Below, in pieces: positions 1-64,000 of a stretch of 64,000 bases of DNA (positions are counted from its first letter, which is position 1; every line of letters starts with the position of its first letter). Position numbers and translations under genes: made by a program. This stretch comes from Burkholderia savannae (lineage in GTDB: Bacteria; Pseudomonadota; Gammaproteobacteria; Burkholderiales; Burkholderiaceae). The notes beneath the pieces were generated by a model. That model was not told where the DNA came from and made no database searches. It saw nothing but the letters and a program-made list of their open reading frames with translations. The stretch covers positions 2,728,001-2,792,000 of the forward strand of contig NZ_CP013418.1 of the NCBI RefSeq assembly GCF_001524445.2, written 5' to 3'.

Positions 1-986
1 CGCCGCTCGCCGAACTGATGGGGCACTCGTTCATCGCGCCCGAAGCGTTCAACTGCAACGCGCCCGACACCGGCAACATGGAGGTGCTCGCGCGCTACGG
101 CTCGCCCGAGCAGCGCCGCCGCTGGCTCGAGCCGCTCCTCGCGGGCGAGATTCGCTCGGCGTTCTGCATGACGGAGCCGGAGGTCGCGTCGTCGGACGCG
201 ACGAACATGCGGGCCACCGCGGCGATCGACGGCGACGAAGTCGTGCTGAACGGCCGCAAGTGGTGGTCGACGGGCATCGGCCATCCGCTCGCGCGCGTCG
301 TGATCTTCATGGGGCTCACTGATCCGCAGGCGGAGCCGCACCGCCGGCACACGATGGTGCTGTGCCCGCTCGACGCGCCCGGCGTGAAGATCGAACGGAT
401 GCTGCCCGTGTTCAATGCGTACGACGAGCCGTCGGGCCACGGCGAAGTCAGCTTCACGAACGTGCGGCTGCCCGCGTCGAACGTGATCCTCGGGCCGGGG
501 CGCGGTTTCGAGATCGCGCAAGGCCGGCTCGGGCCGGGCCGTATCCACCATTGCATGCGCGCGCTCGGCGCGGCGGAGAAGGCGCTCACGCTGCTGTGCG
601 CGCGCGCGACGACGCGCACCGCGTTCGGCAAGCCGCTCGTCAAGCTCGGCGGCAACGGCGACGTCGTCGCGAACCTGCGGATGTCGATCGAGCAGGCGCG
701 CCTCCTGACGCTGAAGGCCGCGTGGACGATCGACACGCAGGGCGTGAAGGCGGCGCTGTCGCTGATCTCGCAGATCAAGGTGGTCGTGCCGGCGGTCGCG
801 CAGCAGGCGGCCGACGCGGCGATCCAGATCCACGGCGGCGCGGGCCTGTCGAACGACTTTCCGCTCGCGGCGCTCTATGCGTACGCGCGCGTGCTGCGGA
901 TCGCGGACGGGCCGGACGAGGTGCATCGCGCGGTCGTCGCGAAGCTCGAGGTGAAGCGGCAGCTCGCCGCGGCGGAGGCGGCATGA
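1..986 (+). CDS. Acyl-CoA dehydrogenase, 3' part (cut by window edge)
   Basis: The reading frame is already open at base 3 and runs to TGA at 986, so about 327 C-terminal residues are visible and the true start lies upstream. The stretch [18 protein letters not shown] followed by a middle beta domain ([15 protein letters not shown]) and an ending [11 protein letters not shown] is typical of the FAD-dependent acyl-CoA dehydrogenase superfamily, in the branch related to ACAD10/ACAD11. It would oxidise or dehydrate an acyl-CoA in the cytoplasm. The stop overlaps the ATG of the next gene, an APH-fold kinase. That pairing of kinase and dehydrogenase is the one used for 4-hydroxyacyl-CoA breakdown (LvaA/LvaC in Pseudomonas, ACAD10/11 in animals). 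The family call is firm; the substrate is inferred. Confidence 0.93.
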
Positions 987-2062
987 GCGTGCGCCTCGAC
1001 GATGCGCGCGACGTGCGCGACGAAGACCGGCTCGACGCGGCGAAGCTCGACGCGTACCTGAAGTCGCGGATCGACGGCTTGACGGGCGAGCCGAGCATCC
1101 GGCAGTTCCACGGCGGCGCGTCGAACCTGACCTACCTGATCGGCTATGGCGATCGCGAGCTGGTGCTGCGGCGGCCGCCCGCGGGCGCGAAGGCGGGCAC
1201 CGCGCACGACATGCTGCGCGAGGCGGCGGTGATGGCGGCGCTCAAGCCGGACTACCGCTACGTGCCCGCGATCCTTGCGCGCTGCGACGACACCGCGGTG
1301 ATCGGCAGCGAGTTCTACGTGATGGAGCGCATCGCCGGCGTGATCCTGCGGCGCGAACTGCCCGCCGGGCTGAACCTCGATCGCGACGGCGTGCGCAAGC
1401 TGTGCGAGAGCTTTGTCGATCGGCTGATCGAGCTGCACGCGATCGACGCGTCGCGCGCCGAAATCGCGGCGCTCGGCAAGGGCGAGGGCTACGTCGCGCG
1501 GCAGTTGAGCGGCTGGGGCGAGCGCTGGCGCAAGGCGCTCACCGACGGCGCGAACCCGTGCGACGACGTGCTCGCGTGGCTCGAGCGCAACCGCCCGGCG
1601 AGCGAGCGCCGCATCTGCGTGATTCACAACGACTATCGCTTCGACAACGTCGTGCTCGATCCGGCCGACCCGTTGTCGATCGTCGGCGTGCTCGACTGGG
1701 AGATGGCGACGCTAGGCGATCCGCTGATGGATCTCGGCGGCTCGCTCGCGTACTGGGTGCAGGCCGACGACGATCCCGCGTTCGTCGCGATGCGCCGCCA
1801 GCCGACGCACGCGCAAGGGATGATGACGCGCCGCGAGGTGGTCGACTATTACGGCGCGCGCACGGGCATCGACGTCGGCGGCTTCGAGTTCTACGAAGTG
1901 TTCGGCCTGTTCCGGCTGATGGTGATCGCGCAGCAGATCTACCGGCGCTTCGTGCTCGGCCATACGACGAACGAACAGTTCGCGGGCTTCGGCGCGGCCG
2001 TGCGCTATCTCGGCGAGCGGTGCCGGCGCGTGATCGCGGCGGCGGCCGGGAGTGCGCGATGA
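983..2062 (+). CDS. APH-fold phosphotransferase (ACAD10/11-like kinase domain)
   Basis: This 359-residue protein has the aminoglycoside-phosphotransferase/choline-kinase fold: a glycine-containing nucleotide loop (HGGASNLTY, about residues 43-51), the catalytic HNDYRFDN (H215-N222, Asp217) and the metal-binding DWE (D238). In this branch the kinase accompanies acyl-CoA dehydrogenases and is thought to phosphorylate a hydroxyacyl-CoA rather than an antibiotic. Its ATG sits inside the stop of the dehydrogenase (ATGA) and its own stop overlaps the next ATG, so it is translationally coupled in the operon. Phosphorylation of a 4-hydroxyacyl-CoA is my inference from LvaA and ACAD10/11. Antibiotic resistance is very unlikely from the context. 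Confidence 0.9.
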
Positions 2063-2748
2063 GCGAGCTGTTCCTGATCCGCCACGCGCAGGCGAGCTTC
2101 GATGCGGCCGATTACGATTGCCTGTCGCCGCTCGGCGACGAGCAGTCGGCGCGGCTCGGCGCATGGATGGCGCGCGGCGCGCGGCGGCCCGGGCTGATCG
2201 CGACGGGCACGCTGCGCCGCCACGCGCAGACGGCCGACGGCTGCGCGCGCGCGGCGGGCGTCGACGCGCCGCGACTCGCGCTCGCGGGCCTCGACGAGCT
2301 CGACTCGGACGAGTTGATCGCGCGTCATCGGCCCGAGCTTGCTTCGCGCGACGCGCTGCTGCGCGCGATGAGGGCGCAAGCCGATCCGCGCCGCGCGTTC
2401 CAGGCGCTGTTCGCGGCGGCCGTCGCGCGCTGGACGGGCGGCGCGCACGACGGCGACTACGTCTGCCCGTGGCCCGAATTCCGCGCGCGCACGCTCGCGG
2501 CGTGGGACGCGCTCGCGCGGCAGCCGGCGCGCGAGATCTGGGCGTTCACGTCGGGCGGGCCGATCGGCGTGATCGTCGCGACGCTTCTCGGCGTGCCCGT
2601 CGAGCGCAGCTTCGAGCTCGCGTGGCCGCTCGTCAACACGAGCGTGAGCCGAATCAGGATCGGCCGCGGCGGCGCGCGCGTGACGACGTACAACGGCTGG
2701 CCGCACCTCGACGGCGCGGACGACGAGCGGCTCGTCACGCATCGCTGA
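2059..2748 (+). CDS. Histidine phosphatase superfamily protein (phosphoglycerate mutase-like)
   Basis: 229 residues. The N-terminal LIRHAQA (phospho-acceptor H9) identifies the histidine phosphatase superfamily, and TLRRHAQTA near residue 51 follows the usual layout. The segment that normally holds the second catalytic histidine (HGG) reads AFTSGGPIG, with Ser165 in place of His. This branch may therefore have altered acid-base chemistry. The gene starts inside the stop of the kinase (ATGA overlap), so it belongs to the same operon. It may remove the phosphate handled by the kinase and dehydrogenase pair or act on a CoA-pathway phosphoester; the substrate is unknown. Confidence 0.87.
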   Translation: MSELFLIRHAQASFDAADYDCLSPLGDEQSARLGAWMARGARRPGLIATGTLRRHAQTADGCARAAGVDAPRLALAGLDELDSDELIARHRPELASRDALLRAMRAQADPRRAFQALFAAAVARWTGGAHDGDYVCPWPEFRARTLAAWDALARQPAREIWAFTSGGPIGVIVATLLGVPVERSFELAWPLVNTSVSRIRIGRGGARVTTYNGWPHLDGADDERLVTHR

Positions 2749-2782
2749 TTTCCTCCCCCTTCATCGACTCAGGATATTCTCC

Positions 2783-3553
2783 ATGACCGCATCCAACCTG
2801 TTCGATCTGTCCGGCAAGATCGCCGTCGTCACGGGCGCGAGCCGCGGCATCGGCGCGGACGCCGCGAGGCTGCTCGGCGCGTTCGGCGCGCACGTCGTCG
2901 TCACGAGCCGGCGCATCGACGATTGCCGCACGATCGCGAACGAGATCGTCGAGGCCGGCGGCTCGGCCGAGGCGGCCGCGTGCCACATCGGCGAGCTCGA
3001 CCAGATCGACGCGCTGTTCGCCGCGCTCGAAGACAAGCACGGGCGGCTCGACGTGCTCGTCAACAACGCGGCGGCGAATCCGTACTACGGGCCGATCGTC
3101 GACACCGACCCCGGCGCGTTCCAGAAGACCGTCGACGTGAACATCCGCGGCTACTTCTTCATGTCGAGCCGCGGCGCGAAGCTGATGGGCAAGGGCGGCG
3201 GCGGATCGATCGTCAACGTCGCGTCGGTGAACGGCGTGGTTCCCGGCTACTGGCAGGGCATCTACTCGATCACGAAGGCGGCGGTGATCTCGATGACGAA
3301 GGCGTTCGCGATCGAATGCGCGGCGAGCGGCGTGCGGTGCAACGCGCTGCTGCCGGGCCTCACCGACACGAAATTCGCGTCGGCGCTGACGCAGGCGCCC
3401 GACGTGCTGAAGCAGGTGCTCGCGCACGTGCCGATGCGGCGCGCCGCGCAGCCGTCGGAGATGGCGGGCGCGGTGTTGTATCTTGCGTCGGCGGCGTCGA
3501 GCTACACGACGGGCGCGGTGCTCAACGTCGACGGCGGGTATTTGTCCGTCTGA
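2783..3553 (+). CDS. SDR family oxidoreductase
   Basis: A 256-residue classical short-chain dehydrogenase/reductase. It has the NAD(P)-binding TGASRGIG (residues 17-24), NNAAA near 94-98, and the catalytic set Ser148, Tyr161 and Lys165 (YSITK). It ends with the usual VLNVDGGYL. It begins 35 bp after the phosphatase, with AGGATA a few bases before the ATG, and so is probably co-transcribed. In this operon it most likely oxidises a hydroxyacyl-CoA or hydroxy acid intermediate, as LvaD does in levulinate breakdown. The exact substrate is not readable from sequence. Confidence 0.93.
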   Translation: MTASNLFDLSGKIAVVTGASRGIGADAARLLGAFGAHVVVTSRRIDDCRTIANEIVEAGGSAEAAACHIGELDQIDALFAALEDKHGRLDVLVNNAAANPYYGPIVDTDPGAFQKTVDVNIRGYFFMSSRGAKLMGKGGGGSIVNVASVNGVVPGYWQGIYSITKAAVISMTKAFAIECAASGVRCNALLPGLTDTKFASALTQAPDVLKQVLAHVPMRRAAQPSEMAGAVLYLASAASSYTTGAVLNVDGGYLSV

Positions 3554-3742
3554 CGGTTGGCGCTCGGCGTACGCATGCCGCACCGGATGCCGTACGCTGC
3601 TGACGGCGGCGCCGATTGCGATTGCAGCCGCGTTCACGGCGACGCGTGGGGTGCGCGACGCATCATGTATCACGCATTCCGCATGCGCGCGATCGCGCAT
3701 GCGACGAGCGAATAGCGAATAGCGAAACGACTGGGAGTGTTC

Positions 3743-4534
3743 ATGACGAAGAACTTGGCGCCGCGTCTTGCCGGCAAGCGGGCGTTCATCACCGGCGCGG
3801 CGGGCGGCCTTGGGCGCGCGATCGCGCGGCGAATGGCCGAGCAGGCGGCGAAAGTGTTCCTGACCGACATCGTCGACGCGGCGGTGCTCGACGCATTCGC
3901 GGCGCAGCTGAACGAAGCGGCGGGCGAGCGCGTCGCGTGGGCGGCCGTGCAGGACGTCGCCGACGAAGTGCAGTGGGCGTCGCGGCTTTCGCAGGCGAAC
4001 GACGCGATGGGCGGATTGTCGGTGCTGGTGCACAACGCGGGCGTCGGCTCGTTCGGCGCGGTCGGGCAGGTTCGGCTCGACGAATGGCGGCGCGTGATGG
4101 CGATCAACGTCGAGAGCATCGTGCTCGGCACGAAGCGTGCGCTGCCGTATCTGGAGGCGGGCGCGCCCGCGTCGATCGTCAACATCTCGTCGGTCGCCGC
4201 GTTCAAGCACGAGCCTGACTACACAGCGTACAACGCGTCGAAGGCGGCGGTCGCTTCGCTGACGAAATCCATCGCGGTGGATTGCGCGCGCCGGCAGACC
4301 GAGGTGCGCTGCAACTCGATCCATCCGTCGTTCATCATGACGGGCATCGTCGCGCCGATCGTCCAGCAAGTCGGCGAGAAGGAGGCGGCGCGCAAGCTCG
4401 CGCGCGGCGTGCCGATGCGCCGGCTCGGCGAGCCGGACGACGTCGCGCATGCGGCCGTCTATCTCGCGTCCGACGAGAGCCGCTACGTGACGGGCGCGGA
4501 GCTCGTGATCGACGGCGGGATGTGCGCGGTTTGA
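3743..4534 (+). CDS. SDR family oxidoreductase (second copy)
   Basis: 263 residues from the ATG at 3743, which has GGGAG at good spacing; an in-frame GTG two codons earlier is possible. Visible motifs are TGAAGGLGR (residues 17-25), HNAGVG near 98, NISS ending at 150, and the catalytic YNASK (Tyr163, Lys167). It ends in ELVIDGGMCAV. It is only distantly similar to the upstream SDR, so it is not a recent tandem duplicate. It lies 189 bp downstream in the same orientation and is probably part of the same catabolic group. NAD(P) is the cofactor by family; the substrate is unknown. Confidence 0.92.
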   Translation: MTKNLAPRLAGKRAFITGAAGGLGRAIARRMAEQAAKVFLTDIVDAAVLDAFAAQLNEAAGERVAWAAVQDVADEVQWASRLSQANDAMGGLSVLVHNAGVGSFGAVGQVRLDEWRRVMAINVESIVLGTKRALPYLEAGAPASIVNISSVAAFKHEPDYTAYNASKAAVASLTKSIAVDCARRQTEVRCNSIHPSFIMTGIVAPIVQQVGEKEAARKLARGVPMRRLGEPDDVAHAAVYLASDESRYVTGAELVIDGGMCAV

Positions 4535-4617
4535 CGTGGCATGCGCATGCCGGCGATGGTCTTTATGCGCGGCCGCCGGCGCGTTCGAATCATGCGCGGC
4601 GACGTGATTGCATCGTT

Positions 4618-4732
4618 GCGGATCGCGGATCGCGGATCGCGGATCGCGGATCGCGGATCGCGGATCGCGGATCGCGGATCGCGGATCGCGGATCGCGGAT
4701 CGCGGATCGCGGATCGCGGATCGCGGATCGCG
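4618..4732. repeat. Heptanucleotide tandem array (GCGGATC) x16
   Basis: Sixteen perfect head-to-tail copies of the 7-bp unit GCGGATC plus GCG, lying between an SDR and the next oxidoreductase gene, starting 84 bp after the SDR stop and ending about 80 bp before the next ATG. The array opens meaningless frames in both directions (IADRGSR repeats). Such arrays are typical variable-number loci of pseudomallei-group Burkholderia and mutate by slippage. Confidence 0.97.
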
Positions 4733-4813
4733 CGCATGCGACAGCGGTATGCGCGCCGAGTTCGCCAACGCGGCGTACGCCGCATCTTTCCACTCATCCT
4801 GAAGGTGACGCCC

Positions 4814-5830
4814 ATGTCCAACCCCGTCAATCGCCAACTGCGCCTGAAGTCGCGCCCCGACGGACGCGTCGGCCAGGAGCACTTCACGCTCGTCGAAGCG
4901 CCGTTGCCCGAGCTCGGGCCGGGTGAGATGCTCGTGCGCGTGCTGTATCTGTCGATGGACCCGACCAATCGCGTGTGGATGAGCGACATCCCGCAATACC
5001 TGCCGCCCGTCGCGATCGGCGACGTGATGCGCGCGCTCGGCATCGGGCGCGTCGTCGCGTCGAATGCGCCGGGGTTCGCCGAGGGCGATCTGGTGCAGGG
5101 GCTCGTCGGCTGGCAGGACTACGCGCACGTGCGCGCCGACGAAGCCGCGCAGTACACGAAGCTGCCCGCCGCGCTCGGCCTGCCGCTGCCGCGCCTGCTC
5201 GGCGCGTGCGGGATGAGCGGGCTCACCGCGTACTACGGGATGACCGAGATCGCGCCGGTGCAGCCGGGCGAGACGCTCGTCGTGTCGGCCGCGGCGGGCT
5301 CGGTCGGCTCCGTCGCCGGGCAGATCGGCAAGATTCACGGCGCGCGCGTCGTCGGCATCGCGGGCGGCGCGGACAAGTGCCGCTATCTGACCGAGGAGCT
5401 CGGCTTCGACGCGGCCGTCGACTACAAGGCCGACGGCTGGAAGCGCGCACTGAAGGATGCGACGCCCGACGGCGTGCACGTGAACTTCGAGAACGTCGGC
5501 GGCGAGATCATGCGCGCGGTGCTGTCGCGGATGGCGATCGGCGGGCGCGTCGCGCTGTGCGGCGTGATCGCGAACTACAACAGCGGCCGCCCGTCCGACG
5601 ACGTCAGCGTGCTGATCGCGAAGCGGCTGACGATGCGCGGCTTCCTGATTCTCGATTACCGCAAGAGCCGCGAGGCGGTCGCGACGCTCGCCGGCTGGCT
5701 GCGCGACGGCAGGCTGAAAGCGGAGGAGACCGTCGTCGACGGACTGAGCAACGCGCCCGACGTGCTGAATCGGCTGTTCGACGGCAGCCATCGCGGCAAG
5801 CTCGTGTTGCGGGTCGATCCGCAGGCTTGA
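4814..5830 (+). CDS. NADP-dependent oxidoreductase, MDR family (zinc-free, 2-alkenal/curcumin reductase type)
   Basis: 338 residues of the medium-chain dehydrogenase/reductase superfamily. The nucleotide-binding core is AAAGSVGSVAGQIGK (about residues 158-172). No structural zinc cysteines are visible, so it belongs to the zinc-independent quinone/alkenal reductase branch, of which E. coli CurA is a member. The N-terminal RQLRLKSRPDG and the DPTNRVWM segment are typical of that branch. It reduces activated double bonds with NADPH in the cytoplasm. It is separated from the preceding SDR by the 7-bp repeat array, so it may be read from its own promoter or by read-through across a length-variable spacer. 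Confidence 0.92.
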   Translation: MSNPVNRQLRLKSRPDGRVGQEHFTLVEAPLPELGPGEMLVRVLYLSMDPTNRVWMSDIPQYLPPVAIGDVMRALGIGRVVASNAPGFAEGDLVQGLVGWQDYAHVRADEAAQYTKLPAALGLPLPRLLGACGMSGLTAYYGMTEIAPVQPGETLVVSAAAGSVGSVAGQIGKIHGARVVGIAGGADKCRYLTEELGFDAAVDYKADGWKRALKDATPDGVHVNFENVGGEIMRAVLSRMAIGGRVALCGVIANYNSGRPSDDVSVLIAKRLTMRGFLILDYRKSREAVATLAGWLRDGRLKAEETVVDGLSNAPDVLNRLFDGSHRGKLVLRVDPQA

Positions 5831-6031
5831 TAGCGTCGTCGCGTCGCGTCGCGTCGCGTCGCGCTGCGTTGCGTTGCGTTGCGTCGTGCCGACGGGCGCT
5901 CGGTTGATCGGGCGGCGCTCGCGCGCCGTGCGCTTTTTTCGGGTCGCGCTGCGTTCGGCGACGGCGCGCGCCGAACACGTCTATTCGTCGATATCACGAA
6001 GGGCGGCTCGACCGCACGCGTACGTCGAGAC

Positions 6032-6062
6032 AAAAAGACGCCACGGCGGCTTGCCGTGGCGT
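6032..6062 (-). terminator. Intrinsic terminator (minus strand)
   Basis: A perfect inverted repeat with a 10-bp stem (6038-6047 and 6053-6062, loop 6048-6052). On the minus strand it is followed directly by TTTTTG. It points leftward, so it would end the candidate sRNA. It could also stop leftward read-through from the distant MFS gene. Confidence 0.75.
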
Positions 6063-6148
6063 GGGAATTCCAGTCAGGGGGGGAGGGTTGACTGGGTCTA
6101 GCCGCTCTGGCGCGCCGTGCGTCCGGAAACGACACGGCATCCTAAGCA
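6032..6148 (-). ncRNA. Candidate small RNA with C-rich loop and intrinsic terminator
   Basis: Read on the minus strand, a promoter-like pair (TTGACT at 6183-6178 and AACAAT at 6160-6155, spacing exactly 17) would start a transcript near 6148. The transcript would contain a perfect 7-bp stem CCAGTCA/TGACTGG (6095-6089 with 6076-6070) closing a loop of almost only C (ACCCTCCCCCCC). It would end in a 10-bp perfect hairpin (6062-6053 with 6047-6038, loop of 5) followed by TTTTT. A C-rich hairpin loop followed by a terminator hairpin is the layout of anti-Shine-Dalgarno sRNAs. I do not recognise a named RNA. About 117 nt is predicted. Confidence 0.55.
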
Positions 6149-6154
6149 GTTCCC

Positions 6155-6183
6155 ATTGTTGGGAATCGGGCGAACCAAGTCAA
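6155..6183 (-). promoter_or_regulatory. Sigma-70-like promoter for the candidate sRNA
   Basis: Minus strand: -35 TTGACT (5 of 6 to consensus), a 17-bp spacer, and -10 AACAAT (4 of 6). It lies in a locally AT-richer patch and points toward the hairpins at 6096-6038. Confidence 0.45.
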
Positions 6184-6246
6184 TTTCGGCAAATTAACGC
6201 AATTTACCGTGCGTTACCGGCGGGCGATCGTTATGCTGCCGACAGA

Positions 6247-6399
6247 GTCGAAGGCGTCGAAGGCGTCGAAGGCGTCGAAGGCGTCGAAGGCGTCGAAGGC
6301 GTCGAAGGCGTCGAAGGCGTCGACCGCATCGACCGCATCGACCGCATCGACCGCATCGACCGCATCGACCGCATCGACCGCATCGACCGCATCGACCGC
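6247..6399. repeat. Two adjoining 9-bp tandem arrays
   Basis: Eight copies of GTCGAAGGC (6247-6318), one hybrid GTCGACCGC, then eight copies of ATCGACCGC (6328-6399). The two units differ by few bases and the hybrid marks the switch. The array is intergenic and about 300 bp beyond the 3' end of the MFS gene. Confidence 0.96.
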
Positions 6400-6702
6400 A
6401 TCGACAACTTCAACCGCATGCCGTTCGCAGTCGCCTCGAAGTTTTCGGATGCTTCGCCAGCCTTTGCGGTTTCAATGCGTCGACTTCGAGCCTCGCGAAT
6501 GCATCGATTACTTCAATCGATGCGCGCGCCGCGAATGTCGACACACCGAAACACCGAAAGAAGCCGCGCGGCCGCACGCGCGGCCACGGCGCCGGCCGTC
6601 GAGCCGCGGCCGGCCGCGGCGCGCGCGACGGTTTCGCCGCCGCTCGAATTCACCGCATCCTCCGATTCAAGAAAATGCCGCAGCGCGCCGCTCATGCGGC
6701 GC

Positions 6703-7908
6703 TCAGGACGCCGCCGGCCCCGCCGCAACGTCTTCGTGCTTGCCGCGCATCGCGATTCCCCACAGGATCACCACGCCGCTCGCGAGCGTGAAGCCCGTGC
6801 ACATCCACGCGACGGGCGCGAGCCCGAGATGCAGGAACGGCGCGACGGCCTGCGTCGCGAGCGCCGCGCCGCCGAGGCCGAAGAACATCAGCAGTCCGGC
6901 CGCGCGTCCGGCGATCGACGGCTCGGCCGCGAGCGCGCGCGCCATCGACGCCGGTCCGCGCAAGCCGAGCGAGCCGCAGAACAGCATCCACGACGCGACG
7001 ACGAGCGCGGTCGAGCGCAGCTCGAGATGCGCGAGCAGCAGGAACGCGGCGGCGGCCGCGAACTGCAGCAGCGCGCCGAGCGAGATGATCCGGTCGAGGC
7101 CGAGCGCGTCGGTCCATTTGCCGCTGCGCGCCGCGGTCAGCATGAACGCCGCGACGCCGCATGCCTGCAACAGGCTGAACGTCGACGGCCCCGCGCCGAG
7201 CCAGATCTCGACGACCTGCGGTGCGCTCGCGACGAACGTGAGCAGCGCGGCGAAGCACAGCGCGTGGCCGAGCGCATAGCCGAGATAGACGGGCGAGCGC
7301 AGCAGCCGTCGATAGCCGCCCGCGCGTCCGTTCGCGTTCGCGGGGGCGGGCGCCGGCGAAGCGGCGGGCACCACGCGGAACACGAGCGGCGCCACGACGA
7401 CGGACAGCGCGACGATGATCCAGAAGCTCATTCGCCAGTCCGCGACGACGAGCAGCGCCGCGCCGACGACCGGCGCGAGCCCCGGCACCGCGCTTTCGAT
7501 GATGCCGAGCCACGCGAGCGCGCGGACCGCGCCGCCGTCGCCGAACGATTGCCTGGCGAGCGCGGGGACGATGACCGTCGCCGCGCCGACGCCGAAGCCT
7601 TGCACGGCCCGCGCGCCGATCAGCACGCCCATCGACGGCGCAAGCGCGCACGCGGCGCCCGCGGCGAGTTGCAGCAGCACCGCGAATGCGAGCGTGCGGC
7701 GGTGGCCGAGGCGGTCGGCGGCGGCGCCCCAGACGAGCTGCGAGACGGCGAGCGCGGCCGAGAACACGGCGAGCGTCGCCTGCGCGCTTTCGATCGAGCC
7801 GCCGAGCTGCTGCGGCAGGGACGGCACGGCGGGGAGATACAGGTCGGTTGCAAGGAGCCCGACGGCCGTCAACAGGGCCAGCGGGAAAATCGATCGAAGA
7901 GGATGCAT
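6703..7908 (-). CDS. MFS drug-resistance transporter, Bcr/CflA type
   Basis: 401 residues from the ATG at 7908-7906 (MHPLRSIFPLALLT), chosen because it directly precedes the first membrane segment. An upstream extension would add an arginine-rich, non-membrane stretch. About twelve hydrophobic helices are visible. The first loop carries ATDLYLPAVPSLPQQL and the second-third loop GAAADRLGHRRTLA, both hallmarks of the DHA1 Bcr/CflA subfamily of proton-driven drug exporters. It is monocistronic, with no regulator next to it. The substrate is unknown. No clear Shine-Dalgarno sequence is seen. Confidence 0.9.
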   Translation of the reverse strand: MHPLRSIFPLALLTAVGLLATDLYLPAVPSLPQQLGGSIESAQATLAVFSAALAVSQLVWGAAADRLGHRRTLAFAVLLQLAAGAACALAPSMGVLIGARAVQGFGVGAATVIVPALARQSFGDGGAVRALAWLGIIESAVPGLAPVVGAALLVVADWRMSFWIIVALSVVVAPLVFRVVPAASPAPAPANANGRAGGYRRLLRSPVYLGYALGHALCFAALLTFVASAPQVVEIWLGAGPSTFSLLQACGVAAFMLTAARSGKWTDALGLDRIISLGALLQFAAAAAFLLLAHLELRSTALVVASWMLFCGSLGLRGPASMARALAAEPSIAGRAAGLLMFFGLGGAALATQAVAPFLHLGLAPVAWMCTGFTLASGVVILWGIAMRGKHEDVAAGPAAS

Positions 7909-8260
7909 GCGTGAAACTGAAAGGACTTTGTCGGTTTGCGAGCGCCCGACGATACCACGTCGACGCGCGCGGCCCGCGCGGCGCACGTTCGCGACGACGA
8001 GGGCGCAAGCGCTTGGCGGTCGACGTTCCGAGTTCGACTCCGCGAGTCTACGGCGCGGGGCGGCGCGCGTTCCACGCATCAACTATGCGCACAGCAATGC
8101 AGCGGCGCTTGTGTATGTATGTGCGGCAAGAGGAAAGCCGGCCGAGACCTGGAGCGCGGGGTGCGGAGCGCGCTCGCGCGCGCCATGCGTCGTGACGATG
8201 TCGAGGGCGCTTGAACGGCATGGCGAGGCGCGCGGCGAGCGGCCCGGCATGAACGGCGTG

Positions 8261-8518
8261 TCAATCGCGCAATGACGGCCCGGCGCAGCGCATGCTCGGT
8301 GGATGAATGCGGCAATCACGCTGGACTGATTCCGCGCATCGTCGGTTTTGCGTGCCGGCGCGACTTGCGGCGGCGGCTGTCGTCGCCGAGGATGCAGGCA
8401 CGGCCTTGCCGATGCCACCATCACCGATGCAGGGACCACCGATGCAGGGACCACCGATGCAGCCGCCGCCGATGTCACCACCACCGCCCTGACCGCGCCC
8501 AAACGCACCGTAAGGCAT
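8261..8518 (-). CDS. Doubtful small ORF with Gly/Cys repeats, divergent from the ZnuD-like receptor
   Basis: A possible 85-residue product begins MPYGAFGRGQGGGG and contains the repeat CIGGPCIGGPCIG, created by a 15-bp DNA repeat (units at 8422, 8437 and 8452). Its ATG lies 8 bp from the Zur-box match, on the other side from znuD. That would fit a zinc-regulated, cysteine-rich peptide, but there is no ribosome binding site and the C-terminal half looks like random GC-rich sequence. It may be nothing more than a short tandem repeat; treat as unproven. Confidence 0.15.
   Translation of the reverse strand: MPYGAFGRGQGGGGDIGGGCIGGPCIGGPCIGDGGIGKAVPASSATTAAAASRAGTQNRRCAESVQRDCRIHPPSMRCAGPSLRD
8422..8460. 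repeat. Short 15-bp direct repeat
   Basis: The unit CACCGATGCAGGGAC occurs twice in full (8422-8436, 8437-8451) and once in part, in the 823-bp interval between the MFS gene and the TonB receptor. The rest of that interval (7909-8526) shows no recognisable gene. Confidence 0.85.
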
Positions 8519-8526
8519 TTGTTGCT

Positions 8527-8549
8527 TAAATTGAAATGATATAACATAT
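8527..8549 (+). promoter_or_regulatory. Zur box (zinc uptake regulator operator) upstream of znuD-like gene
   Basis: TGAAATGATATAACA at 8531-8545 matches the Neisseria Zur consensus TGTTATDNHATAACA at 13 of 15 positions. The wider 23-bp window matches the enterobacterial consensus at 16 of 22. It sits 182 bp before the chosen start of a ZnuD-like receptor, which is the expected target. A weaker, partly matching motif (CGTTATATCGTTT) lies at 8653-8665. Confidence 0.6.
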
Positions 8550-8731
8550 CCATCCCATCGTAAGCCGCCGCGAGCCGCGACTGCACCGTCGCAGCCAGCC
8601 GGATCGGCTGTCGATGTGTTTCGCCACGGCCTACGTGCGCGCAGGATTTGATACGTTATATCGTTTCGATGGCGCTGCGCGATTCGGTCCGTGATCCCGT
8701 CCACTCCGACAACACCACACCGATTACCGCA

Positions 8732-10828
8732 ATGGATGACCACCGACGCCCCGCGCCGCCTTTCGTTCGCAGGCTGCATCCCATGTCGCTGCTGCTCGCC
8801 GCGAGTCTCGCACACGGCGAGACGCTCGCGCCGCCCGCCGATCGCCCGTCGAACGAGCCGCCGGCGACGACGCTCTCGCCGATCTTCGTGACCGCCAATC
8901 CGCTCGGCGCATCGGCGCTCACGTCGCCAACCGCGTCGCTGTCCGGCGATGCGCTGACGCTGCGCCGCGCCGATTCGCTCGGCGATACGCTCAACGGCCT
9001 GCCCGGCGTGTCGACGACGACCTACGGCCCGCTCGTCGGCCGCCCGATCATCCGCGGCATGGACGGCGACCGCATCCGGCTGCTGCAGAACGGCGTCGCC
9101 GCGTACGACGCATCGTCGCTGTCGTACGACCACGCGGTGCCGCAGGAGCCGCTCACCGTCGAGCGCGTCGAGATCGTGCGCGGGCCGGCCGCGCTGCTGT
9201 ATGGGGGCAACGCGGTCGGCGGCGTCGTCAACACCATCGACAACCGGATTCCGCGCGAGGCGGTCAACGGCGTTTCGGGCGCGGTCGACGCGAGCTACGG
9301 CGGCGCGAACAACGCGCGCGCGGGCGCGGCGCTCGTCGAGGGCGGCAACGGCCGCTTCGCCTTCCATCTCGACGCGTTCGGCCGCGAGACCGACGAGCTG
9401 AGAATCCCCGGCTATGCGCACTCGGCGCGCCAGCGCGCGCTCGACGGCGAGGACGCGAGCGAGCCGTACGGCAAGCTGCCGAACAGCGACGGACGCCGCT
9501 ACGGCGGCGCGGCGGGCGGCTCGTACACGTGGGCCGACGGCTACGTCGGCGCGTCGTACAGCGGCTACGAATCGAATTACGGCTCGGTCGCCGAGACCGA
9601 CGCGCGGCTGCAGATGCGGCAGGAACGCGCCGCGGTCGCGTCGGAAGTGCGCAATCTGCGCGGGCCGTTCTCGCAACTGAAGTTCGACTTCGGCTACACG
9701 AATTATCTGCACAAGGAAATCGAGGACGGCGTGACGGGCACGACGTTCCGCAACCACGGCTACGAGGCGCGCGTCGAGGCGCGTCACCGCAAGCTAGGCC
9801 CGTTCGAGGGCGCGCTCGGCGTGCAGGTCGGCCAGAACACGTTCTCCGCGCTCGGCGGCGAGGCGCTCGCGCCGACGACGCGCACGACGAGCGTCGCGCT
9901 GTTCGGCCTCGAGGAATGGCAGGCGAGCGACGCGCTGAAGCTGTCCGCCGGCGCGCGCATCGAGCACGTGCGGCTCGACCCGAGCGCGAACGGCGACGAC
10001 AAGTTCGGCTTCGCGCGCTCGCGCGACTTCAATGCGGGCAGCGTGTCGGCGGGCGCGCTGTACCAGCTCGCGCCTGCGTGGGCGCTCGCGGGCAACGTGT
10101 CGTACACGGAGCGCGCGCCGACCTTCTACGAGCTGTATGCGAACGGGCCGCACGGCGCGACGGGGCAATACCTGATCGGCCTGCCGGATGCGCAGAAGGA
10201 GAAGGCGGTGTCGACCGATCTCGCGCTGCGCTATGCGAGCGGGCCGAACCGCGGCAGCGTCGGCGTGTTCTACAGCCGCTTTCGGAACTATCTCGCCGAA
10301 TACGACACCGGGCGGCTCGTCGACGACGAGGGCGCGCTCGTCGCGGCCGGCTCCGCCGACGCGCTGCGCGAGGCCGTTTATCGCGGCGTGCGCGCGGAGT
10401 TCTACGGCGTCGAGCTCGAAGGCAAGTGGCGCGCGTTCGAGAAGCGCGGGCATCGCGTGGATCTCGAGCTGACGGCCGACTACACGCACGCGCGCAACGC
10501 GGACACGGGCGAGCCGCTGCCGCGGATCGCGCCGCTGCGCGCGACGCTCGCGGCCGATTACGGCTACGGGCCGTTTGGCGCGCGTGCGCAGGTCACGCAC
10601 GCATGGGCGCAGCACCGCGTGCCCGACAACGATCTCGCGACGGACGGCTACACGTCGCTCGGCGTCGTGCTGACGTACAAGTTCCGCGTGGGCGCGACGA
10701 ACTGGCTCGCATACCTGCGCGGCGACAACCTGACGAACCAGGATATCCGCTACGCGAGTTCGGTTGTGCGAAACATCGCGCCGCAGGGCGGACGCAGCGT
10801 GACGGTCGGGATGCGCACGACGTTTTGA
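8732..10828 (+). CDS. znuD: TonB-dependent outer-membrane receptor, ZnuD-like (zinc uptake)
   Basis: 698 residues from the ATG at 8732, which gives a signal peptide ending near HPMSLLLAASLAHG; in-frame starts at 8669 (ATG) or 8648 (TTG) cannot be excluded. The plug domain shows PIIRGMDGDRIRLLQNGV, a DHAVPQEPLTVERVEIVRGP segment and GGVVNTIDNRIP, as in the ZnuD/HumA group of receptors. The long beta-barrel ends in a C-terminal Phe (MRTTF). It imports a metal or metal complex across the outer membrane using TonB. The Zur-box match upstream supports zinc; haem is an alternative reported for some relatives. No inner-membrane zinc transporter genes are adjacent. Confidence 0.85.
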   Translation: MDDHRRPAPPFVRRLHPMSLLLAASLAHGETLAPPADRPSNEPPATTLSPIFVTANPLGASALTSPTASLSGDALTLRRADSLGDTLNGLPGVSTTTYGPLVGRPIIRGMDGDRIRLLQNGVAAYDASSLSYDHAVPQEPLTVERVEIVRGPAALLYGGNAVGGVVNTIDNRIPREAVNGVSGAVDASYGGANNARAGAALVEGGNGRFAFHLDAFGRETDELRIPGYAHSARQRALDGEDASEPYGKLPNSDGRRYGGAAGGSYTWADGYVGASYSGYESNYGSVAETDARLQMRQERAAVASEVRNLRGPFSQLKFDFGYTNYLHKEIEDGVTGTTFRNHGYEARVEARHRKLGPFEGALGVQVGQNTFSALGGEALAPTTRTTSVALFGLEEWQASDALKLSAGARIEHVRLDPSANGDDKFGFARSRDFNAGSVSAGALYQLAPAWALAGNVSYTERAPTFYELYANGPHGATGQYLIGLPDAQKEKAVSTDLALRYASGPNRGSVGVFYSRFRNYLAEYDTGRLVDDEGALVAAGSADALREAVYRGVRAEFYGVELEGKWRAFEKRGHRVDLELTADYTHARNADTGEPLPRIAPLRATLAADYGYGPFGARAQVTHAWAQHRVPDNDLATDGYTSLGVVLTYKFRVGATNWLAYLRGDNLTNQDIRYASSVVRNIAPQGGRSVTVGMRTTF

Positions 10829-10926
10829 GCGCGCGTGTGCGGGCGGGGAACCGGCGGCGAGGGGCGGCCAGGCTGAGCGCGGGGGCGCACTTGATGATTG
10901 GCTAGTCTTGCCGCTTGGTGCCTCAT

Positions 10927-11080
10927 GCCGAACGCCGAACGCCGAACGCCGAATGTCGAATGTCAAAGGGCGAACGCCCAACGCCCAACGCCCAACGCCC
11001 AACGCCCAACGGCAAACGGCAAACGGCAAACGGCAAACGGCAAACGCCAAACGCCAAACGCCAAACGCCAAACGCCCAAG
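10927..11080. repeat. Layered heptanucleotide array, 22 units
   Basis: Twenty-two consecutive 7-bp units in ordered blocks: GCCGAAC x3, four degenerate units (GCCGAAT, GTCGAAT, GTCAAAG, GGCGAAC), GCCCAAC x5, GGCAAAC x5, GCCAAAC x4 and GCCCAAG. It occupies most of the 427-bp gap between the receptor and the small periplasmic protein gene. The rest of the gap holds no gene. Confidence 0.96.
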
Positions 11081-11255
11081 GCTCGGAAAACCCACGGAAC
11101 CCACAAAACGCACAAAACCCGACGTCCCCGCAGCCCCTCTTCTGTTCCCGGCCGTTCGTTTGTAAGATAGCGGTCGCCGCGCGCGGTGCTGAGGGCGCGC
11201 GCAGCGTCGTGCGAAACGGCATGACTTTCTTCCGCCATTCCTTTTCGAGTCGAGC

Positions 11256-11684
11256 ATGAAAAGAACAATCCAGAAAAGCTGGGCGGCGCTCGTGCCGCTG
11301 CTCGTCGCGGGTTCGGTCTGCGCCGCCGCGCCGCTGTGCCAGACGCAGAAGCTCGGCGCGCACACGTCGAAGATGTGCGTCGAGCAGACGCCGTTCAAGC
11401 ACGACTACTACACGCTGTGGGTCGACGATTCGCCGATCTTCATGCTGCCCGACGACTACGTCGAGAAGGTCGCGCTGACGCACACGGTGCCGGAGGACGG
11501 CGCGATCGAGTTCCCTCTGTCGAAGCAGGGCACGCCGACCGTGACGATTGCGGGCGGCTGCGAGCCGATCAGCGAGACGCAGGGCAAGGGCGCGGACGCG
11601 GTGAGCCTCGAGACCGGGCGCGTGTGCTCGTTCAACTGGGGCAAGGAGCCCGTCGTCAAGGATCTGCGCTTCAGCTTCGAGTAA
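11256..11684 (+). CDS. Small secreted/periplasmic protein of unknown function
   Basis: 142 residues with a clear signal peptide (MKRTIQKSWAALVPLLVAGSVCAAA, cleavage near residue 25). Five cysteines follow in the protein (for example CQTQKLG, SKMCVEQ, GGCEPIS, RVCSFNW), so disulfides in the periplasm are possible. I recognise no domain. It is monocistronic, preceded by the 7-bp repeat array and followed by a strong bidirectional terminator. It could be a small adhesin-like or enzyme-inhibitor-like protein, but nothing in the sequence decides this. Confidence 0.8.
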   Translation: MKRTIQKSWAALVPLLVAGSVCAAAPLCQTQKLGAHTSKMCVEQTPFKHDYYTLWVDDSPIFMLPDDYVEKVALTHTVPEDGAIEFPLSKQGTPTVTIAGGCEPISETQGKGADAVSLETGRVCSFNWGKEPVVKDLRFSFE

Positions 11685-11813
11685 CGGGGGCGGTGCGCGG
11701 CGGCGCCCGCGGCGATGCGTCGTGCGTCGCACATGCGGATGCCGCTGCCGCTCAGGCTCGATCGGCTCGCCGGCACGCGTTGGGGGGCGACCGCAGCGGG
11801 CTTCGGCGTCGCC

Positions 11814-11844
11814 AAAGAAAAACCCGGCCGAGGCCGGGTTTTTT
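11814..11844. terminator. Bidirectional intrinsic terminator
   Basis: A perfect 9-bp inverted repeat AACCCGGCC/GGCCGGGTT (11821-11829, 11832-11840), preceded by an A-run and followed by a T-run. It is placed between two convergent genes and so works in both directions. Confidence 0.92.
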
Positions 11845-11928
11845 CGTTTGGAATGCCGACGAGCATCGGGTCGCGCATCGGATTGCCTGTTGGGCGGCGC
11901 GCCAAGCTGCCGCTGCCCGCGCCACGCA

Positions 11929-12987
11929 TCATTCCAGGTCGGCTTGCTCCGTGCGCGCGAAGATGTCCCAGCTCGCCATGAACAGCGCGGCGACGAGCGG
12001 GCCGATCACGAAGCCGTTGATTCCGAAGAGCGCCATCCCGCCGAGCGTCGAGATCAGCACGACCCAGTCGGGCATCTTGGTGTCCTTGCCGACGAGGATC
12101 GGCCGCAGCAGATTGTCGACGAGCCCGATCACGCCGACGCAGAACGCGACGAGGATCACGCATTTCCAGATTTGCCCCGTGATCGCGAAGTAGCCGGCGG
12201 CGGGCACCCAGACGAGCCCCGCGCCGATCGCGGGCAACAGCGACAGGAACGCCATCAGCGCGCCCCAGAGGATCACGCCCTCGATGCCGAGAATCCAGAA
12301 GATCAGGGCGCCGAGCGCGCCCTGCACGGCCGCGACCGCGATGTTTCCCTTCACGGTCGCGCGCACGACGGTCGTGAACTTCGTGAGCAGATGCTGCTTG
12401 TGCTCGTCGTCGAGCGGCAGCGCGCGCCGCACGCGGCGGCCGATTTCGCCGCCGTCGCGCAGCAGGAAGAACACGAGATACAGCATCACGCCGAAGCTCA
12501 CGACGAACTGGAACGTGTTCTGTCCGATGCTGAGCGCCTGCGCGGCGACGAACTGGCTGATCGCGGCGGCCCCGTCGGTGAGCTTCTTCTGGATGCCGGC
12601 GATGTCGGTGAGCCCGTAGTTGCGCAGCACCCGGTGCACGGACGTCGGCAGCGCGTGCATGAACTCCTGGAAGTACTGCGTCATGTTCGGCTGCATCGCC
12701 TTGATCTGCTGATACGCGTACGCGATTTCCTGCACGAGCGTTCCGGCGACGAACGCGAGCGGCAGGATCACGATCAGGATGATGAGCGACAGCGTGACGA
12801 GCGCGGCGAGATTGCGGCGCTTGCCGAAGCGCGCGGCGAGCCAGCGCTGCACCGGCTGAAACAGGATCGCGAGAATGGTCCCCCAGAAGATTGCGCCGAA
12901 GAACGGCGTCAATATCCAGCAAAGGCCGACGGTGACGACTAAAAGCAGCAGGTGGAAGAATTTCTGGTGATCGTGCCCGCTATCCAT
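11929..12987 (-). CDS. AI-2E/PerM family membrane permease
   Basis: 352 residues starting MDSGHDHQKFFHLLLL at 12987-12985. It has the eight-helix layout of the AI-2E transporter (TqsA/YdiK/PerM) family. The family signatures are FWGTILAILFQPVQRWL in the N-terminal part, VQGALGALIFWILGIEGVILWG, and near the end GLVDNLLRPILVGKDTKMPDW followed by LFGINGFVIGPLVAALF. It is an inner-membrane exporter or channel; most members have no proven substrate, and autoinducer-2 should not be assumed. It stands alone and converges on the bidirectional terminator. Confidence 0.93.
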   Translation of the reverse strand: MDSGHDHQKFFHLLLLVVTVGLCWILTPFFGAIFWGTILAILFQPVQRWLAARFGKRRNLAALVTLSLIILIVILPLAFVAGTLVQEIAYAYQQIKAMQPNMTQYFQEFMHALPTSVHRVLRNYGLTDIAGIQKKLTDGAAAISQFVAAQALSIGQNTFQFVVSFGVMLYLVFFLLRDGGEIGRRVRRALPLDDEHKQHLLTKFTTVVRATVKGNIAVAAVQGALGALIFWILGIEGVILWGALMAFLSLLPAIGAGLVWVPAAGYFAITGQIWKCVILVAFCVGVIGLVDNLLRPILVGKDTKMPDWVVLISTLGGMALFGINGFVIGPLVAALFMASWDIFARTEQADLE

Positions 12988-13131
12988 GGTGTGCTCGGGG
13001 AGGATGGTTGATCGGCCGGGCAAGCCGCGTCGCGGCGGCCCGCCTTGATGCGTGGATTATGCCTGACGCGTGCCGCACGGCGAGCGTGCGCTGCCGCGCC
13101 CTGAGCGCACATCGTTCGGGCTGCGATCGAA

Positions 13132-13156
13132 AGCGCCGCGGCGCAACGCCGCGGCG
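13132..13156 (-). terminator. Probable intrinsic terminator of the SYLF gene
   Basis: A perfect 11-bp GC stem (13132-13142 and 13146-13156) with a 3-nt loop. On the minus strand it is followed by a short TTTC tail, about 47 bp past the SYLF stop codon. The T-run is short, so efficiency is uncertain. Confidence 0.55.
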
Positions 13157-13202
13157 CGGGCGGGGACGCGGCGCGAATGCGCGATGCGCCGCGCCGCTTT
13201 CG

Positions 13203-13787
13203 TCAGAGCTTCAGGCGCGTGACCTTCGTTCCGTTGATCGACAGATCGCCCATCAGGCCGGCGTTGGTCAGCACGATCACGTCGACCGGGCCTGTCGCGG
13301 TCGACGTGTCGACCGCGCCGTTCGCGCCCATCTTGACGAGCGCGACCGACGCGTCGGCGCCGGCGGCCCAGCCTTGCGAGCCGCGGAATTTGTCGAGCGC
13401 GTCCTGCGTCATGAACAGGAAGATGAGCGCCTTCGATTGCGCGCCCGCCTGCAGGCCGACCGACAGCGACGACGTGTTGTAGTAGCCGAGCGTCGCGCCG
13501 CCGACGCGCAGCGCGCCGTTGCCGCTCTGGCCGCCGAAGATGAAGCCTGCCTGCAGCACGTTCGGGAACACGAGCACGCCGCGCGATTTCGCGACGAGTT
13601 CGTGCGAGCCCGGCACCGTCGAGTAGAGGCGCGACAGCGTCGCGTTCACGCGCGCGTCGATCGCTTCGCGGGTCGACGCATTGGACGCCGCGGTCGACGG
13701 CGTGTCGGGCGTGGTGGTGCAGCCCGCGAGCGCCAGGCTGCCGAGCATGGCCGCGATCGCGGCTTTCATAACGAGAGTCTTGCGCAT
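13203..13787 (-). CDS. SYLF-domain (Ysc84-like) lipoprotein
   Basis: 194 residues. A lipoprotein signal peptide ends LALAGC (lipid-attached Cys23). After a Thr/Ser/Ala-rich linker comes the SYLF lipid-binding domain: SRGVLVFPNVLQAGFIFGGQSGNGALRV, then YNTSSLSVGLQAGAQSKALIFLFM, and ending VDVIVLTNAGLMGDLSINGTKVTRL. The start is supported by GGAGGAAG seven bases upstream on the minus strand. It is membrane-anchored in the envelope, probably binding lipid; bacterial members are poorly characterised. The DUF883 gene lies just upstream on the same strand, hinting at a shared envelope-stress role. Confidence 0.92.
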   Translation of the reverse strand: MRKTLVMKAAIAAMLGSLALAGCTTTPDTPSTAASNASTREAIDARVNATLSRLYSTVPGSHELVAKSRGVLVFPNVLQAGFIFGGQSGNGALRVGGATLGYYNTSSLSVGLQAGAQSKALIFLFMTQDALDKFRGSQGWAAGADASVALVKMGANGAVDTSTATGPVDVIVLTNAGLMGDLSINGTKVTRLKL

Positions 13788-13835
13788 GATGCTTCCTCCA
13801 TCTTGAAGGTTGAACGTCGGGCGACAGCGCCGCGC

Positions 13836-14216
13836 TTATCGACGCGCAAGGAGGATGCCTGCCGCGAATGCGAGGCCGGCGACGATGCCGGCCGTCTGCC
13901 ACGGATTGTCGTGGACAACCCGGGACACGCGTTGCGCGGATTGCCGCAGCCGGCGCGACGCGTGCCACGATGCGTCGTCGAGCGTGTCGCGCGCGGCTTC
14001 GAGCCGCCCGTGCAGGCGCTTGCGGAGCGCCTCGATGTCGACGTCTTCCTTGAGCAGCGCGTCGAGCTCGTCGACGAGCGAGCGCATGTTGTCCTTCACG
14101 TCGCCGTTCAGGTCGCGCGCCGCGGAACGCGCATCGTGCGCGAACCGGCGGCCGGCGCGTCGTGCTTCGGAGAGGCCGCGGTCGAGCTTGTATTCGACGG
14201 AGTCGGAAAGAGCCAT
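13836..14216 (-). CDS. DUF883 family protein (ElaB/YqjD-like, ribosome- and membrane-associated)
   Basis: 126 residues. Long charged amphipathic helices (EARRAGRRFAHDARSAARDL...) are followed by a C-terminal anchor NPWQTAGIVAGLAFAAGILLARR. This is the standard layout of ElaB/YqjD/YgaM proteins, which sit on the inner membrane and bind inactive ribosomes in stationary phase. The start at 14216 has AGGAGA upstream on the minus strand. It is followed by the SYLF lipoprotein gene on the same strand, 48 bp away, so the two are probably co-transcribed. Confidence 0.92.
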   Translation of the reverse strand: MALSDSVEYKLDRGLSEARRAGRRFAHDARSAARDLNGDVKDNMRSLVDELDALLKEDVDIEALRKRLHGRLEAARDTLDDASWHASRRLRQSAQRVSRVVHDNPWQTAGIVAGLAFAAGILLARR

Positions 14217-14692
14217 GATGATCGTTCTCCTGAGGGTTTGAGGGAAAGGTGCGGACGTTGCCCCTATGTGATCCGCTATCCGGCCCCGAGTTTCGCGCGG
14301 CGGCGGCGGCGCGCCGGCGCGGTGGGGCCGAAGCCTTTGCGGGGCGGGGCTCGGCGGAAAATGCAACAGTTTGTGCGGCAATCGGGCACAGCGCCGCTGC
14401 GCGTTCGAATCGATGGTGGAAGTTTTTGCGGATCGGTGTGCCGGATTTCGGTAAATGTGACTGGCGTCGCGTGCGGGAGAAGGGGGTGGTTCTTTCTTCT
14501 TGTTCGCGCGTTTTGCGCATCGTTGCGATGCGCGTCGCCAGACGGGCGCTCGCGCCGAGATCGTGAGGATTCCGTCGTTTTCGGATACGCATGCGCGCAT
14601 GTGCATCGATGATTCGATGTCGGCAGCATCGGTTGAGTCGTCGATGCGCTGAATCGGTGATTCACCGATTCAACGATTCACCGACGCGCTGA

Positions 14693-14738
14693 TGCGCCTA
14701 TGCGCCTATGCGCCTATGCGCCTATGCGCCTATGCGCC
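14693..14738. repeat. Octanucleotide tandem array (TGCGCCTA)
   Basis: Five complete copies of TGCGCCTA (14693-14732) plus TGCGCC, in the interval downstream of the nuclease gene. Confidence 0.95.
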
Positions 14739-14944
14739 GATTCGACGGTGCCCGGAGGCGCCGATGCGGCTGTCGAACGTGTTCGAGATCCGCGTTCGGG
14801 CCGCGGCATGACGCGATGAAAAGCGGCATGCGCGCCCGCCACTTCTCGCCATCGAGAATACAACCGCCGACGGCCGGCACGTTGCCAGCCCGGTTTGCGG
14901 CGTCGCTCGCGTGAACGCCGATAGCGGCGCGTTGCGCATCGCAC

Positions 14945-14979
14945 GCCGTCCGCCGTCCGCCGTCCGCCGTCCGCCGTCC
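14945..14979. repeat. Heptanucleotide tandem array (GCCGTCC) x5
   Basis: Five perfect copies of GCCGTCC, about 40 bp beyond the 3' end of the secreted nuclease gene. Confidence 0.94.
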
Positions 14980-15020
14980 GCCGCGCGCAGCGAACGGCGA
15001 GCAGCGCGACATCGAAAGCG

Positions 15021-16895
15021 TTACCGCGAAGCGCGGCGGCTATGCGCCCTCGCCATTTCCGCGCCCCGGCGCGAGGCCGCCGCCGCGTATTCGTCGGCGA
15101 GCGCGACGTCGATCAGCACCGGATCGTGATCGGACGAGCGATACGCGTCGGGAGCGTAGTACGTGCGCTGCTGCTCCGCGCTCTTGTACGCGAGCGTGTA
15201 TTGCAGTGCGACCGGCTCGTCCGCGTTGATGTGCCAGTCGTGCACGGCCTTCACGCGCGACGCGAGCGCGCCCGTCGCGAGCGCGTGATCGAGATAGCCG
15301 GCCTCGCCGTTGTACATATAGCTGTATGCGCCCGAGCCGATCTTGCTCGACACGAGATTCAGGTAGCCGCGCGACTCGAGCGCGCGAACCGGGTCTTCAT
15401 ACGTGTAGCTGTTCAGGTCGCCGATCAGCAGCACGCCTTCGCTGTGCGCGCCGGTCGGATTGCGGGCGAGCCAGTCGGCGACTTTCGCCGCCGCGCGCGT
15501 GCGCGTCGCGTTCCAGCAGCCCTGACCGTCGCCCTGGTCGAGGTCGTCGCCCGCCGCGTTCGGGCAGTTCTTCGATTTCAGGTGATTCACGGCGACCGTC
15601 ACCGCGCGCGAGCCGCGGACCGGGCGGAACGTCTGCGCGAGCGGCTGGCGGTTCTTGTCGTCGATCACGAGCGTCGCCGGCTCGCCGACCGGCTTGACCT
15701 TGCGGCTGTCGTAGATCAGCGCGACCGCGATCGCGTCCCCGCCGAGCCGCGCGACGCCCGGATCGACGACGCGCCAGCCGTCGCCGAGCTTCGCCGCGAG
15801 CTGGCGCACGGCGCTCAACTCGCCGTAGCCGTCGTTCTCGATTTCCATCAGGCCGATCACGTCGGCGTCGAGCGCCTTCAGCGCGCTGACGATCTTCGCG
15901 TCCTGCCGGACGAATTCTTCATAGCTCTTCGCTCCGCGGTTGTTCGGATCGTCGAAGCCCTTGCCCGTGCCGTCGCCGTTGAAGTAATTCAGTACGTTGA
16001 ACGAAGCGACCCGCAGGTTCGCGCGCGGATCGCGCGCGGGCACGGACGTGCGCGGGTTCGCATTCGCGGCGAACGCCGGCGTGCGCGAGCCCGGCACCGG
16101 CTGCAGGCGCCACGTGCCGTAGCGCATTTCGAGCACGCCTTCGACGTTCGCCGCCGTGTAGCCCGCGCGCAGCGTGTTCGCGGCGGAGAGCGCCGGCGCC
16201 GGGTAGGGAACGGTCGCGGGATTCTGCTTGTTCGAGCCGTCGTCGAGGATCAGCCGGTTGCGCGCGTTCGCGTCGGCCACCGTGTTCGCCTGCGCGGGCG
16301 GCACGACGCTCGTCGGCGTGCGCAGACGCCCGTTGCTGAGCAGCACGCTGCCGTAGCGGCCGAGCTCGTAGACCTCGGTGACGGTCAGCGTCTGCGGCAG
16401 CCGCACGAGCATGCCCTCATAGGCGGCGAACGTGCCCGGGCTGTCGACGGGCAGCGTGAGCGTAGCGGGCGTGACCGACTGGCCGCCCGCGCAGACCGCG
16501 ATGCCGCCCGACAGCGTGAGCTGCGTCTGCCCGTATTTCTCTTCGACCTTGCCCGTCAGATGCACGAGGTCGCCCGCCTGCGCGCGCGCTTTCGGCGCGT
16601 AGACGAACAGCCCCTCGGAGACGCCGGGCTGATTGCGGCGCTGCGGATCGGCTTGCTGGACGAAGAAGCCGCCGAAGCCGTCGGTGCCGCCGAAGTCGGC
16701 CGTGACGACGGCTTCGATCGATACGTTCCGGCCGGCGAGCGGCGACGGCGCGCCGGCGCCTTGAATCTCGGCGATCGGCGTCGTGCTGCCGCCGCAGTTC
16801 GTGCTGACGGGCGCGGCCGTGGCCGCGAGGGCGGGCGTGGTCGCGATGGCGGACAGAAGCGACAGGGCGGTGAGCAAGGGCGTCGGAGTGCGCAT
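15021..16895 (-). CDS. ExeM/NucH family extracellular endonuclease
   Basis: 624 residues with a cleavable signal peptide (LLTALSLLSAIATTPALA, cut near residue 25). The N-terminal half is an OB-fold-like domain (IAEIQGAG...SIEAVVTADFGGTDGFGGFFVQQ) typical of ExeM/NucH nucleases. The C-terminal half is an endonuclease/exonuclease/phosphatase domain: RVASFNVLNYFN, DVIGLMEIENDGYG (metal Glu), VAVNHLKSKNC, LLIGDLNSYTYEDP and the terminal SSDHDPVLIDV (catalytic His). It degrades extracellular DNA and helps phosphate scavenging and biofilm turnover in related bacteria. It is monocistronic. Confidence 0.94.
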   Translation of the reverse strand: MRTPTPLLTALSLLSAIATTPALAATAAPVSTNCGGSTTPIAEIQGAGAPSPLAGRNVSIEAVVTADFGGTDGFGGFFVQQADPQRRNQPGVSEGLFVYAPKARAQAGDLVHLTGKVEEKYGQTQLTLSGGIAVCAGGQSVTPATLTLPVDSPGTFAAYEGMLVRLPQTLTVTEVYELGRYGSVLLSNGRLRTPTSVVPPAQANTVADANARNRLILDDGSNKQNPATVPYPAPALSAANTLRAGYTAANVEGVLEMRYGTWRLQPVPGSRTPAFAANANPRTSVPARDPRANLRVASFNVLNYFNGDGTGKGFDDPNNRGAKSYEEFVRQDAKIVSALKALDADVIGLMEIENDGYGELSAVRQLAAKLGDGWRVVDPGVARLGGDAIAVALIYDSRKVKPVGEPATLVIDDKNRQPLAQTFRPVRGSRAVTVAVNHLKSKNCPNAAGDDLDQGDGQGCWNATRTRAAAKVADWLARNPTGAHSEGVLLIGDLNSYTYEDPVRALESRGYLNLVSSKIGSGAYSYMYNGEAGYLDHALATGALASRVKAVHDWHINADEPVALQYTLAYKSAEQQRTYYAPDAYRSSDHDPVLIDVALADEYAAAASRRGAEMARAHSRRASR

Positions 16896-17259
16896 GGGGA
16901 CAGTCCGTTGTGTGGGAATCCTGAAAGCTTAATGGTGCATGTTGACAGTTTTGCGTAAAGAATAGATATGGATATGTAATCTGGCCAGGTTTTTTTGAGC
17001 AATGGCCCAGCGCATCGGCGGCGCGGGCGCGGCGGCGCGCGAGCGAACCGTTTCCATCGTCCGGGCCGCTGGAGCCGGTTGCGCTCATGCGCCGGGCGAG
17101 CGAATGGCCGCACGGCTTCGCCGCGCGCGGGCAGCCATCGATTCCGATGGACCGCCGCTCGTTGGCCGCTCAAAATAGAAGCGCAGCCGTCCGTGATCGG
17201 CGGCGCGATGTGGCCGCATCGCGCGATTCCGGAGGGCCACGTCATAGGAGGTGACGCAA
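16896..17259. other. Divergent promoter interval
   Basis: No gene. An AT-rich patch (16935-16985) lies near the nuclease start. On the minus strand, ACTGTCAA resembles half of a Pho box, but the other half does not match. The right side carries a strong AGGAGGTGA ribosome site for the next gene. Confidence 0.55.
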
Positions 17260-17613
17260 ATGAGCTACATGTTGTTGATCGTCGAACCGCGGGGCCAACG
17301 CGCGGCACGCGCGCGAGCCGAAGGCGAGATCCTGTACGAGCGGATGCGCCACTACGCCAGCGAGTTGCAGTCGCGCGGCATACTGATCGGCGCCGAATCG
17401 CTCGTGTCCGACGACAAATCGACGCGCGTGCAGGTGCGCAACGGCGAAGTGCGGCTCGTGGACGGGCCGTTCGCCGAAGCGAAGGAAATGGTCGGCGGCT
17501 TCTTCCTGCTCGACGTCGCGACGGAAGGCGAGGCGCTCGCGATCGCCAAGGATTGCCCCGCAGCCGAGTGGTGCTCGGTCGAAGTGCGCGAGATCGGCCC
17601 GTGCTTCTCGTGA
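17260..17613 (+). CDS. YCII-related DGPF-domain protein
   Basis: 117 residues with a textbook ribosome site (AGGAGG, 8 bp before ATG). The family motif is LVDGPFAEAKEMVGGFFLLDV. DGPF proteins are small dimeric proteins of unknown chemistry found next to ECF42 sigma factors. Here two DGPF genes and an SRPBCC gene lead into such a sigma factor, so this is probably its regulatory partner or target. Cytoplasmic. Confidence 0.92.
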   Translation: MSYMLLIVEPRGQRAARARAEGEILYERMRHYASELQSRGILIGAESLVSDDKSTRVQVRNGEVRLVDGPFAEAKEMVGGFFLLDVATEGEALAIAKDCPAAEWCSVEVREIGPCFS

Positions 17614-17775
17614 CCGGATGCGAGCGCGCGCGCAACGCTCGCCGGAAGCCGTGCGCCGCATGAATCTGGGGTTTTCCCTGATTCGATATCCTTGATGTCG
17701 AGCGGGGATCGCGTCGTCCGTCGTAGGGGCAGGACGCCAGGTCAGGCGTCCTGTCATCTGCCGAAGGAGAGCGCG

Positions 17776-18189
17776 ATGCGTTTCATGATCATGGTGAAGG
17801 CCAACGCGACGAGCGAGTCCGGCGCGATGCCCGACGAGTCGCTGATCGCCGCGATGGCGACGTATCACGAAGAACTGGCGAAGGCGGGCGTACTGCTCGA
17901 CGCGTCCGGCCTGCAGCCTTCGTCCAAAGGCTGGCGCGTGCGCTATTCGGGCGGCAGGCGCACCGTCGTCGATGGTCCGTTCACCGAAACGAAGGAGCTG
18001 ATCGCCGGCTACACGCTGATTCAGGTGCGCTCGCGCGACGAGGCGCTCGAATGGGCCCGCCGTTTTCCCGCGCCGTTCGGCGAGCGCGAGGACGGCGAGA
18101 TCGAAGTGCGGCAACTGTTCGAGCTCGACGATTTCGAGCCGAGCGGCGCGGTCGAGCGATTCCGCGAGCTCGAGAGCAAGCTCGGCTGA
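17776..18189 (+). CDS. YCII-related DGPF-domain protein (second copy)
   Basis: 137 residues starting MRFMIMVKANATSESG, with GAAGGAGA upstream. It carries the motif TVVDGPFTETKELIAGYTLIQV and the usual C-terminal extension EVRQLFELDDFEP. It is only moderately similar to the DGPF protein at 17260, so the two are likely ancient paralogs. The SRPBCC gene begins 21 bp later, and the sigma factor follows that with overlap. This suggests one transcript for the last three genes. Confidence 0.93.
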   Translation: MRFMIMVKANATSESGAMPDESLIAAMATYHEELAKAGVLLDASGLQPSSKGWRVRYSGGRRTVVDGPFTETKELIAGYTLIQVRSRDEALEWARRFPAPFGEREDGEIEVRQLFELDDFEPSGAVERFRELESKLG

Positions 18190-18210
18190 CGCCGGCGACA
18201 GGAGACGGCA

Positions 18211-18750
18211 ATGGTCCAGATCGTGGTGATCGCCGGCGCGGTGGTGATTGCGCTCGCGCTGCTGTTGATGCTGTATGCGGCGTCGCGGCCGGGCACGTTT
18301 AGCGTCGAGCGCAGCGCGCGGATCGACGCGAACGCCGCGCGCATCTTTCCATACGTGGCGGACTTGCGCCGCTTCAACACGTGGAATCCGTACGAGCGCA
18401 AGGACCCGACGCTGCGCGGCGAATACGGCGCGGTGACCTCGGGCGTCGGCGCGAGCTATGCGTGGACGAGCGAGAAAGTGGGCATCGGCCGTTTCGAGAT
18501 CACCGAACTCGACGAGCCTTCGCACGTGACGATGCGGCTCGATTTCGAGAAGCCGTTCGAGGCACACAACGTCGCGGAATTCACGCTGCGGCCGGAGGGG
18601 GACGCGACGGTCGTCACGTGGGCGATGCGCGGGCCGTCGCCGTTCCTGTCGAAGCTGATGCAAGTGTTCTTCAGCATCGACAAGATGGTCGGCGCGGATT
18701 TTTCCGCGGGGCTCGCGAACCTGAAGGCGCTCGCCGAAGGACGCGCATGA
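18211..18750 (+). CDS. SRPBCC family protein with N-terminal membrane segment
   Basis: 179 residues. A single hydrophobic helix (IVVIAGAVVIALALLLMLYAA, about residues 4-24) is followed by a START/Bet v1-type (SRPBCC) ligand-binding domain containing YVADLRRFNTWNPYERKDP and GVGASYAWTSEKVGIGRFEI. It is anchored in the inner membrane; the ligand is unknown. Its stop overlaps the ATG of the ECF sigma factor (ATGA), so the two are translationally coupled. A signal-sensing role for the sigma factor is possible but unproven. Confidence 0.9.
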   Translation: MVQIVVIAGAVVIALALLLMLYAASRPGTFSVERSARIDANAARIFPYVADLRRFNTWNPYERKDPTLRGEYGAVTSGVGASYAWTSEKVGIGRFEITELDEPSHVTMRLDFEKPFEAHNVAEFTLRPEGDATVVTWAMRGPSPFLSKLMQVFFSIDKMVGADFSAGLANLKALAEGRA

Positions 18751-20015
18751 CGGGGAACGCCGTTCATCGCGCGATAGACGCCGTCTGGCGGATCGAGGCC
18801 GCGAGAATCATCGCGCATGTCGCGCGGCTCGTGCGCGATGTCGGCGTGGCCGAAGAGCTCGCGCAGGATGCGCTCGTTGCCGCGCTCGAGCACTGGCCGC
18901 GCGGCGGCGTGCCGGATAATCCCGGTGCATGGCTGATGACGGCCGCGAAGCGCCGCGCGCTCGATCATCTGCGACAGAACGCGCTGCATGCGCGCAAGCA
19001 CGAGCAGATCGGCCTCGATCTCGACGCGCTCGGCGCGCACGTTTCGCCGGACGTCGCCGACGTGCTCGAGGCGGCGCGCGACGACGACATCGGCGACGAT
19101 CTGCTGCGGCTCGTGTTCACCGCGTGTCATCCGGTGCTGTCGACCGACGCGCGCGTCGCGCTCACGCTGCGCCTGCTGGGCGGGCTGACGACGGGCGAGA
19201 TCGCGCGCGCGTTTCTCACGCCCGAGCCGACGATCGCGCAGCGGATCGTGCGCGCGAAGCGCACGCTGTCTGCCGCGAAGGTGCCGTTCGAAGTGCCGCG
19301 CGCGCCCGAGCGCGCATCGCGCTTCGCTTCGGTGCTCGAAGTCATCTATCTGGTTTTCAACGAAGGCTATTCGGCGACGGCGGGCGACGACTGGATGCGT
19401 CCCGCGCTGACCGACGAGGCGCTGCGGCTCGGGCGCGTGCTCGCCGAGCTCGCGCCAAGCGAGAGCGAGGTGCACGGGCTCGTTGCGTTGATGGAGATCC
19501 AGGCGTCGCGGATGCATGCGCGCGTCGATGCGCGGGGGCGCCCCGTGTTGCTGCTCGATCAGGACCGCAGCCGCTGGGACCCGCTTCTGATCCGGCGCGG
19601 GCTCGCCGCGCTCGCGCGCTCGGAAGCGCTCGGCGGCGCGAGCGGCCCGTATGCGCTGCAGGCGGCGCTCGCCGCGTGCCACGCGCGTGCGCGCAGCGCC
19701 GCCGACACCGACTGGGAGCAGATCGTCGCGCTCTACGACGCGCTCGCGCAAGTCGCGCCGTCGCCCGTCGTCGAGCTGAATCGCGCGGTCGCGGTCGGCA
19801 TGGCGTTCGGGCCGGCGGCGGGGCTCGAGATCGTCGACGGGCTCGCGGCCGATCCGGCGCTCGCGCGCTATCACTGGCTGCCGAGCGTGCGCGGCGATCT
19901 GCTCGCGAAGCTCGGGCGGCGCGACGAAGCGCGGGCGGAGTTTCGACGCGCGGCCGGCATGACGCTCAATGCGCGCGAGCGCGAGATGCTGCTCGCGCGG
20001 GCGATGGAGCGATGA
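18747..20015 (+). CDS. ECF sigma factor, ECF42 (DGPF-associated) group with C-terminal TPR-like extension
   Basis: 422 residues, about twice the usual ECF size. The sigma-2 region is near residues 15-80 (VGVAEELAQDALVAALEHWP, GAWLMTAAKRRALDHLR) and sigma-4 near 135-185 (LRLLGGLTTGEIARAFLTPEPTIAQRIVRAKRTL). A long helical C-terminal domain follows (FNEGYSATAGDDW, LLDQDRSRWDPLLI, GPYALQAALAACHA, VELNRAVAVGMAFG). This is the ECF42 layout, in which the extension rather than an anti-sigma factor controls activity. No anti-sigma gene is present. The operon context with DGPF proteins agrees. Confidence 0.93.
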   Translation: MTGNAVHRAIDAVWRIEAARIIAHVARLVRDVGVAEELAQDALVAALEHWPRGGVPDNPGAWLMTAAKRRALDHLRQNALHARKHEQIGLDLDALGAHVSPDVADVLEAARDDDIGDDLLRLVFTACHPVLSTDARVALTLRLLGGLTTGEIARAFLTPEPTIAQRIVRAKRTLSAAKVPFEVPRAPERASRFASVLEVIYLVFNEGYSATAGDDWMRPALTDEALRLGRVLAELAPSESEVHGLVALMEIQASRMHARVDARGRPVLLLDQDRSRWDPLLIRRGLAALARSEALGGASGPYALQAALAACHARARSAADTDWEQIVALYDALAQVAPSPVVELNRAVAVGMAFGPAAGLEIVDGLAADPALARYHWLPSVRGDLLAKLGRRDEARAEFRRAAGMTLNAREREMLLARAMER

Positions 20016-20637
20016 TGGTGCTTTCGATTTTCGATGCGTGATGCGTGGCGTGTCGGCGGCGTGTCGTCGGGCGGGTGCGCGCTGCGGATGCGGGATGTTC
20101 GACGCTCGATGTGCGAGCACGCGGCTTGACGGGCTTTCGACGCGCGCGGCGCGCGGGCGTGTGCCACGACGTCGCGCGACGCACATGTCGATGTCGATCG
20201 GGGCGACGATGCACATGTGAGTCGTTGCGCTGCGTTGGTATGTGTCGGAACAGCGCCGCTTCATTCGGACATCTGGTGAACCGCTTCACGTAGTCTTCCG
20301 AAAGCCGAAAGCCGAAAGCCGAAAGCCGAAAGCCGAAAGCCGAAAGCCGAAAGCCGAAAGCCGAAAGCCGAAAGCCGAAAGCCGAAAGCCGCCAACCGCC
20401 AACCGCCAACCGCCAACCGCCCGGCAAAGAATCGACAAGCGAAGCATTTTCAAGCCCTCCCCATCGTCGATTTCATTTCGAAGCTTTCCCGTTTTCCGAT
20501 AATGCATCGCAGTCCGAACAGGAACTTGCGCCGCGTCGACGACTCCCACGGTCGCGCATCGCTTCATCGCGCAACCTACTCGCTCGGCGCGCCGCGCCGA
20601 TTCTCAATCGCAAGTTACGACTCGAACGGAAAAGGGT
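20016..20637. other. Non-coding interval with heptamer repeats
   Basis: No supported gene between the sigma factor and the amidase. The central part holds the CCGAAAG/CCGCCAA arrays (20298-20420). The right end, just before the amidase, is the likely promoter. Confidence 0.65.
20298..20420. repeat. Heptanucleotide arrays CCGAAAG x13 then CCGCCAA x4
   Basis: Thirteen perfect copies of CCGAAAG (20298-20388) pass directly into about four copies of CCGCCAA. As at 10927, two different 7-bp units are stacked in phase. Confidence 0.96.
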
Positions 20638-21684
20638 ATGGCTGAAGAACAACAAGCGAAAATCATCAACGAGGGCAGGCGCGGTTTTCTCGCGCGTTCG
20701 TCGGCATGGCCGGTGGGGATGCTCATGCTGCCGCTCGCCGGCTGCGGCGATGGCGACGGCGTCGTGTCGTCCGCGCACGCGCAGGATGCGTCGCAATCGT
20801 CGGGCTCGACGGGCGGCGCGGGCTACACGATCGATCGCTCGATCCAGTCGCCGAATCAGGATTCGCGCGTGCGCACGCTCGTGCTGCACTACACCGCGCA
20901 GACGCTCGCGGATTCGTTGGCATCGCTCACCAGTCCGCAGCGGCAGGTCAGCTCGCACTATCTCGTGCCCGACGCGGCCGACGACGGCCAGCGCTTCAAG
21001 GTATTCGAGCTCGTGCCGGAGGCGCGCCGCGCGTGGCATGCGGGCGTCAGCTACTGGCAGGGCGACCGGATGCTCAACGCGGGCTCGGTGGGCATCGAGA
21101 TCGTCAATCTCGGCTTTCCGCCGGAAGACGAGAACCTGCCGCTGATGAACCGGCGCTGGTATTCGTATCCGGACGCGCAGGTCGCGGTGTTCGGCGCGCT
21201 CGCCGCCGACGTCGTCGCGCGGCACCAGGTGCTGCCGCACAAGGTGGTCGGGCATTCGGACGTCGCGCCCGGCCGCAAGACCGATCCGGGGCCGCTGTTC
21301 CCGTGGAAGAAGCTCTACGATCAATACAAGATCGGCGCGTGGCCGGAGGCCGAGGCGGTCGACTACTACCGGACCAACCGGCCTTTTTCGGGCGATGTCG
21401 CGAGCCTGCAGTCGAAGTTGCTCGCATACGGCTACGACACGCCGCAGACGGGCACGCTCGACGCACAGACGGTCAACGTCGTGTCGGCGTTCCAGATGCA
21501 CTTCAGGCCGTCGCGCTATGACGGCGCGCCGGACGTCGAAACCGTCGCGATCCTCGACGCGCTGCTCGAGAAGTACTTCAACCGCAGCCGCGCGATCAGC
21601 AAGCAGGTGCTGCCGGGCGCGACCGCGCCGGCGGGAGAGAAGGGCAGCGACGTATGGCCGCTTGCGCCGGCGTCGCCGCGCTGA
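20638..21684 (+). CDS. N-acetylmuramoyl-L-alanine amidase (AmiD-like lipoprotein) with peptidoglycan-binding domain
   Basis: 348 residues. The signal region has a twin-arginine-like GRRGFLARS (R14-R15) and a lipobox LPLAGC (Cys36), so it is probably a lipoprotein, possibly exported folded. The amidase_2 domain shows the zinc ligands His84 (LVLHYTAQ) and the HSD...TDPG motif (VVGHSDVAPGRKTDPGPLF). A C-terminal PG_binding_1 domain (VASLQSKLLAYGYDTPQTGTLD...) follows. It cleaves the bond between MurNAc and the stem peptide in envelope turnover and recycling, like AmiD. Monocistronic. Confidence 0.93.
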   Translation: MAEEQQAKIINEGRRGFLARSSAWPVGMLMLPLAGCGDGDGVVSSAHAQDASQSSGSTGGAGYTIDRSIQSPNQDSRVRTLVLHYTAQTLADSLASLTSPQRQVSSHYLVPDAADDGQRFKVFELVPEARRAWHAGVSYWQGDRMLNAGSVGIEIVNLGFPPEDENLPLMNRRWYSYPDAQVAVFGALAADVVARHQVLPHKVVGHSDVAPGRKTDPGPLFPWKKLYDQYKIGAWPEAEAVDYYRTNRPFSGDVASLQSKLLAYGYDTPQTGTLDAQTVNVVSAFQMHFRPSRYDGAPDVETVAILDALLEKYFNRSRAISKQVLPGATAPAGEKGSDVWPLAPASPR

Positions 21685-21970
21685 CGTCGCAGACGCGCGC
21701 GTACCGTGCCGCGACGCGACGCGGCGCGGTACGTCACGGTGCGGTACGGCGCCGCGCCGTGCGGTGAGACCGCCGTCCGCCGAGCCGCGGCCTTCGAAGG
21801 TCATCGCCACGACTATCGACGGCATTGAAAAAGCCTATTGGGGGATGCGCACGGAAGCGCCTAGATTGAAATGCACGGTGCCCCAGCGGCGGCAGCCGAG
21901 TTGCGCATCGTTCCCCACAATCGTTCATCCGGTCCGGCGCCGCGCGCCGGCATCGGACACGGAGGCGCAG

Positions 21971-22393
21971 ATGGCACAGCTCAAGGGCAGCAAGACCGAA
22001 GAGAACCTGAAGTACGCATTCGCGGGCGAGTCGCAAGCGAATCGCCGCTACCTGTATTTCGCATCGAAGGCGGACGTCGAGGGACAGAACGACATCGCCG
22101 CATTGTTCCGCTCGACCGCCGAAGGCGAGACCGGCCACGCGCACGGCCACCTCGAATATCTGGAAGCGGTCGGCGATCCGGCGACCGGCTTGCCGTTCGG
22201 CACGTCCCGCCAGAATCTGCAATCGGCGATCGCGGGCGAGACGCACGAGTACACCGACATGTACCCGGGCATGGCGAAGACCGCGCGCGAAGAAGGCTTC
22301 GAGGAAATCGCGAACTGGTTCGAGACGCTCGCGAAAGCGGAGCGCAGCCACGCGAATCGGTATACGAAAGCGCTCGACGGGCTCGTCGACTGA
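21971..22393 (+). CDS. Rubrerythrin-family diiron protein (no rubredoxin domain)
   Basis: 140 residues with two ferritin-like half-repeats: [19 protein letters not shown] with [11 protein letters not shown], and [18 protein letters not shown] with [11 protein letters not shown]. These supply the E...ExxH diiron ligands. There is no cysteine, so the C-terminal rubredoxin iron site of classical rubrerythrin is absent. It has a strong GGAGG ribosome site. It probably reduces peroxide with electrons from a partner; the Fe-S protein and DUF3501 genes that follow form a conserved trio with it. Confidence 0.93.
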
Positions 22394-22520
22394 GCGCGCC
22401 GCTCGCCGGCCCGCGAGCGTTCGCCCGCCGCATCGCCGGCCGGACGCGGCCGCGCGCGAGCGCGTCGCCGCGGGGCGGGCGCCACGCGCGCGTCCGCGCG
22501 CAACATGATGGAGCTGCCCC

Positions 22521-23858
22521 ATGTCCCATCGAGAAGGCAGTCTGGAGGCTCCCACCCGGCATCCGCTCGATTGGCGATCGGATGCGTTCTACGATCAAGC
22601 CGCGATCGACGCCGAGCTCACCCGCGTATTCGAGATCTGCGCCGGCTGCCGGCGCTGCGTGTCGCTGTGCGGCGCGTTTCCGACGCTATTCGATCTCGTC
22701 GACGAGACCGACACGGGCGAAGCGCATGCGGTCGATCCGAAATCGTTCGGCAAGGTCGTCGACCAGTGCTATCTGTGCGACCTCTGCTACATGACGAAAT
22801 GCCCGTACGTGCCGCCGCATCCATGGAACGTCGACTTCCCGCATCTGATGCTGCGCGCGAGGGCCGCGCGCTACAAGCGCAACGACGTGAAGCTGCGCGA
22901 CAAGCTGCTGTCGAACACCGACATGCTCGGCTATTTCGCCGGCATCCCGATCGTCACGCAGGCCGTCAATGCCGCGAATCGCACGCAGCCCTTGCGCGGC
23001 GCGCTCGAGGCGACGCTCGGCGTCGACCGGCACGCATGGCTGCCGCCGTTCGCGCCGCGCAAGTTCCGCCGCGCCGCGCAGCGCTCGCCCGGCGCGACGC
23101 CGCGTGACGGCGAGCGCACGCCGGGGCGCGTCGCGATCTACGCGACTTGCTACGTGAACTACAACGAACCGGGCATCGGCCACGATCTGCTCGCGGTGCT
23201 CGCGCACAACGGCATTCCGTACGAACTCGTCTCGAGCGAAGCATGCTGCGGGATGCCGCTGCTCGAACAGGGCAATCTCGAAGGCGTCGCACGGAAGAAG
23301 GGCGCGAACATTCCGGTGCTCGCCCGCTACGCGCGCGAAGGCTATGCGCTGATCGGCGCGATTCCGAGCTGCGTGTTGATGTTCAAGAGCGAGCTGCCGT
23401 CGATGTTCCCCGACGATCCCGATGTGCGTGCGGTCGCCGACGCGTTCTGGGACCCGTTCGAATACGTGATCGCGCGCCATCGCGACGGACTGCTGAAGAC
23501 CGATTTCAAGCACGAGCTCGGCACCGTGTCGTATCACGTGCCGTGCCATGCGCGCGTGCAGAACATCGGGCGCAAGACGGCCGACGCGCTGTCGCTCGTG
23601 CCGGGCACGAAGGTAAACGTCGTCGAGCGCTGCTCGGGCCACGCGGGCACGTTCGGCGTGAAGAGGGAATTCCATGCGCAGGCGCTGAGGATCGGCGCGC
23701 CGGTGTTCAAGTCGATCGCGGAGCAGGCGCCCGACTACATGTCGTCCGATTGCGCGCTCGCCGGACACCATATCGAAGAGGGCATCGGCGCGAAAGGCGT
23801 CGAGCCGCCGCCCTTCGCGCATCCGCTCACGCTGCTGCGCAAGGCATACGGCATCTGA
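22521..23858 (+). CDS. Fe-S/CCG-domain oxidoreductase (GlpC/HdrD-like), rubrerythrin partner
   Basis: 445 residues. Two 4Fe-4S sites lie near the N-terminus: C40-x2-C43-x2-C46-x3-C50 and C83-x2-C86-x2-C89-x4-C94. Two CCG-type cysteine-rich domains follow ([28 protein letters not shown] with [11 protein letters not shown]). The layout matches glycerol-3-phosphate dehydrogenase subunit C and heterodisulfide reductase subunit D. No GlpA/GlpB or Hdr partners are nearby, so glycerol metabolism is unlikely. In this conserved group it probably feeds electrons to the rubrerythrin. Peripheral membrane attachment is possible. Confidence 0.92.
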
Positions 23859-23886
23859 GCGCGGCCCACCGAACGAGGACCACGAC

Positions 23887-24468
23887 ATGACGCTCACCCG
23901 CGACTCGCTGCTGACGCTCGAAGCGTACGCGAAGGTGCGCCGCCAGGAACGAGCTCGCGTGATCGAGCACAAGAAGCGCCGCGCGGTGCCGGTCGGCAAT
24001 CATCTGCGCCTGCTGTTCGAGGACGAGACGACGATCCGCTATCAGATCCACGAGATGCTGCACGTCGAAAAAATCTTCGACGAGGACGGCATCTCGGCCG
24101 AGCTCGACGCGTATCTTCCGCTCGTGCCGGACGGCAGCAATCTCAAAGCGACGATGCAGATCGAATACGAAAACGAAACGCAGCGGCGCGCGGCGCTCAC
24201 GCGCCTCATCGGCATCGAGGATCGCGTTTTTCTCGTCGTCGGCGATGAGACGCCTGTCTATGCGATCGCGGACGAGGATCTCGAACGCGAAACGGCGCAG
24301 AAGACGTCCGCCGTGCACTTCCTGCGCTTCGAGTTGAGCGGTGCGATGAAGGCGAGGCTCAAGGCGGGCGCGCCGCTGTCGATTGGCTGCGACCATCCCA
24401 ACTACCCGGTGCAAACGATGCGGATCGATCCGGACGTCGCCGCGTCGCTCGCCGGCGATCTGGATTGA
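23887..24468 (+). CDS. DUF3501 family protein
   Basis: 193 residues beginning MTLTRDSLLTLEAYAKVRRQERARVIEHKKRRAVPVG, a typical DUF3501 start. The remainder (LLFEDETTIRYQIHEMLHVEKIFDEDGI..., FLRFELSGAMKARLKAGAPLSIGCDHPNY) also fits the family. Function is unknown; it regularly follows rubrerythrin and the CCG-domain protein, here 28 bp after the latter. It may be a chaperone or electron-transfer accessory for that pair. Cytoplasmic. Confidence 0.9.
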   Translation: MTLTRDSLLTLEAYAKVRRQERARVIEHKKRRAVPVGNHLRLLFEDETTIRYQIHEMLHVEKIFDEDGISAELDAYLPLVPDGSNLKATMQIEYENETQRRAALTRLIGIEDRVFLVVGDETPVYAIADEDLERETAQKTSAVHFLRFELSGAMKARLKAGAPLSIGCDHPNYPVQTMRIDPDVAASLAGDLD

Positions 24469-25051
24469 GCGAGCGCGCGGCACGCGGCCGAACGAGCTGG
24501 CATCGATCGCATTTAATCAATTATGAGATTGCGTGTAATGAAAAGTATAACGATTGGAAAAGGATTTAATTACCGAACAATAAACAATTTGTCACGTATT
24601 TTCCCTTAATTTACCGATGTTGCAACGACGTCGGAAAATGCTTCCACTCATGCTGGGAGCTTGCGCCGGAACCGCTTGAAATATACTTTTCATATTCCAT
24701 TCAGCCTTGCTGGACGGGGCTTTGTGGCCACTCGAGATAAGAAATTCATAAAAATATGAAGGAAAAGCTGACCCTGCTTGACCACTTTCTTGTTTCAGTG
24801 CGTAACATGACGCCGGTGTCATATTGAGATAAACCCTGATGATGGTATGCTTCATGCACAAAAAATATCGCATACGAGTGAGACAGTGGTTCGTGCCTCA
24901 TCGTCGGGAGTCGCGGCACCTTGTTTGTGCCTAGCGCGCCGGCGTGCACAACCGAATAGCGGTCCATGTGCAACCTGGCCGCGGTCACGAGAGCGACACG
25001 CTCGTGGCCGTGCCGCCAATCGCAGCCCGGCCTGGCTGCGTGGAGAGATCT
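24469..25051. other. AT-rich non-coding interval upstream of the transposase-derived protein
   Basis: From about 24500 to 24880 the base composition falls far below the surroundings (TTTAATCAATTATGAG, AAAGTATAACG and similar), unlike any neighbouring gene. A 93-codon frame on the minus strand (24592-24873) has no ribosome site or family match. The region may be a large regulatory leader or an acquired remnant. Confidence 0.6.
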
Positions 25052-26056
25052 ATGTTCTTCGATGAGCTAAACGATGAAGAGTGGGCCCGTCTGTCGACGT
25101 TGATCGCCGATGAACCCATCCGACTGAACCGACGAGGTCGTCCGCGCGCGGAGAATCGGGTCGTTGCGAACGCGGTGCTGTGGATACTCACCACGGGCGA
25201 ACCGTGGTCGAAGCTGCCCGGTCGCTATCCGTCCGGTCCGACGTGCCGGCGCCGTTTCGAAGAATGGCTCGCGAGCGGCACGCTCGGCGAGATGGTGAGA
25301 GTGCTGTCGGAAGAAAGCGGCCGCGCGTTCGCGTACGTGCCGCCGCCGCCCGAGTCCGTCACGCCCGTGCGGCGCGCGGAGCCCGCAGCCGATTGCGATC
25401 GGCTGCGCGGCGTGTTCTGGCAAAACCCGGAGTCGTGGCAACTGCCCGTCGCGCAAGCGAACGCCTGCCGCTCGGGCGCGGGCGTGAACGTCCGGCGCTT
25501 CGCGAGCGACGACGAGGAAGACGAGCCGAGCGACGTCGAGAAATCGCATCGCGACGGCTTCGCCGTGCCCGGCGCGGCCGTGCGCGACCATGGACATGGC
25601 CGCGCGCATCCCGCCTCGTTCAGCTTCGCGACACACGCGCCGCAAACCGAGACCTATCGCGGCTACACCGTGTACGGCATCGCGCAGCCCGTGCAGAACC
25701 TGATGTATCGGGCATGGGCGGAGATCGTGCAGGACGATCGGCGCGTCGAGCGCTCGGGACTCATCGGCCCGCGCTTCACCGACGCCGAATCGGCGGAGCA
25801 GTACGCGCTCGATTGGGCGCGTCAATGGATCGATCGCCAATCCGGGAGCGCGCAGAGCAAGCGTGAAGCGTCTGCGCCCGCGGACGGGGCGGCGGGCAAG
25901 TCGGTGCCGACGATCGCCGGGCTGTCCGCGCTCGCGATGGCCGAAACCAACATCAAGCATTTCGCGGCCGAGCGCCGTCGCGCGCTGGCAGAGGGACGCG
26001 GCGATGCGCCGCAAGTGCAGGTCGACCGGCACGAATACGCATATCGCGTCGGTTGA
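25052..26056 (+). CDS. Transposase-derived (IS5/DUF4096) DNA-binding domain fused to a unique C-terminal region; possible regulator
   Basis: 334 residues with GGAGAG before the ATG. Residues 1-85 match the N-terminal domain of IS5-type transposases (LNDEEWARLSTLI...RRGRPRAENRVVANAVLWILTTGEPWSKLPGRYPSGPTCRRRFEEWL). The DDE catalytic domain is absent. The rest is a low-complexity acidic linker followed by a compact segment (ETYRGYTVYGIAQPVQNLMYRAWAEIVQDDR...ESAEQYALDWARQWID). The intact frame and its place at the edge of the cepacian cluster suggest a domesticated DNA-binding protein, perhaps an exopolysaccharide regulator. That role is inference. Confidence 0.75.
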   Translation: MFFDELNDEEWARLSTLIADEPIRLNRRGRPRAENRVVANAVLWILTTGEPWSKLPGRYPSGPTCRRRFEEWLASGTLGEMVRVLSEESGRAFAYVPPPPESVTPVRRAEPAADCDRLRGVFWQNPESWQLPVAQANACRSGAGVNVRRFASDDEEDEPSDVEKSHRDGFAVPGAAVRDHGHGRAHPASFSFATHAPQTETYRGYTVYGIAQPVQNLMYRAWAEIVQDDRRVERSGLIGPRFTDAESAEQYALDWARQWIDRQSGSAQSKREASAPADGAAGKSVPTIAGLSALAMAETNIKHFAAERRRALAEGRGDAPQVQVDRHEYAYRVG

Positions 26057-26134
26057 ATGCCGTAGCGCCCGTCGCCGCGCGGCCCGCTTGGTCGCGGACC
26101 GCGCGGCCGCTGCGGGGCGGCCGTCCCGTTACCG

Positions 26135-27646
26135 TCAGTGTCTTCCATAGTTGTCTTCGAAGCGGACGATGTCGTCCTCCCCGAGATACGAGCCCGATTG
26201 CACTTCGATCAGTTCGAGCGGCATCTTGCCGGGATTTTCGAGCCGATGCGATACGCCTAGCGGAATGTAGGTCGACTCGTTCTCCGACAGCAGGAATGTT
26301 TCGTCGCCGCGCGTGATTCGTGCGGTGCCGCGCACGACGATCCAGTGCTCGGCGCGGTGGTGATGCATCTGGAGCGACAGGCGCGCGCCCGGCTTGACGA
26401 CGATCCGCTTCACCTGGAAGCGCTCGCCGCTGTCGACCGAATCGTAATGCCCCCACGGGCGATGCACCTTGCGGTGATCGGACGTTTCCGCGCCGGATTC
26501 CGCCTTCAGGCGTCCGACGATTTTTTTCACGTCCTGCACGTGCGCGCGATCGGCGACGAGGATCGCATCCGGCGTTTCGACGACGACGAGATCCTGCGTG
26601 CCGACGCAGGCGATCAGGCGTCCTTCCGAATGCGCGAACGTCGACGACGCCTGCTCGAAGCACACGCGGCCGCGCGCGACGTTGCCGTCGGCGTCCTTGT
26701 CGCTGATCTGCCAGAGCGCGTCCCACGAGCCGACGTCTGACCAGCCGGCGTCGAGCGGCACGACCACGCTCTCGCAAACGGCGGGCAGGTTCGACAACGG
26801 TTCCATCACCGCGTAGTCGATCGAGTTCGACGGCGATGCGGCGAAGCTGTCCCGGTCGACGCGAAAGAACGGACCGTCGTCTCTGCCGAGCGCGACCGCA
26901 CGCGCGCAGGCTTCGTGGATCGCCGGCTGGAAGTGGCGGATCGCCTTCAGCCACACCGACGCGCGGACGATGAAGATGCCGCTGTTCCACCAGTACTCGC
27001 CCGATGCGACGTATTGCTGAGCGAGCTCGAGATGCGGCTTTTCGACGAAGCGCTCGAGCTTCCTGACCGCGACGCCGAGCCCGGCGTCGCCCGCACTCGC
27101 GGCGCCGACGCGGATGTAGCCGTAGCCCGTCTCGGCGCGCGTCGGCACGATGCCGAGCGTCGCGATCATCCCTTGCTCGGCATGGCGCACGCCGGCCGCG
27201 ACCGCTTGCTGGAAGCGCGCGACGTCGGCCACCGCGTGGTCGGCCGGCATCACGGCGAGCACGGCGTCGCCGCCGCCCGCGGCCGCATGCAGCGCGGCGA
27301 TCGTCAGCGCTGGCGCGGTGTCGCGGCCGAGCGGCTCGAGCACGAGCGTCGCGTCCTTGCCCGCGAGCCGCAATTGCTCGGCGGTCGTGAAGCGGTGCTC
27401 TTCGCCGCACACGACGATCATTCGTTCGGATACCGGATGATCGGCCGACAGGCCGTCGAGACGGCGCGCGGTCGATTGCAGCAGCGATTCGTTGCCGAGC
27501 AGGTTGATCAGTTGCTTCGGATGACGCTCGCGCGACATCGGCCAGAGCCGCGTGCCCGCCCCCCCGGCCAGAACGACGGGTTGCACGGAAAGGCGCGCGC
27601 CGACGGCGGCGGTGGCGGGGCCGGCGGCGGCGGGCGTGGCGTTCAT
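26135..27646 (-). CDS. bceA: Mannose-1-phosphate guanylyltransferase / mannose-6-phosphate isomerase (BceA)
   Basis: 503 residues from the ATG at 27646-27644, with GAGGAG upstream. The nucleotidyltransferase domain has LAGGAGTRLWPMSRERHPKQL (near residues 27-47) and FVEKP. The cupin-fold isomerase domain at the C-terminus has RPWGHYDSVDSG, VKRIVVKPGARLSLQMHHHRAEHWIVV and IPLGVSHRLENPG. It makes GDP-mannose for cepacian. It is transcribed away from bceB across a 428-bp divergent promoter region. The call as bceA rests on this enzyme plus the intact bceB-K order next to it. Confidence 0.95.
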   Translation of the reverse strand: MNATPAAAGPATAAVGARLSVQPVVLAGGAGTRLWPMSRERHPKQLINLLGNESLLQSTARRLDGLSADHPVSERMIVVCGEEHRFTTAEQLRLAGKDATLVLEPLGRDTAPALTIAALHAAAGGGDAVLAVMPADHAVADVARFQQAVAAGVRHAEQGMIATLGIVPTRAETGYGYIRVGAASAGDAGLGVAVRKLERFVEKPHLELAQQYVASGEYWWNSGIFIVRASVWLKAIRHFQPAIHEACARAVALGRDDGPFFRVDRDSFAASPSNSIDYAVMEPLSNLPAVCESVVVPLDAGWSDVGSWDALWQISDKDADGNVARGRVCFEQASSTFAHSEGRLIACVGTQDLVVVETPDAILVADRAHVQDVKKIVGRLKAESGAETSDHRKVHRPWGHYDSVDSGERFQVKRIVVKPGARLSLQMHHHRAEHWIVVRGTARITRGDETFLLSENESTYIPLGVSHRLENPGKMPLELIEVQSGSYLGEDDIVRFEDNYGRH

Positions 27647-28074
27647 GATGGCGCTCCTCGAATACAAGACAGTCCCGAGGTTGTAGCACGACGTAAATCG
27701 ACAATAAAAGAATCGCACGGATGCACCCGATTGACGGCTTGTTATCGTGCGATGCAAACAAGTTGCATCGAATGCGCGATAAGTAATGAATAAAAAATTA
27801 AAAAAATATTGGGTGCGGGTCCTTGGTGCCCTTGCGGGACAAGGGTTTCATCTCGATCTTCAGATCTTATGGTTCTCTATCGAAGTGATTGATTCGGAAA
27901 ATCATGCTGCCTGAAAAGCATCGCGCGACCGAAAAAATTTCCGATTATTTTTAGAAATACTTGTGCGCTTGCGGGAGGAATTTTCTTCCCGGTTCAATAA
28001 CGCCATGCAATGTTTAAATCGGATGCACGTCGACGAGATGTGTGCGGCCGGTTTCCGTCTCACGAGGAAGAGTC
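27647..28074. promoter_or_regulatory. Divergent bceA/bceB promoter region
   Basis: 428 bp between divergent cepacian genes, with AT-rich stretches (27781-27810) and no gene. It holds the long hairpin at 27742-27782 and a shorter one at 27829-27845 (CCCTTG/CAAGGG, followed by TTT). A shared control region for the two halves of the locus is the natural reading. Confidence 0.7.
27742..27782. promoter_or_regulatory. Interrupted 41-bp inverted repeat (operator or leader hairpin)
   Basis: Inner perfect arms CGATGCAA/TTGCATCG (27750-27757, 27763-27770) around a 5-bp loop, with outer arms TTATCG/CGATAA (27742-27747, 27777-27782). It lies 96 bp upstream of bceA and about 290 bp upstream of bceB. It may bind a dimeric regulator or fold in the bceA leader. 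Confidence 0.45.
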
Positions 28075-29457
28075 ATGTTGAGCGTGCTGGCTAGGATGAT
28101 CGATATCGCGATGGCCGTGGCGGGCGCGTTGTTCGCCGCGATGATCCATCGTGGCGGCTTCGTGTGGCTCGACGACCTTCAGCGCACGGTCGTCGTGTTC
28201 GACTGCATGCTCGTCGTCGTGTTCTTTCCGGCGTTCGGCATCTATCAGTCGTGGCGCGGCAAGCCGTTGTTCGGGCTCATGTGGCGCGTGTCGGTCGCGT
28301 GGCTCGTCGTCGAGGGCGCGGGCATCCTGATGAGCTTCAGCGTTCATCACGCGGGCGAGCTGTCGCGCCTGTGGCTCGGCTACTGGGCGATGGCGACGAT
28401 CACGCTGCTGGTCGCCTCGAAGGCCGGCGTCTACGCGGTGCTGCGGCAACTGCGGCGCGGCGGCTTCAATCACAAGTCGGTCGCGATCGTCGGCAGCGCG
28501 GATGCAGCCGCGACGAAGCGCCTCGTCGCCCACATGCGGGCACGTCCAGATGCGGGCTTCAATCCGGTATGCATCTACGACGAGCACGACGACGCGGCGC
28601 TCGCCGAGATCGAAGGCGTCGCGATCGAGCGCCGCTTCGGCGATCTCGTGCGCCTCGTGCGCGGCCGCGAGATCCGCGAGCTGTGGCTCGTGCTGCCGCT
28701 GTCCGAGGAGCCGCAGATTCACCGGATCGTGACCGAGTTCCGAAACGATTTCGTCAACATTCGCTTCGTGCCGGACGTGCGCAGCCTGTCGTTCTTCAAT
28801 CAGGAAGTCATCGAACTGCTCGGCGTGCCCGCGATCAATCTCGCCGCGTCGCCGATCACCGACGTGCGCATCCTGCCGAAGTTCGTGTTCGACCGGCTGT
28901 TCGCGCTCGCCGCGCTCATGATGCTGTCGCCCGCGATGCTCGCGATCGCGGCGCTCGTGAAGCTGACGTCGCCCGGCCCCGTGTTCTTCCGGCAAAAGCG
29001 CAAGGGCATCGACGGCAACGAGTTCGAGATCTACAAGTTCCGCTCGATGAAGGTGCATCACGAGGCGGCGGGGAGGATCACGCAGGCGAAGAAGAACGAC
29101 GCGCGCGTGACGCCCGTCGGCCGCTTCCTGCGCCGCACGAGCCTCGACGAGCTGCCGCAGTTCATCAACGTGCTGAAGGGCGAGATGTCGGTGGTCGGCC
29201 CGCGTCCGCATGCGCTCGAGCACGACGACATCTACAAGGATCTCGTCAAGGGCTACATGTTCCGTTACCGGATCAAGCCGGGCATCACCGGCTGGGCGCA
29301 GATCAACGGCTTTCGCGGCGAGACCGATCGCGTCGAGAAGATGATGGGCCGGGTGAAGCTCGATCTGTACTACATGCAGAACTGGTCGTTCTGGCTCGAC
29401 ATCAAGATCGTCGCGCTGACGCTGTGGAAAGGCTTCACGGGCAGCAACGCGTACTGA
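28075..29457 (+). CDS. bceB: Undecaprenyl-phosphate glucose-1-phosphate transferase (BceB)
   Basis: 460 residues with ACGAGGAAGAG before the ATG at 28075. Four N-terminal membrane helices are followed by a CoA-binding-like domain ([17 protein letters not shown]). The C-terminal bacterial sugar transferase domain shows the priming signature [48 protein letters not shown] and VGPRPHAL. It is an inner-membrane polyprenyl-phosphate hexose-1-phosphate transferase (WcaJ type) that starts the cepacian repeat unit on undecaprenyl phosphate. First gene of the bceB-K operon. Confidence 0.95.
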
Positions 29458-29502
29458 GCGCGGCAACGCGTTTTTCGACTCACTGGGTAAGAGGTTCGAC
29501 AG

Positions 29503-30924
29503 ATGAATCTGACTATCATCGGCAGCGGTTACGTGGGGCTCGTCACGGGCGCCTGTCTCGCCGACATCGGCCACGACGTGTTTTGTCTCGACGTCGACCG
29601 GAAGAAAATCGACATCCTGAACGGCGGCGGCGTGCCGATTCACGAGCCGGGCCTCAAGGAGATCATCGCACGCAACCGTTCGGCGGGCCGCCTGCAATTC
29701 TCGACCGACGTCGAGGCGGCCGCCGCGCACGGCGACGTGCAGTTCATCGCGGTCGGCACGCCGCCCGACGAGGACGGCTCCGCGGATCTCCAGTACGTGC
29801 TCGCGGCCGCGCGCAACATCGGCCGGCACATGAAGGGCTTCAAGGTGATCGTCGACAAGTCGACGGTGCCCGTCGGCACGGCCGAGCGCGTGCGCGCGGT
29901 GGTCGCCGAGGAACTGGAAGCGCGCGGCGACGATTCGATGTTCTCGGTCGTGTCGAATCCGGAGTTCCTGAAGGAAGGCGCGGCGGTCGAGGACTTCACG
30001 CGGCCGGACCGGATCGTGATCGGCTGCGACGACGACGTGCCCGGCGAACGCGCGCGCGAGCTGATGAAGAAGCTCTATGCGCCGTTCAATCGCAATCACG
30101 AGCGCACGCTCTACATGGACGTGCGCTCGGCCGAGTTCACGAAATACGCGGCGAACGCGATGCTCGCTACGCGCATTTCGTTCATGAACGAGCTGGCGAA
30201 TCTCGCGGACCGATTCGGTGCCGACATCGAGGCTGTGCGCCGCGGGATCGGCTCCGATCCCCGCATCGGCTATCACTTTCTGTACGCGGGCTGCGGCTTC
30301 GGCGGCTCGTGCTTTCCGAAGGATGTCGAAGCATTGATTCGCACCGCGTCCGAGCACGGGCAGGCGCTGCGTGTGCTGCAGGCGGTGTCGGCCGTCAACG
30401 ACGAGCAGAAGCATGTGCTCGCGCGGAAGGTCGTTTCGCGTTTCGGAGAGGACCTCACGGGCCGCCGCTTCGGCGTGTGGGGGCTCGCGTTCAAGCCGAA
30501 CACCGACGACATGCGCGAGGCGCCGAGCCGCGCGCTGATCGCGGAGCTGCTGTCGCGCGGCGCGCACGTCACGGCGTACGACCCGGTCGCGCAGGCCGAA
30601 GCGCAACGCGTGCTCGCGCTCGACTTGCACGATCGACCGGATGCGCTCGCGCGGCTCGCGTTCGCCGACGACGAAGCACAAGTCGCGCAGGACGCGGACG
30701 CGCTCGTGATCGTCACCGAATGGAAGGCGTTCAAGAGCCCGGATTTCGCGGCGCTCGGCAAGCGCTGGAAGACGCCCGTGATTTTCGACGGACGCAATCT
30801 GTACGAGCCGATCGCGATGCGCGAGCTCGGCATCGAGTATTACCCGATCGGGCGGCCGGGCACCGCGCCGCACGCGGCGAAGAGCGACGGGCGCCGCGCG
30901 CGCGCGGCGCGCGCCGGCGCGTGA
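29503..30924 (+). CDS. bceC: UDP-glucose 6-dehydrogenase (BceC)
   Basis: 473 residues. The N-terminal NAD-binding site is [22 protein letters not shown]. The catalytic cysteine is in [17 protein letters not shown] near residue 265. The C-terminal UDP-binding domain has [20 protein letters not shown]. It oxidises UDP-glucose to UDP-glucuronate, a cepacian building block. It ends in a Lys/Arg/Ala-rich tail ([13 protein letters not shown]) not needed for the fold. It is followed almost directly by the phosphatase bceD. Confidence 0.96.
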
Positions 30925-30944
30925 GCAACGACGCGAGTTCGACC

Positions 30945-31379
30945 ATGTTCCGCAATATTCTGATCGTATGCCGCGCGAACGTGTGCCGGAGCCCGGCCGC
31001 GGAGCTGCTGTTCAAGTCGATGGCGCCGCGCGCGTCGCTCTCGTTCCATTCGGCGGGCATCGACGCGAACGACGGCGACGGCATCGATCCGACGATGTCG
31101 CGCCTGCTCGCGGCGCGCGGTGTCGACGCGGCGCCGCATCGTTCGCGGCGGCTGAGCCGCGTGCTCGTGCGCGCCGCGGATCTCGTCCTCGTCACCGAGC
31201 GCGGGCAGATTTCCGAAGTCGAGGCGATCGATCCGATCGCGCGCGGCAAGGTGCATCTGCTCGGCAAATGGGAGGGCGCGGAGATCGCCGATCCCTACGG
31301 CGGTCCCGAAGCCGATTATCGGGATAGCTACACATTGATCGAACGTCTGGTTCAAGGATGGCTGCAAAAGATATGCTGA
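30945..31379 (+). CDS. bceD: Low-molecular-weight protein-tyrosine phosphatase (BceD, Wzb-like)
   Basis: 144 residues from ATG 30945; an in-frame GTG at 30921 that overlaps the bceC stop would add eight residues. The active-site loop is C9-RANV-C-R15-S, and the general-acid loop is IADPYGGPEADYRDSY near the C-terminus. It dephosphorylates the tyrosine kinase BceF and so controls polymer assembly and export. Its stop overlaps the start of bceE, indicating coupling. Confidence 0.94.
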   Translation: MFRNILIVCRANVCRSPAAELLFKSMAPRASLSFHSAGIDANDGDGIDPTMSRLLAARGVDAAPHRSRRLSRVLVRAADLVLVTERGQISEVEAIDPIARGKVHLLGKWEGAEIADPYGGPEADYRDSYTLIERLVQGWLQKIC

Positions 31380-32548
31380 ATCGTTCGCTTAGACCTCTGG
31401 CGCTTGCCGTCGCCGCCGCCGTGCTGTTGCAGGCGTGCGCGATGGCGCCCGGCAACTACCTCGACACGTCGCGTCTCGACGACAAGGATGCGCAGCCGAC
31501 CGAGCACTACAACGTGCAGCTCATCACCGCGCAGATGATCGTGTCGCAGGCCGACGCGCAGCATAAGGAGCGGCCGCTGCCGCCGTCGCGCTTCGTCGAT
31601 CCGATGCAGTACGTGTACCGGGTCGCGCCGCAGGACATTCTCGGCGTCACCGTCTGGGATCACCCGGAGCTGACGACGCCGCAAGGCCAATCGTTCTCGA
31701 GCGGCGGCAACACGACGCAGACGGTCGCGGGCGCGCTGCAGCAGCCGTATGCGAATGCGCTGCCCGGCCAGGCCGATCCGTACGGGCAGACGGTGATGTC
31801 CGACGGCACGATCTACTTTCCGTTCGTCGGCCGCCTGCACGCGGCGGGCAAGACGGTGGGCCAGGTGCGTGACGAGCTCGCCGCGCGGCTCGCGCGCTAC
31901 GTGAAGAATCCGCAGGTCGACGTGCGCGTGCTGTCGTACCGCAGCCAGAAGGTGCAGGTGACGGGCGAAGTGAAGACGCCCGGCCCGCTCGCGATCACCG
32001 ACGTGCCGCTCACGCTCGTCGACGCGATCACGCGCTCGGGCGGCTCGACGAACGAGGCGGACCTGCAGCGCGTGCGCCTCACGCGCGAGGGCAAGTTCTA
32101 TCAGCTCGACGCAAACGGGATGCTCGATCGCGGCGACGTCACGCAGAACGTGATGCTGCAGCCGGGTGACATCGTCAACGTGCCGGACCGCAGCGACAGC
32201 CGCGTGTTCGTGATGGGCGAAGTGAAAACGCCCGCGACAGTGCAGATGCTCAAGGGACGCCTGACCATTGCCGACGCGCTGACGGCGGGCGGCGGCATCC
32301 TCGACACCGACGCGAATCCGCGCCAGGTGTACGTGCTGCGCGATTTGCAGGACAAGCCGAACACGCCCGACATCTTCCGTCTCGACATGACGCAGCCCGA
32401 CGCGCTGATGCTGTCGAGCCGCTTCCAGCTGAAGCCGCTCGACGTCGTGTACGTCGGCACGTCGGGATCGGTGCGCTTCAACCGCCTGCTGCAGCAGATT
32501 TTCCCGACGATCCAGTCGATTTACTACATGAAGCAGATCACGCGCTGA
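31358..32548 (+). CDS. bceE: Outer-membrane polysaccharide export lipoprotein (BceE, Wza-like)
   Basis: 396 residues from ATG 31358 (an ATG at 31373 is possible). A lipoprotein signal ends LLQAC (Cys27). It has a poly_export domain (YRVAPQDILGVTVWDHPEL...TIYFPFVGRLHAAGKTVGQVRDELAARL) and two SLBB domains (VDVRVLSYRSQKVQVTGEV; RVFVMGEVKTPATVQMLKG). It ends with an amphipathic FNRLLQQIFPTIQSIYYMKQ that should form the outer-membrane barrel. It is the octameric channel for cepacian. It overlaps bceD by 22 bp. Confidence 0.95.
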   Translation: MAAKDMLNRSLRPLALAVAAAVLLQACAMAPGNYLDTSRLDDKDAQPTEHYNVQLITAQMIVSQADAQHKERPLPPSRFVDPMQYVYRVAPQDILGVTVWDHPELTTPQGQSFSSGGNTTQTVAGALQQPYANALPGQADPYGQTVMSDGTIYFPFVGRLHAAGKTVGQVRDELAARLARYVKNPQVDVRVLSYRSQKVQVTGEVKTPGPLAITDVPLTLVDAITRSGGSTNEADLQRVRLTREGKFYQLDANGMLDRGDVTQNVMLQPGDIVNVPDRSDSRVFVMGEVKTPATVQMLKGRLTIADALTAGGGILDTDANPRQVYVLRDLQDKPNTPDIFRLDMTQPDALMLSSRFQLKPLDVVYVGTSGSVRFNRLLQQIFPTIQSIYYMKQITR

Positions 32549-32598
32549 TCGGTCCCGGGCCGTCGCGCGCGGCCCGCCTCAACCTCAAGCGGGAATGC

Positions 32599-34818
32599 AT
32601 GGTGAATACGCAAGCGAAACATCCTTATGCCGACCTCGCGGTGAAGACCGACGAGGAAGACGTCGTCCTGGGACAGATGATCCAGGTGATTCTCGACGAT
32701 ATCTGGCTGCTTCTCGGCATCGCGTTTGTCGTGATCGCGCTCGCCGGGCTCTACTGCTACGTCGCGAAGCCGGTTTATTCGGCCGATGCGCAGGTGCGCG
32801 TCGAGGTGGGCGACAACACGTCTCAGGCCCTCACGCAAACGCAGACAGGCGCGATGATCAACAGCGGGCCGCCCACGCCGCCGACCGATGCGGAGATCGA
32901 GATCATCAAGAGCCGCGGCGTCGTCGCGCCCGTCGTCGAGCAGTTCAAGCTGAACGCGTCGGTCACGCCGGACACGTTCCCGATTCTCGGCGCGATCGCC
33001 GCGCGGCTCGCGGCACCAGACCATCCGGCGAAGCCGTGGCTCGGGTTGTCGTCGTACGCGTGGGGCGGCGAGGACGCGAACGTCGATTCGATCGACGTGT
33101 CGCCCGCGCTCGAGGGCAAGAAGCTGACGCTGACGGCCGGCACGGACGGCGGCTACACGCTGGCCGATCCGGACGGCAATGTGCTCGTGCGCGGCAAGGT
33201 CGGCGAGAGCGAGCAGGGCGGCGGCGTGACCATCAACGTATCGAAGCTCGTCGCGCGTCCCGGCACCCGCTTCACGGTGGTCCGGCAGAACGATCTCGAT
33301 GCGATCACCGCGTTCCAGTCGGCGATTCAGGTGGCCGAGCAGGGCAAGCAGACGGGCGTGATCCAGATCTCGCTCGAAGGCAAGGACCCCGAACAAACCG
33401 CGCAGATCGCGAACGCGCTCGCGCAGTCGTACCTGCATCAGCACGTGACGAGCAAGCAGGCGGAAGCGACGAAGATGCTCGAGTTCCTGAAGAACGAAGA
33501 GCCGCGTCTGAAATCGGACCTCGAGCGTGCGGAGGCGGAGCTCACCCAATATCAGCGCACGTCCGGCTCGATCAACGCGAGCGACGAAGCGAAGGTCTAC
33601 CTCGAAGGCAGCGTCCAGTACGAGCAGCAGATCGCCGCGCAGCGGCTGCAACTCGCGGCGCTCGCGCAGCGCTACACGGACGAGCATCCGCTCGTCGTCG
33701 CGGCAAAGCAGCAGCTCGCGCAGCTCGAAGGGGAGCGTGCGAAGTACGACGGCAAGTTCCGCGGGCTGCCGGCGACCGAGGTGAAGGCGGTCGCATTGCA
33801 GCGCAACGCGAAGGTTGCGGAAGACATCTACGTGCTGCTGCTCAACCGCGTGCAGGAGCTGTCGGTGCAGAAGGCCGGCACGGGCGGCAACATCCGGCTC
33901 GTCGACGCGGCGCTGCGCCCGGGCGTGCCGGTCAAGCCGAAGAAGGTGCTGATCCTGTCGGCGGCGGCGCTGCTCGGCCTGATTCTCGGCACGAGCGTCG
34001 TGTTCCTGCGCCGCAACCTGTTCCATGGCATCGAGGACCCGGATCGCGTCGAGCGCGCGTTCAATCTTCCGCTGTACGGCCTCGTGCCGATGAGCGCCGA
34101 GCAGGCGCGCTTCGACGCCGCCGACAAGGGCAGCCGCGTGCGGCCGATTCTCGCGTGCGCGCGCCCGAAGGACATGAGCGTCGAAAGCCTGCGCAGCCTG
34201 CGCACCGCGATGCAGTTCGCGCTGATGGACGCGAAGAACCGCGTGATCGTGCTGACGGGCCCGACGCCCGGCATCGGCAAGAGCTTCCTCGCCGTGAATC
34301 TCGCCGCGCTCGTCGCGCATTCGGGCAAGCGCGTGCTGCTGATCGATGCGGACATGCGGCGCGGCACGCTCGACCGCTACTTCGGCATGGGCGAGAAGAA
34401 CGGCTTGTCGGAGTTGCTGAGCGATCAGGTCGCGCTCGAAGAGTCGATTCGCGAAACGTCGGTGCCGGGGCTGTCGTTCATCCCGTCCGGCTCGCGTCCG
34501 CCGAACCCGTCGGAGCTGCTGATGTCGCCGCGTCTGTCGCAATACCTCGACGGCCTCGCGAAGCGCTACGACATGGTGATCGTCGATTCGCCGCCGATTC
34601 TTGCCGTCACCGACGCGACGATCTTCGGCGAGCTCGCCGGATCGACGTTCCTCGTGCTGCGCTCCGGCATGCACACCGAGGGCGAGATCGGCGACGCGAT
34701 CAAGCGGCTGCGTACCGCGGGCGTGCCGCTGCAAGGCGGGATCTTCAACGGCGTGCCGGCGCGCACGCGCGGCTACGGCCGAGGCTATGCCGCCGTGCAC
34801 GAATACCTGAGCGCGTGA
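32599..34818 (+). CDS. bceF: Polysaccharide co-polymerase and BY-kinase (BceF, Wzc-like)
   Basis: 739 residues. A first membrane helix (about 33-53) starts a Wzz domain with a long periplasmic coiled-coil part. A second membrane helix lies near residues 452-472, with a cytoplasmic tyrosine kinase after it: Walker A TGPTPGIGKSF (about residue 555), Walker A' LLIDADMRRGTLDRYFG and Walker B VIVDSPPIL. The C-terminal tyrosine cluster is short (RGYGRGYAAVHEYLSA, three Tyr). It controls chain length and export with BceE and is dephosphorylated by BceD. The start at 32599 is ATG; an ATG at 32595 is out of frame. Confidence 0.95.
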   Translation: MVNTQAKHPYADLAVKTDEEDVVLGQMIQVILDDIWLLLGIAFVVIALAGLYCYVAKPVYSADAQVRVEVGDNTSQALTQTQTGAMINSGPPTPPTDAEIEIIKSRGVVAPVVEQFKLNASVTPDTFPILGAIAARLAAPDHPAKPWLGLSSYAWGGEDANVDSIDVSPALEGKKLTLTAGTDGGYTLADPDGNVLVRGKVGESEQGGGVTINVSKLVARPGTRFTVVRQNDLDAITAFQSAIQVAEQGKQTGVIQISLEGKDPEQTAQIANALAQSYLHQHVTSKQAEATKMLEFLKNEEPRLKSDLERAEAELTQYQRTSGSINASDEAKVYLEGSVQYEQQIAAQRLQLAALAQRYTDEHPLVVAAKQQLAQLEGERAKYDGKFRGLPATEVKAVALQRNAKVAEDIYVLLLNRVQELSVQKAGTGGNIRLVDAALRPGVPVKPKKVLILSAAALLGLILGTSVVFLRRNLFHGIEDPDRVERAFNLPLYGLVPMSAEQARFDAADKGSRVRPILACARPKDMSVESLRSLRTAMQFALMDAKNRVIVLTGPTPGIGKSFLAVNLAALVAHSGKRVLLIDADMRRGTLDRYFGMGEKNGLSELLSDQVALEESIRETSVPGLSFIPSGSRPPNPSELLMSPRLSQYLDGLAKRYDMVIVDSPPILAVTDATIFGELAGSTFLVLRSGMHTEGEIGDAIKRLRTAGVPLQGGIFNGVPARTRGYGRGYAAVHEYLSA

Positions 34819-34849
34819 CGCGGGCCATTCTCCGATCGACGAGGTGACG

Positions 34850-35797
34850 ATGAAAATTTCCGTACTCGTGCCGACCTACCGGCGTCCGGCGGATCTCGCG
34901 CGCTGCCTGATCGCGTTGCAGCGGCAGCGCGTCGCGCCCGACGAGGTGATCGTCGTCGCGCGCGCCGACGACGACGCGACCCACGAGCGGCTCGCCGATC
35001 CGGGCGTGTGCGGCGCGCTTGCGCTGCGCGTGGTCGCGGTCGACGTGCCGGGGCAGGTGGCGGCGCTCAATCGTGGGCTCGACGCGGCGCGCGGCGACGT
35101 GATCGCGATCACCGACGACGATGCCGCGCCGCGCGCCGACTGGCTCGAACGGATCGGCGCGATATTCGCCACCGATCCGCGCGTCGGCGCGGTAGGCGGC
35201 CGCGACTGGGTGCACGAAAAAGGCTGCCTGCTCGACGGCGAACGTCCGCTCGTCGGCCGGCTCACCGTGTCGGGCAAGATCATCGGCAATCATCATCTCG
35301 GCGTAGGTGGCGCGCGCGAAGTCGATACGCTGAAAGGCGCGAACATGAGCTATCGCCGCGCGGCGATCGAGGGCCTGCGTTTCGACACGCGCCTTCGCGG
35401 CGCGGGCGCGCAGACGCACAACGACACGTCGTTCAGCATGTGCGTGAAGCGCGCGGGGTGGAAGCTCGTCTACGACCCGGCTGTCGCGGTCGATCACTAT
35501 CCGGCCGAGCGCTTCGACGACGACCGCCGCGACGCCGCATCGATGGCCGCGCTGTCGAACGCTGCATACAACCTGCATCTGACCTTGCGCGAGCATTTGC
35601 CGCCCGCGCGGCGCATGATCGCGTGGTGGTGGTGGACGTTCGTCGGTACCCGCGTGTATCCGGGGCTCGCGCACGTCGCGCTGACCGTCGCGGCGAAGAA
35701 CGGCGCGAGCATGCGCGCGCGATGGCGTGCTGTGCGGCGAGGCGCACACGACGCGCGGCGCGTGACGCACGCGCCGCACGCCGGCGTCGCGCGATGA
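34850..35797 (+). CDS. bceG: Glycosyltransferase family 2 (BceG)
   Basis: 315 residues with GAGGTGACG before the ATG. It has a GT-A fold: SVLVPTYRRPADLARCLIAL at the start, and DDDAAPRADWLERI carrying the Asp-rich nucleotide-sugar site. A later VDHYPAERFDDDRRD and a hydrophobic C-terminal segment suggest membrane association. It adds a sugar to the lipid-linked cepacian repeat; which linkage it makes cannot be read from the sequence. The symbol follows gene order in the bce cluster. Confidence 0.92.
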   Translation: MKISVLVPTYRRPADLARCLIALQRQRVAPDEVIVVARADDDATHERLADPGVCGALALRVVAVDVPGQVAALNRGLDAARGDVIAITDDDAAPRADWLERIGAIFATDPRVGAVGGRDWVHEKGCLLDGERPLVGRLTVSGKIIGNHHLGVGGAREVDTLKGANMSYRRAAIEGLRFDTRLRGAGAQTHNDTSFSMCVKRAGWKLVYDPAVAVDHYPAERFDDDRRDAASMAALSNAAYNLHLTLREHLPPARRMIAWWWWTFVGTRVYPGLAHVALTVAAKNGASMRARWRAVRRGAHDARRVTHAPHAGVAR

Positions 35798-35840
35798 GCG
35801 ACACGTTTCGGATTCACTTGTTTCGGGCTGGAGTTACCGC

Positions 35841-36980
35841 ATGATCGCCACGAAGGTTCACGTTCATCTCTTTTACGGCGCCGATCCGCGCACCTATCGC
35901 AAGGGCGACGACATCGGCTGCCTGTACGGCTATCACCATGCGGAGTCCGAAGAGTTCGCACTGACGTATTCGCGCGATGCGCGCGAGAACAGGCTCATCA
36001 GCGTCGGCCGTCGTGCGCTGAAGTACGTGCTCGGCTTCGATCTGATGCATGCGTGGCGCAACCGCGCCGAGCTGCTGGGTTCCGACGTGATCTGGACGCA
36101 CACCGAACAGGAGCATCTTGCGGTGGCGCTCGTGCTGAAGCTGTCCGGCGCGCGCGGCGCGAAGCCGCTGCTGCTCGCGCAAAGCGTGTGGCTGTTCGAC
36201 AAATGGCCCGACTACGGCGGCGTGCGCCGTTGGGCGTATCGGATGCTGATCGGCCGCGCGGACGTGCTGACGACGCTCGCGCGCAACAACGCCGAGCTGT
36301 GCCGCCGCTACCTGCGGCGCGATGCACTGCACGTGTACTACGGGCTGAACACGCAGGATTTTCCGGTGCGCGTGCCGGACGCATGGTCGCCGCATCGGCC
36401 GTTGCGGATCGCCGCGATCGGCAATGATCGCGATCGCGACTGGAAGACGTTCGTCACCGCGTTCGGCGGCGATTCGCGCTATGACGTGCGGCTCGCCACG
36501 CGCCGCCGGATTTCGCGCGCGCTGCACGCGCCGAACGTCGAGATCGCGCCTGCTTCGGGCATCGTCAAGCAGCGCGAACTATATGACTGGGCGGATCTGA
36601 TCGTCGTGCCGCTGCGGCCCAATCATCATGCGTCGGGCATTACGGTGATGCTCGAGGCGGCGGCCGTCGGGAAACCGATGATCGTGAGCGACGTCGGCGG
36701 GCTGCGCGACTATTTCCCGCACGGTACGGCGACATACGTGCAGCCGTTCGACGCTGGCGCGTTGCGGCGCGCGGCCGATGCGCTCGCCGCGCGGCCCGAG
36801 CAGGCGCTCGCGCGCGCGCGGGCGGCCGCGCGCCGGCTGAAGGCGCGCGATCTGACGACGCAGCAGTTCGCCGAGCAGCACGTTCGGATCACGCGCGATC
36901 TGCTCAAGCGCCGGCGCGCGCACGCGACGGCCGCGGCGGCGCTGTCGTTCGCGGATTCGCGTTCGCGCTCGAACGGGTGA
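35841..36980 (+). CDS. bceH: Glycosyltransferase, GT-B type (BceH)
   Basis: 379 residues. The C-terminal half has the GT-B signature ADLIVVPLRPNHHASGITVMLEAAAVGKPMIVSDVGGLRDYF, with the conserved Glu of the E-x7-E region partly replaced. The N-terminal half (KVHVHLFYGADPRTYRKGDD) is divergent. It is a cytoplasmic transferase for one cepacian sugar. Its stop overlaps the GTG of bceI. Confidence 0.9.
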   Translation: MIATKVHVHLFYGADPRTYRKGDDIGCLYGYHHAESEEFALTYSRDARENRLISVGRRALKYVLGFDLMHAWRNRAELLGSDVIWTHTEQEHLAVALVLKLSGARGAKPLLLAQSVWLFDKWPDYGGVRRWAYRMLIGRADVLTTLARNNAELCRRYLRRDALHVYYGLNTQDFPVRVPDAWSPHRPLRIAAIGNDRDRDWKTFVTAFGGDSRYDVRLATRRRISRALHAPNVEIAPASGIVKQRELYDWADLIVVPLRPNHHASGITVMLEAAAVGKPMIVSDVGGLRDYFPHGTATYVQPFDAGALRRAADALAARPEQALARARAAARRLKARDLTTQQFAEQHVRITRDLLKRRRAHATAAAALSFADSRSRSNG

Positions 36981-38467
36981 GGGCCGCGACGGTGAGCGTG
37001 ACGACCCTGCCCGTTCCCGCATCCGGCGGCGGCGCGAGCCGGCGAAAGCTGCTTGGCGATCCGAAGCATTGGGTCGCGCAGGCGGGATTGTGGACCGTCA
37101 CGGGGCTGCTGATCGCCGCGCATCAGGGCACGCTTCTGACGTACGGTTTTCCGTGCCTCGCGGTGGCAACCGGCTTGTGGCTGTATTTCGTGAACCCGGC
37201 GCGCTACGTCGGCTTCATGTGGTGGATGTGGTTCCTGAGTCCGGAAGTGCGGCGTCTCGCCGACTGGTCGAAGGGCGCGTACACGCCCACGAGCCTGATC
37301 CAGATCGCGCCGCTCGCGGTCACGATGATCGCGGGGCTCGGCCTGCTGCGCCACTACCGGGTGCTCGCGGAACGGCGCGGACTGCCGGTGCTGCTGATCC
37401 TGTTCGGCCTGATGTACGCGTTCCTCGTCGGCGTCGTGTCGAGCGGCCCGCTCGCCGCGACCTACGACCTCGCGAACTGGCTCTACCCGGTGGTGATCGG
37501 CTTTCACATCGTCGTGCATTCGCGCGATTACCCCGAGTACCGCAAGGTGATCCTGTCGACGTTCGTCTGGGGGATGTTCGTGATGGGCATCTACGGGATC
37601 GTGCAGTTCTTCGCGATGCCGAAATGGGATGCGCTGTGGATGATCGGCTCGCAGATGAATTCGCAGGGCGATCCGGTGCCGTACGGCGTGCGTGTGTTCA
37701 GCACGATGAATTCGTCGGGCCCGTTCGCGTTCGCGATGATGGGCGCGCTCGTGTTCATGATCGCCGCGACCGAGCGCGTGCGCTGGCTCGCGGGGGCGGC
37801 GGGCTTCATCTCGTTCTGCCTGTGCCTCGTGCGTTCGACGTGGGGCGGCTGGGTGATCGCGCTCGCTATCCAGCTCGCGAAATCGAGCAATCGCGTGCGC
37901 GTGCGGATCATCGGCAGCGCGATCGTGCTGGCCGCGCTGTGCGTGCCGCTTTTGACCGTCGGCCCCGTCGCGGACCGCCTCGGCCAGCGTCTGCAGACGA
38001 TCACGAACCTGAAGGACGATCGCAGCTACGACGATCGCAACAAGTTCTACGCGACGTTCGCGCAGACCGCGTTTACCGACGTCGCGGGCGAAGGGCTCGG
38101 CGCGACCGGCGCGTCGACGAAACTGTCGAGCGACAGCGGCAACCTCGGCAAGTACGGCAGCTTCGACAGCGGCGTGATGAACGTGCCGTTCGTGCTCGGC
38201 TGGCCCGGCACGCTGCTCTACCTGCTCGGGCTCGTTTGGCTGCTCGCTCGTGCGCTGCGCGTGTCGTTCAGGCTGCGCAGCGACAAGTTCGTCGCCGCGT
38301 GCCTGAGTCTCAGTTTGTCTGTCTTCGCGATGCTCGTCTTTACCAATTCGTTCATCGGCACAGGAGGGCTGTTGCTGTTCATGAGCATATTTTCGATCTT
38401 GTCCGCGGCGCACTGGCAAAAGCTACAGCGCGCGAGCGCCGCGCGTTTTCCGGGAGCCGAACAATGA
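36977..38467 (+). CDS. bceI: Exopolysaccharide polymerase, Wzy-like (BceI)
   Basis: 496 residues, GTG start overlapping the bceH stop. It has about ten to twelve hydrophobic segments and a large loop (WMIGSQMNSQGDPVPYGVRVFSTMNSSGPFAF) typical of O-antigen-ligase/Wzy-like polymerases. A second loop carries the polar DDRSYDDRNKFYATFAQTAF segment. An inner-membrane polymerase that joins repeat units in the periplasm fits both sequence and position. The bceJ start overlaps its stop. Confidence 0.9.
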   Translation: MRAATVSVTTLPVPASGGGASRRKLLGDPKHWVAQAGLWTVTGLLIAAHQGTLLTYGFPCLAVATGLWLYFVNPARYVGFMWWMWFLSPEVRRLADWSKGAYTPTSLIQIAPLAVTMIAGLGLLRHYRVLAERRGLPVLLILFGLMYAFLVGVVSSGPLAATYDLANWLYPVVIGFHIVVHSRDYPEYRKVILSTFVWGMFVMGIYGIVQFFAMPKWDALWMIGSQMNSQGDPVPYGVRVFSTMNSSGPFAFAMMGALVFMIAATERVRWLAGAAGFISFCLCLVRSTWGGWVIALAIQLAKSSNRVRVRIIGSAIVLAALCVPLLTVGPVADRLGQRLQTITNLKDDRSYDDRNKFYATFAQTAFTDVAGEGLGATGASTKLSSDSGNLGKYGSFDSGVMNVPFVLGWPGTLLYLLGLVWLLARALRVSFRLRSDKFVAACLSLSLSVFAMLVFTNSFIGTGGLLLFMSIFSILSAAHWQKLQRASAARFPGAEQ

Positions 38468-39648
38468 GAATCGCTATCGTCACGCACGTCGTGCGGCATA
38501 ACGACGGCCAGGGACGCGTCAATTACGAGATCGCGCGAGCCGCGCTCGCGGAGAACTATCAAGTGACGCTCGTCGCGTCGCACGTCGCGCCGGAGCTGCT
38601 CGCCGATGCGCGCGTGCGCTGGATTCCGGTGAAATCCGGCCGCTTCTGGCCGTCGACCCTCGTCAAGCAGCAGGTGTTCGCGATCAAGAGCGCATGGTGG
38701 CTGCGCCGCCATCGCGATGCGTACGACGTGCTTCACGTCAACGGCTTCATCGCTTGGGTGCGCGCCGACGTGAACACCGCGCATTTCGTCCACGGCGGCT
38801 GGTTCGCGAGCCGTTATTACCCGTTCGGCCTCACGAAGGGAGTGTGGTCCGCGTATCAGTACGTCTATACGCGAACCAACACGCTGCTCGAACGCTGGGC
38901 GTATCGCCGCTCGCGCGCGATCACGGCCGTGTCGCAGAAGGTGGCCGACGAGATCCGCCGGATCGGCATCGACGGCGACCGGATCGGCGTGATCTACAAC
39001 GGCGTCGACGCGCAGGCGTTTGCGAGCGCGACGCCCGATCGCCGCGCATTCGGTTTGCCGTCCGAACCGTTCATGCTGCTGTTCGTCGGCGATCTGCGCA
39101 CGCCGCGCAAGAACCTCGGCACCGTGCTGAAGGCGCTGACGCAGTTGCCGCCCGACGTGCACTTGGCGGTCGCGGGATCTTTGCCGGGAAGTCCGTATCC
39201 GGACGAGGCGCGTGCGCTGAAGATCGATTCGCGCGTGCACTTTCTCGGGCTCGTGAAGAACATGCCGACGCTGATGTCGTCGGTCGACGCGTATGTGTTT
39301 CCTTCGCGCTACGAAGCGATGAGCCTGTCGCTGCTCGAGGCGATGGCGGCGGGGCTGCCCGTCGTGACCGCGCGCACCGCGGGCGGGGCGGAGATCATCA
39401 CGCCGGATTGCGGGATCGTGCTCGAGGACCCCGACGATCCGGCCGCGCTCGCGCAGGCGATCGGCCGTCTCGCGCGCTCGCGCGACGCGTGTCGCGCGAT
39501 GGGCGATGCGGCACGCAAGCTGATGGACGGATTCGGTTGGGCGCGCATGGGCGCGCAATACATTGCGCTGTATCGCCGGCTGCGCCAGTCGTCGCAGTCG
39601 CCGTCGCTCGTCGGCGCCGAGCATGCCGTGACGCAGGAGCCATCGTAA
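38464..39648 (+). CDS. bceJ: Glycosyltransferase family 4 (BceJ)
   Basis: 394 residues, ATGA overlap with bceI. GT-B fold: an N-terminal acceptor domain (RIAIVTHVVRHNDGQGRVNYEIARAAL), then AITAVSQKVADEIRRIGID, VIYNGVDAQAFAS, LLFVGDLRTPRKNLGTVLKAL and the retaining-transferase signature PSRYEAMSLSLLEAMAAGLPVVTA. It adds one sugar in cepacian assembly. The bceK start overlaps its stop by one base (TAATG). Confidence 0.93.
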   Translation: MRIAIVTHVVRHNDGQGRVNYEIARAALAENYQVTLVASHVAPELLADARVRWIPVKSGRFWPSTLVKQQVFAIKSAWWLRRHRDAYDVLHVNGFIAWVRADVNTAHFVHGGWFASRYYPFGLTKGVWSAYQYVYTRTNTLLERWAYRRSRAITAVSQKVADEIRRIGIDGDRIGVIYNGVDAQAFASATPDRRAFGLPSEPFMLLFVGDLRTPRKNLGTVLKALTQLPPDVHLAVAGSLPGSPYPDEARALKIDSRVHFLGLVKNMPTLMSSVDAYVFPSRYEAMSLSLLEAMAAGLPVVTARTAGGAEIITPDCGIVLEDPDDPAALAQAIGRLARSRDACRAMGDAARKLMDGFGWARMGAQYIALYRRLRQSSQSPSLVGAEHAVTQEPS

Positions 39649-40814
39649 TGAATCACACAGGAACGTCGATCAAGTCGCTGCAAATCGGCATGCACTGGTT
39701 TCCCGAGCGGGCGGGCGGGCTCGATCGCATGTATTACGCACTCGTCGGCGCGCTGCCGGGCGCGGGCGTCGCGGTGCGCGGCGTGGTCGCGGGCTCCGAG
39801 CGCGTCGCGGCCGACACGGGCGGCGCGATTCGCGGCTTCGGGCCGGCGACGTCGTCGCTGCCGCGCCGGATGATCGCCGCGCGCCACGCGCTGCGCGACG
39901 TGATCCGCGCCGAGCGGCCCGACGTGGTGTCGTCGCACTTCGCGCTGTACACGTTTCCCGGGCTCGACGTGACGCGCGGCATTCCGCAGGTGTCGCATTT
40001 TCAGGGGCCGTGGGCGGACGAGAGCCACGTCGAGGGCGCGGATTCGCTTGGGCAGAAGGTCAAGCACCGGCTCGAGCAGGCGGTCTACTCGCGCTCGTCG
40101 CGGTTCATCGTGCTGTCGCGCGCGTTCGGGCAGATTCTCACGTCGCGCTACAACATCGATCCGGCCCGCGTGCGCGTCGTGCCGGGCTGCGTCGACACCG
40201 CGCAGTTCGATCTGCCGATGATGCCCGCCGACGCGCGCCGCAAGCTGCAACTGCCGCAGGACCGGCCGATCGTGCTCGCGGTGCGGCGGCTCGTGCGGCG
40301 CATGGGGCTCGAGGATCTGATCGACGCGGTGAAGATCGTGCGCCGTCGGCATCCGGACGTGCTGCTGCTGATCGCGGGCAAGGGGCGGCTCGAAAGCGAA
40401 TTGCAGAAGCGGATCGACGACGCCGAACTCGGCGACAACGTGAAGCTGCTCGGCTTCGTGCCCGACAACCATCTGGCCGCGCTGTATCGCGCGGCGACGG
40501 TGAGTGTCGTGCCGACCGTCGCGCTCGAAGGATTCGGGCTCATCACCGTCGAATCGCTCGCGTCCGGCACGCCGGTGCTCGTGACGCCCGTCGGCGGGCT
40601 GCCGGAGGCGGTTGCCGGCTTGTCGGATGCGCTCGTGCTGCCCGAAATCGGCGCGCACGCGATCGCGGACGGGTTGACGGCCGCGCTGTCGGGCTCGCTC
40701 GTGCTGCCGGATGCGGACGCTTGCCGGCGATACGCGCGCGAGCATTTCGACAACGCGGTGATCGCGCGGCGCGTTGCGCAGGTCTACGAGGAGGCGATTC
40801 GAGCGGGTGACTGA
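39648..40814 (+). CDS. bceK: Glycosyltransferase family 4 (BceK)
   Basis: 388 residues, start overlapping the bceJ stop. GT4 motifs: QIGMHWFPERAGGLDRMYYAL, FIVLSRAFGQILTSRYNIDPARVRVVPGCVDTAQF, VLAVRRLVRRMGLEDLIDAVKIV, and the donor-site VPTVALEGFGLITVESLASGTPVLVTPVGGLPE. It is the last gene of the bceB-K run. The flippase and acetyltransferases known from a second bce cluster are not in this window. Confidence 0.93.
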   Translation: MNHTGTSIKSLQIGMHWFPERAGGLDRMYYALVGALPGAGVAVRGVVAGSERVAADTGGAIRGFGPATSSLPRRMIAARHALRDVIRAERPDVVSSHFALYTFPGLDVTRGIPQVSHFQGPWADESHVEGADSLGQKVKHRLEQAVYSRSSRFIVLSRAFGQILTSRYNIDPARVRVVPGCVDTAQFDLPMMPADARRKLQLPQDRPIVLAVRRLVRRMGLEDLIDAVKIVRRRHPDVLLLIAGKGRLESELQKRIDDAELGDNVKLLGFVPDNHLAALYRAATVSVVPTVALEGFGLITVESLASGTPVLVTPVGGLPEAVAGLSDALVLPEIGAHAIADGLTAALSGSLVLPDADACRRYAREHFDNAVIARRVAQVYEEAIRAGD

Positions 40815-41143
40815 TCGGTGCGCGGTAGCAGGGCGCGGAAGTGGTGCCTGGGCGCGTTCGCGCATCCGGGTTCCTTGAGTGGCGCCCGAGCGTTCGCGCA
40901 TCCGGGGTCGATGTGCGTCGCGGGCGAACGGGCCGCGCGGCTTTGTCGTGGTGCTCCGCAATCGCCGGATGAGAACGCCGGATGGAGGCGCGGTGTGCCT
41001 CGCGGTGCAATGCCGCTTCGCTGGCCGCTCGAATGATCGACGACGAAATGGGCGAGCGCTTGGACGCGAGCAGGAGCCTGCTCGTCGCGCGCGCTCGTCG
41101 CGCGCGGCATGCGGCACGAGCAAGAACGCTCGCGCCGGAAGGC
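40815..41143. other. Non-coding interval after bceK
   Basis: No gene or T-tailed terminator is seen. A 17-bp direct repeat (GCGTTCGCGCATCCGGG) occurs at about 40856 and 40891. Confidence 0.6.
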
Positions 41144-41896
41144 TCAGTGCCGGCCGCCGCGCCACCGGCCGGGCGCGAGCCCGAACCGTTTCGTGAATGC
41201 GTGCGTGAACGCGCTCTGATCGGCGAATCCGATTTCGCCGGCGATGTCGGCGAGCGAACGCTTCGGATCACCGAGCAATACGACGGCGGCGTCGAGCCGC
41301 AACCGCTGCAGATAGCGATGCGGCGTCTCGCCGAACGCGTCGCAGAAGAGCTGATGGAAGCGGCGCATGCCGAAGCCGCAGTGTGCGGCGAGATCGGCGA
41401 TGCGCAGCGGCTCGGCGAGATGCGCGCGCAGCCAGCGATCGATCCGCGCGAAGTCGAGCCCGGCGGCGGGCTGCATCGACGAAGCGCCGCCCAATTCGCC
41501 GACGAGCGCGCCGCATAGCCGTGCGGCCGCCTGCCAATGGAGGCGCCGGGCCGACAGCGCGTCGACGCGCGCCGCGAGTTCGCCGACGAGCGCCGTGAGG
41601 CCCGGATCGATCGCGATCGTCTTCGCGCGCTCGAACAGCCGCTCGGGCACGGCGAGCGAGCCGAGCGGCAGGTCGAGCACCAGTTGGCTGTTGTCGGCGA
41701 GCCCCGCGTATTCGTGCCGCGAGCCGGCCGGAATCAGCCATGCGGAGCGGCGGTCGATCCGCTCGTCGACGCCGTCGACCATCATCGTCATCGCGCCGTC
41801 GACGCCGAGCACGATCTGATGGAAGTCGTGCACGTCCGATTCCTGCACGGCGCCGTAGCGGCGCAGCGAGAGAGTCGGCGAAGCGAAGCGGGCCAT
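41144..41896 (-). CDS. AraC family transcriptional regulator (cupin sensor)
   Basis: 250 residues from the ATG at 41896-41894. The N-terminal cupin sensor holds DVHDFHQIVLGVDGAMTMMVDG and AWLIPAGSRHEYAG. Two C-terminal AraC helix-turn-helix motifs are RIADLAAHCGFGMRRFHQLFCDAFGETPHRYLQRLRLD and SLADIAGEIGFADQSAFTHAFTKRFGLAPGRWR. It probably controls itself or a linked gene in response to a small molecule. It reads away from the FKBP gene upstream on the same strand, 47 bp away, but no functional link is evident. Confidence 0.92.
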   Translation of the reverse strand: MARFASPTLSLRRYGAVQESDVHDFHQIVLGVDGAMTMMVDGVDERIDRRSAWLIPAGSRHEYAGLADNSQLVLDLPLGSLAVPERLFERAKTIAIDPGLTALVGELAARVDALSARRLHWQAAARLCGALVGELGGASSMQPAAGLDFARIDRWLRAHLAEPLRIADLAAHCGFGMRRFHQLFCDAFGETPHRYLQRLRLDAAVVLLGDPKRSLADIAGEIGFADQSAFTHAFTKRFGLAPGRWRGGRH

Positions 41897-41942
41897 GATG
41901 CGGCGACGGTCGGCGAAACGGGGGCGACGGGCGGCGCCTGCG

Positions 41943-42284
41943 TCAGACGTCGAGCAGTTCGACTTCGAACACGAGCGTCGCATTCGGCGGAATCACGCCG
42001 CCCGCGCCGCGCGCGCCGTAGCCGAGCTGCGGCGGGATCGTGAGGCGGCGCACGCCGCCCACCTTCATCCCCTGCACGCCTTCGTCCCAGCCCTTGATGA
42101 CCATGCCGCCGCCGAGCACGAACGCGAACGGGTCGTTGCGGTCCTTGCTCGAATCGAATTTCTGGCCGTCGGTGAGCCAGCCGGTGTAATGGACGCTCAC
42201 GGTCTGGCCCGCTTGCGCTTGTGCGCCCGTGCCTTCGGTCAAGTCTTCGTATTTGAGGCCGGATTCGGTGGTGACGGCTGTCAT
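41943..42284 (-). CDS. FKBP-type peptidyl-prolyl cis-trans isomerase
   Basis: 113 residues, a single FKBP domain: GLKYEDLTEGTGAQAQAGQTVSVHYTGWLTDGQKFDSS at the start, the pocket residues VIKGWDEGVQGMKVGGVRRLTIPPQLGYGARG, and a closing LVFEVELLDV. No signal peptide, so cytosolic. It catalyses proline isomerisation and acts as a chaperone. The start is backed by AGGAGCA upstream on the minus strand. Confidence 0.96.
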   Translation of the reverse strand: MTAVTTESGLKYEDLTEGTGAQAQAGQTVSVHYTGWLTDGQKFDSSKDRNDPFAFVLGGGMVIKGWDEGVQGMKVGGVRRLTIPPQLGYGARGAGGVIPPNATLVFEVELLDV

Positions 42285-42782
42285 GAAATGCTCCTGATTG
42301 AAACGAAATGACCGCTATTGTAGGGGAGCCGCGCGAACTCGGCCGGATTTCGCGGCGCGCCGCGTTCGCCGCTTCGCGCGATGCGGCAAAAATGCGCCCG
42401 GCGATCGCGTTTGCAAGCCCGGGCGGCGGCCCGCGCCGTCGCGCCGAAACCCCCGCTGCACGGGGCTCACGGGCCGGCCGCACGGCGCTTCTCGCGCGGC
42501 CGGCGTTTGGAAGGCCGCCACTAACTCGCGCCTTGCCTATCCGCGGCTCCTCGCCATATTGTTTCAGTTATTAATGTAAAGGTCGGCGGCCGCACGGCGG
42601 GCGCGCGAGGCCGGGGCCGCTCGATGCGGCGGCCCCGGCGTGCGGAGCCGGAAGCGCGCGATCGACGTCGATCCGTCGGCCGCGCGAGCGTTCGCCGACG
42701 AACGCGACGAGCGCGACGCCGGCCGGATGCCGGGCATGGCTCGCATCGACGCCGTCCTCGGCCGCCCAGACAGGAGACATCG
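42285..42782. other. Non-coding interval
   Basis: Divergent region between FKBP and the PF10118 gene. An AT-rich spot at about 42556-42580 (TTTCAGTTATTAATGTAAAGG) could be a promoter. No gene is seen. Confidence 0.55.
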
Positions 42783-43691
42783 ATGAATCAACCCGCGAAG
42801 TCGACGGACCCCGTGTTCGTCATGCCCGTGCGCCGCGACCTGCGCTTCAATCTGCCGGTCGAGCGCGCGACGGATTGGCATGGGCAGGGCTCGCAAGTCT
42901 CGCACTTCTTCAATGCGCTGTCGCTGCTGTTTCCGGCGGGCGAGCGTTTCTTCATGGATTCGGTGCGCAACTACCGCGACCGAATCGACGATCCGGTGCT
43001 GAAGAAACAGGTGCTCGGCTTCATCGGCCAGGAGGCGATGCACACGCGCGAGCACGTCGAGTACAACGATCTGATGCAGGCGCACCGGTTGCCGGCGCGC
43101 ACGATCGACAGGCGCGTGTGGAAAGTGACGGGCTGGATGAAGAAGGTGCTGCCGCATTCGGTGCAGCTCGCGCACACGGTCGCGGCCGAGCACTATACGG
43201 CGATGCTGGCCAACTGGCTGCTGACCGAGCCGTCCGCGCTGGCCGGCTCGCATGAAGGCTACAAGCAGATGTGGCAGTGGCACGCGCTCGAGGAGACCGA
43301 GCACAAGGCGGTGTCGTTCGACGTCTGGAATGCGGTGATGAAGCCAGGGCCGAAGCGATACCTGATCCGCATCGGCGTGTATTTGCTGACGACGATGACG
43401 TTCTGGCCGAACGTGTTCCTGATCCATTCGCAGTTGATCCGTTGGGACCGCACGTCGGACAAGAGCGTGCGCGGCCTTTGGCGCGTGGTCGGCCTGCTGT
43501 ACGGGCCGCGTCGTGGACTGTTTCCGAAGATCGCGCGCGAGTGGCTGAGTTTCCTCCGGCCGGGCTTCCATCCATGGGACTACGACAACCGTCATCATCT
43601 CGCGCGCGTCGACGGCATCGTCGCGGCGACGCAGGCGCGCGCGGCGCTAACGCTGCCGCCGATCGAGCTCGACAGCGCGGAGCCGGCGTGA
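42783..43691 (+). CDS. PF10118 predicted metal-dependent hydrolase
   Basis: 302 residues with GGAGACATCG before the ATG. The family pattern is visible: FFNALSLLFPAGERFFMDSVRNY, GFIGQEAMHTREHVEYN, VAAEHYTAMLANWLL and WHALEETEHKAVSFDVWN. The repeated E...ExxH positions suggest a ferritin-like diiron site. One hydrophobic segment (YLIRIGVYLLTTMTFWPNVFL) may sit at the membrane. Function is unknown in spite of the family name. Monocistronic. Confidence 0.9.
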   Translation: MNQPAKSTDPVFVMPVRRDLRFNLPVERATDWHGQGSQVSHFFNALSLLFPAGERFFMDSVRNYRDRIDDPVLKKQVLGFIGQEAMHTREHVEYNDLMQAHRLPARTIDRRVWKVTGWMKKVLPHSVQLAHTVAAEHYTAMLANWLLTEPSALAGSHEGYKQMWQWHALEETEHKAVSFDVWNAVMKPGPKRYLIRIGVYLLTTMTFWPNVFLIHSQLIRWDRTSDKSVRGLWRVVGLLYGPRRGLFPKIAREWLSFLRPGFHPWDYDNRHHLARVDGIVAATQARAALTLPPIELDSAEPA

Positions 43692-44260
43692 GCCGGTGAG
43701 CTCGCGGGCGGGCCGTCGCACTGGCGGCTTGTCCGGTGCGGCATCGCGGCGCGCGGCGTGCGTTCTTCATGCGCTTTTCGTTCGCACTCGCGCGCGCTCC
43801 GGCCTATTTTTTTACGCTCCACGCGCGCTCCACGCGCTCCACGGCGCGCCGGGAAACATATCCGCGAGCGCGCTGCATCGGCCTCCCTTCATCCCGATTC
43901 CGTTTCTCGCCGGCTGCTCTTCCGGCAGCTTCAGCTCATCCCGCGCACGCGCGAACGCATCCGGACATTTCGCGCGCGTGAGATCCGCATTTTTCGTCGC
44001 CCGAGCGGAGGCCGACGCTCGACCGCCAGGCGCGTTGCCGTCTCGCGTGCCGGCGTCGAATGGGCCACGCGCGATTCGCTGCGAGTGCCGCGCGCACGGG
44101 CGCGCAAGCCGGCGAGGGCGGCGGCGCGGAAGGCCGCATATGATTTCCGACCCCACTAATTCACCCAATCCGCAGCTTATTGGGATCAGCCATTATTTTC
44201 CTTGTAAAGATCCCGAAATGGACTAATATTGTTAGTAGATTCATTTTGAGACTAACTGCC
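43692..44260. other. Non-coding interval with toxin-antitoxin promoter at its right end
   Basis: No supported gene. A short imperfect repeat of CGCTCCACG lies near 43810-43845. From 44150 the sequence becomes AT-rich and forms the ParS/RES promoter. Confidence 0.6.
44222..44236. promoter_or_regulatory. Palindromic operator of the ParS/RES operon
   Basis: ACTAA-TATTG-TTAGT is a perfect 5+5 inverted repeat 24 bp before the antitoxin start. The same ACTAA occurs again at about 44154 and 44251. Antitoxins of this type bind such sites to repress their own operon. Confidence 0.55.
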
Positions 44261-44680
44261 ATGTCCCGTCCTGCTTTGAAGCCGCTGCCGAATCCGCCGG
44301 AGGCGACGGTCGCGCAAATGTCGGCGGCCGGCCTGCGCGCGTTCTTCAACATCGCGCGCGACTGGGAGCTGTCGACCGACGAGCAGATCGTCCTGCTGGG
44401 CTCGCCCGGCCGCTCGACGTTCTTCAAATGGAAGGCGTCGCCGCAAACCGCGCGCCTCACGCACGATACGCTCGAGCGCCTGTCGCTCGTGCTCGGCATC
44501 TACAAGGCGCTGCAGATCCTGCTGCCGCAGCCCGCCGCGGCGGACGCGTGGGTCAAGCGGCCGAACGACGCCGCGCCGTTCAACGGCAGGCGCGCGCTCG
44601 ACCGGATGCTCGCGGGGAACGTCAGCGATCTCGTCGCGGTGCGCCAATATCTCGACGCGACGCGAGGCGGATGGGCGTGA
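44261..44680 (+). CDS. Antitoxin, Xre/MbcA/ParS family
   Basis: 139 residues from ATG 44261 (MSRPALKPLPNPPEATV). An N-terminal helix-turn-helix-like part (ALRAFFNIARDWELSTDEQIVLLGSPGRSTFFKWK region) precedes the ParS/MbcA toxin-binding C-terminal domain (LGIYKALQILLPQPAAADAWVKRPNDAAPFNGRRALDRML is the typical core, ending VRQYLDATRGGW). It should neutralise the downstream RES toxin and repress the operon. The toxin ATG lies 10 bp inside its 3' end. Confidence 0.93.
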   Translation: MSRPALKPLPNPPEATVAQMSAAGLRAFFNIARDWELSTDEQIVLLGSPGRSTFFKWKASPQTARLTHDTLERLSLVLGIYKALQILLPQPAAADAWVKRPNDAAPFNGRRALDRMLAGNVSDLVAVRQYLDATRGGWA

Positions 44681-45378
44681 TCTTTCCCGAACGGCAGACG
44701 AACTGGCCCGTCGCGGCGCTCGACTGGGCACCCGCCTACCGCGTGATCCCCACGCGCTTTCCCGCGATCAATCTGTTCGACCGCGTCGCGTCGGCCGAGG
44801 ATTTCGACGCGCTGTACGCGCTCGAGGCGTTGACCAACGATCGCGTGCGTACCGAGGTGGGCGTGCTCGGTCTCGTGCCGCCCGACGAGCGGCGCTTCGG
44901 GCCGGGCTACGGGCCGATCATGGCCGCGTTCACGCACCTGAATCCGAACGGCAGCCGTTTCTCCGACGGCAGCTACGGCGTGTTTTATTGCGCGCACACG
45001 CGCAACACGGCGATTGCGGAGACGCGCTATCACGCGTCGCTGTTCCTCGCGGCGACGAAGGAGCCGCCGATGCGTCAGCAGATGCGTCTCTACACGGTGG
45101 CCGCGCACGGCGAGGTCGCCGACCTGCGCGCGTGGCGCGAGCGCGATCCGGCGTTTCTCGATCCCGCCGACTATGCAGCCGGGCAGGCGTTCGGCCGTGC
45201 GGTGCGCGAGGCGGGCGGCGCGGGCGTCGCGTATCCGTCGGTGCGGGACCCGGGAGGCGAATGTCTCGCGGCGTTCAGGACGCTGCTGCTGCGCGATTGT
45301 CACCACGCCGCGTATCTCGAGTACAACTGGAACGGCGCGGCGATCGACGCGGTGTTCGAGCTGAGTCAGATCGGCTGA
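44671..45378 (+). CDS. RES-domain toxin (NAD-depleting)
   Basis: 235 residues. The RES fold's Arg, Glu and Ser signature positions are visible: AYRVIPTRFPAINLFDR, then SDGSYGVFYCAHTRNTAIAETRYH, and the later GGAGVAYPSVRDPGGECLAAF. Known RES toxins (MbcT, RES-Xre) degrade NAD+ and stop growth. It overlaps the ParS-type antitoxin by 10 bp, the standard operon layout. It is somewhat longer than the minimal RES domain. Confidence 0.93.
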   Translation: MGVIFPERQTNWPVAALDWAPAYRVIPTRFPAINLFDRVASAEDFDALYALEALTNDRVRTEVGVLGLVPPDERRFGPGYGPIMAAFTHLNPNGSRFSDGSYGVFYCAHTRNTAIAETRYHASLFLAATKEPPMRQQMRLYTVAAHGEVADLRAWRERDPAFLDPADYAAGQAFGRAVREAGGAGVAYPSVRDPGGECLAAFRTLLLRDCHHAAYLEYNWNGAAIDAVFELSQIG

Positions 45379-45465
45379 CGATGCGGGCGGCGCGCGGCGG
45401 GACGCCCGGCGCAAGGCAGCATCGTTGCGCCGTCGCGGCTCCACGGTGGCGCCGCGGCCCGCGCA

Positions 45466-46200
45466 TCAAGGCAGCGGCACGTCCGCCGCGCCCTGTTGGC
45501 GCGCGGCCGCGACCGACAGCGACCAGCTTTCGCCGCTGCGCGTGTCGAGCAGCGTGAGCCGGCCCGACGGATCGAACGCGCCGGTGTCGATGAACGTCTG
45601 CGCGCCGATTCTCACGACGTCGTGCATCGGCGTGTGGCCGCAATACGTGGTCGACATGCCGATCTGGCGTGCGGCCGGGTCGGTGCGGCCGTACGCGAGC
45701 TCGCGGCCCCACAGCAGGCGTGTGATCACGTCGGGCGCGTAGTCGCCGCGATCGAGGTCGGCGTCGCTGCCGAAGAATTCCGCGTGCAGCACGTTGAAGC
45801 GCTCGTCGCCTTCGCCGACGACGCGCACGAGCGGCAGTTCGCGCAGCCGTCGCGCATAGCATTCGAGCGTCGCGACGGGCAGGTCGGACGCCCAGTCGCC
45901 GCCGATGCGCTTCCAGACGCTCATCGGCAGCCTGCCGTCCGCGACCGAGCACAGCACGTCCTCGTGATTGCCGAGCACACAGTGGAACCACGGGCGCTCG
46001 AGCAGCGCGAGCGCCGCTTCCGACTGCGCGCCGCGGTCGACGAGATCGCCGACGGAGAACAGCCGGTCGCGCGCCGGATCGAAGCGCACGGTGTGCAGCA
46101 GCACGCGCAGCGGTTCGACGCAGCCGTGCAGATCGCCGACGACGAAATCGCGGCCGGCATGGTTCGCGGTATGGCGACGGATCAGGGGAGCGGTGTCCAT
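45466..46200 (-). CDS. Metallophosphoesterase (symmetrical Ap4A hydrolase / PrpA-like phosphatase)
   Basis: 244 residues with the calcineurin-type motifs in order: DLHG (FVVGDLHGCVEPL), GDLVDRG (LFSVGDLVDRGAQS), GNHE (CVLGNHEDVL), and a late GHTP (STTYCGHTPMHDVV). Two metal ions in this fold hydrolyse phosphoesters. Relatives include phage-lambda-type protein phosphatases and ApaH; the GNHE and length fit the PrpA branch best. Cytosolic, monocistronic. Confidence 0.92.
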   Translation of the reverse strand: MDTAPLIRRHTANHAGRDFVVGDLHGCVEPLRVLLHTVRFDPARDRLFSVGDLVDRGAQSEAALALLERPWFHCVLGNHEDVLCSVADGRLPMSVWKRIGGDWASDLPVATLECYARRLRELPLVRVVGEGDERFNVLHAEFFGSDADLDRGDYAPDVITRLLWGRELAYGRTDPAARQIGMSTTYCGHTPMHDVVRIGAQTFIDTGAFDPSGRLTLLDTRSGESWSLSVAAARQQGAADVPLP

Positions 46201-46321
46201 TCGCCCATCTTAGGACACAGCCGCCCTTGGCGCAGCGGGACAACATGACGATAATCGCTGCGACGCGCCGCAGCAGCGGCGCGGTCTTTCACTCGACTTT
46301 CGATCGTCTCGACGAGGAATC

Positions 46322-46975
46322 ATGACGCTTTATCCGCAAGTGCTGCGCAATCGTCCGCGCATGATGATCGCGGCCGCCGCCGGCGTCGCGTTCGGCCTGC
46401 TGTTCCCGTATCCGCTGCGGCCGTTCGCGCGTGTGCTGATCGGCTGGGATTGCACGATCTGGCTGTATCTCGTGCTGATGTGGGTGCGGATGGTGCGCGC
46501 GCAACATCACAGGGTGCGCGAGATCGCGATGCGCGAGGACGAGAACGCGACGATCGTGCTGACCATCATCTGTTTCGCAACGGTCGCGAGCATCGCCGCG
46601 ATCGTGCTCGAGCTCGTCAGCGCGAAGAGCGTCGGATTCCGCTACGGCCTCGGTCATTACGCGGTGACGGGCGCGACGATGTTCGGCGCATGGTTCCTGA
46701 TTCCGACGATCTTCACGCTGCACTACGCGCGGCTCTACTATCTGTCGCCGAAGGACGCGCGCGCGCTGTCGTTTCCCGATCGCGATCTCGAGCCCGATTA
46801 TTGGGATTTCCTGTATTTCTCGTTCACGATCGCGGTCGCGTCGCAGACGTCCGACGTATCGCTGCGCGGGCGATCGATCCGGCGCGCGGCGCTCGCGCAG
46901 TCGATTCTGTCGTTCTATTTCAACATGGCGGTGCTCGGGCTGTCGGTCAACGTCGCGGCGGGGCTCCTGAGCTGA
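46322..46975 (+). CDS. DUF1345 family inner-membrane protein
   Basis: 217 residues with about five membrane segments. Family landmarks are [44 protein letters not shown] and the C-terminal [50 protein letters not shown]. Function is not known. A perfect 8-bp stem (GCCGGCGC/GCGCCGGC, 47008-47027) follows it and may end the transcript. Confidence 0.92.
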
Positions 46976-47118
46976 ATTCGATTGCGCCGACGTCGCATGC
47001 CGCGTCAGCCGGCGCATTCGCGCCGGCGCGGCGAGGCGGCGCATGCGATTTCCGGACAGGCAGCCGTTTCCTTGCATTTCACGAGTGCGCGGCCTAATGT
47101 GCAGCCAGGAGGCTGCAT

Positions 47119-47580
47119 ATGAACACATCGACCGATCGTATCGAAAGGCGGATCGTGCTGAGCGCGCCGCGCTCGCGCGTGTGGCGCGCGCTGACGAACG
47201 CCGACGAGTTCGGCGCGTGGTTTCGCGTCGATCTCGCAGGGCAGACCTTCGAGGCGGGACGCCACGTCGAAGGCCGCATCACGTATCCCGGTTACGAGCA
47301 TGTAGTGTTGCAGATGCGGATCGAGCGGATCGAGCCGGAGCATCATTTCTCGTACCGCTGGCATCCGGCCGCGGTCGATCCCGCGCTCGACTACTCGCAA
47401 GAGACGCCGACGCTCGTCGCGTTCGAGCTCGCCGACGTCGAAGCCGGCACGTTGCTCACCATCATCGAATCGGGCTTCGACAAGCTGCCCATCGAGCGCC
47501 GCGCGGATGCGTTCCGGATGAACGGCGGCGGCTGGGACGAGCAGATGAAGAACATCGCCGTACATGTCGACGCGCGCTGA
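47119..47580 (+). CDS. SRPBCC/AHSA1-like protein
   Basis: 153 residues. The AHSA1 start RIERRIVLSAPRSRVWRALTNADEFGAWFRVDLAG and later GGGWDEQMKNI are typical of the SRPBCC branch paired with ArsR regulators. The ArsR gene starts 17 bp inside its 3' end. Such pairs usually respond to a small hydrophobic ligand. Ribosome site AGGAGG lies 10 bp upstream of the ATG. Confidence 0.92.
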   Translation: MNTSTDRIERRIVLSAPRSRVWRALTNADEFGAWFRVDLAGQTFEAGRHVEGRITYPGYEHVVLQMRIERIEPEHHFSYRWHPAAVDPALDYSQETPTLVAFELADVEAGTLLTIIESGFDKLPIERRADAFRMNGGGWDEQMKNIAVHVDAR

Positions 47581-47929
47581 CGGCCGGCCGCCGCGCGCGC
47601 CGCTCAAGCGCGCGCAGTTGCGCGATTGCGCGACGGTGTTCGCCGCGCTCGGCGACGAGACCCGCTTGCGCATCGTCGCCGCGCTGTGCGCGGGCACGGC
47701 GCTGTCGATCGCGCGGATCACCGCGGGCACCGACATCACGCGCCAGTCGGTCACGCAGCATCTGCAGGTGCTGGCGGACGCGGGGCTCGTGCGTGACGCG
47801 AAGCTCGGGCGCGAGCGGCTGTGGAGCTTCGAGCCCGCGCAGATCGATATCGCGCGGGCGGCGCTCGACGCGATCGGCCGGCGGTGGGATCAGGCGTTGC
47901 TGCGGCTCGAGCACGCAGTTCAGGCATGA
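47564..47929 (+). CDS. ArsR family transcriptional regulator
   Basis: 121 residues. Winged helix-turn-helix: VFAALGDETRLRIVAALCAGTALSIARITAGTDITRQSVTQHLQVLADAGLVRDAKLGRERLWSFEP. No metal-binding cysteine pair is present at the usual ArsR/SmtB positions, so it is not a metal sensor. It overlaps the SRPBCC gene and is probably autoregulatory. Confidence 0.93.
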   Translation: MSTRADGRPPRAPLKRAQLRDCATVFAALGDETRLRIVAALCAGTALSIARITAGTDITRQSVTQHLQVLADAGLVRDAKLGRERLWSFEPAQIDIARAALDAIGRRWDQALLRLEHAVQA

Positions 47930-49029
47930 TGGCTGCGCTTGCGGCGCGCCGCTTCGCTTTCGCGGCGGGAACGGTCAGTTAAACGAACGATCGTCGATGG
48001 ACGAACCGTTTCGCGCACGGCCGATGCGAGTGCCGTTTCGAAGCGGTCGCGAACGTCTCGCGAAATATCTCGCCACGCGGCTACTTGCCGTCGTGCGCGC
48101 TCCGCCTGGCGCATGGAGACAGTCCCGCTCGCCGCGCTCATCCGGCGCGCTCGGCGGCAGACGCCGAATCGAGTGGCGAGACGCGCGGGCATCGCTTGCC
48201 TGTCCGATTTCATGACCGCACGGAATCGCGATCGATGAAGGGCGGCTCGTGCAACTGCTCACGCGCCAGACGCACGACGTGCTGCAGCCGGTTCACGCAG
48301 TCTATCGCCGCAATACGGCGATCTCGTCGCGCATCGCATCGTTCGTCGATTGTCTGACATCTGACGAGATGAAACGCATCGGATCGCAACGCGCTCGGCG
48401 CGGAAGTGCCGGGCGCCTAATCGGCGAATGCGTCGGGCCTGCAGCGACACGCGCTTGCCTCCTCTTTTACGATCGCATTCAACGCGAAACCGCGCTTTTC
48501 CGCTCTTGCTAAAGAATTCAACCGCGCGCGCAGCGGCATGCTTTGAATCATCCATTTATTTAGGCAGCCAAAAATACATCAACAAACGCTTAAATATCAG
48601 GTTCGGAGCTTATTCTTGAATCGCGCTGAAATCGTGCGGACATATTCTGGAAGTGATCTAAGTATTTCCGCAGGGAATTTCATCTAGCCTATCAATCAAC
48701 GAATGCGGCGACGAACGACACGCATTCGAGCCGACGTCGAGCAACGCGCATTCCGCCTGTTCGACGTGCGCTCGCCAGCATTGCATCCGGGTGCGGGCGC
48801 GTCCGCTTCATCGGCGGATCGGCGGTGCAGCGGCAGAACGATTCGAACAAGCAGCCAGCAGTCTGAGAGAAAGCAGCACGCAGTCAAATGACGAGGGGCC
48901 GGTAGTCGACGGCGAACGAACGTGCATCGCAAGCGCGCATGCAGGGTCGTTCGCCCGTTAGCCGGTGCGCAATGCCGCCTGAATCTCGAAGGTGCCCGTA
49001 AAGAGACATCGCAAAGAGGATTCATTCAG
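47930..49029. other. 1.1-kb non-coding interval upstream of the halogenase operon
   Basis: No gene is supported. The stretch 48520-48700 is clearly AT-richer than the flanks and is the likely promoter region of the operon. I found no good lux-box palindrome. TTCC-GCAG-GGAA at about 48666-48677 is a small inverted repeat. The long leader after 48700 is unexplained. Confidence 0.6.
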
Positions 49030-50619
49030 ATGGCCAGACACATCGTTCAAGCAATCCAGTCTCATGCGTTCGCCACGCCGTATAAATGCGCGTTGTCCGA
49101 TTCTCGCGGCGATCTCGGCTACGCCGATCTCGACAGCTTCAGCACCCGTTTCGCGATGCGCCTGCAGGATCTGGGCTGCCGCCCGGGAGATCGCGTCGTG
49201 ATGCTCGCGAGCCGCCGCGCGTTGCTCGTCGCGGCGATCGTCGGCGTGTTCAAGGCCGGCTGCGTGCACGTGCCGCTCGATCCGCGCATGCCGACGGACC
49301 GCCTGCGATACATCCTGCACGACGTCGCGCCGGCGCTCGTGATCGCCGACGAAGATCTGACCGAAGCGCTCGAGCACGCGTTGCCGTCGGCCGCGCCGAT
49401 CCTGCCGCTGAGCGAGCTCGAGCGGCTCCTCGCCGACGCAGATTCGGCGCGGCTCGACGCGCTCGTGCAGCCGTTGCCGCTGCCGCCGTTCGACGAAACC
49501 GCGATCGCATATTGCATCTACACCTCCGGCTCGACAGGCCGCCCGAAGGGCGTGCTGATCAACCACCGCAGCATCGCGGATTTCTTCGAAGGTACGCGCG
49601 CCGTCTACGACGTCACGTCGCAATCGAGATGCGCGAGCTTTTCGCCGCTGCATTTCGACGTGTATCTGATGGACATGATGTTTCCGCTCGCGCAGGGCGC
49701 GTCGCTGTACGTGCACGACGACGTGAACGCGCCTGACTTGCTGTTCGACGCGATCCGCGCGCACGACGTCACGCATTTCTCCGCGTGGGGCATGATGCTC
49801 GGCCTGATCGCGCAGGCGGACGCGTTCGAAGCCGCGCCGCTGCCGCACCTGAAGACGATCCTTACAGGCACCGACGTGCCCGACGTGAAGACGATCCAGC
49901 GCTGGCTGAAGAAAAACGCGGGCGTGCAGGTGATCAACGCGTACGGTCCGACCGAGGCCACATGCGCGGCGGTCGCGCACGTGATCCGAGAGGTCGAGCC
50001 CGAGCGGCGCGCGCTCTATCCGATCGGCAAGCCGCTCGAGCACGTGAGGGCGTTGCTCGCCGACGAGCGCGGCGAGCGGATCACGGCGCCGGGTGTGCCG
50101 GGCGAGCTGATGATCGGCGGCACGCAGGTCATGCAGGGCTATTGGAACTTGCCCGAGGAGACGGCGGCGCGGCTCGTTCGCATGAACGGCGTGCCGTTTT
50201 ATCGAACGGGCGACGTCTGCACGTATCTCGCCGACGGCAGCCTGTATTACATGGGCCGCAAGGATAACGAAGTGAAGATCGGCGGTTACCGGATTCATCT
50301 GAGCGAAATCCAGCGGGTCGTCAACGGCGTGCCGCACGTGCATGGATCGGAGGTCGTGCTGCTCGAATCGCGCTACGGCGAGACGCTGCTTGCCGCGGGC
50401 GTGCTGCTCGAGCGCGGCGCGTCGCTCGACGCCGATTCGAAGGTCGACGAAATCAGGCGGCGCCTCGCGGCGGAGCTTCCCGCCTACATGGTGCCTCGCC
50501 ACGTCATGGTTCTCGAGCAGTTTCCGCAGTTGTCATCGGGAAAGACGGATCGCAAAGCGCTTCTGTCGATATTGCAACACCGCGTCAATGAAAGTAACCA
50601 GGAGGAAGTGAATCCATGA
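49030..50619 (+). CDS. Stand-alone NRPS adenylation enzyme (amino-acid-activating)
   Basis: 529 residues from ATG 49030, with AGAGGA at good spacing; a longer upstream frame starts without such a site. Adenylation motifs: A3 YTSGSTGRPKG (164-174), A4 FD (F209-D210), A5 NAYGPTE (303-309), A7 YRTGD, A8 GRKDNEVKIGGYRI and A10 GKTDRKAL (Lys505). Asp210 is the usual ligand of the amino acid's amine, so the substrate should be an alpha-amino acid. Lined up on PheA, the pocket residues read D V M S L G A C A K, a code I cannot assign. There are no condensation or carrier domains; the carrier is the next gene. Confidence 0.93.
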   Translation: MARHIVQAIQSHAFATPYKCALSDSRGDLGYADLDSFSTRFAMRLQDLGCRPGDRVVMLASRRALLVAAIVGVFKAGCVHVPLDPRMPTDRLRYILHDVAPALVIADEDLTEALEHALPSAAPILPLSELERLLADADSARLDALVQPLPLPPFDETAIAYCIYTSGSTGRPKGVLINHRSIADFFEGTRAVYDVTSQSRCASFSPLHFDVYLMDMMFPLAQGASLYVHDDVNAPDLLFDAIRAHDVTHFSAWGMMLGLIAQADAFEAAPLPHLKTILTGTDVPDVKTIQRWLKKNAGVQVINAYGPTEATCAAVAHVIREVEPERRALYPIGKPLEHVRALLADERGERITAPGVPGELMIGGTQVMQGYWNLPEETAARLVRMNGVPFYRTGDVCTYLADGSLYYMGRKDNEVKIGGYRIHLSEIQRVVNGVPHVHGSEVVLLESRYGETLLAAGVLLERGASLDADSKVDEIRRRLAAELPAYMVPRHVMVLEQFPQLSSGKTDRKALLSILQHRVNESNQEEVNP

Positions 50620-50876
50620 AGACCGAAACGATGTTGATTCAGATTCTGGAGAGCGTGATCGGCGTCAAGAAGGTGACGGGCGATACCCGTTTTCTGGATA
50701 TCGGCGGCAATTCGCTCAATCTCGTCGAAGTGCTGAAGCAGATCAAGGCGAAAACGGGCGTCGCGCCGTCGCCGAGGCTGTTTTTCGACAAGACGCGCTC
50801 GACGGTGGCGGCGTTGAGCGGCGAAATCGACGCACTGCGCGAGCTCAGCGGCGCCGAGGCCCCGGTCGCGGGCTGA
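50616..50876 (+). CDS. Stand-alone peptidyl/acyl carrier protein
   Basis: 86 residues. The phosphopantetheine site is DIGGNSLNLVE (Ser33) and the four-helix layout is normal. The start overlaps the adenylation gene's stop (ATGA). It should carry the activated amino acid as a thioester to the halogenase, as the carrier part of SyrB1 or CytC2 does. Its own activating phosphopantetheinyl transferase is not in the window. Confidence 0.94.
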   Translation: MKTETMLIQILESVIGVKKVTGDTRFLDIGGNSLNLVEVLKQIKAKTGVAPSPRLFFDKTRSTVAALSGEIDALRELSGAEAPVAG

Positions 50877-50970
50877 TTCCGGAGGGCGTTTCACGAGCCG
50901 CGAAAGCGGCGGCCGCGACAAGCGGATTTTTCAAGACATGGCTCTTTACGCCATATTTAGGAGAACTGAG

Positions 50971-51876
50971 ATGCAAAAGCGTTTTCACATGTCGGAAGCC
51001 GAAAAGAAATCTTTTTACGAGAACGGCTTCGCCGGCCCGTTCACGCTGTACGAACCGGAGGAGATGACCCGCGTCTGGAACGAAGTGCGGATGGACCTGC
51101 TCGATGCGACGAAGGCGGCGTTCCCGAACAGCCGGCTCAACTATGACCGTCATCTCGACATGCCCGATCTGAACCAGATCATTAGTCATCCGAAGATCGT
51201 CGATCGGATCTCGAGCATCCTCGGCCCGGACGTGCTGAGCTGGCGAACCGAGTGGTTTCCGAAATACCCGGGCGACGAAGGTACCGACTGGCACCAGGCC
51301 GAGAGCTTCGTGGAGTTCGAAGGCACCGAGAAGCTCGAGCCGACGGCGGCGGAAGAAGGGCGGCCGTGGGAGCTGACCGCGTGGATCGCGATGAGCGAGG
51401 CGACGAAGGAGAACGGCTGCCTGAAGCTGATGCCGGGCAGCCACCGCACCTGGTTCTTCGACGAGAAGCGCAACATCCCGTTCGAGCCGGAGAACTTCAA
51501 CAAGCGCGTGCTCGACGACGGCCAGAAATCAGGCTTCTACGGCTACGACTACGAGAAGCTGAAGCTCGATCCGAGCTGGAAGCCGGACGAGTCGCGCGCG
51601 GTGCACATGGAAGTGAAGCCGGGCCAGTTCTTCATCTTCACGTCGCGCTGCATGCATGGCTCGAATCCGAACACGAGCAAGGATTCGGTGCGTTTCGGCT
51701 GGGCGACGCGCTTCGTGCCGACGCACGTGAAGGTGTATTCGGGTCAGGAGTCGTTCCACCACTTCGGCGAAGTGCTGCCGCTCGACCGCTACTCGACGGT
51801 GTTGGTGGCGGGCGAGGACCGCTATGGCCATAACCGCGTGACGAAGCCGCTCGCCGCAGTTGCGGCGATCGCGTAA
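50971..51876 (+). CDS. SyrB2-like non-heme Fe(II)/2-oxoglutarate halogenase
   Basis: 301 residues from ATG 50971 with AGGAGA seven bases upstream; a longer frame from 50938 lacks this. The core FPKYPGDEGTDWHQAESF is nearly the same as in SyrB2 and CytC3 as I recall them. The iron triad is His108-x-Ala110 with His229. Ala replaces the Asp/Glu of hydroxylases, leaving a site for chloride. Arg247 (ATRFVP) should bind 2-oxoglutarate. Lengths agree (SyrB2 is 310). Such enzymes chlorinate unactivated carbons of amino acids tethered to a carrier protein, and the carrier gene is immediately upstream. Chlorination is inferred but the motif is diagnostic. Confidence 0.93.
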   Translation: MQKRFHMSEAEKKSFYENGFAGPFTLYEPEEMTRVWNEVRMDLLDATKAAFPNSRLNYDRHLDMPDLNQIISHPKIVDRISSILGPDVLSWRTEWFPKYPGDEGTDWHQAESFVEFEGTEKLEPTAAEEGRPWELTAWIAMSEATKENGCLKLMPGSHRTWFFDEKRNIPFEPENFNKRVLDDGQKSGFYGYDYEKLKLDPSWKPDESRAVHMEVKPGQFFIFTSRCMHGSNPNTSKDSVRFGWATRFVPTHVKVYSGQESFHHFGEVLPLDRYSTVLVAGEDRYGHNRVTKPLAAVAAIA

Positions 51877-51894
51877 GCGAAGGAAGGCGCCGAC

Positions 51895-52677
51895 ATGAAT
51901 GCATGCGAGGCCCGCTGGTTCCTGTTCGGCGCCGACGAACGGAAACCCGATGTACGAATCCGGCTGTTCTGCTTTCACTACGCGGGCAGCGGCGGCTCAA
52001 TCTTCAGGAACTGGGTCGAGTCGCTGCCGGACGGCGTCGAGCTTGTCGCGGTGCAGATGCCCGGCCGCGAGAACCGGCTGAACGAGCCGCTGTTGCACTC
52101 GATGGACGAAGTCGCGTCTCCGCTCGTCGACGCGCTCGCTCCGCTGCTCGACCGGCCGTTTGCGTTCTTCGGGCACAGCACGGGCGCGCTGATCGGTTTC
52201 GAGGTCGCGCGGGTACTGCGCGCTCGCGGATATCCGCAGCCGAGGCTTCTGATCGCGTCCGCGCAGAACGCGCCCGACGTGAAGCCGGAAGTGATTCGGC
52301 ATCGGTTGTCGGATGCCGAGTTCGTCGAAGTGCTGCGCGGCTGCAACGGCACGCCCGACGCGATTCTGCAGGACCCGGCGCTGCTCGAGCTGCTGCTGCC
52401 GCGGATTCGCGCGGACGGCGCCGTGTTCGAGACGTACCGCTACGAGCCACAAGCGCCGCTCGATTGCCGGATCGTCGTCTTTCACGGCGTTCACGACGGC
52501 CTCGTGCGCGAAGACGGGCTCGCACGCTGGGCGAGCGAGACGCGGCAAAGCTTCGCACGCTACCGGTTTGCCGGCGACCACTTCTTCATTCACGACGAAG
52601 AGGCGTCGGTACTCGACCACATCAACCGCGAGCTCGAGCCGCTCTTGAGCGATGCGAGCTCCACTCTAATCGGATGA
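51895..52677 (+). CDS. Type II thioesterase, first copy
   Basis: 260 residues, alpha/beta hydrolase. Nucleophile elbow GHSTG (Ser95), LFCFHYAGSGGSIFRNW near 24-40, and catalytic His in GDHFFIHDE. The GrsT/TEII family usually has GHSMG; here Thr replaces Met. It probably releases the processed amino acid from the carrier or clears mis-loaded carriers. It starts 18 bp after the halogenase stop, with AAGGAAGG upstream. Confidence 0.92.
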   Translation: MNACEARWFLFGADERKPDVRIRLFCFHYAGSGGSIFRNWVESLPDGVELVAVQMPGRENRLNEPLLHSMDEVASPLVDALAPLLDRPFAFFGHSTGALIGFEVARVLRARGYPQPRLLIASAQNAPDVKPEVIRHRLSDAEFVEVLRGCNGTPDAILQDPALLELLLPRIRADGAVFETYRYEPQAPLDCRIVVFHGVHDGLVREDGLARWASETRQSFARYRFAGDHFFIHDEEASVLDHINRELEPLLSDASSTLIG

Positions 52678-52684
52678 CAGACAA

Positions 52685-53368
52685 ATGGCGCAGTGGAATT
52701 CAGATGACGAGCTGTTCGCGCTGATGCGCGCCGAGCTCTCGACCTGCCCCGTCAGCGACGTGATGGAGCAGCTCGGGTTCGCGTACCCGATGCTGCCGCC
52801 GGAGATCCGCCCGCTGCGGCGGGACATGGTGATGATCGGCCGCGCGATGCCCGTGCAGGACGAGCCGCCCGTGCCGCACGGCGGTCTCAAGCGTTACGAC
52901 GCGAAACCGTTTGGACTGCTGTTCGAATCGGTCGAGGCGTTGCGTCCGGGCGAGGTCTACGTCGCGAGCGGCGGCCCGACGGCTGTCGCGCGGCTCGGCG
53001 ATCTGCTTGTCACGCGCGCGCGCAATCTCGGTGCGGCGGGTGTCGTGTTGAACGCGCACGTGCGCGACGCGAACGCGATTGCCGATCTGAACCTGCCGGC
53101 GTTCGCGCACGGCACGTACGCATACGGGCTGCAGGGGCGCCACAACGTCGTCGACTATCGCTGTTCGATCACCGTTGGCCACGTGCGAATCCGGCCGGGC
53201 GACCTGATCTTCGGCGACGGTGACGGCGTCTGCGTGATTCCGCGCGAAGCGGAGCAGGAAGTGATCAACCGCGCGATCGCGAAGAACCGGCTCGAACGCA
53301 AGGTTCGCGACGCGATCGTCGAAGGCCGCAGCGTCGTCGACGCATTCAATCAATACAACGTCATGTGA
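52685..53368 (+). CDS. RraA-like aldolase/decarboxylase family protein
   Basis: 227 residues. The RraA/4-hydroxy-4-methyl-2-oxoglutarate aldolase fold is seen in LSTCPVSDVMEQLGFAYPMLPPEIRPL, GDLLVTRARNLGAAGVVLNAHVRDAN (Gly105-Asp106 ... Arg127-Asp128, the metal and pyruvate site) and GDLIFGDGDGVCVIPRE. Members with this site cleave or form pyruvate-derived hydroxy acids or decarboxylate oxaloacetate. It is seven bases after the thioesterase. Together with the second aldolase it points to pyruvate chemistry, but which step it does is unknown. Confidence 0.9.
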   Translation: MAQWNSDDELFALMRAELSTCPVSDVMEQLGFAYPMLPPEIRPLRRDMVMIGRAMPVQDEPPVPHGGLKRYDAKPFGLLFESVEALRPGEVYVASGGPTAVARLGDLLVTRARNLGAAGVVLNAHVRDANAIADLNLPAFAHGTYAYGLQGRHNVVDYRCSITVGHVRIRPGDLIFGDGDGVCVIPREAEQEVINRAIAKNRLERKVRDAIVEGRSVVDAFNQYNVM

Positions 53369-53382
53369 GGAGCGCAACAGCG

Positions 53383-54327
53383 ATGAAAGCGAGCTACGTG
53401 TGGAAGAACGGCGAACTGGTGCCGTGGGAGCGTGCGCAGGTGCACGTGATGAGCCATGCGCTGCATTACGGAACCAGCGTGTTCGAGGGCGTGCGCGCCT
53501 ACGAGATCGGCGAGAAGGCGGCGATTCTCTGCGGCCGCGAGCACTTCGAGCGCTTGCTGTTCAGCTGCAAGGTCGCGCGGATTCCATCGCCGATGAGCGT
53601 CGGGCAGTGGATGGAGGCGACGGTCGAGACGCTGCGCGCGAACGGTCAGCGCAGCGCGTACATCCGGCCGCTCGTCTATCGCGGCGCGGGCGAGTCGCTC
53701 GGGCTCGACGCGCGGCAATGCCCGGCCGAAGCGCTGCTCGTGACGATGCCGTGGGGCGCGTATCTCGGCGACGAGGCGCTGGAGCAGGGTGTCGACGTGC
53801 AGGTCAGCAGCTGGCGGCGCAACGGCGCGGGCGCGGCGAGCACGCTCGCGAAGATCGGCGGCCAGTACGTCAACGGCCAGGCGATCGTGATGGAGGCGCA
53901 CGAGAACGGGATGAGCGAGGGCATCGCGCTCGACGCGAACGGTTTCGTGAGCGAAGGCAGCGGCGAGAACGTGTTCCTCGTCTACAAGAACGAGATCTTC
54001 ACGCCGTCGATCGGCAGCAGCATCCTGAGCGGCATCACGCGCAATTGCGTGATTCGGATCGCGCGCGACCTCGGCTACACCGTGACCGAGACGAGCATCC
54101 CGCGCGAGATGCTTTATCTCGCCGACGAGATCTTCTTCACCGGCACCGCGGTCGAGATCTGTCCGGTGCGCTCGGTCGACAGGATGTTCGTCGGCGGCGG
54201 CAAGCGCGGCCCCGTGACGAAGGCGATCCAGGATCAGTACTTCGGCATCGTGCGCGGCACGCACGCGGACAAATGGAACTGGCTTACGCCCGTGCCGGTG
54301 CCGGCGCGCGACGGAGCGCGGTCATGA
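53383..54327 (+). CDS. Class IV (branched-chain type) aminotransferase
   Basis: 314 residues from ATG 53383 with GAGGAG upstream. IlvE-type motifs: LHYGTSVFEGVRAY (28-40), IRPLVYRG, the PLP lysine in TLAKIGGQYVNGQ (Lys157) and EGSGENVFLVYKNEI. It transfers an amino group between Glu and a branched or aliphatic 2-oxo acid. In this operon it most likely aminates the 2-oxo acid made by the aldolase. Housekeeping branched-chain synthesis is possible but the position inside the operon argues against it. Confidence 0.93.
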   Translation: MKASYVWKNGELVPWERAQVHVMSHALHYGTSVFEGVRAYEIGEKAAILCGREHFERLLFSCKVARIPSPMSVGQWMEATVETLRANGQRSAYIRPLVYRGAGESLGLDARQCPAEALLVTMPWGAYLGDEALEQGVDVQVSSWRRNGAGAASTLAKIGGQYVNGQAIVMEAHENGMSEGIALDANGFVSEGSGENVFLVYKNEIFTPSIGSSILSGITRNCVIRIARDLGYTVTETSIPREMLYLADEIFFTGTAVEICPVRSVDRMFVGGGKRGPVTKAIQDQYFGIVRGTHADKWNWLTPVPVPARDGARS

Positions 54328-55166
54328 GCGCGCGCGAATCGGCGGCCGCTTCGCCGTGGCTGATCGTCCACGCGGCGCGGGATGCGCGCGTACGGCTCTT
54401 CTGCTTTCACTACGCGGGCGCGACCGCGTCGATCTTTCGGACGTGGCCGCGCGGCTTGCCCGACTGGGTCGAAGTGGTCGCGGTGCAACTGCCCGGCCGC
54501 GAGTATCGCCTGGGCGAGCCGCTGATCGAGGACGCCGAGCCGATCGTCGCGGCGCTCGCGGAGGTCGTGCCGCCGCTGCTCGATCTGCCGTACGCGTTCT
54601 TCGGCCACAGCATGGGCGCGCTGATCGCGTTCGACCTCGCACGCCTGCTGCGCGCGCGCGGCTTCGCCAAGCCTTCGCTGTTCGTCGCGTCGGGCCGCAG
54701 CGCGCCGCGTTTTCGCTGGCGGGACGCGGGCATTCAGACGCTGCCCGACGATGCGTTCATCGCCGCGGTGCGCGACTACAACGGCACGCCCGACGCGCTG
54801 ATCGCCGATCCGGCGCTGCGCGACCTCTGGCTGCCCCGGCTGCGGGCGGATCTGACGATCTCCGCGACGTACCGATACGTCGAAGCGCCGCCGCTCGATT
54901 GCCCGCTGCTCGTGCTGCACGGCTCGAACGACGGCCTCGTGAGCGACGCCGGGCTGTCGGGCTGGCTCGCCGAGACGAGCGGAGCCGCGCGCTACGTCGG
55001 TTTTTCGGGCGGCCATTTCTTCATGCACGGCGAAGAAGAGGGCGTGCTCGGCGAAATCGGCCGCGAGCTGGAGCGTGTGCTCGCACGCGAAGCGGCGGGT
55101 GTGCAAAGCGGCATGCGCGGTTCGGCGGCGCGCATGCGTCATTTGACGGAGGAGAGCGGCATATGA
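54324..55166 (+). CDS. Type II thioesterase, second copy
   Basis: 280 residues, start overlapping the aminotransferase stop (ATGA). It has the classical GHSMG (Ser96), LFCFHYAGATASIFRTW and the catalytic His in GGHFFMHGE. It resembles the thioesterase at 51895 throughout, so the pair arose by duplication. One may release the product and the other may edit. A longer C-terminal tail (ARMRHLTEESGI) is specific to this copy. Confidence 0.92.
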   Translation: MSARESAAASPWLIVHAARDARVRLFCFHYAGATASIFRTWPRGLPDWVEVVAVQLPGREYRLGEPLIEDAEPIVAALAEVVPPLLDLPYAFFGHSMGALIAFDLARLLRARGFAKPSLFVASGRSAPRFRWRDAGIQTLPDDAFIAAVRDYNGTPDALIADPALRDLWLPRLRADLTISATYRYVEAPPLDCPLLVLHGSNDGLVSDAGLSGWLAETSGAARYVGFSGGHFFMHGEEEGVLGEIGRELERVLAREAAGVQSGMRGSAARMRHLTEESGI

Positions 55167-56056
55167 AGAACAAATCATCGCGCACGCGCGTGGCGATCCT
55201 CGGGTCGGGCAGCATCGGGCTCGATCTGATGTTCAAAGTGAAGGCATCCGAACAATTCGATCTGAGGTTCGTCGTCGGGCGTAATGCGCAGAGCGACGGA
55301 CTCAAGCTCGCGCGCAGCTGCAACGTCGAGACGTCGAGCGACGGTCTCGACTTCCTGAAGGAGAACGAGGGGGCGTACGACCTCGTGTTCGACGCGACGT
55401 CGGCCGCCGCGCACAAAATCAACAATCGCTTCTTCTCGGACGCGGGCAAGTTCGTGATCGACCTGACGCCCGCGAAGCTCGGCCGCCTGTGCGTGCCGTG
55501 CATCAATCTGGACGACATGGGCGCCGAGCAGAACGTGAACCTCATCACCTGCGGCGGGCAGGCGAGCCTGCCGCTTGCGTACGCACTGAAGCAGGCGGTC
55601 GACGAGATCGAATACCTGGAGGTGGTGTCGGCGATCGCGTCGCGCAGCGCCGGCATCGCGACGCGCGAGAACATCGACGAATACATGACGACGACCGAAT
55701 ACGCGCTCGCGAAATTCAGCGGTGCGAAGAAGACGAAGGCGATCCTCAACATCAATCCCGCCGAGCCCGGCGTGCGGATGCAGACCACGCTCTATGCGTA
55801 CGCGCGCTATCGCGATTTCGATCGGGTGCGTGCGTGCGTCGCCGGCATGGTCGAGAAGGTTCGCGAATACGTGCCCGGCTATCGGCTTGTCGTCGAACCG
55901 CTCGAAAGCCAGGGCAGGATCACGATCGGCCTGACGGTGCGCGGGCGCGGCGACTACCTGCCCGAGTACGCGGGCAATCTGGACATCATCAATTGCGCGG
56001 CGCTCGCGGTCGCCTCGCATCGACATGCAACCGCCAGACAAGGAGCCACACAATGA
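55163..56056 (+). CDS. Acetaldehyde dehydrogenase (acylating), MhpF/DmpF-like
   Basis: 297 residues, start overlapping the thioesterase stop. GSGSIGLDLMFKV (14-26) binds NAD. The catalytic cysteine is in NLITCGGQASLPL (Cys130), as in DmpF. It interconverts acyl-CoA and aldehyde; in catabolic operons it removes acetaldehyde produced by the partner aldolase. No aromatic ring-cleavage genes are nearby. Here it may run in reverse, supplying aldehyde from acyl-CoA for aldol addition. It overlaps the aldolase gene, as the two normally form a channelling complex. Confidence 0.94.
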   Translation: MKNKSSRTRVAILGSGSIGLDLMFKVKASEQFDLRFVVGRNAQSDGLKLARSCNVETSSDGLDFLKENEGAYDLVFDATSAAAHKINNRFFSDAGKFVIDLTPAKLGRLCVPCINLDDMGAEQNVNLITCGGQASLPLAYALKQAVDEIEYLEVVSAIASRSAGIATRENIDEYMTTTEYALAKFSGAKKTKAILNINPAEPGVRMQTTLYAYARYRDFDRVRACVAGMVEKVREYVPGYRLVVEPLESQGRITIGLTVRGRGDYLPEYAGNLDIINCAALAVASHRHATARQGATQ

Positions 56057-57096
56057 TACTGATCAGCGATGCGACCTTGCGCGACGGCAATCACGCGATT
56101 CGCCATCAACTGAGCGCTGCGCAGATTCATGCGTATGCGCGCGCGGCCGACGAGGCCGGCATCGACGTCGTCGAAGTCGGGCACGGCAACGGTCTCGGCG
56201 GTTCGTCGTGCCTGCTCGGACAGACGCCCATCGGCGATCGCCTGATGCTCGAGACCGCGCGCGCCGCGCTGCGCACGAGCCGGCTCGGCGTGCATTTCAT
56301 TCCCGGGCTCGGCAAGGCGGCGGACATCGCGCTCGCGCTCGAGATCGGCGTCGACGTCGTGCGCGTCGCGACGCATTGCACCGAAGCGAACGTGTCCGCG
56401 CGCTTCATCGAGCAGACGCGACACGCGGGCCGCACAGCGTTCGGTGTGCTGATGATGTCGCACATGGCGCCGCCCGACGTGCTGCTCGCGCAAGCGAGGC
56501 TGATGGAGCGTTACGGCGCGCAGGCGGTCGTGCTGATGGACAGCGCCGGCTACTCGACGCCGTCGCTCGTGCGCGCGAAGGTCGAGCGCCTCGTCGACGG
56601 CCTCGATATCGACGTCGGCTTTCATGCGCACAACAATCTCGGGCTCGCGGTCGCGAACAGCCTCGTCGCGCTCGAGGCAGGCGCGCGCATCGTCGATGCC
56701 TGCGTGAAAGGCTTCGGCGCGGGCGCGGGCAACACGCAGCTCGAGACGCTCGTCGCCGCGATGGAACGCGAAGGGCACGGCGCGCGAACGACGTTCGAGC
56801 GCGTGATGACGCTCGCGCGCAGCACCGAGGCTTTCCTGAATCCGAAGACGCCGCACATCCAGCCGGCGAACATCGCGAGCGGCCTGTACGGCCTCTTTTC
56901 CGGCTATGTGCCGCACATCCAGAAGGCGGCGCAGGAGTTCGGCGTCAACGAGTTCGATCTGTACAAGCGGCTCGCGGAACGCAAGCTCGTCGCCGGCCAG
57001 GAGGACATCATCATCGAGGAGGCGAGCCGTCTCGCGCGCGAGCGGGACGTGCAGCGCGCGAGCGACGGCGTGCGGATTCGCGAGCTGTCCGCGTGA
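56053..57096 (+). CDS. 4-hydroxy-2-oxovalerate aldolase-like enzyme (MhpE/DmpG family)
   Basis: 347 residues. The start DATLRDGNHAIRHQ (Arg10, Asp11, His14) matches the DmpG active site, and HAHNN (His191, His193) gives the metal ligands. The C-terminal part (IASGLYGLFSGYVPHIQKAAQEFGVNEFDLYKRLAERKLVAGQEDIII) follows the DmpG layout for contact with the dehydrogenase. It catalyses 4-hydroxy-2-oxovalerate to and from pyruvate plus acetaldehyde. The setting with an aminotransferase and amino-acid-activating enzymes suggests synthesis rather than breakdown. Confidence 0.94.
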   Translation: MILISDATLRDGNHAIRHQLSAAQIHAYARAADEAGIDVVEVGHGNGLGGSSCLLGQTPIGDRLMLETARAALRTSRLGVHFIPGLGKAADIALALEIGVDVVRVATHCTEANVSARFIEQTRHAGRTAFGVLMMSHMAPPDVLLAQARLMERYGAQAVVLMDSAGYSTPSLVRAKVERLVDGLDIDVGFHAHNNLGLAVANSLVALEAGARIVDACVKGFGAGAGNTQLETLVAAMEREGHGARTTFERVMTLARSTEAFLNPKTPHIQPANIASGLYGLFSGYVPHIQKAAQEFGVNEFDLYKRLAERKLVAGQEDIIIEEASRLARERDVQRASDGVRIRELSA

Positions 57097-57135
57097 GCGC
57101 GGACGCATTTCACACGATCGAACGAGGAGGGAATC

Positions 57136-57552
57136 GTGACAGGTTTGAGCGAACGAGGTTTTGGTGCATGGGATCGAGTCGAGCGCGAAGTGCTGACCGA
57201 TCGGATCGAGCGTCAGGTCGTCTCGGGCGACGCGCTGACGCTGGCGAAGCTGTTCCTGAAGAAAGGCGCGTTCGTCGGAACGCATTCGCATCCGAACGAG
57301 CAGTTCACCTACATCCTCGAAGGACGCCTGCTGTTCCGTTACGGCGAGCGCCTCGAGCACGAGGTCGAGGTGGGGCCCGGCGAGATCCTGCATCTTCCGG
57401 CGAACGTGCCGCACAACGCGTTGTGTCTCGAGGACGCGGTCGATCTCGACGTGTTTACGCCGCCGCGGGCCGACTGGCTCGCGCCGGACGGCAATCGCTA
57501 CTTCGCCGGCGCACCGGCCGCGGCTTCGTCCGCGCCGGCGGCCGGCCGATGA
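57136..57552 (+). CDS. Cupin-domain protein
   Basis: 138 residues, GTG start with AGGAGG seven bases upstream. Single cupin domain: metal-binding THSHPNEQFTYILEG (His50, His52, Glu55) and LPANVPHNA (His93). It is a small metal-dependent enzyme or binding protein. In the operon it could carry out a finishing step such as dehalogenation or isomerisation, or sense the product. The Ala/Pro-rich tail is low-complexity. Confidence 0.88.
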   Translation: MTGLSERGFGAWDRVEREVLTDRIERQVVSGDALTLAKLFLKKGAFVGTHSHPNEQFTYILEGRLLFRYGERLEHEVEVGPGEILHLPANVPHNALCLEDAVDLDVFTPPRADWLAPDGNRYFAGAPAAASSAPAAGR

Positions 57553-57589
57553 ACGACCACCATCGAAGCCGACGAACCGAGGAGGCGCC

Positions 57590-58192
57590 GTGCTCATCCA
57601 GGATGCATTGCTCAAGATGTCGTTATACGTGTCGCTCGTGCTGATCGTGCCGGGGCCGACGAACACGCTGCTGCTGTCGTCGGGCCTGAAGGCCGGCCTG
57701 CGCGGCACCTGGCACCTCGTGATCGCGGAGGCGCTGGGCTATGTCGTCGCGATCTCGCTATGGGGGTTCTTCCTGCTGTCGGTGGCGGCGAGCCGGCCCT
57801 GGCTCTTCGGCGCGATCAAGCTGCTGAGCGCCGCGTACATCCTGTGGCTCGCGGTCAAGATGTGGACGAAGAGCCGCGCGCTGCACGAGCTGACCGCGGG
57901 GCCGATCAGTTTCGCGGATCTGTTCGTCGCGACGCTGATGAACCCGAAGGCACTGCTGTTTGCGAGCACGATGTTTCCGCTAGAAGCGTTCCGGTCGCTC
58001 AGCTACTTCGGATGGGCGGTCGTCGTGTTCCTGATCGTGCTCGCGCCGATCGGCGTCGGCTGGTCGAGCCTGGGCGGGCTGCTGACGTCGCAGCGCTCGT
58101 GGGCCGCGCATACGTCGACGTTCATGCGCTGCGCGTCGCTCGTGCTCGCGACGTTTTCTGGATCGCTCGCGTATTCGGTGTTGGGGCGCTGA
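57590..58192 (+). CDS. LysE/RhtB family amino-acid exporter
   Basis: 200 residues, GTG start. LysE/RhtB landmarks: IVPGPTNTLLLSSGLKAGLRG near the N-terminus, LSAAYILWLAVKMW, and ATLMNPKALLFASTMFPL. Six membrane helices are expected. It exports small amino acids and their derivatives. As the last gene of the operon it indicates that the product is a free amino acid or close relative, not a peptide. A strong hairpin follows. Confidence 0.92.
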   Translation: MLIQDALLKMSLYVSLVLIVPGPTNTLLLSSGLKAGLRGTWHLVIAEALGYVVAISLWGFFLLSVAASRPWLFGAIKLLSAAYILWLAVKMWTKSRALHELTAGPISFADLFVATLMNPKALLFASTMFPLEAFRSLSYFGWAVVVFLIVLAPIGVGWSSLGGLLTSQRSWAAHTSTFMRCASLVLATFSGSLAYSVLGR

Positions 58193-58194
58193 AT

Positions 58195-58223
58195 CCGCTC
58201 GCGGGCGGGCGGCCCGCGAGCGG
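58195..58223. terminator. Hairpin between the convergent exporter and LuxR genes
   Basis: A perfect 12-bp stem (58195-58206 and 58212-58223, all GC except one A/T pair) with a 5-bp loop, in the 76-bp gap between converging genes. There is no T-tract, so it is a terminator-like hairpin of uncertain strength. Confidence 0.6.
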
Positions 58224-58268
58224 CCATCGACGATAGGAGAGACGGGCGGGCCGTGCGCCGCGCCCCGT

Positions 58269-59300
58269 TCATTCGGAGATGTAGCCCTCCGCCAGGAAAC
58301 CGAGCTGCTTCGCCTTGTTCGCGCTCGTCTTGATGTGGCTGCTATTCATCTTCTTGTTGATCGACGTGAACAGCTGATAGACCGCATGTTCGTCGAGCTG
58401 TAGTTCCTCGGCGACGTGGCGCGCGTTGCCGCCCCGGCCGACGAGCCGCAACGCGACGAGTTCGCGACGGCTCAGCGACATTTCTCGGGCAAGCATCTGG
58501 CGCTGCGCCGTGACTTTCCATTCGAGCATCTCGGTCGCTAGTCCGCGCAGCGTTCGCCGGTTGCGCCAGATGATTTCTTCGCCTTGCGCGGGCGGCAGCG
58601 ACGAACTGACGTGCAACAAACCGATCGTGTCGTCGTCGCGGCGGTGTGCAGGAAAGAACACGTTGCTGGCCAGGCCGAGCAATTGCGTCTGCTGATTCAG
58701 CCAATGATCGGACGGCAGCGTTGCGAGCGTTGACGCACGCAGCGGGCGCGTGTCGTTGCGTGCATGCGCGATGGCGGGATCGTTCAAATACCAATGGCGA
58801 TGCACATAACGGTGTGCCCAAACGGGCGTTCCGCCGATTAATAATTCATGGTTCTTCAAGTTTCCGGTTTTCTCGTCGATTCTGAAGTAATGGTAAAAAC
58901 AGTTTGTTGCACCACATTCGGCGGCTGTGTTGCGCATTACAGTCAGTAAGCCGCTTTCGCTGACGCATTCAGACGCGAATTCGGGTTGAATCGCCTTGTA
59001 TTCGGTGGATTCCACGGTGTTTTCGGGAACGCCAACTACTGCTCGATATAGACTTTCGAGCTCCACCGAATAAGGATCGTGTTCGATGAACGACGTAACG
59101 GTCGCGCCGTCGAATAAATCCAGACGTTGCACGAACGATGGCTGGCGCGGCGCCGCGTGGTGTCGCTCGAGCAAGTATCCTTGGGCCGCGTCGCCACATA
59201 TCCTGAGCGATATCTGTTTGTCGCCGACAACGCCGTTGCGTTCCTGGGTGACGTCCATTCGCGCGTGTTCGATAGGAAATACGGTGCGATTTCGAGCCAT
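58269..59300 (-). CDS. Orphan LuxR-type regulator (autoinducer-binding and HTH domains)
   Basis: 343 residues from the ATG at 59300-59298, about 100 longer than usual LuxR proteins because of an N-terminal extension; no ribosome site is clear, and a later start is possible. The autoinducer-binding domain (about 100-250) has TPVWAHRYVHRHWYLNDPAI, the W...Y...D arrangement of acyl-homoserine-lactone receptors. The HTH (about 275-335) reads LSRRELVALRLVGRGG...VAEELQLDEHAVYQLF...KKMN. No LuxI is present, so it is an orphan. It converges on the operon and probably controls it. Pseudomallei-group genomes are known to have orphan LuxR proteins. Confidence 0.88.
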   Translation of the reverse strand: MARNRTVFPIEHARMDVTQERNGVVGDKQISLRICGDAAQGYLLERHHAAPRQPSFVQRLDLFDGATVTSFIEHDPYSVELESLYRAVVGVPENTVESTEYKAIQPEFASECVSESGLLTVMRNTAAECGATNCFYHYFRIDEKTGNLKNHELLIGGTPVWAHRYVHRHWYLNDPAIAHARNDTRPLRASTLATLPSDHWLNQQTQLLGLASNVFFPAHRRDDDTIGLLHVSSSLPPAQGEEIIWRNRRTLRGLATEMLEWKVTAQRQMLAREMSLSRRELVALRLVGRGGNARHVAEELQLDEHAVYQLFTSINKKMNSSHIKTSANKAKQLGFLAEGYISE

Positions 59301-60051
59301 ACGCGCCAGGCCGTGCTTCGAGGATTCCGAACTTCATGACGATTCGCCGCGACCTACCGGAGCGCCGAGCTGATGGCGACGGGCGCGACGGGAAATTGCT
59401 CGCGGTGTGCGGGGTCGGAGGCATATGCCGAATTATGTCCTTTAACTTACTGCGACTATAGATTGGTTGGCAATACAAACTTTTAATTACTTGTATCGCT
59501 CTGAATGAGTAATTTGAGATTTGTAAATTTAGTTTTTTGGTGACCAATAAACTCGATGGAAATCGAATCGGAAAATTCCTAGATCACCATTCGATCCGCA
59601 GATGCACATCGAGATTCGACGAGGCGATTCTTCCGGCGATGCGTGCGGTTCCCGTCTCGGCGTGAATGGATGGTTGTGCACTCAATCATCGACGGACGAG
59701 TCCCTATCGTCTCTCTGGCGACACGATCCCCATATGTGCTGGCACGCGACTTCGCCGGCCATGCGTTCCGATGGCGTGAGCTCGAACGGCGTTGGCTGCC
59801 GTCATCGAGATGCGCCAGCGCGATGGATGTCGAGTAACGAGCGGTTCGCAACGTTTGTCTCGCTGGTTGGTTTATGCGAAGCCAGGCGGATATGCCGCCG
59901 ACGGCGCGCCGAATGTCGAGCGCGGCCGGATGGGCCGCGCGTGCGCGCAAGCGCTCGGACGAGGACGCCCGCATCCACCTGGTGGGCGGATGCGGCGGTC
60001 GGAAGAGGCGGGGCGAGGGGTGTTCGGCCGCCGCCGGGTGGTCGAATGTCT
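59301..60051. other. Non-coding interval upstream of luxR
   Basis: 751 bp without a supported gene. Bases 59420-59590 are strongly AT-rich and hold the 24-bp inverted repeat. The rest is GC-rich with only random frames. Confidence 0.6.
59473..59496. promoter_or_regulatory. 24-bp inverted repeat upstream of luxR
   Basis: Perfect 6-bp arms ATACAA and TTGTAT (59473-59478, 59491-59496) with a 12-bp AT-rich spacer, 173 bp from the luxR start. The spacing suits a dimeric regulator. It does not match the classical lux-box. Confidence 0.4.
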
Positions 60052-60906
60052 TTAGTGGTCTGCCTGGTGCTGCGAGCGCCGGCCGCGGACCGCGGAAATC
60101 CACGAACCCGGCGTGATGCCGTAAGTGCTCTTGAAGTGCCGCGACATATGGCTTTGATCGGAGAAGCCCGCGTCGGTGGACGAGGTCGACAGCGATTCGC
60201 CTTCCATCAACAGTTTGCGCACGAGATTGAGCTGCCGTTGAGTGCGAAAGCGGCTCGGGCTCGTGCCGAACAGCGTGCGGAACTGGCGGGCGATTGTCCA
60301 GCGGTCGAGCCCCGAGGCGTGTTCGAGCGCGTCCATCGAGATCGCCGTGTGCGGGCGGGACGCGATGATATCGCGTATGCGCGTCAATTCGGCCACGGCG
60401 AGCGTGCCGGTCTTGGGCGCGCCGCGGTTCGCGGCGGCGGCCGTCAGCAGGTTCGCGACGGCGACGGCGATGTCGAAGCGGGACAGGTTGTCGATTTCCT
60501 CGTCCAGGTTCCAGACGCCGGCTGCGAGTCCTTCGGCGACGGCGGGCGCCTGAACGATCGGTGAGCGGACGAACGGAAGCATGCGTCCGCCAAGGGCTTC
60601 CTGGACGAGCGCGGGGTCAACGTAGACGATCCGGTAGCCGAAGCCTTCGTCGGTTCCCGCGCGGCCGTCGTGCAGTTCGTCCGGGTGAAGGATATGGCAC
60701 TGCCCCGGCAGGCAGTGGTGGGTTTCGCCGAGATAGCGGAAGGTCTGCACGCCCGAGAGCGTGATGCCGATCGCGTACGTGTCGTGACGATGGGGCGTGA
60801 ACGCGTGATCGAGGAAGTGCGCCTCTGCGCGCTCGATGCCCGTGGCGCCGGAGCCGATCCGAATGTGGTTCCTGTCGGGCGCGGTGTCGCGTGCACAATC
60901 GTTCAA
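60052..60906 (-). CDS. AraC family regulator, divergent from a LysE exporter
   Basis: 284 residues if TTG at 60906-60904 is the start; this codon has GGAGG five bases upstream, better than any ATG. The cupin sensor (FTPHRHDTYAIGITLSGVQTFRYLG, CHILHPDELHDG) precedes two HTH motifs (SMDALEHASGLDRWTIARQFRTLFGTSPSRFRTQRQLN and STDAGFSDQSHMSRHFKSTYGITPGSW). AraC members of this type (ArgP-like context) often control the divergent amino-acid exporter, here 61 bp away. Confidence 0.9.
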   Translation of the reverse strand: MNDCARDTAPDRNHIRIGSGATGIERAEAHFLDHAFTPHRHDTYAIGITLSGVQTFRYLGETHHCLPGQCHILHPDELHDGRAGTDEGFGYRIVYVDPALVQEALGGRMLPFVRSPIVQAPAVAEGLAAGVWNLDEEIDNLSRFDIAVAVANLLTAAAANRGAPKTGTLAVAELTRIRDIIASRPHTAISMDALEHASGLDRWTIARQFRTLFGTSPSRFRTQRQLNLVRKLLMEGESLSTSSTDAGFSDQSHMSRHFKSTYGITPGSWISAVRGRRSQHQADH

Positions 60907-60966
60907 GACAGCCTCCGTGGCGCTTCCATAAGCTACCTGTTCAAAAAATGGTGCATTGGAGCCTCG

Positions 60967-61593
60967 ATGGTAAACCAAGTCGATCTAGTTTCGGATATGT
61001 TGCGCTCACTTCTGGCCCTGCTCCTTGCGGCGACCGTGGTGATGGGCAGCCCCGGGCCGTCGACGGTCAGTGCGACGGCGATGGGCGCGTCCTACGGGGT
61101 GCGCAGGTCGCTCAAATATGCTTGGGGCCTCATTGCCGGCACGGTCGCCGTGCTGCTTCTCGTGTCGACGGGCGTGACGGCTTTCGTGATGTCGATGCCG
61201 AACGGCGCGAGGATGCTCAACATCATTTCCGCTGTCTACATTCTCTATCTTGCGTACAAGATTGCGACTGCGCCACCGCTCGACGCGCGCAAAGGAGACG
61301 TCTCGTCTCCCGCGTTCAAGGGCGGCTTCCTTTTGGCCGTCGCCAATCCGAAGGCGTACATCGCGATCGGCGCGGTGTTTGCAGGGACGACGCTCGTTGC
61401 CAGCAACTATGGCCTGGATGCTGCCGCCAAAATTGCCCTGCTGAGCGTGATGATCATCGTTATCCATCTCGGCTGGCTGCTGGCAGGCGTGTCGTTGTCC
61501 CGTTTCCTGCACGATCCGGTTGCGTCCCGCATCATCAATGTTTCCTTGGCGGCGATATTGGTGCTTGTTTCGCTGATTGCGCTATTCGAATGA
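60967..61593 (+). CDS. LysE/RhtB family exporter (second in window)
   Basis: 208 residues from ATG 60967 with GGAG upstream; ATG 60997 is an alternative. Motifs: MGSPGPSTVSATAMGASYGVRRSLKYAWG, ISAVYILYLAYKIATAPP and LLAVANPKAYIAIGAVFAG. Six helices are expected. Probably exports an amino acid under control of the divergent AraC protein. It is only distantly similar to the exporter in the halogenase operon. Confidence 0.92.
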   Translation: MVNQVDLVSDMLRSLLALLLAATVVMGSPGPSTVSATAMGASYGVRRSLKYAWGLIAGTVAVLLLVSTGVTAFVMSMPNGARMLNIISAVYILYLAYKIATAPPLDARKGDVSSPAFKGGFLLAVANPKAYIAIGAVFAGTTLVASNYGLDAAAKIALLSVMIIVIHLGWLLAGVSLSRFLHDPVASRIINVSLAAILVLVSLIALFE

Positions 61594-61833
61594 AGTAATT
61601 GCCTTGGGGGCGTTATCGATTGCGGCTCTTCGTTTTCGTCTCGGCTCGGTTGGAGCGGCCGATTCGGCGTTGGAGCCGATCCGCTGTTCGCCGTCGGCGG
61701 TATGAGATTTGCGCCGTCGGCGCGTGCATTCGATCAGGCGGCCCGTTGGCATCGGAAGGGTGCGGGCGCTATCGCGATGCGATGCCGATGCCCGTCGGCT
61801 TGGGCATCGGTGCGGAGCGTCTTCGGCCGTGCA

Positions 61834-62244
61834 TCAGCGTGCGGCGCGCGGGTGTTTTTCCATTCGTTGCAACGAGATGCCTAGCGTGCGCAACAATTCC
61901 CATCCACCGGTTTTGCTATATGCGACGCCGAATTCTCGCTCGATCAACATGCATACTCGCGCGACCGTCCACTGCGGGCTCGTGAAACCCGCCGCGAGCG
62001 CGCCGTCGTCGAGCATGGCGCGAAGTACCGCGCATTTTGCGGAAGTCAATCGCCTTGGCCGTCCCAGCGGCTTTGCGACATGCAACTCGCGTTGCGCAAG
62101 CCGTCTCGCCCATCTGCACACCGACTGCCGCGACACGACCAGCGTTCGCGCAACGTCGGCCTGAGACATGCCCATCTCGAGCAAGTCGAGACCCTTCATG
62201 CGCCGTTCGGCGACCGACGATCCTCTATCTTGCTTCGTGCCCAT
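61834..62244 (-). pseudogene. IS630-type transposase N-terminal (helix-turn-helix) ORF, element remnant
   Basis: 136 residues. The winged-HTH start (AERRMKGLDLLEMGMSQADVARTLVVSRQSVCRWARRLAQ) and RPRRLTSAKCAVLRAMLDDG...QWTVARVCMLIEREFGVAYSKTGGWELLRTLG match the N-terminal part of IS630-family transposases. The DDE catalytic part is not found downstream (61594-61833 holds nothing similar) and no terminal inverted repeats are seen. It is either a remnant or a reused DNA-binding protein. The frame itself is intact. Confidence 0.75.
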
Positions 62245-62495
62245 ATGCTTTCACCATTTAAAAGTCATCGTTGATGAAATGGAGTACTAAATAATTAAAA
62301 AATCAGTGAAAGGTCGATGAAAATAACATTAGAATGTCGATGAGACAGCTAGTGAAAAAATCCTGCCGAATCCGAGCCGCTGCCATGAAAACATGGCCGT
62401 AATGCCTCGGTGCGAGTGAGATGCACGCCCGCTACGGCGCCCGTGCATGGAAGAGGCGAACGCCCGCGTTGCGGCGGCAAATGGAGAGGGTCAAG

Positions 62496-63734
62496 ATGAG
62501 CGACGTCGGAAAGGCATGGAACATCGATGATTTGAGAAAAATGGCGCAAAAACGGGTGCCGAAGTATTTCTTCGATTATCTGGACGGCGGTGCGAACAGC
62601 GAAACCACGATGCGCGCGAATGAAAGCGATTTCGCACGCTGGCGGTTGCGTCAGAAGGTGTTGACCGGGGCGCAGAGCAGTGCGGCGGGTTTGAACGCGA
62701 CGTACCTCGGCGCCGAACATCGGCTTCCGATCCTGCTCGGGCCGGTGGGATTCGCAGGCATGTATTGGCCGCAAGGGGAAATCGCGGCGGGGCGTGCGGC
62801 CGACGAGGCGGGCATTGGTCAGTGCTTGTCGACGTTTTCGATCTGTTCGCTCGAAGATGTCGCCGCGGCGCGGTTCGGTCCGCTGTATTTCCAGCTCTAC
62901 ATGTTCCGCAATCGCGATCTGACCGAGGACATTCTCGCGCGTTGCCGGCAGACGAACGTAGACGTTGTCTTCCTGACGGTCGACACGTGCTACATCCCGA
63001 TTCGCGAACGTGATGCGCGCAACGGTTTTCGCGCCGATACGCGTTTGTCGGCGCGAGGTGTGTGGTCGATGCTCAAGCACCCAGGCTGGTGCGTCGGCGC
63101 GCTGTCCAACGGAATGCCGAAAATCGGCAACGTCTTGCGCTATCCGGATCTCGGCGCATCGTTGCTCGAGCAGTCCGCGGCGGTCGGCCGGATGATCGAC
63201 TCGCGTTTGTCTTGGGCCGACGTCAAGTGGTTGCGCGCGCGCTGGCCCGGCAAGATCGTCATCAAGGGCATTCTCGATCCCGACGATGCGCGGCGCGCGG
63301 TCGACGAAGGCGTCGACGGCATTCTGATTTCGAATCACGGCGGACGGCAACTCGATCCGGCGCCCTCGGCGATGGATGTGCTGCCGGAGATCGCCGACGC
63401 GGTCGGCAAGCGGACCGAGATTCTGATGGACGGCGGCGTGCGCCGCGGCGCGGACGTGATCAAGGCGCTGGCGCTCGGGGCGAGCGCGGTCTCGATCGGG
63501 CGCGCGTATGTCTACGGCCTCGGCGCGGCGGGCGGGAAGGGCGTCGAGCGGTGCCTCGAACTGTTGAAGAGTGAGATGCTGCCCGCGCTCAACATGATGG
63601 GCTTCGAATCGATTGCGGAACTCAGGGCGGCGGGCAAGTCGGCGTTGCGGATGGCGGGGGCGGTCCATCGTGCGGTGACTGCGGTTGCAAAACCGGAGGA
63701 AGCATCGCGCAAGCTGATGGAGCGTGCGCTGTAA
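62496..63734 (+). CDS. FMN-dependent alpha-hydroxy-acid dehydrogenase (lactate dehydrogenase/oxidase family)
   Basis: 412 residues with GGAGAGGG before the ATG. Family motifs: RKMAQKRVPKYFFDYLDGGANSE, LLGPVGFAGMYWPQGEIAAGRAA, LYFQLYMFRNRD, KIVIKGILDPDDARRAVDEG, and the signature SNHGGRQLDPAPSAMDVLPEI with the catalytic His, then MDGGVRRGADVIKALALGASAVSIGRAYVYGL. It oxidises L-lactate or another L-2-hydroxy acid, probably at the inner membrane. An AT-rich promoter region lies just upstream (62270-62360). Confidence 0.94.
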   Translation: MSDVGKAWNIDDLRKMAQKRVPKYFFDYLDGGANSETTMRANESDFARWRLRQKVLTGAQSSAAGLNATYLGAEHRLPILLGPVGFAGMYWPQGEIAAGRAADEAGIGQCLSTFSICSLEDVAAARFGPLYFQLYMFRNRDLTEDILARCRQTNVDVVFLTVDTCYIPIRERDARNGFRADTRLSARGVWSMLKHPGWCVGALSNGMPKIGNVLRYPDLGASLLEQSAAVGRMIDSRLSWADVKWLRARWPGKIVIKGILDPDDARRAVDEGVDGILISNHGGRQLDPAPSAMDVLPEIADAVGKRTEILMDGGVRRGADVIKALALGASAVSIGRAYVYGLGAAGGKGVERCLELLKSEMLPALNMMGFESIAELRAAGKSALRMAGAVHRAVTAVAKPEEASRKLMERAL

Positions 63735-63796
63735 GGCGCCGACAGTCATTGACGCACGCCGCCGCAACCGGTAACCGACGGCGCGCGGCGCGCCGG

Positions 63797-64000
63797 CTAT
63801 TTGCAGACGTCGACCCACTCTGCTTCGACGAGTTCGGCCAGCCGGACCGGATCGATGCGCAGCGCGGCGTGCGTCGAGCCGGCGGCCGGCACGACGAAAT
63901 CGTACGATTTCAACATCACGTCGCAATAAACGGGCAACGGCGTCGAGAGTCCGAACGGACATACGCCGCCCACCGGATGGCCGGTGACGGCGACCGTTTC
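63797..64000 (-). CDS. YbaK/EbsC-type aminoacyl-tRNA deacylase, 3' end only
   Basis: The frame is open at the right window edge and 67 C-terminal residues are visible, ending at TAG 63799-63797. VTGHPVGGVCPFGL is the family signature, and the ending VVPAAGSTHAALRIDPVRLAEL fits YbaK/ProX editing domains. It hydrolyses mischarged tRNA (often Cys-tRNA-Pro). The gene converges on the hydroxy-acid dehydrogenase gene. Confidence 0.88.
   Translation of the reverse strand, partial: ETVAVTGHPVGGVCPFGLSTPLPVYCDVMLKSYDFVVPAAGSTHAALRIDPVRLAELVEAEWVDVCK

What the first reader, a model, noticed from the sequence alone, without database searches (positions are those of the whole stretch)
49030..58192. Ten-gene operon predicted to make and export a chlorinated (or chlorine-derived) small amino acid
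The operon joins a free-standing adenylation enzyme, carrier protein, SyrB2-like halogenase and two thioesterases with an aminotransferase, acylating aldehyde dehydrogenase, two pyruvate-type aldolases, a cupin and a LysE exporter. There are no condensation domains, so the product should be a single modified amino acid rather than a peptide. I do not know a named cluster with this exact set. Overlaps at 50616, 54324, 55163 and 56053 show tight coupling.
Basis: partly seen in the sequence, partly recalled or inferred. Interest (0 to 1): 0.92.

Follow-up and report, generated by a model that had tools for sequence, protein, structure and literature searches.

The report
Leucine-type halogenase amino acid operon
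An eleven-gene Burkholderia operon most likely loads leucine or a close look-alike onto a carrier, chlorinates it and exports a small modified amino acid; sister clusters in other bacteria carry altered leucine enzymes that look like self-protection, which hints at a leucine-mimicking antimetabolite, still unidentified in the papers searched.

Summary
Relatives sharpen the reading. The halogenase groups with a barbamide-type Moorena pair, apart from an 86-row set. The adenylation code DVMSLGACA is shared by 11 of 12 sibling loci in Burkholderia, Ramlibacter and alphaproteobacteria, so all should load the same amino acid. In 4 of 12 the DmpF/DmpG pair is replaced by an isopropylmalate synthase without its leucine-sensing domain. 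In 3 of 12 a leucyl-tRNA synthetase with altered pocket and editing site lies beside the adenylation gene. Best explanation: carrier-bound leucine (or a near-isostere) is chlorinated, released, reworked and exported as a leucine antimetabolite. Loading, chlorination and product are inferred. The window's own form lacks the synthase and the tRNA synthetase, and the substrate of its diverged DmpF/DmpG pair is unknown. A 2025 omics paper lists a stationary-phase-induced 'barbamide' cluster in B. thailandensis that is very probably this operon; ten searches found no product named. New variant of a known kind.

The parts
49030..50619 (+). free-standing adenylation enzyme (A), BarD-like; specificity residues DVMSLGACA plus the A10 lysine
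   Evidence: TIGR01733 367.7 bits; same code in 11 of 12 sibling loci
50616..50876 (+). free-standing carrier protein (T), GGNSL phosphopantetheine site
   Evidence: PF00550 38.1 bits; ATGA overlap with A
50938..51876 (+). non-heme Fe/2-oxoglutarate halogenase (Hal) with HQA motif, in one clade with a barbamide-like Moorena pair
   Evidence: TIGR01762 435.8 bits; tree; signature columns; HQA, second His and Arg
51895..52677 (+). type II thioesterase 1
   Evidence: PF00975 164.1 bits
52685..53368 (+). RraA-like protein (class II pyruvate aldolase/decarboxylase family), present in 12 of 12 sibling loci
   Evidence: PF03737 104.2 bits; Arg-Asp and Gly-Asp residues kept
53383..54327 (+). branched-chain aminotransferase, IlvE type (possible GTG start at 53365)
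   Evidence: TIGR01122 376.4 bits; best solved relative 1a3g, branched-chain aminotransferase, E 1.3e-96
54324..55166 (+). type II thioesterase 2
   Evidence: PF00975 149.1 bits; ATGA overlap
55163..56056 (+). DmpF-like acylating aldehyde dehydrogenase, catalytic Cys kept, diverged subfamily
   Evidence: TIGR03215 397.5 bits
56053..57096 (+). DmpG-like 4-hydroxy-2-oxo acid aldolase with communication domain; stretches recalled as acceptor side are rewritten
   Evidence: TIGR03217 334.8 bits, PF07836 76 bits
57136..57552 (+). small single-domain cupin
   Evidence: PF07883 48 bits; solved relatives weak, best E 8.8e-10
57590..58192 (+). LysE-family exporter
   Evidence: PF01810 41.7 bits
58269..59300 (-). 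LuxR-type protein with autoinducer-binding domain; a relative lies near the operon in 7 of 8 DmpFG-type loci, window included
   Evidence: PF03472 34.1 bits, no helix-turn-helix hit at E<=1e-4

Best explanation
The operon makes a small free leucine mimic on a one-module, condensation-free line. Step 1 (inferred): A activates leucine, or a close isostere, and loads it on T. Step 2 (inferred from the halogenase clade): Hal replaces an unactivated C-H of the bound side chain by C-Cl. Step 3 (inferred): one of the two type II thioesterases releases the amino acid. Step 4 (weakest): the IlvE-type aminotransferase interconverts amino acid and 2-oxo acid, and the RraA-like protein, cupin and DmpF/DmpG-like pair either rework the halogenated 2-oxo acid or clear a hydrolysed by-product. 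Step 5 (inferred): LysE exports the product. Expression is probably growth-phase- and LuxR-controlled. The product most likely acts as a leucine antimetabolite.
For: Hal lies with a tandem Moorena pair in a 16-row set (SH-aLRT 96), apart from an 86-row set. The Moorena locus reads T-Hal-Hal-TE-A followed by an A-T-KS-AT-DH protein, the layout recalled for barbamide barA-B1-B2-C-D-E. Of 38 clade-signature columns both Moorena copies share 27 (8 of 109 rows set aside). BarB1/BarB2 chlorinate carrier-bound leucine in vitro (passages of PMC8407142). A code DVMSLGACA in 11 of 12 siblings, DVMSLGACG in L061; Moorena DAMALGGCA; of 96 halogenase-linked A domains 42 read DFW[NS][IV]GMVH, 19 DAFWLGGTF and 8 DAFFLGVTF. 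4 of 12 siblings hold an isopropylmalate-synthase-like gene with only HMGL-like and HCS_D2 domains. 3 of 12 hold a LeuRS gene beside A: the second Asp of the HDxRD motif is lost in 3 of 3 and kept in 10 of 10 canonical copies, TTRxDT and leucine-pocket stretches are changed, the C-terminal domain is missing, HMGH and KMSKS stay. The aminotransferase is IlvE-like. Stationary-phase induction is reported for BTH_II0563/0564.
Against: The window has neither the LeuA-like nor the extra LeuRS gene; its genome shows one LeuRS over cut-off, and one LeuA-type sibling (L061's genome) also shows only one, so the leucine-mimic argument is carried over from three or four siblings. DVMSLGACA is not a leucine code that I recall from textbooks and differs from the Moorena code at three of nine positions, each time by a bulkier residue, which could mean a smaller substrate. 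DmpF/DmpG have no evident role in a leucine route. The LeuRS copies could be biosynthetic rather than protective. The Moorena locus was named barbamide-like by order only. No metabolite, enzyme assay or phenotype is in hand.
Confidence: 0.55

Rival explanations
1. The substrate is a straight-chain C5 amino acid (norvaline or 4-hydroxynorvaline). LeuA-like enzymes elongate 2-oxobutyrate, or DmpFG condenses acetaldehyde with pyruvate to 4-hydroxy-2-oxovalerate, BCAT aminates it, and Hal gives a chloronorvaline. 4-Chloronorvaline is leucine with one methyl replaced by chlorine and is recalled (not seen here) as a natural leucine antagonist from Streptomyces.
For: In the slot after TE2, 8 of 12 siblings have DmpF/DmpG and 4 have a LeuA-like gene; the 4 lack DmpF, as if each supplied a skeleton. 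The A code is bulkier than the Moorena one at three positions.
Against: The A code is the same in LeuA and DmpFG types, which would make different skeletons unless both yield the same acid. Hal is 66-68% identical to the Moorena pair and about 50% or less to the halogenases outside the wider clade. DmpG is changed at stretches recalled as acceptor side, arguing against plain acetaldehyde.
Confidence: 0.2
2. Chlorination is cryptic: the chloride is a leaving group and the final product has no chlorine (dehydroleucine, 4-methylproline, a cyclopropyl amino acid or a lactone). This can be combined with either substrate.
For: Extra enzymes accompany the module: RraA-like in 12 of 12 siblings, BCAT in 10 of 12, cupin in 8 of 12; halogenation leading to cyclopropane or alkene formation (jamaicamide, curacin, coronatine, kutzneride) is listed in PMC8407142 (passages).
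Against: None of the Pfam families found in the operon is one that I know as a chloride-displacing cyclase; nothing observed requires loss of chlorine.
Confidence: 0.3
3. The chlorinated amino acid is a building block handed to an NRPS elsewhere, as in barbamide, rather than a free product.
For: The nearest characterised relative feeds a PKS/NRPS; the genome has 54 AMP-binding matches.
Against: No other AMP-binding match within about 279 kb upstream, and none downstream, on that contig; LysE is in 8 of 8 DmpFG-type loci. The acidobacterial sibling L061 does have further AMP-binding genes next door, so transfer is possible there.
Confidence: 0.12
4. The LeuRS genes in alphaproteobacterial siblings are biosynthetic (aminoacyl-tRNA or aminoacyl-adenylate donors), not immunity genes, so they say nothing about toxicity.
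For: Loss of the C-terminal domain and editing residues and a changed amino-acid pocket; they sit beside the A gene.
Against: HMGH and KMSKS are intact; immune LeuRS AgnB2 is a precedent and likewise lacks the leucine-specific insertion (passages of PMC5059758; compare); LeuA-like genes lacking the feedback domain fit a leucine-mimic product.
Confidence: 0.3

Closest known systems
Barbamide starter module BarA-BarB1-BarB2-BarC-BarD (Moorena/Lyngbya; trichloroleucine)
   Same: T, Hal, one TE and A match a Moorena locus of this layout (51%, 66 and 68%, 44%, 49% identity); 27 of 38 halogenase signature columns shared.
   Different: One halogenase instead of two; no KS/AT extension; adds RraA-like, BCAT, a DmpF/DmpG-like pair, a second TE, cupin and LysE; product presumably free.
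CytC1-CytC2-CytC3 (armentomycin, dichloro-aminobutyrate) of Streptomyces
   Same: Stand-alone A, T and halogenase giving a small chlorinated amino acid (arrangement recalled; CytC3 substrate in passages of PMC8407142); CytC3 is the best PDB sequence match of Hal (3gja, E 3.6e-87).
   Different: CytC3 itself was not in the tree; no aldolases, aminotransferase or LeuRS siblings are recalled for that pathway.
SyrB1/SyrB2 (syringomycin, chlorothreonine)
   Same: Same halogenase family (2fct, E 2.4e-80).
   Different: Threonine-type codes DFW[NS][IV]GMVH (assignment recalled) sit with halogenases of other clades.
DmpF-DmpG acetaldehyde dehydrogenase/4-hydroxy-2-oxovalerate aldolase complex (1nvm, 4jn6)
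   Same: Both subunits, communication domain, catalytic Cys and the RDG and HAH motifs.
   Different: 67 of 160 canonical-invariant DmpG columns (one a gap column) differ in 8 of 8 operon copies, including LLLPG to HFIPG and VYSSF to LFSGY.
AgnB2, immune LeuRS of agrocin 84
   Same: Extra LeuRS in a biosynthetic locus, without the leucine-specific insertion.
   Different: Only in alphaproteobacterial siblings; changes hit the leucine pocket and editing site, and the C-terminal domain is missing; no immunity test.

Membership tests
SyrB2-type carrier-dependent non-heme iron halogenases | Family score, HxA in place of HxD/E, second His and 2-oxoglutarate Arg | tested here: met
   TIGR01762 435.8 over 226.3; HQA, His and Arg
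SyrB2-type carrier-dependent non-heme iron halogenases | Chlorinates an aminoacyl carrier in vitro | not testable with these tools
   no assay
Barbamide-type (leucine) A-T-Hal-TE module | Halogenase in the BarB clade | tested here: met
   16-row set with the Moorena pair, SH-aLRT 96, quick tree with long-branch warnings; 27 of 38 signature columns. The Moorena locus is called barbamide-like by gene order (recalled), not by comparison with the published cluster.
Barbamide-type (leucine) A-T-Hal-TE module | A domain with the same specificity code | tested here: inconclusive
   DVMSLGACA against DAMALGGCA: 6 of 9 positions equal
Barbamide pathway | Tandem halogenases and downstream PKS/NRPS | tested here: not met
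   one halogenase, no KS/AT/C domain in the operon
DmpFG (meta-cleavage) complex | Both subunits over NCBIfam cut-offs with catalytic Cys and RDG/HAH motifs | tested here: met
DmpFG (meta-cleavage) complex | Residues invariant in canonical copies, acceptor side included | tested here: not met
   67 of 160 invariant columns differ in 8 of 8 copies (5 canonical copies from 3 genomes)
Immune aminoacyl-tRNA synthetase cluster | Second LeuRS in the cluster with an intact copy elsewhere | tested here: inconclusive
   not in the window's genome (one LeuRS over cut-off); in 3 siblings beside A, canonical copy found elsewhere in 2 of those 3 genomes

The most novel reading that the evidence does not exclude
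Aldolase-type enolate chemistry on a chlorinated 2-oxo acid: chlorination of leucine is cryptic, BCAT makes the 5-chloro-4-methyl-2-oxo acid, the RraA-like protein forms its C3 enolate as pyruvate aldolases do, and the enolate displaces chloride to close a ring (2-methylcyclopropyl glyoxylate), which BCAT returns to a cyclopropylglycine. This would be a new ring-forming route and a new use of the RraA/HMG-aldolase fold, with relatives of the module spread across phyla.
Probability: 0.08. Interest if true: 0.88.

Novelty: new variant of a known kind. Interest (0 to 1): 0.62.

Why it matters
If right, a pathway family found in Burkholderia, Ramlibacter, alphaproteobacteria and an acidobacterium makes a leucine-mimicking antimetabolite by carrier-bound C-H chlorination without any peptide assembly. 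It would give a short, testable route to chlorinated or chlorine-derived leucine analogues, a product for an operon that is very probably among the most induced in stationary-phase B. thailandensis, and another natural system, beside agrocin 84, in which a spare LeuRS may protect a producer. The diverged DmpF/DmpG pair and the RraA-like protein pose an open substrate question for well-studied folds.

Tried and rejected
Threonine/SyrB2 reading: not favoured, given the A code and the halogenase tree. Peptide product: not favoured, no condensation domain and no other AMP-binding match within about 279 kb on that contig. An extra LeuRS as immunity gene in the window's own genome: searched, none over cut-off besides the main one; diverged LeuRS-like frames in G017, G015, G028, G326 and G329 were not followed, and the two of them that entered the alignment (G326_C1, G329_C49) were counted in neither group; both keep an Asp at the editing position. 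Cluster-type RraA outside this context: in a phylum draw of 398 genomes 4 matched at E<=1e-50, the window's own and three at 43-44%; in plasmids all 913 records with a match were below 60%, best listed 46.9%. A plasmid or phage home: all plasmid matches below 60% (Hal 47 records, best 49.7%; A 26 records), no phage match. L067 (Breoghania MAG) was left out of the sibling count: only T and a halogenase that aligns in several overlapping pieces, and no A at E<=1e-80 in its genome. L064 and L066 were not counted as siblings (PKS/NRPS context). A first LeuRS alignment held antisense frames and was redone. Gene calling by length alone picked antisense ORFs and was replaced by a GC-position score, which still misses some genes. 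The, 74 set of 110 loci holds some loci twice (L049-L051 repeat L052-L054; some unnamed and named records are the same genome). Structure prediction and fold search were not used. The species was not established; records close to the window may be left out of the named collections, as the tools state.
Full report
Observation. The window lies in a genome of 7.43 Mb (window = C2:2728001-2792000). The genus is Burkholderia by inference: genome G059 of the same genus group carries a halogenase contig of the same length as, and a halogenase identical to, the named B. stagnalis LMG 28156 record. The species was not established. ORF listing and Pfam/NCBIfam scans confirm eleven genes in one direction: A 49030-50619, T 50616-50876, Hal 50938-51876, TE1 51895-52677, RraA-like 52685-53368, IlvE-type BCAT 53383-54327, TE2 54324-55166, DmpF-like 55163-56056, DmpG-like 56053-57096, cupin 57136-57552 and LysE 57590-58192.

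Conservation. Of 65 genomes of the genus searched, the window's included, 24 have any halogenase match at E<=0.001; 5 of the 64 others have an 89-94% identical one, and all 5 regions hold all eleven genes (L029-L033). A scan of the named genome collection found 227 relatives and returned the best 80 loci. Two Ramlibacter MAGs carry the operon, L065 with all eleven genes and L059 without BCAT. A LuxR-type gene lies near the operon in 7 of 8 DmpFG-type loci, window included; none was seen within the 16 kb of L030.

A second form of the cluster. Breoghania (L060), an alphaproteobacterial MAG (L062), a Rhodobacter MAG (L063) and an acidobacterial MAG (L061) carry T, Hal, RraA and TE2 (TE1 in three, BCAT in three) but no DmpF. 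In the slot after TE2 they have an isopropylmalate-synthase-like gene of 416-424 aa. All four show HMGL-like plus HCS_D2 domains only, so the C-terminal leucine-sensing domain (recalled) is missing; the two scanned with NCBIfam score over the cut-off of a 2-isopropylmalate synthase model (588.0 and 583.8 against 532). I count 12 siblings: 8 with DmpF/DmpG (window, L029-L033, L059, L065) and 4 with the LeuA-like gene. The 8 were not searched for a LeuA-like gene outside the operon. L060, L062 and L063 add an FMN-dependent monooxygenase, L061 and L062 an acetyltransferase domain.

Leucyl-tRNA synthetase. In L060, L062 and L063 a LeuRS gene lies directly beside the A gene: 46, 118 and 52 bp apart by the match coordinates (matches may stop short of gene ends). 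None of the other nine siblings has one beside A. A canonical LeuRS was found elsewhere in two of these three genomes, not in that of L062, a MAG. Against ten canonical copies, the three cluster copies keep HMGH and KMSKS, lose the second Asp of HDxRD (Ala, Ser, Ala; kept in 10 of 10), change TTRxDT (kept in 10 of 10), change stretches recalled as leucine pocket (for example EHAILH to ENILVA or ENITVA) and lack the C-terminal domain. They also lack the insertion before KMSKS that 9 of the 10 canonical copies have. The immune LeuRS AgnB2 of agrocin 84 lacks this leucine-specific domain too, but was reported to show no substantial differences in residues that touch Leu-AMS (passages of PMC5059758). 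The present copies do differ there, which would fit exclusion of an amino-acid analogue rather than of an adenylate analogue. That is inference.

Substrate. The halogenase tree (108 rows, quick method, SH-aLRT only, with long-branch warnings for L066 among others) puts the window with the siblings, L066, L067 and a tandem Moorena pair in a 16-row set (96); a 19-row set (98) adds three loci from two other genera of the family; 86 rows lie on the other side (99). The Moorena locus reads T-Hal-Hal-TE-A followed by an A-T-KS-AT-DH protein, the layout recalled for barbamide. Of 38 columns invariant in the 12 siblings and rare in 87 other halogenases, 27 are shared by both Moorena copies (8 rows of the wider clade or with HQV were set aside). 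BarB1/BarB2 trichlorinate carrier-bound leucine in vitro (passages of PMC8407142), and the barbamide A domain is said to use leucine, valine and trichloroleucine (second-hand, passage of PMC10235377). The nine code positions read DVMSLGACA in 11 of 12 siblings and DVMSLGACG in L061; Moorena reads DAMALGGCA. Of 96 halogenase-linked A domains compared, 42 read DFW[NS][IV]GMVH and 19 DAFWLGGTF. Because the LeuA and DmpFG types share the code, they should load the same acid. The three differences from Moorena are all to bulkier residues, which leaves room for a smaller acid such as norvaline.

Tailoring genes. RraA-like genes were found in 14 of 110 halogenase loci (some loci twice): the 11 siblings other than the window, two loci (L052, L053) of the 57-58% group and L124; BCAT-like genes in 13 of 110. 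In the window RraA and its siblings the Arg-Asp pair and a Gly-Asp are kept; L052, L053 and L124 keep Arg-Asp but not the Gly-Asp. The DmpG copies of the eight DmpFG-type loci, compared with five canonical copies from three genomes, keep 84 of 160 canonical-invariant columns in all eight and differ in all eight at 67 (one of them a gap at the N terminus), including LLLPG to HFIPG and VYSSF to LFSGY. The DmpF copies keep the catalytic Cys but change stretches such as NPAEPPLIMRDT to NPAEPGIQMQTT. So the pair is a separate subfamily; what aldehyde it handles is not known.

Literature. PMC12322963 (passages) lists BTH_II0562-0574 of B. thailandensis as homologous to barbamide enzymes, with BTH_II0564 'BarB2' up 7.2 log2 in mRNA and 2.29 log2 in protein and BTH_II0563 up 7.1 log2 in mRNA in stationary phase, and BTH_II0542-0552 as cepacian genes. 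In the window a UDP-glucose-dehydrogenase-family gene and a glycosyltransferase lie upstream at 29.5-40.8 kb, so the same region is very probable; I did not compare letters. Ten text searches of the open-licence library listed no paper that, in what I read, names a product; most subscription papers are not covered, and only passages of the papers cited were read.

Judgement. Shown by sequence: the genes, their families, the conserved operon, the halogenase clade, the shared A code, the LeuA-like gene in place of DmpF/DmpG in four siblings, the altered LeuRS copies in three. Inferred: leucine-type loading, chlorination, release, export, leucine-mimic action. Open: the role of RraA, DmpF/DmpG and cupin, and whether chlorine stays. 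Against my reading stand the absence of the LeuA-like and extra LeuRS genes from the window's own form and of the extra LeuRS from L061, the unfamiliar A code, and the lack of any role for DmpF/DmpG on leucine.

Noticed in passing
window 60052-61593: A second LysE-family exporter (+, about 60964-61593) stands divergently to an AraC-family regulator (60052-60978, -), about 2 kb from the operon.
   Followed up: no
L052-L054: Three genomes of two other genera in the family carry a cousin cluster: BCAT-like gene, A (code DVLLWGCNN) and a 57-58% identical halogenase in all three, RraA-like in L052 and L053; in L052 also a KAS III-like gene and an EamA exporter.
   Followed up: partly
L124: A Pyrinomonadaceae contig pairs a distant halogenase with a truncated HMGL-type gene, BCAT-like, enolase-superfamily and RraA-like genes: a possible independent occurrence of the same module.
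   Followed up: partly
L057, L047, L055: Three halogenase-like proteins (Nostoc plasmid and two Burkholderiaceae genomes) read HQV instead of HQA at the chloride site and form a separate long branch.
   Followed up: no
G017:C3 1700483-1702564; G015:C4 2378780-2381164; G028:C1 2398488-2400731; G329:C49 23556-25622: Diverged LeuRS-like frames of 724-900 aa in four genomes that carry the operon, away from it.
   Followed up: no
window 44428-45378: RES-domain protein (PF08808, 119.9 bits), a domain recalled as toxin-antitoxin type.
   Followed up: no
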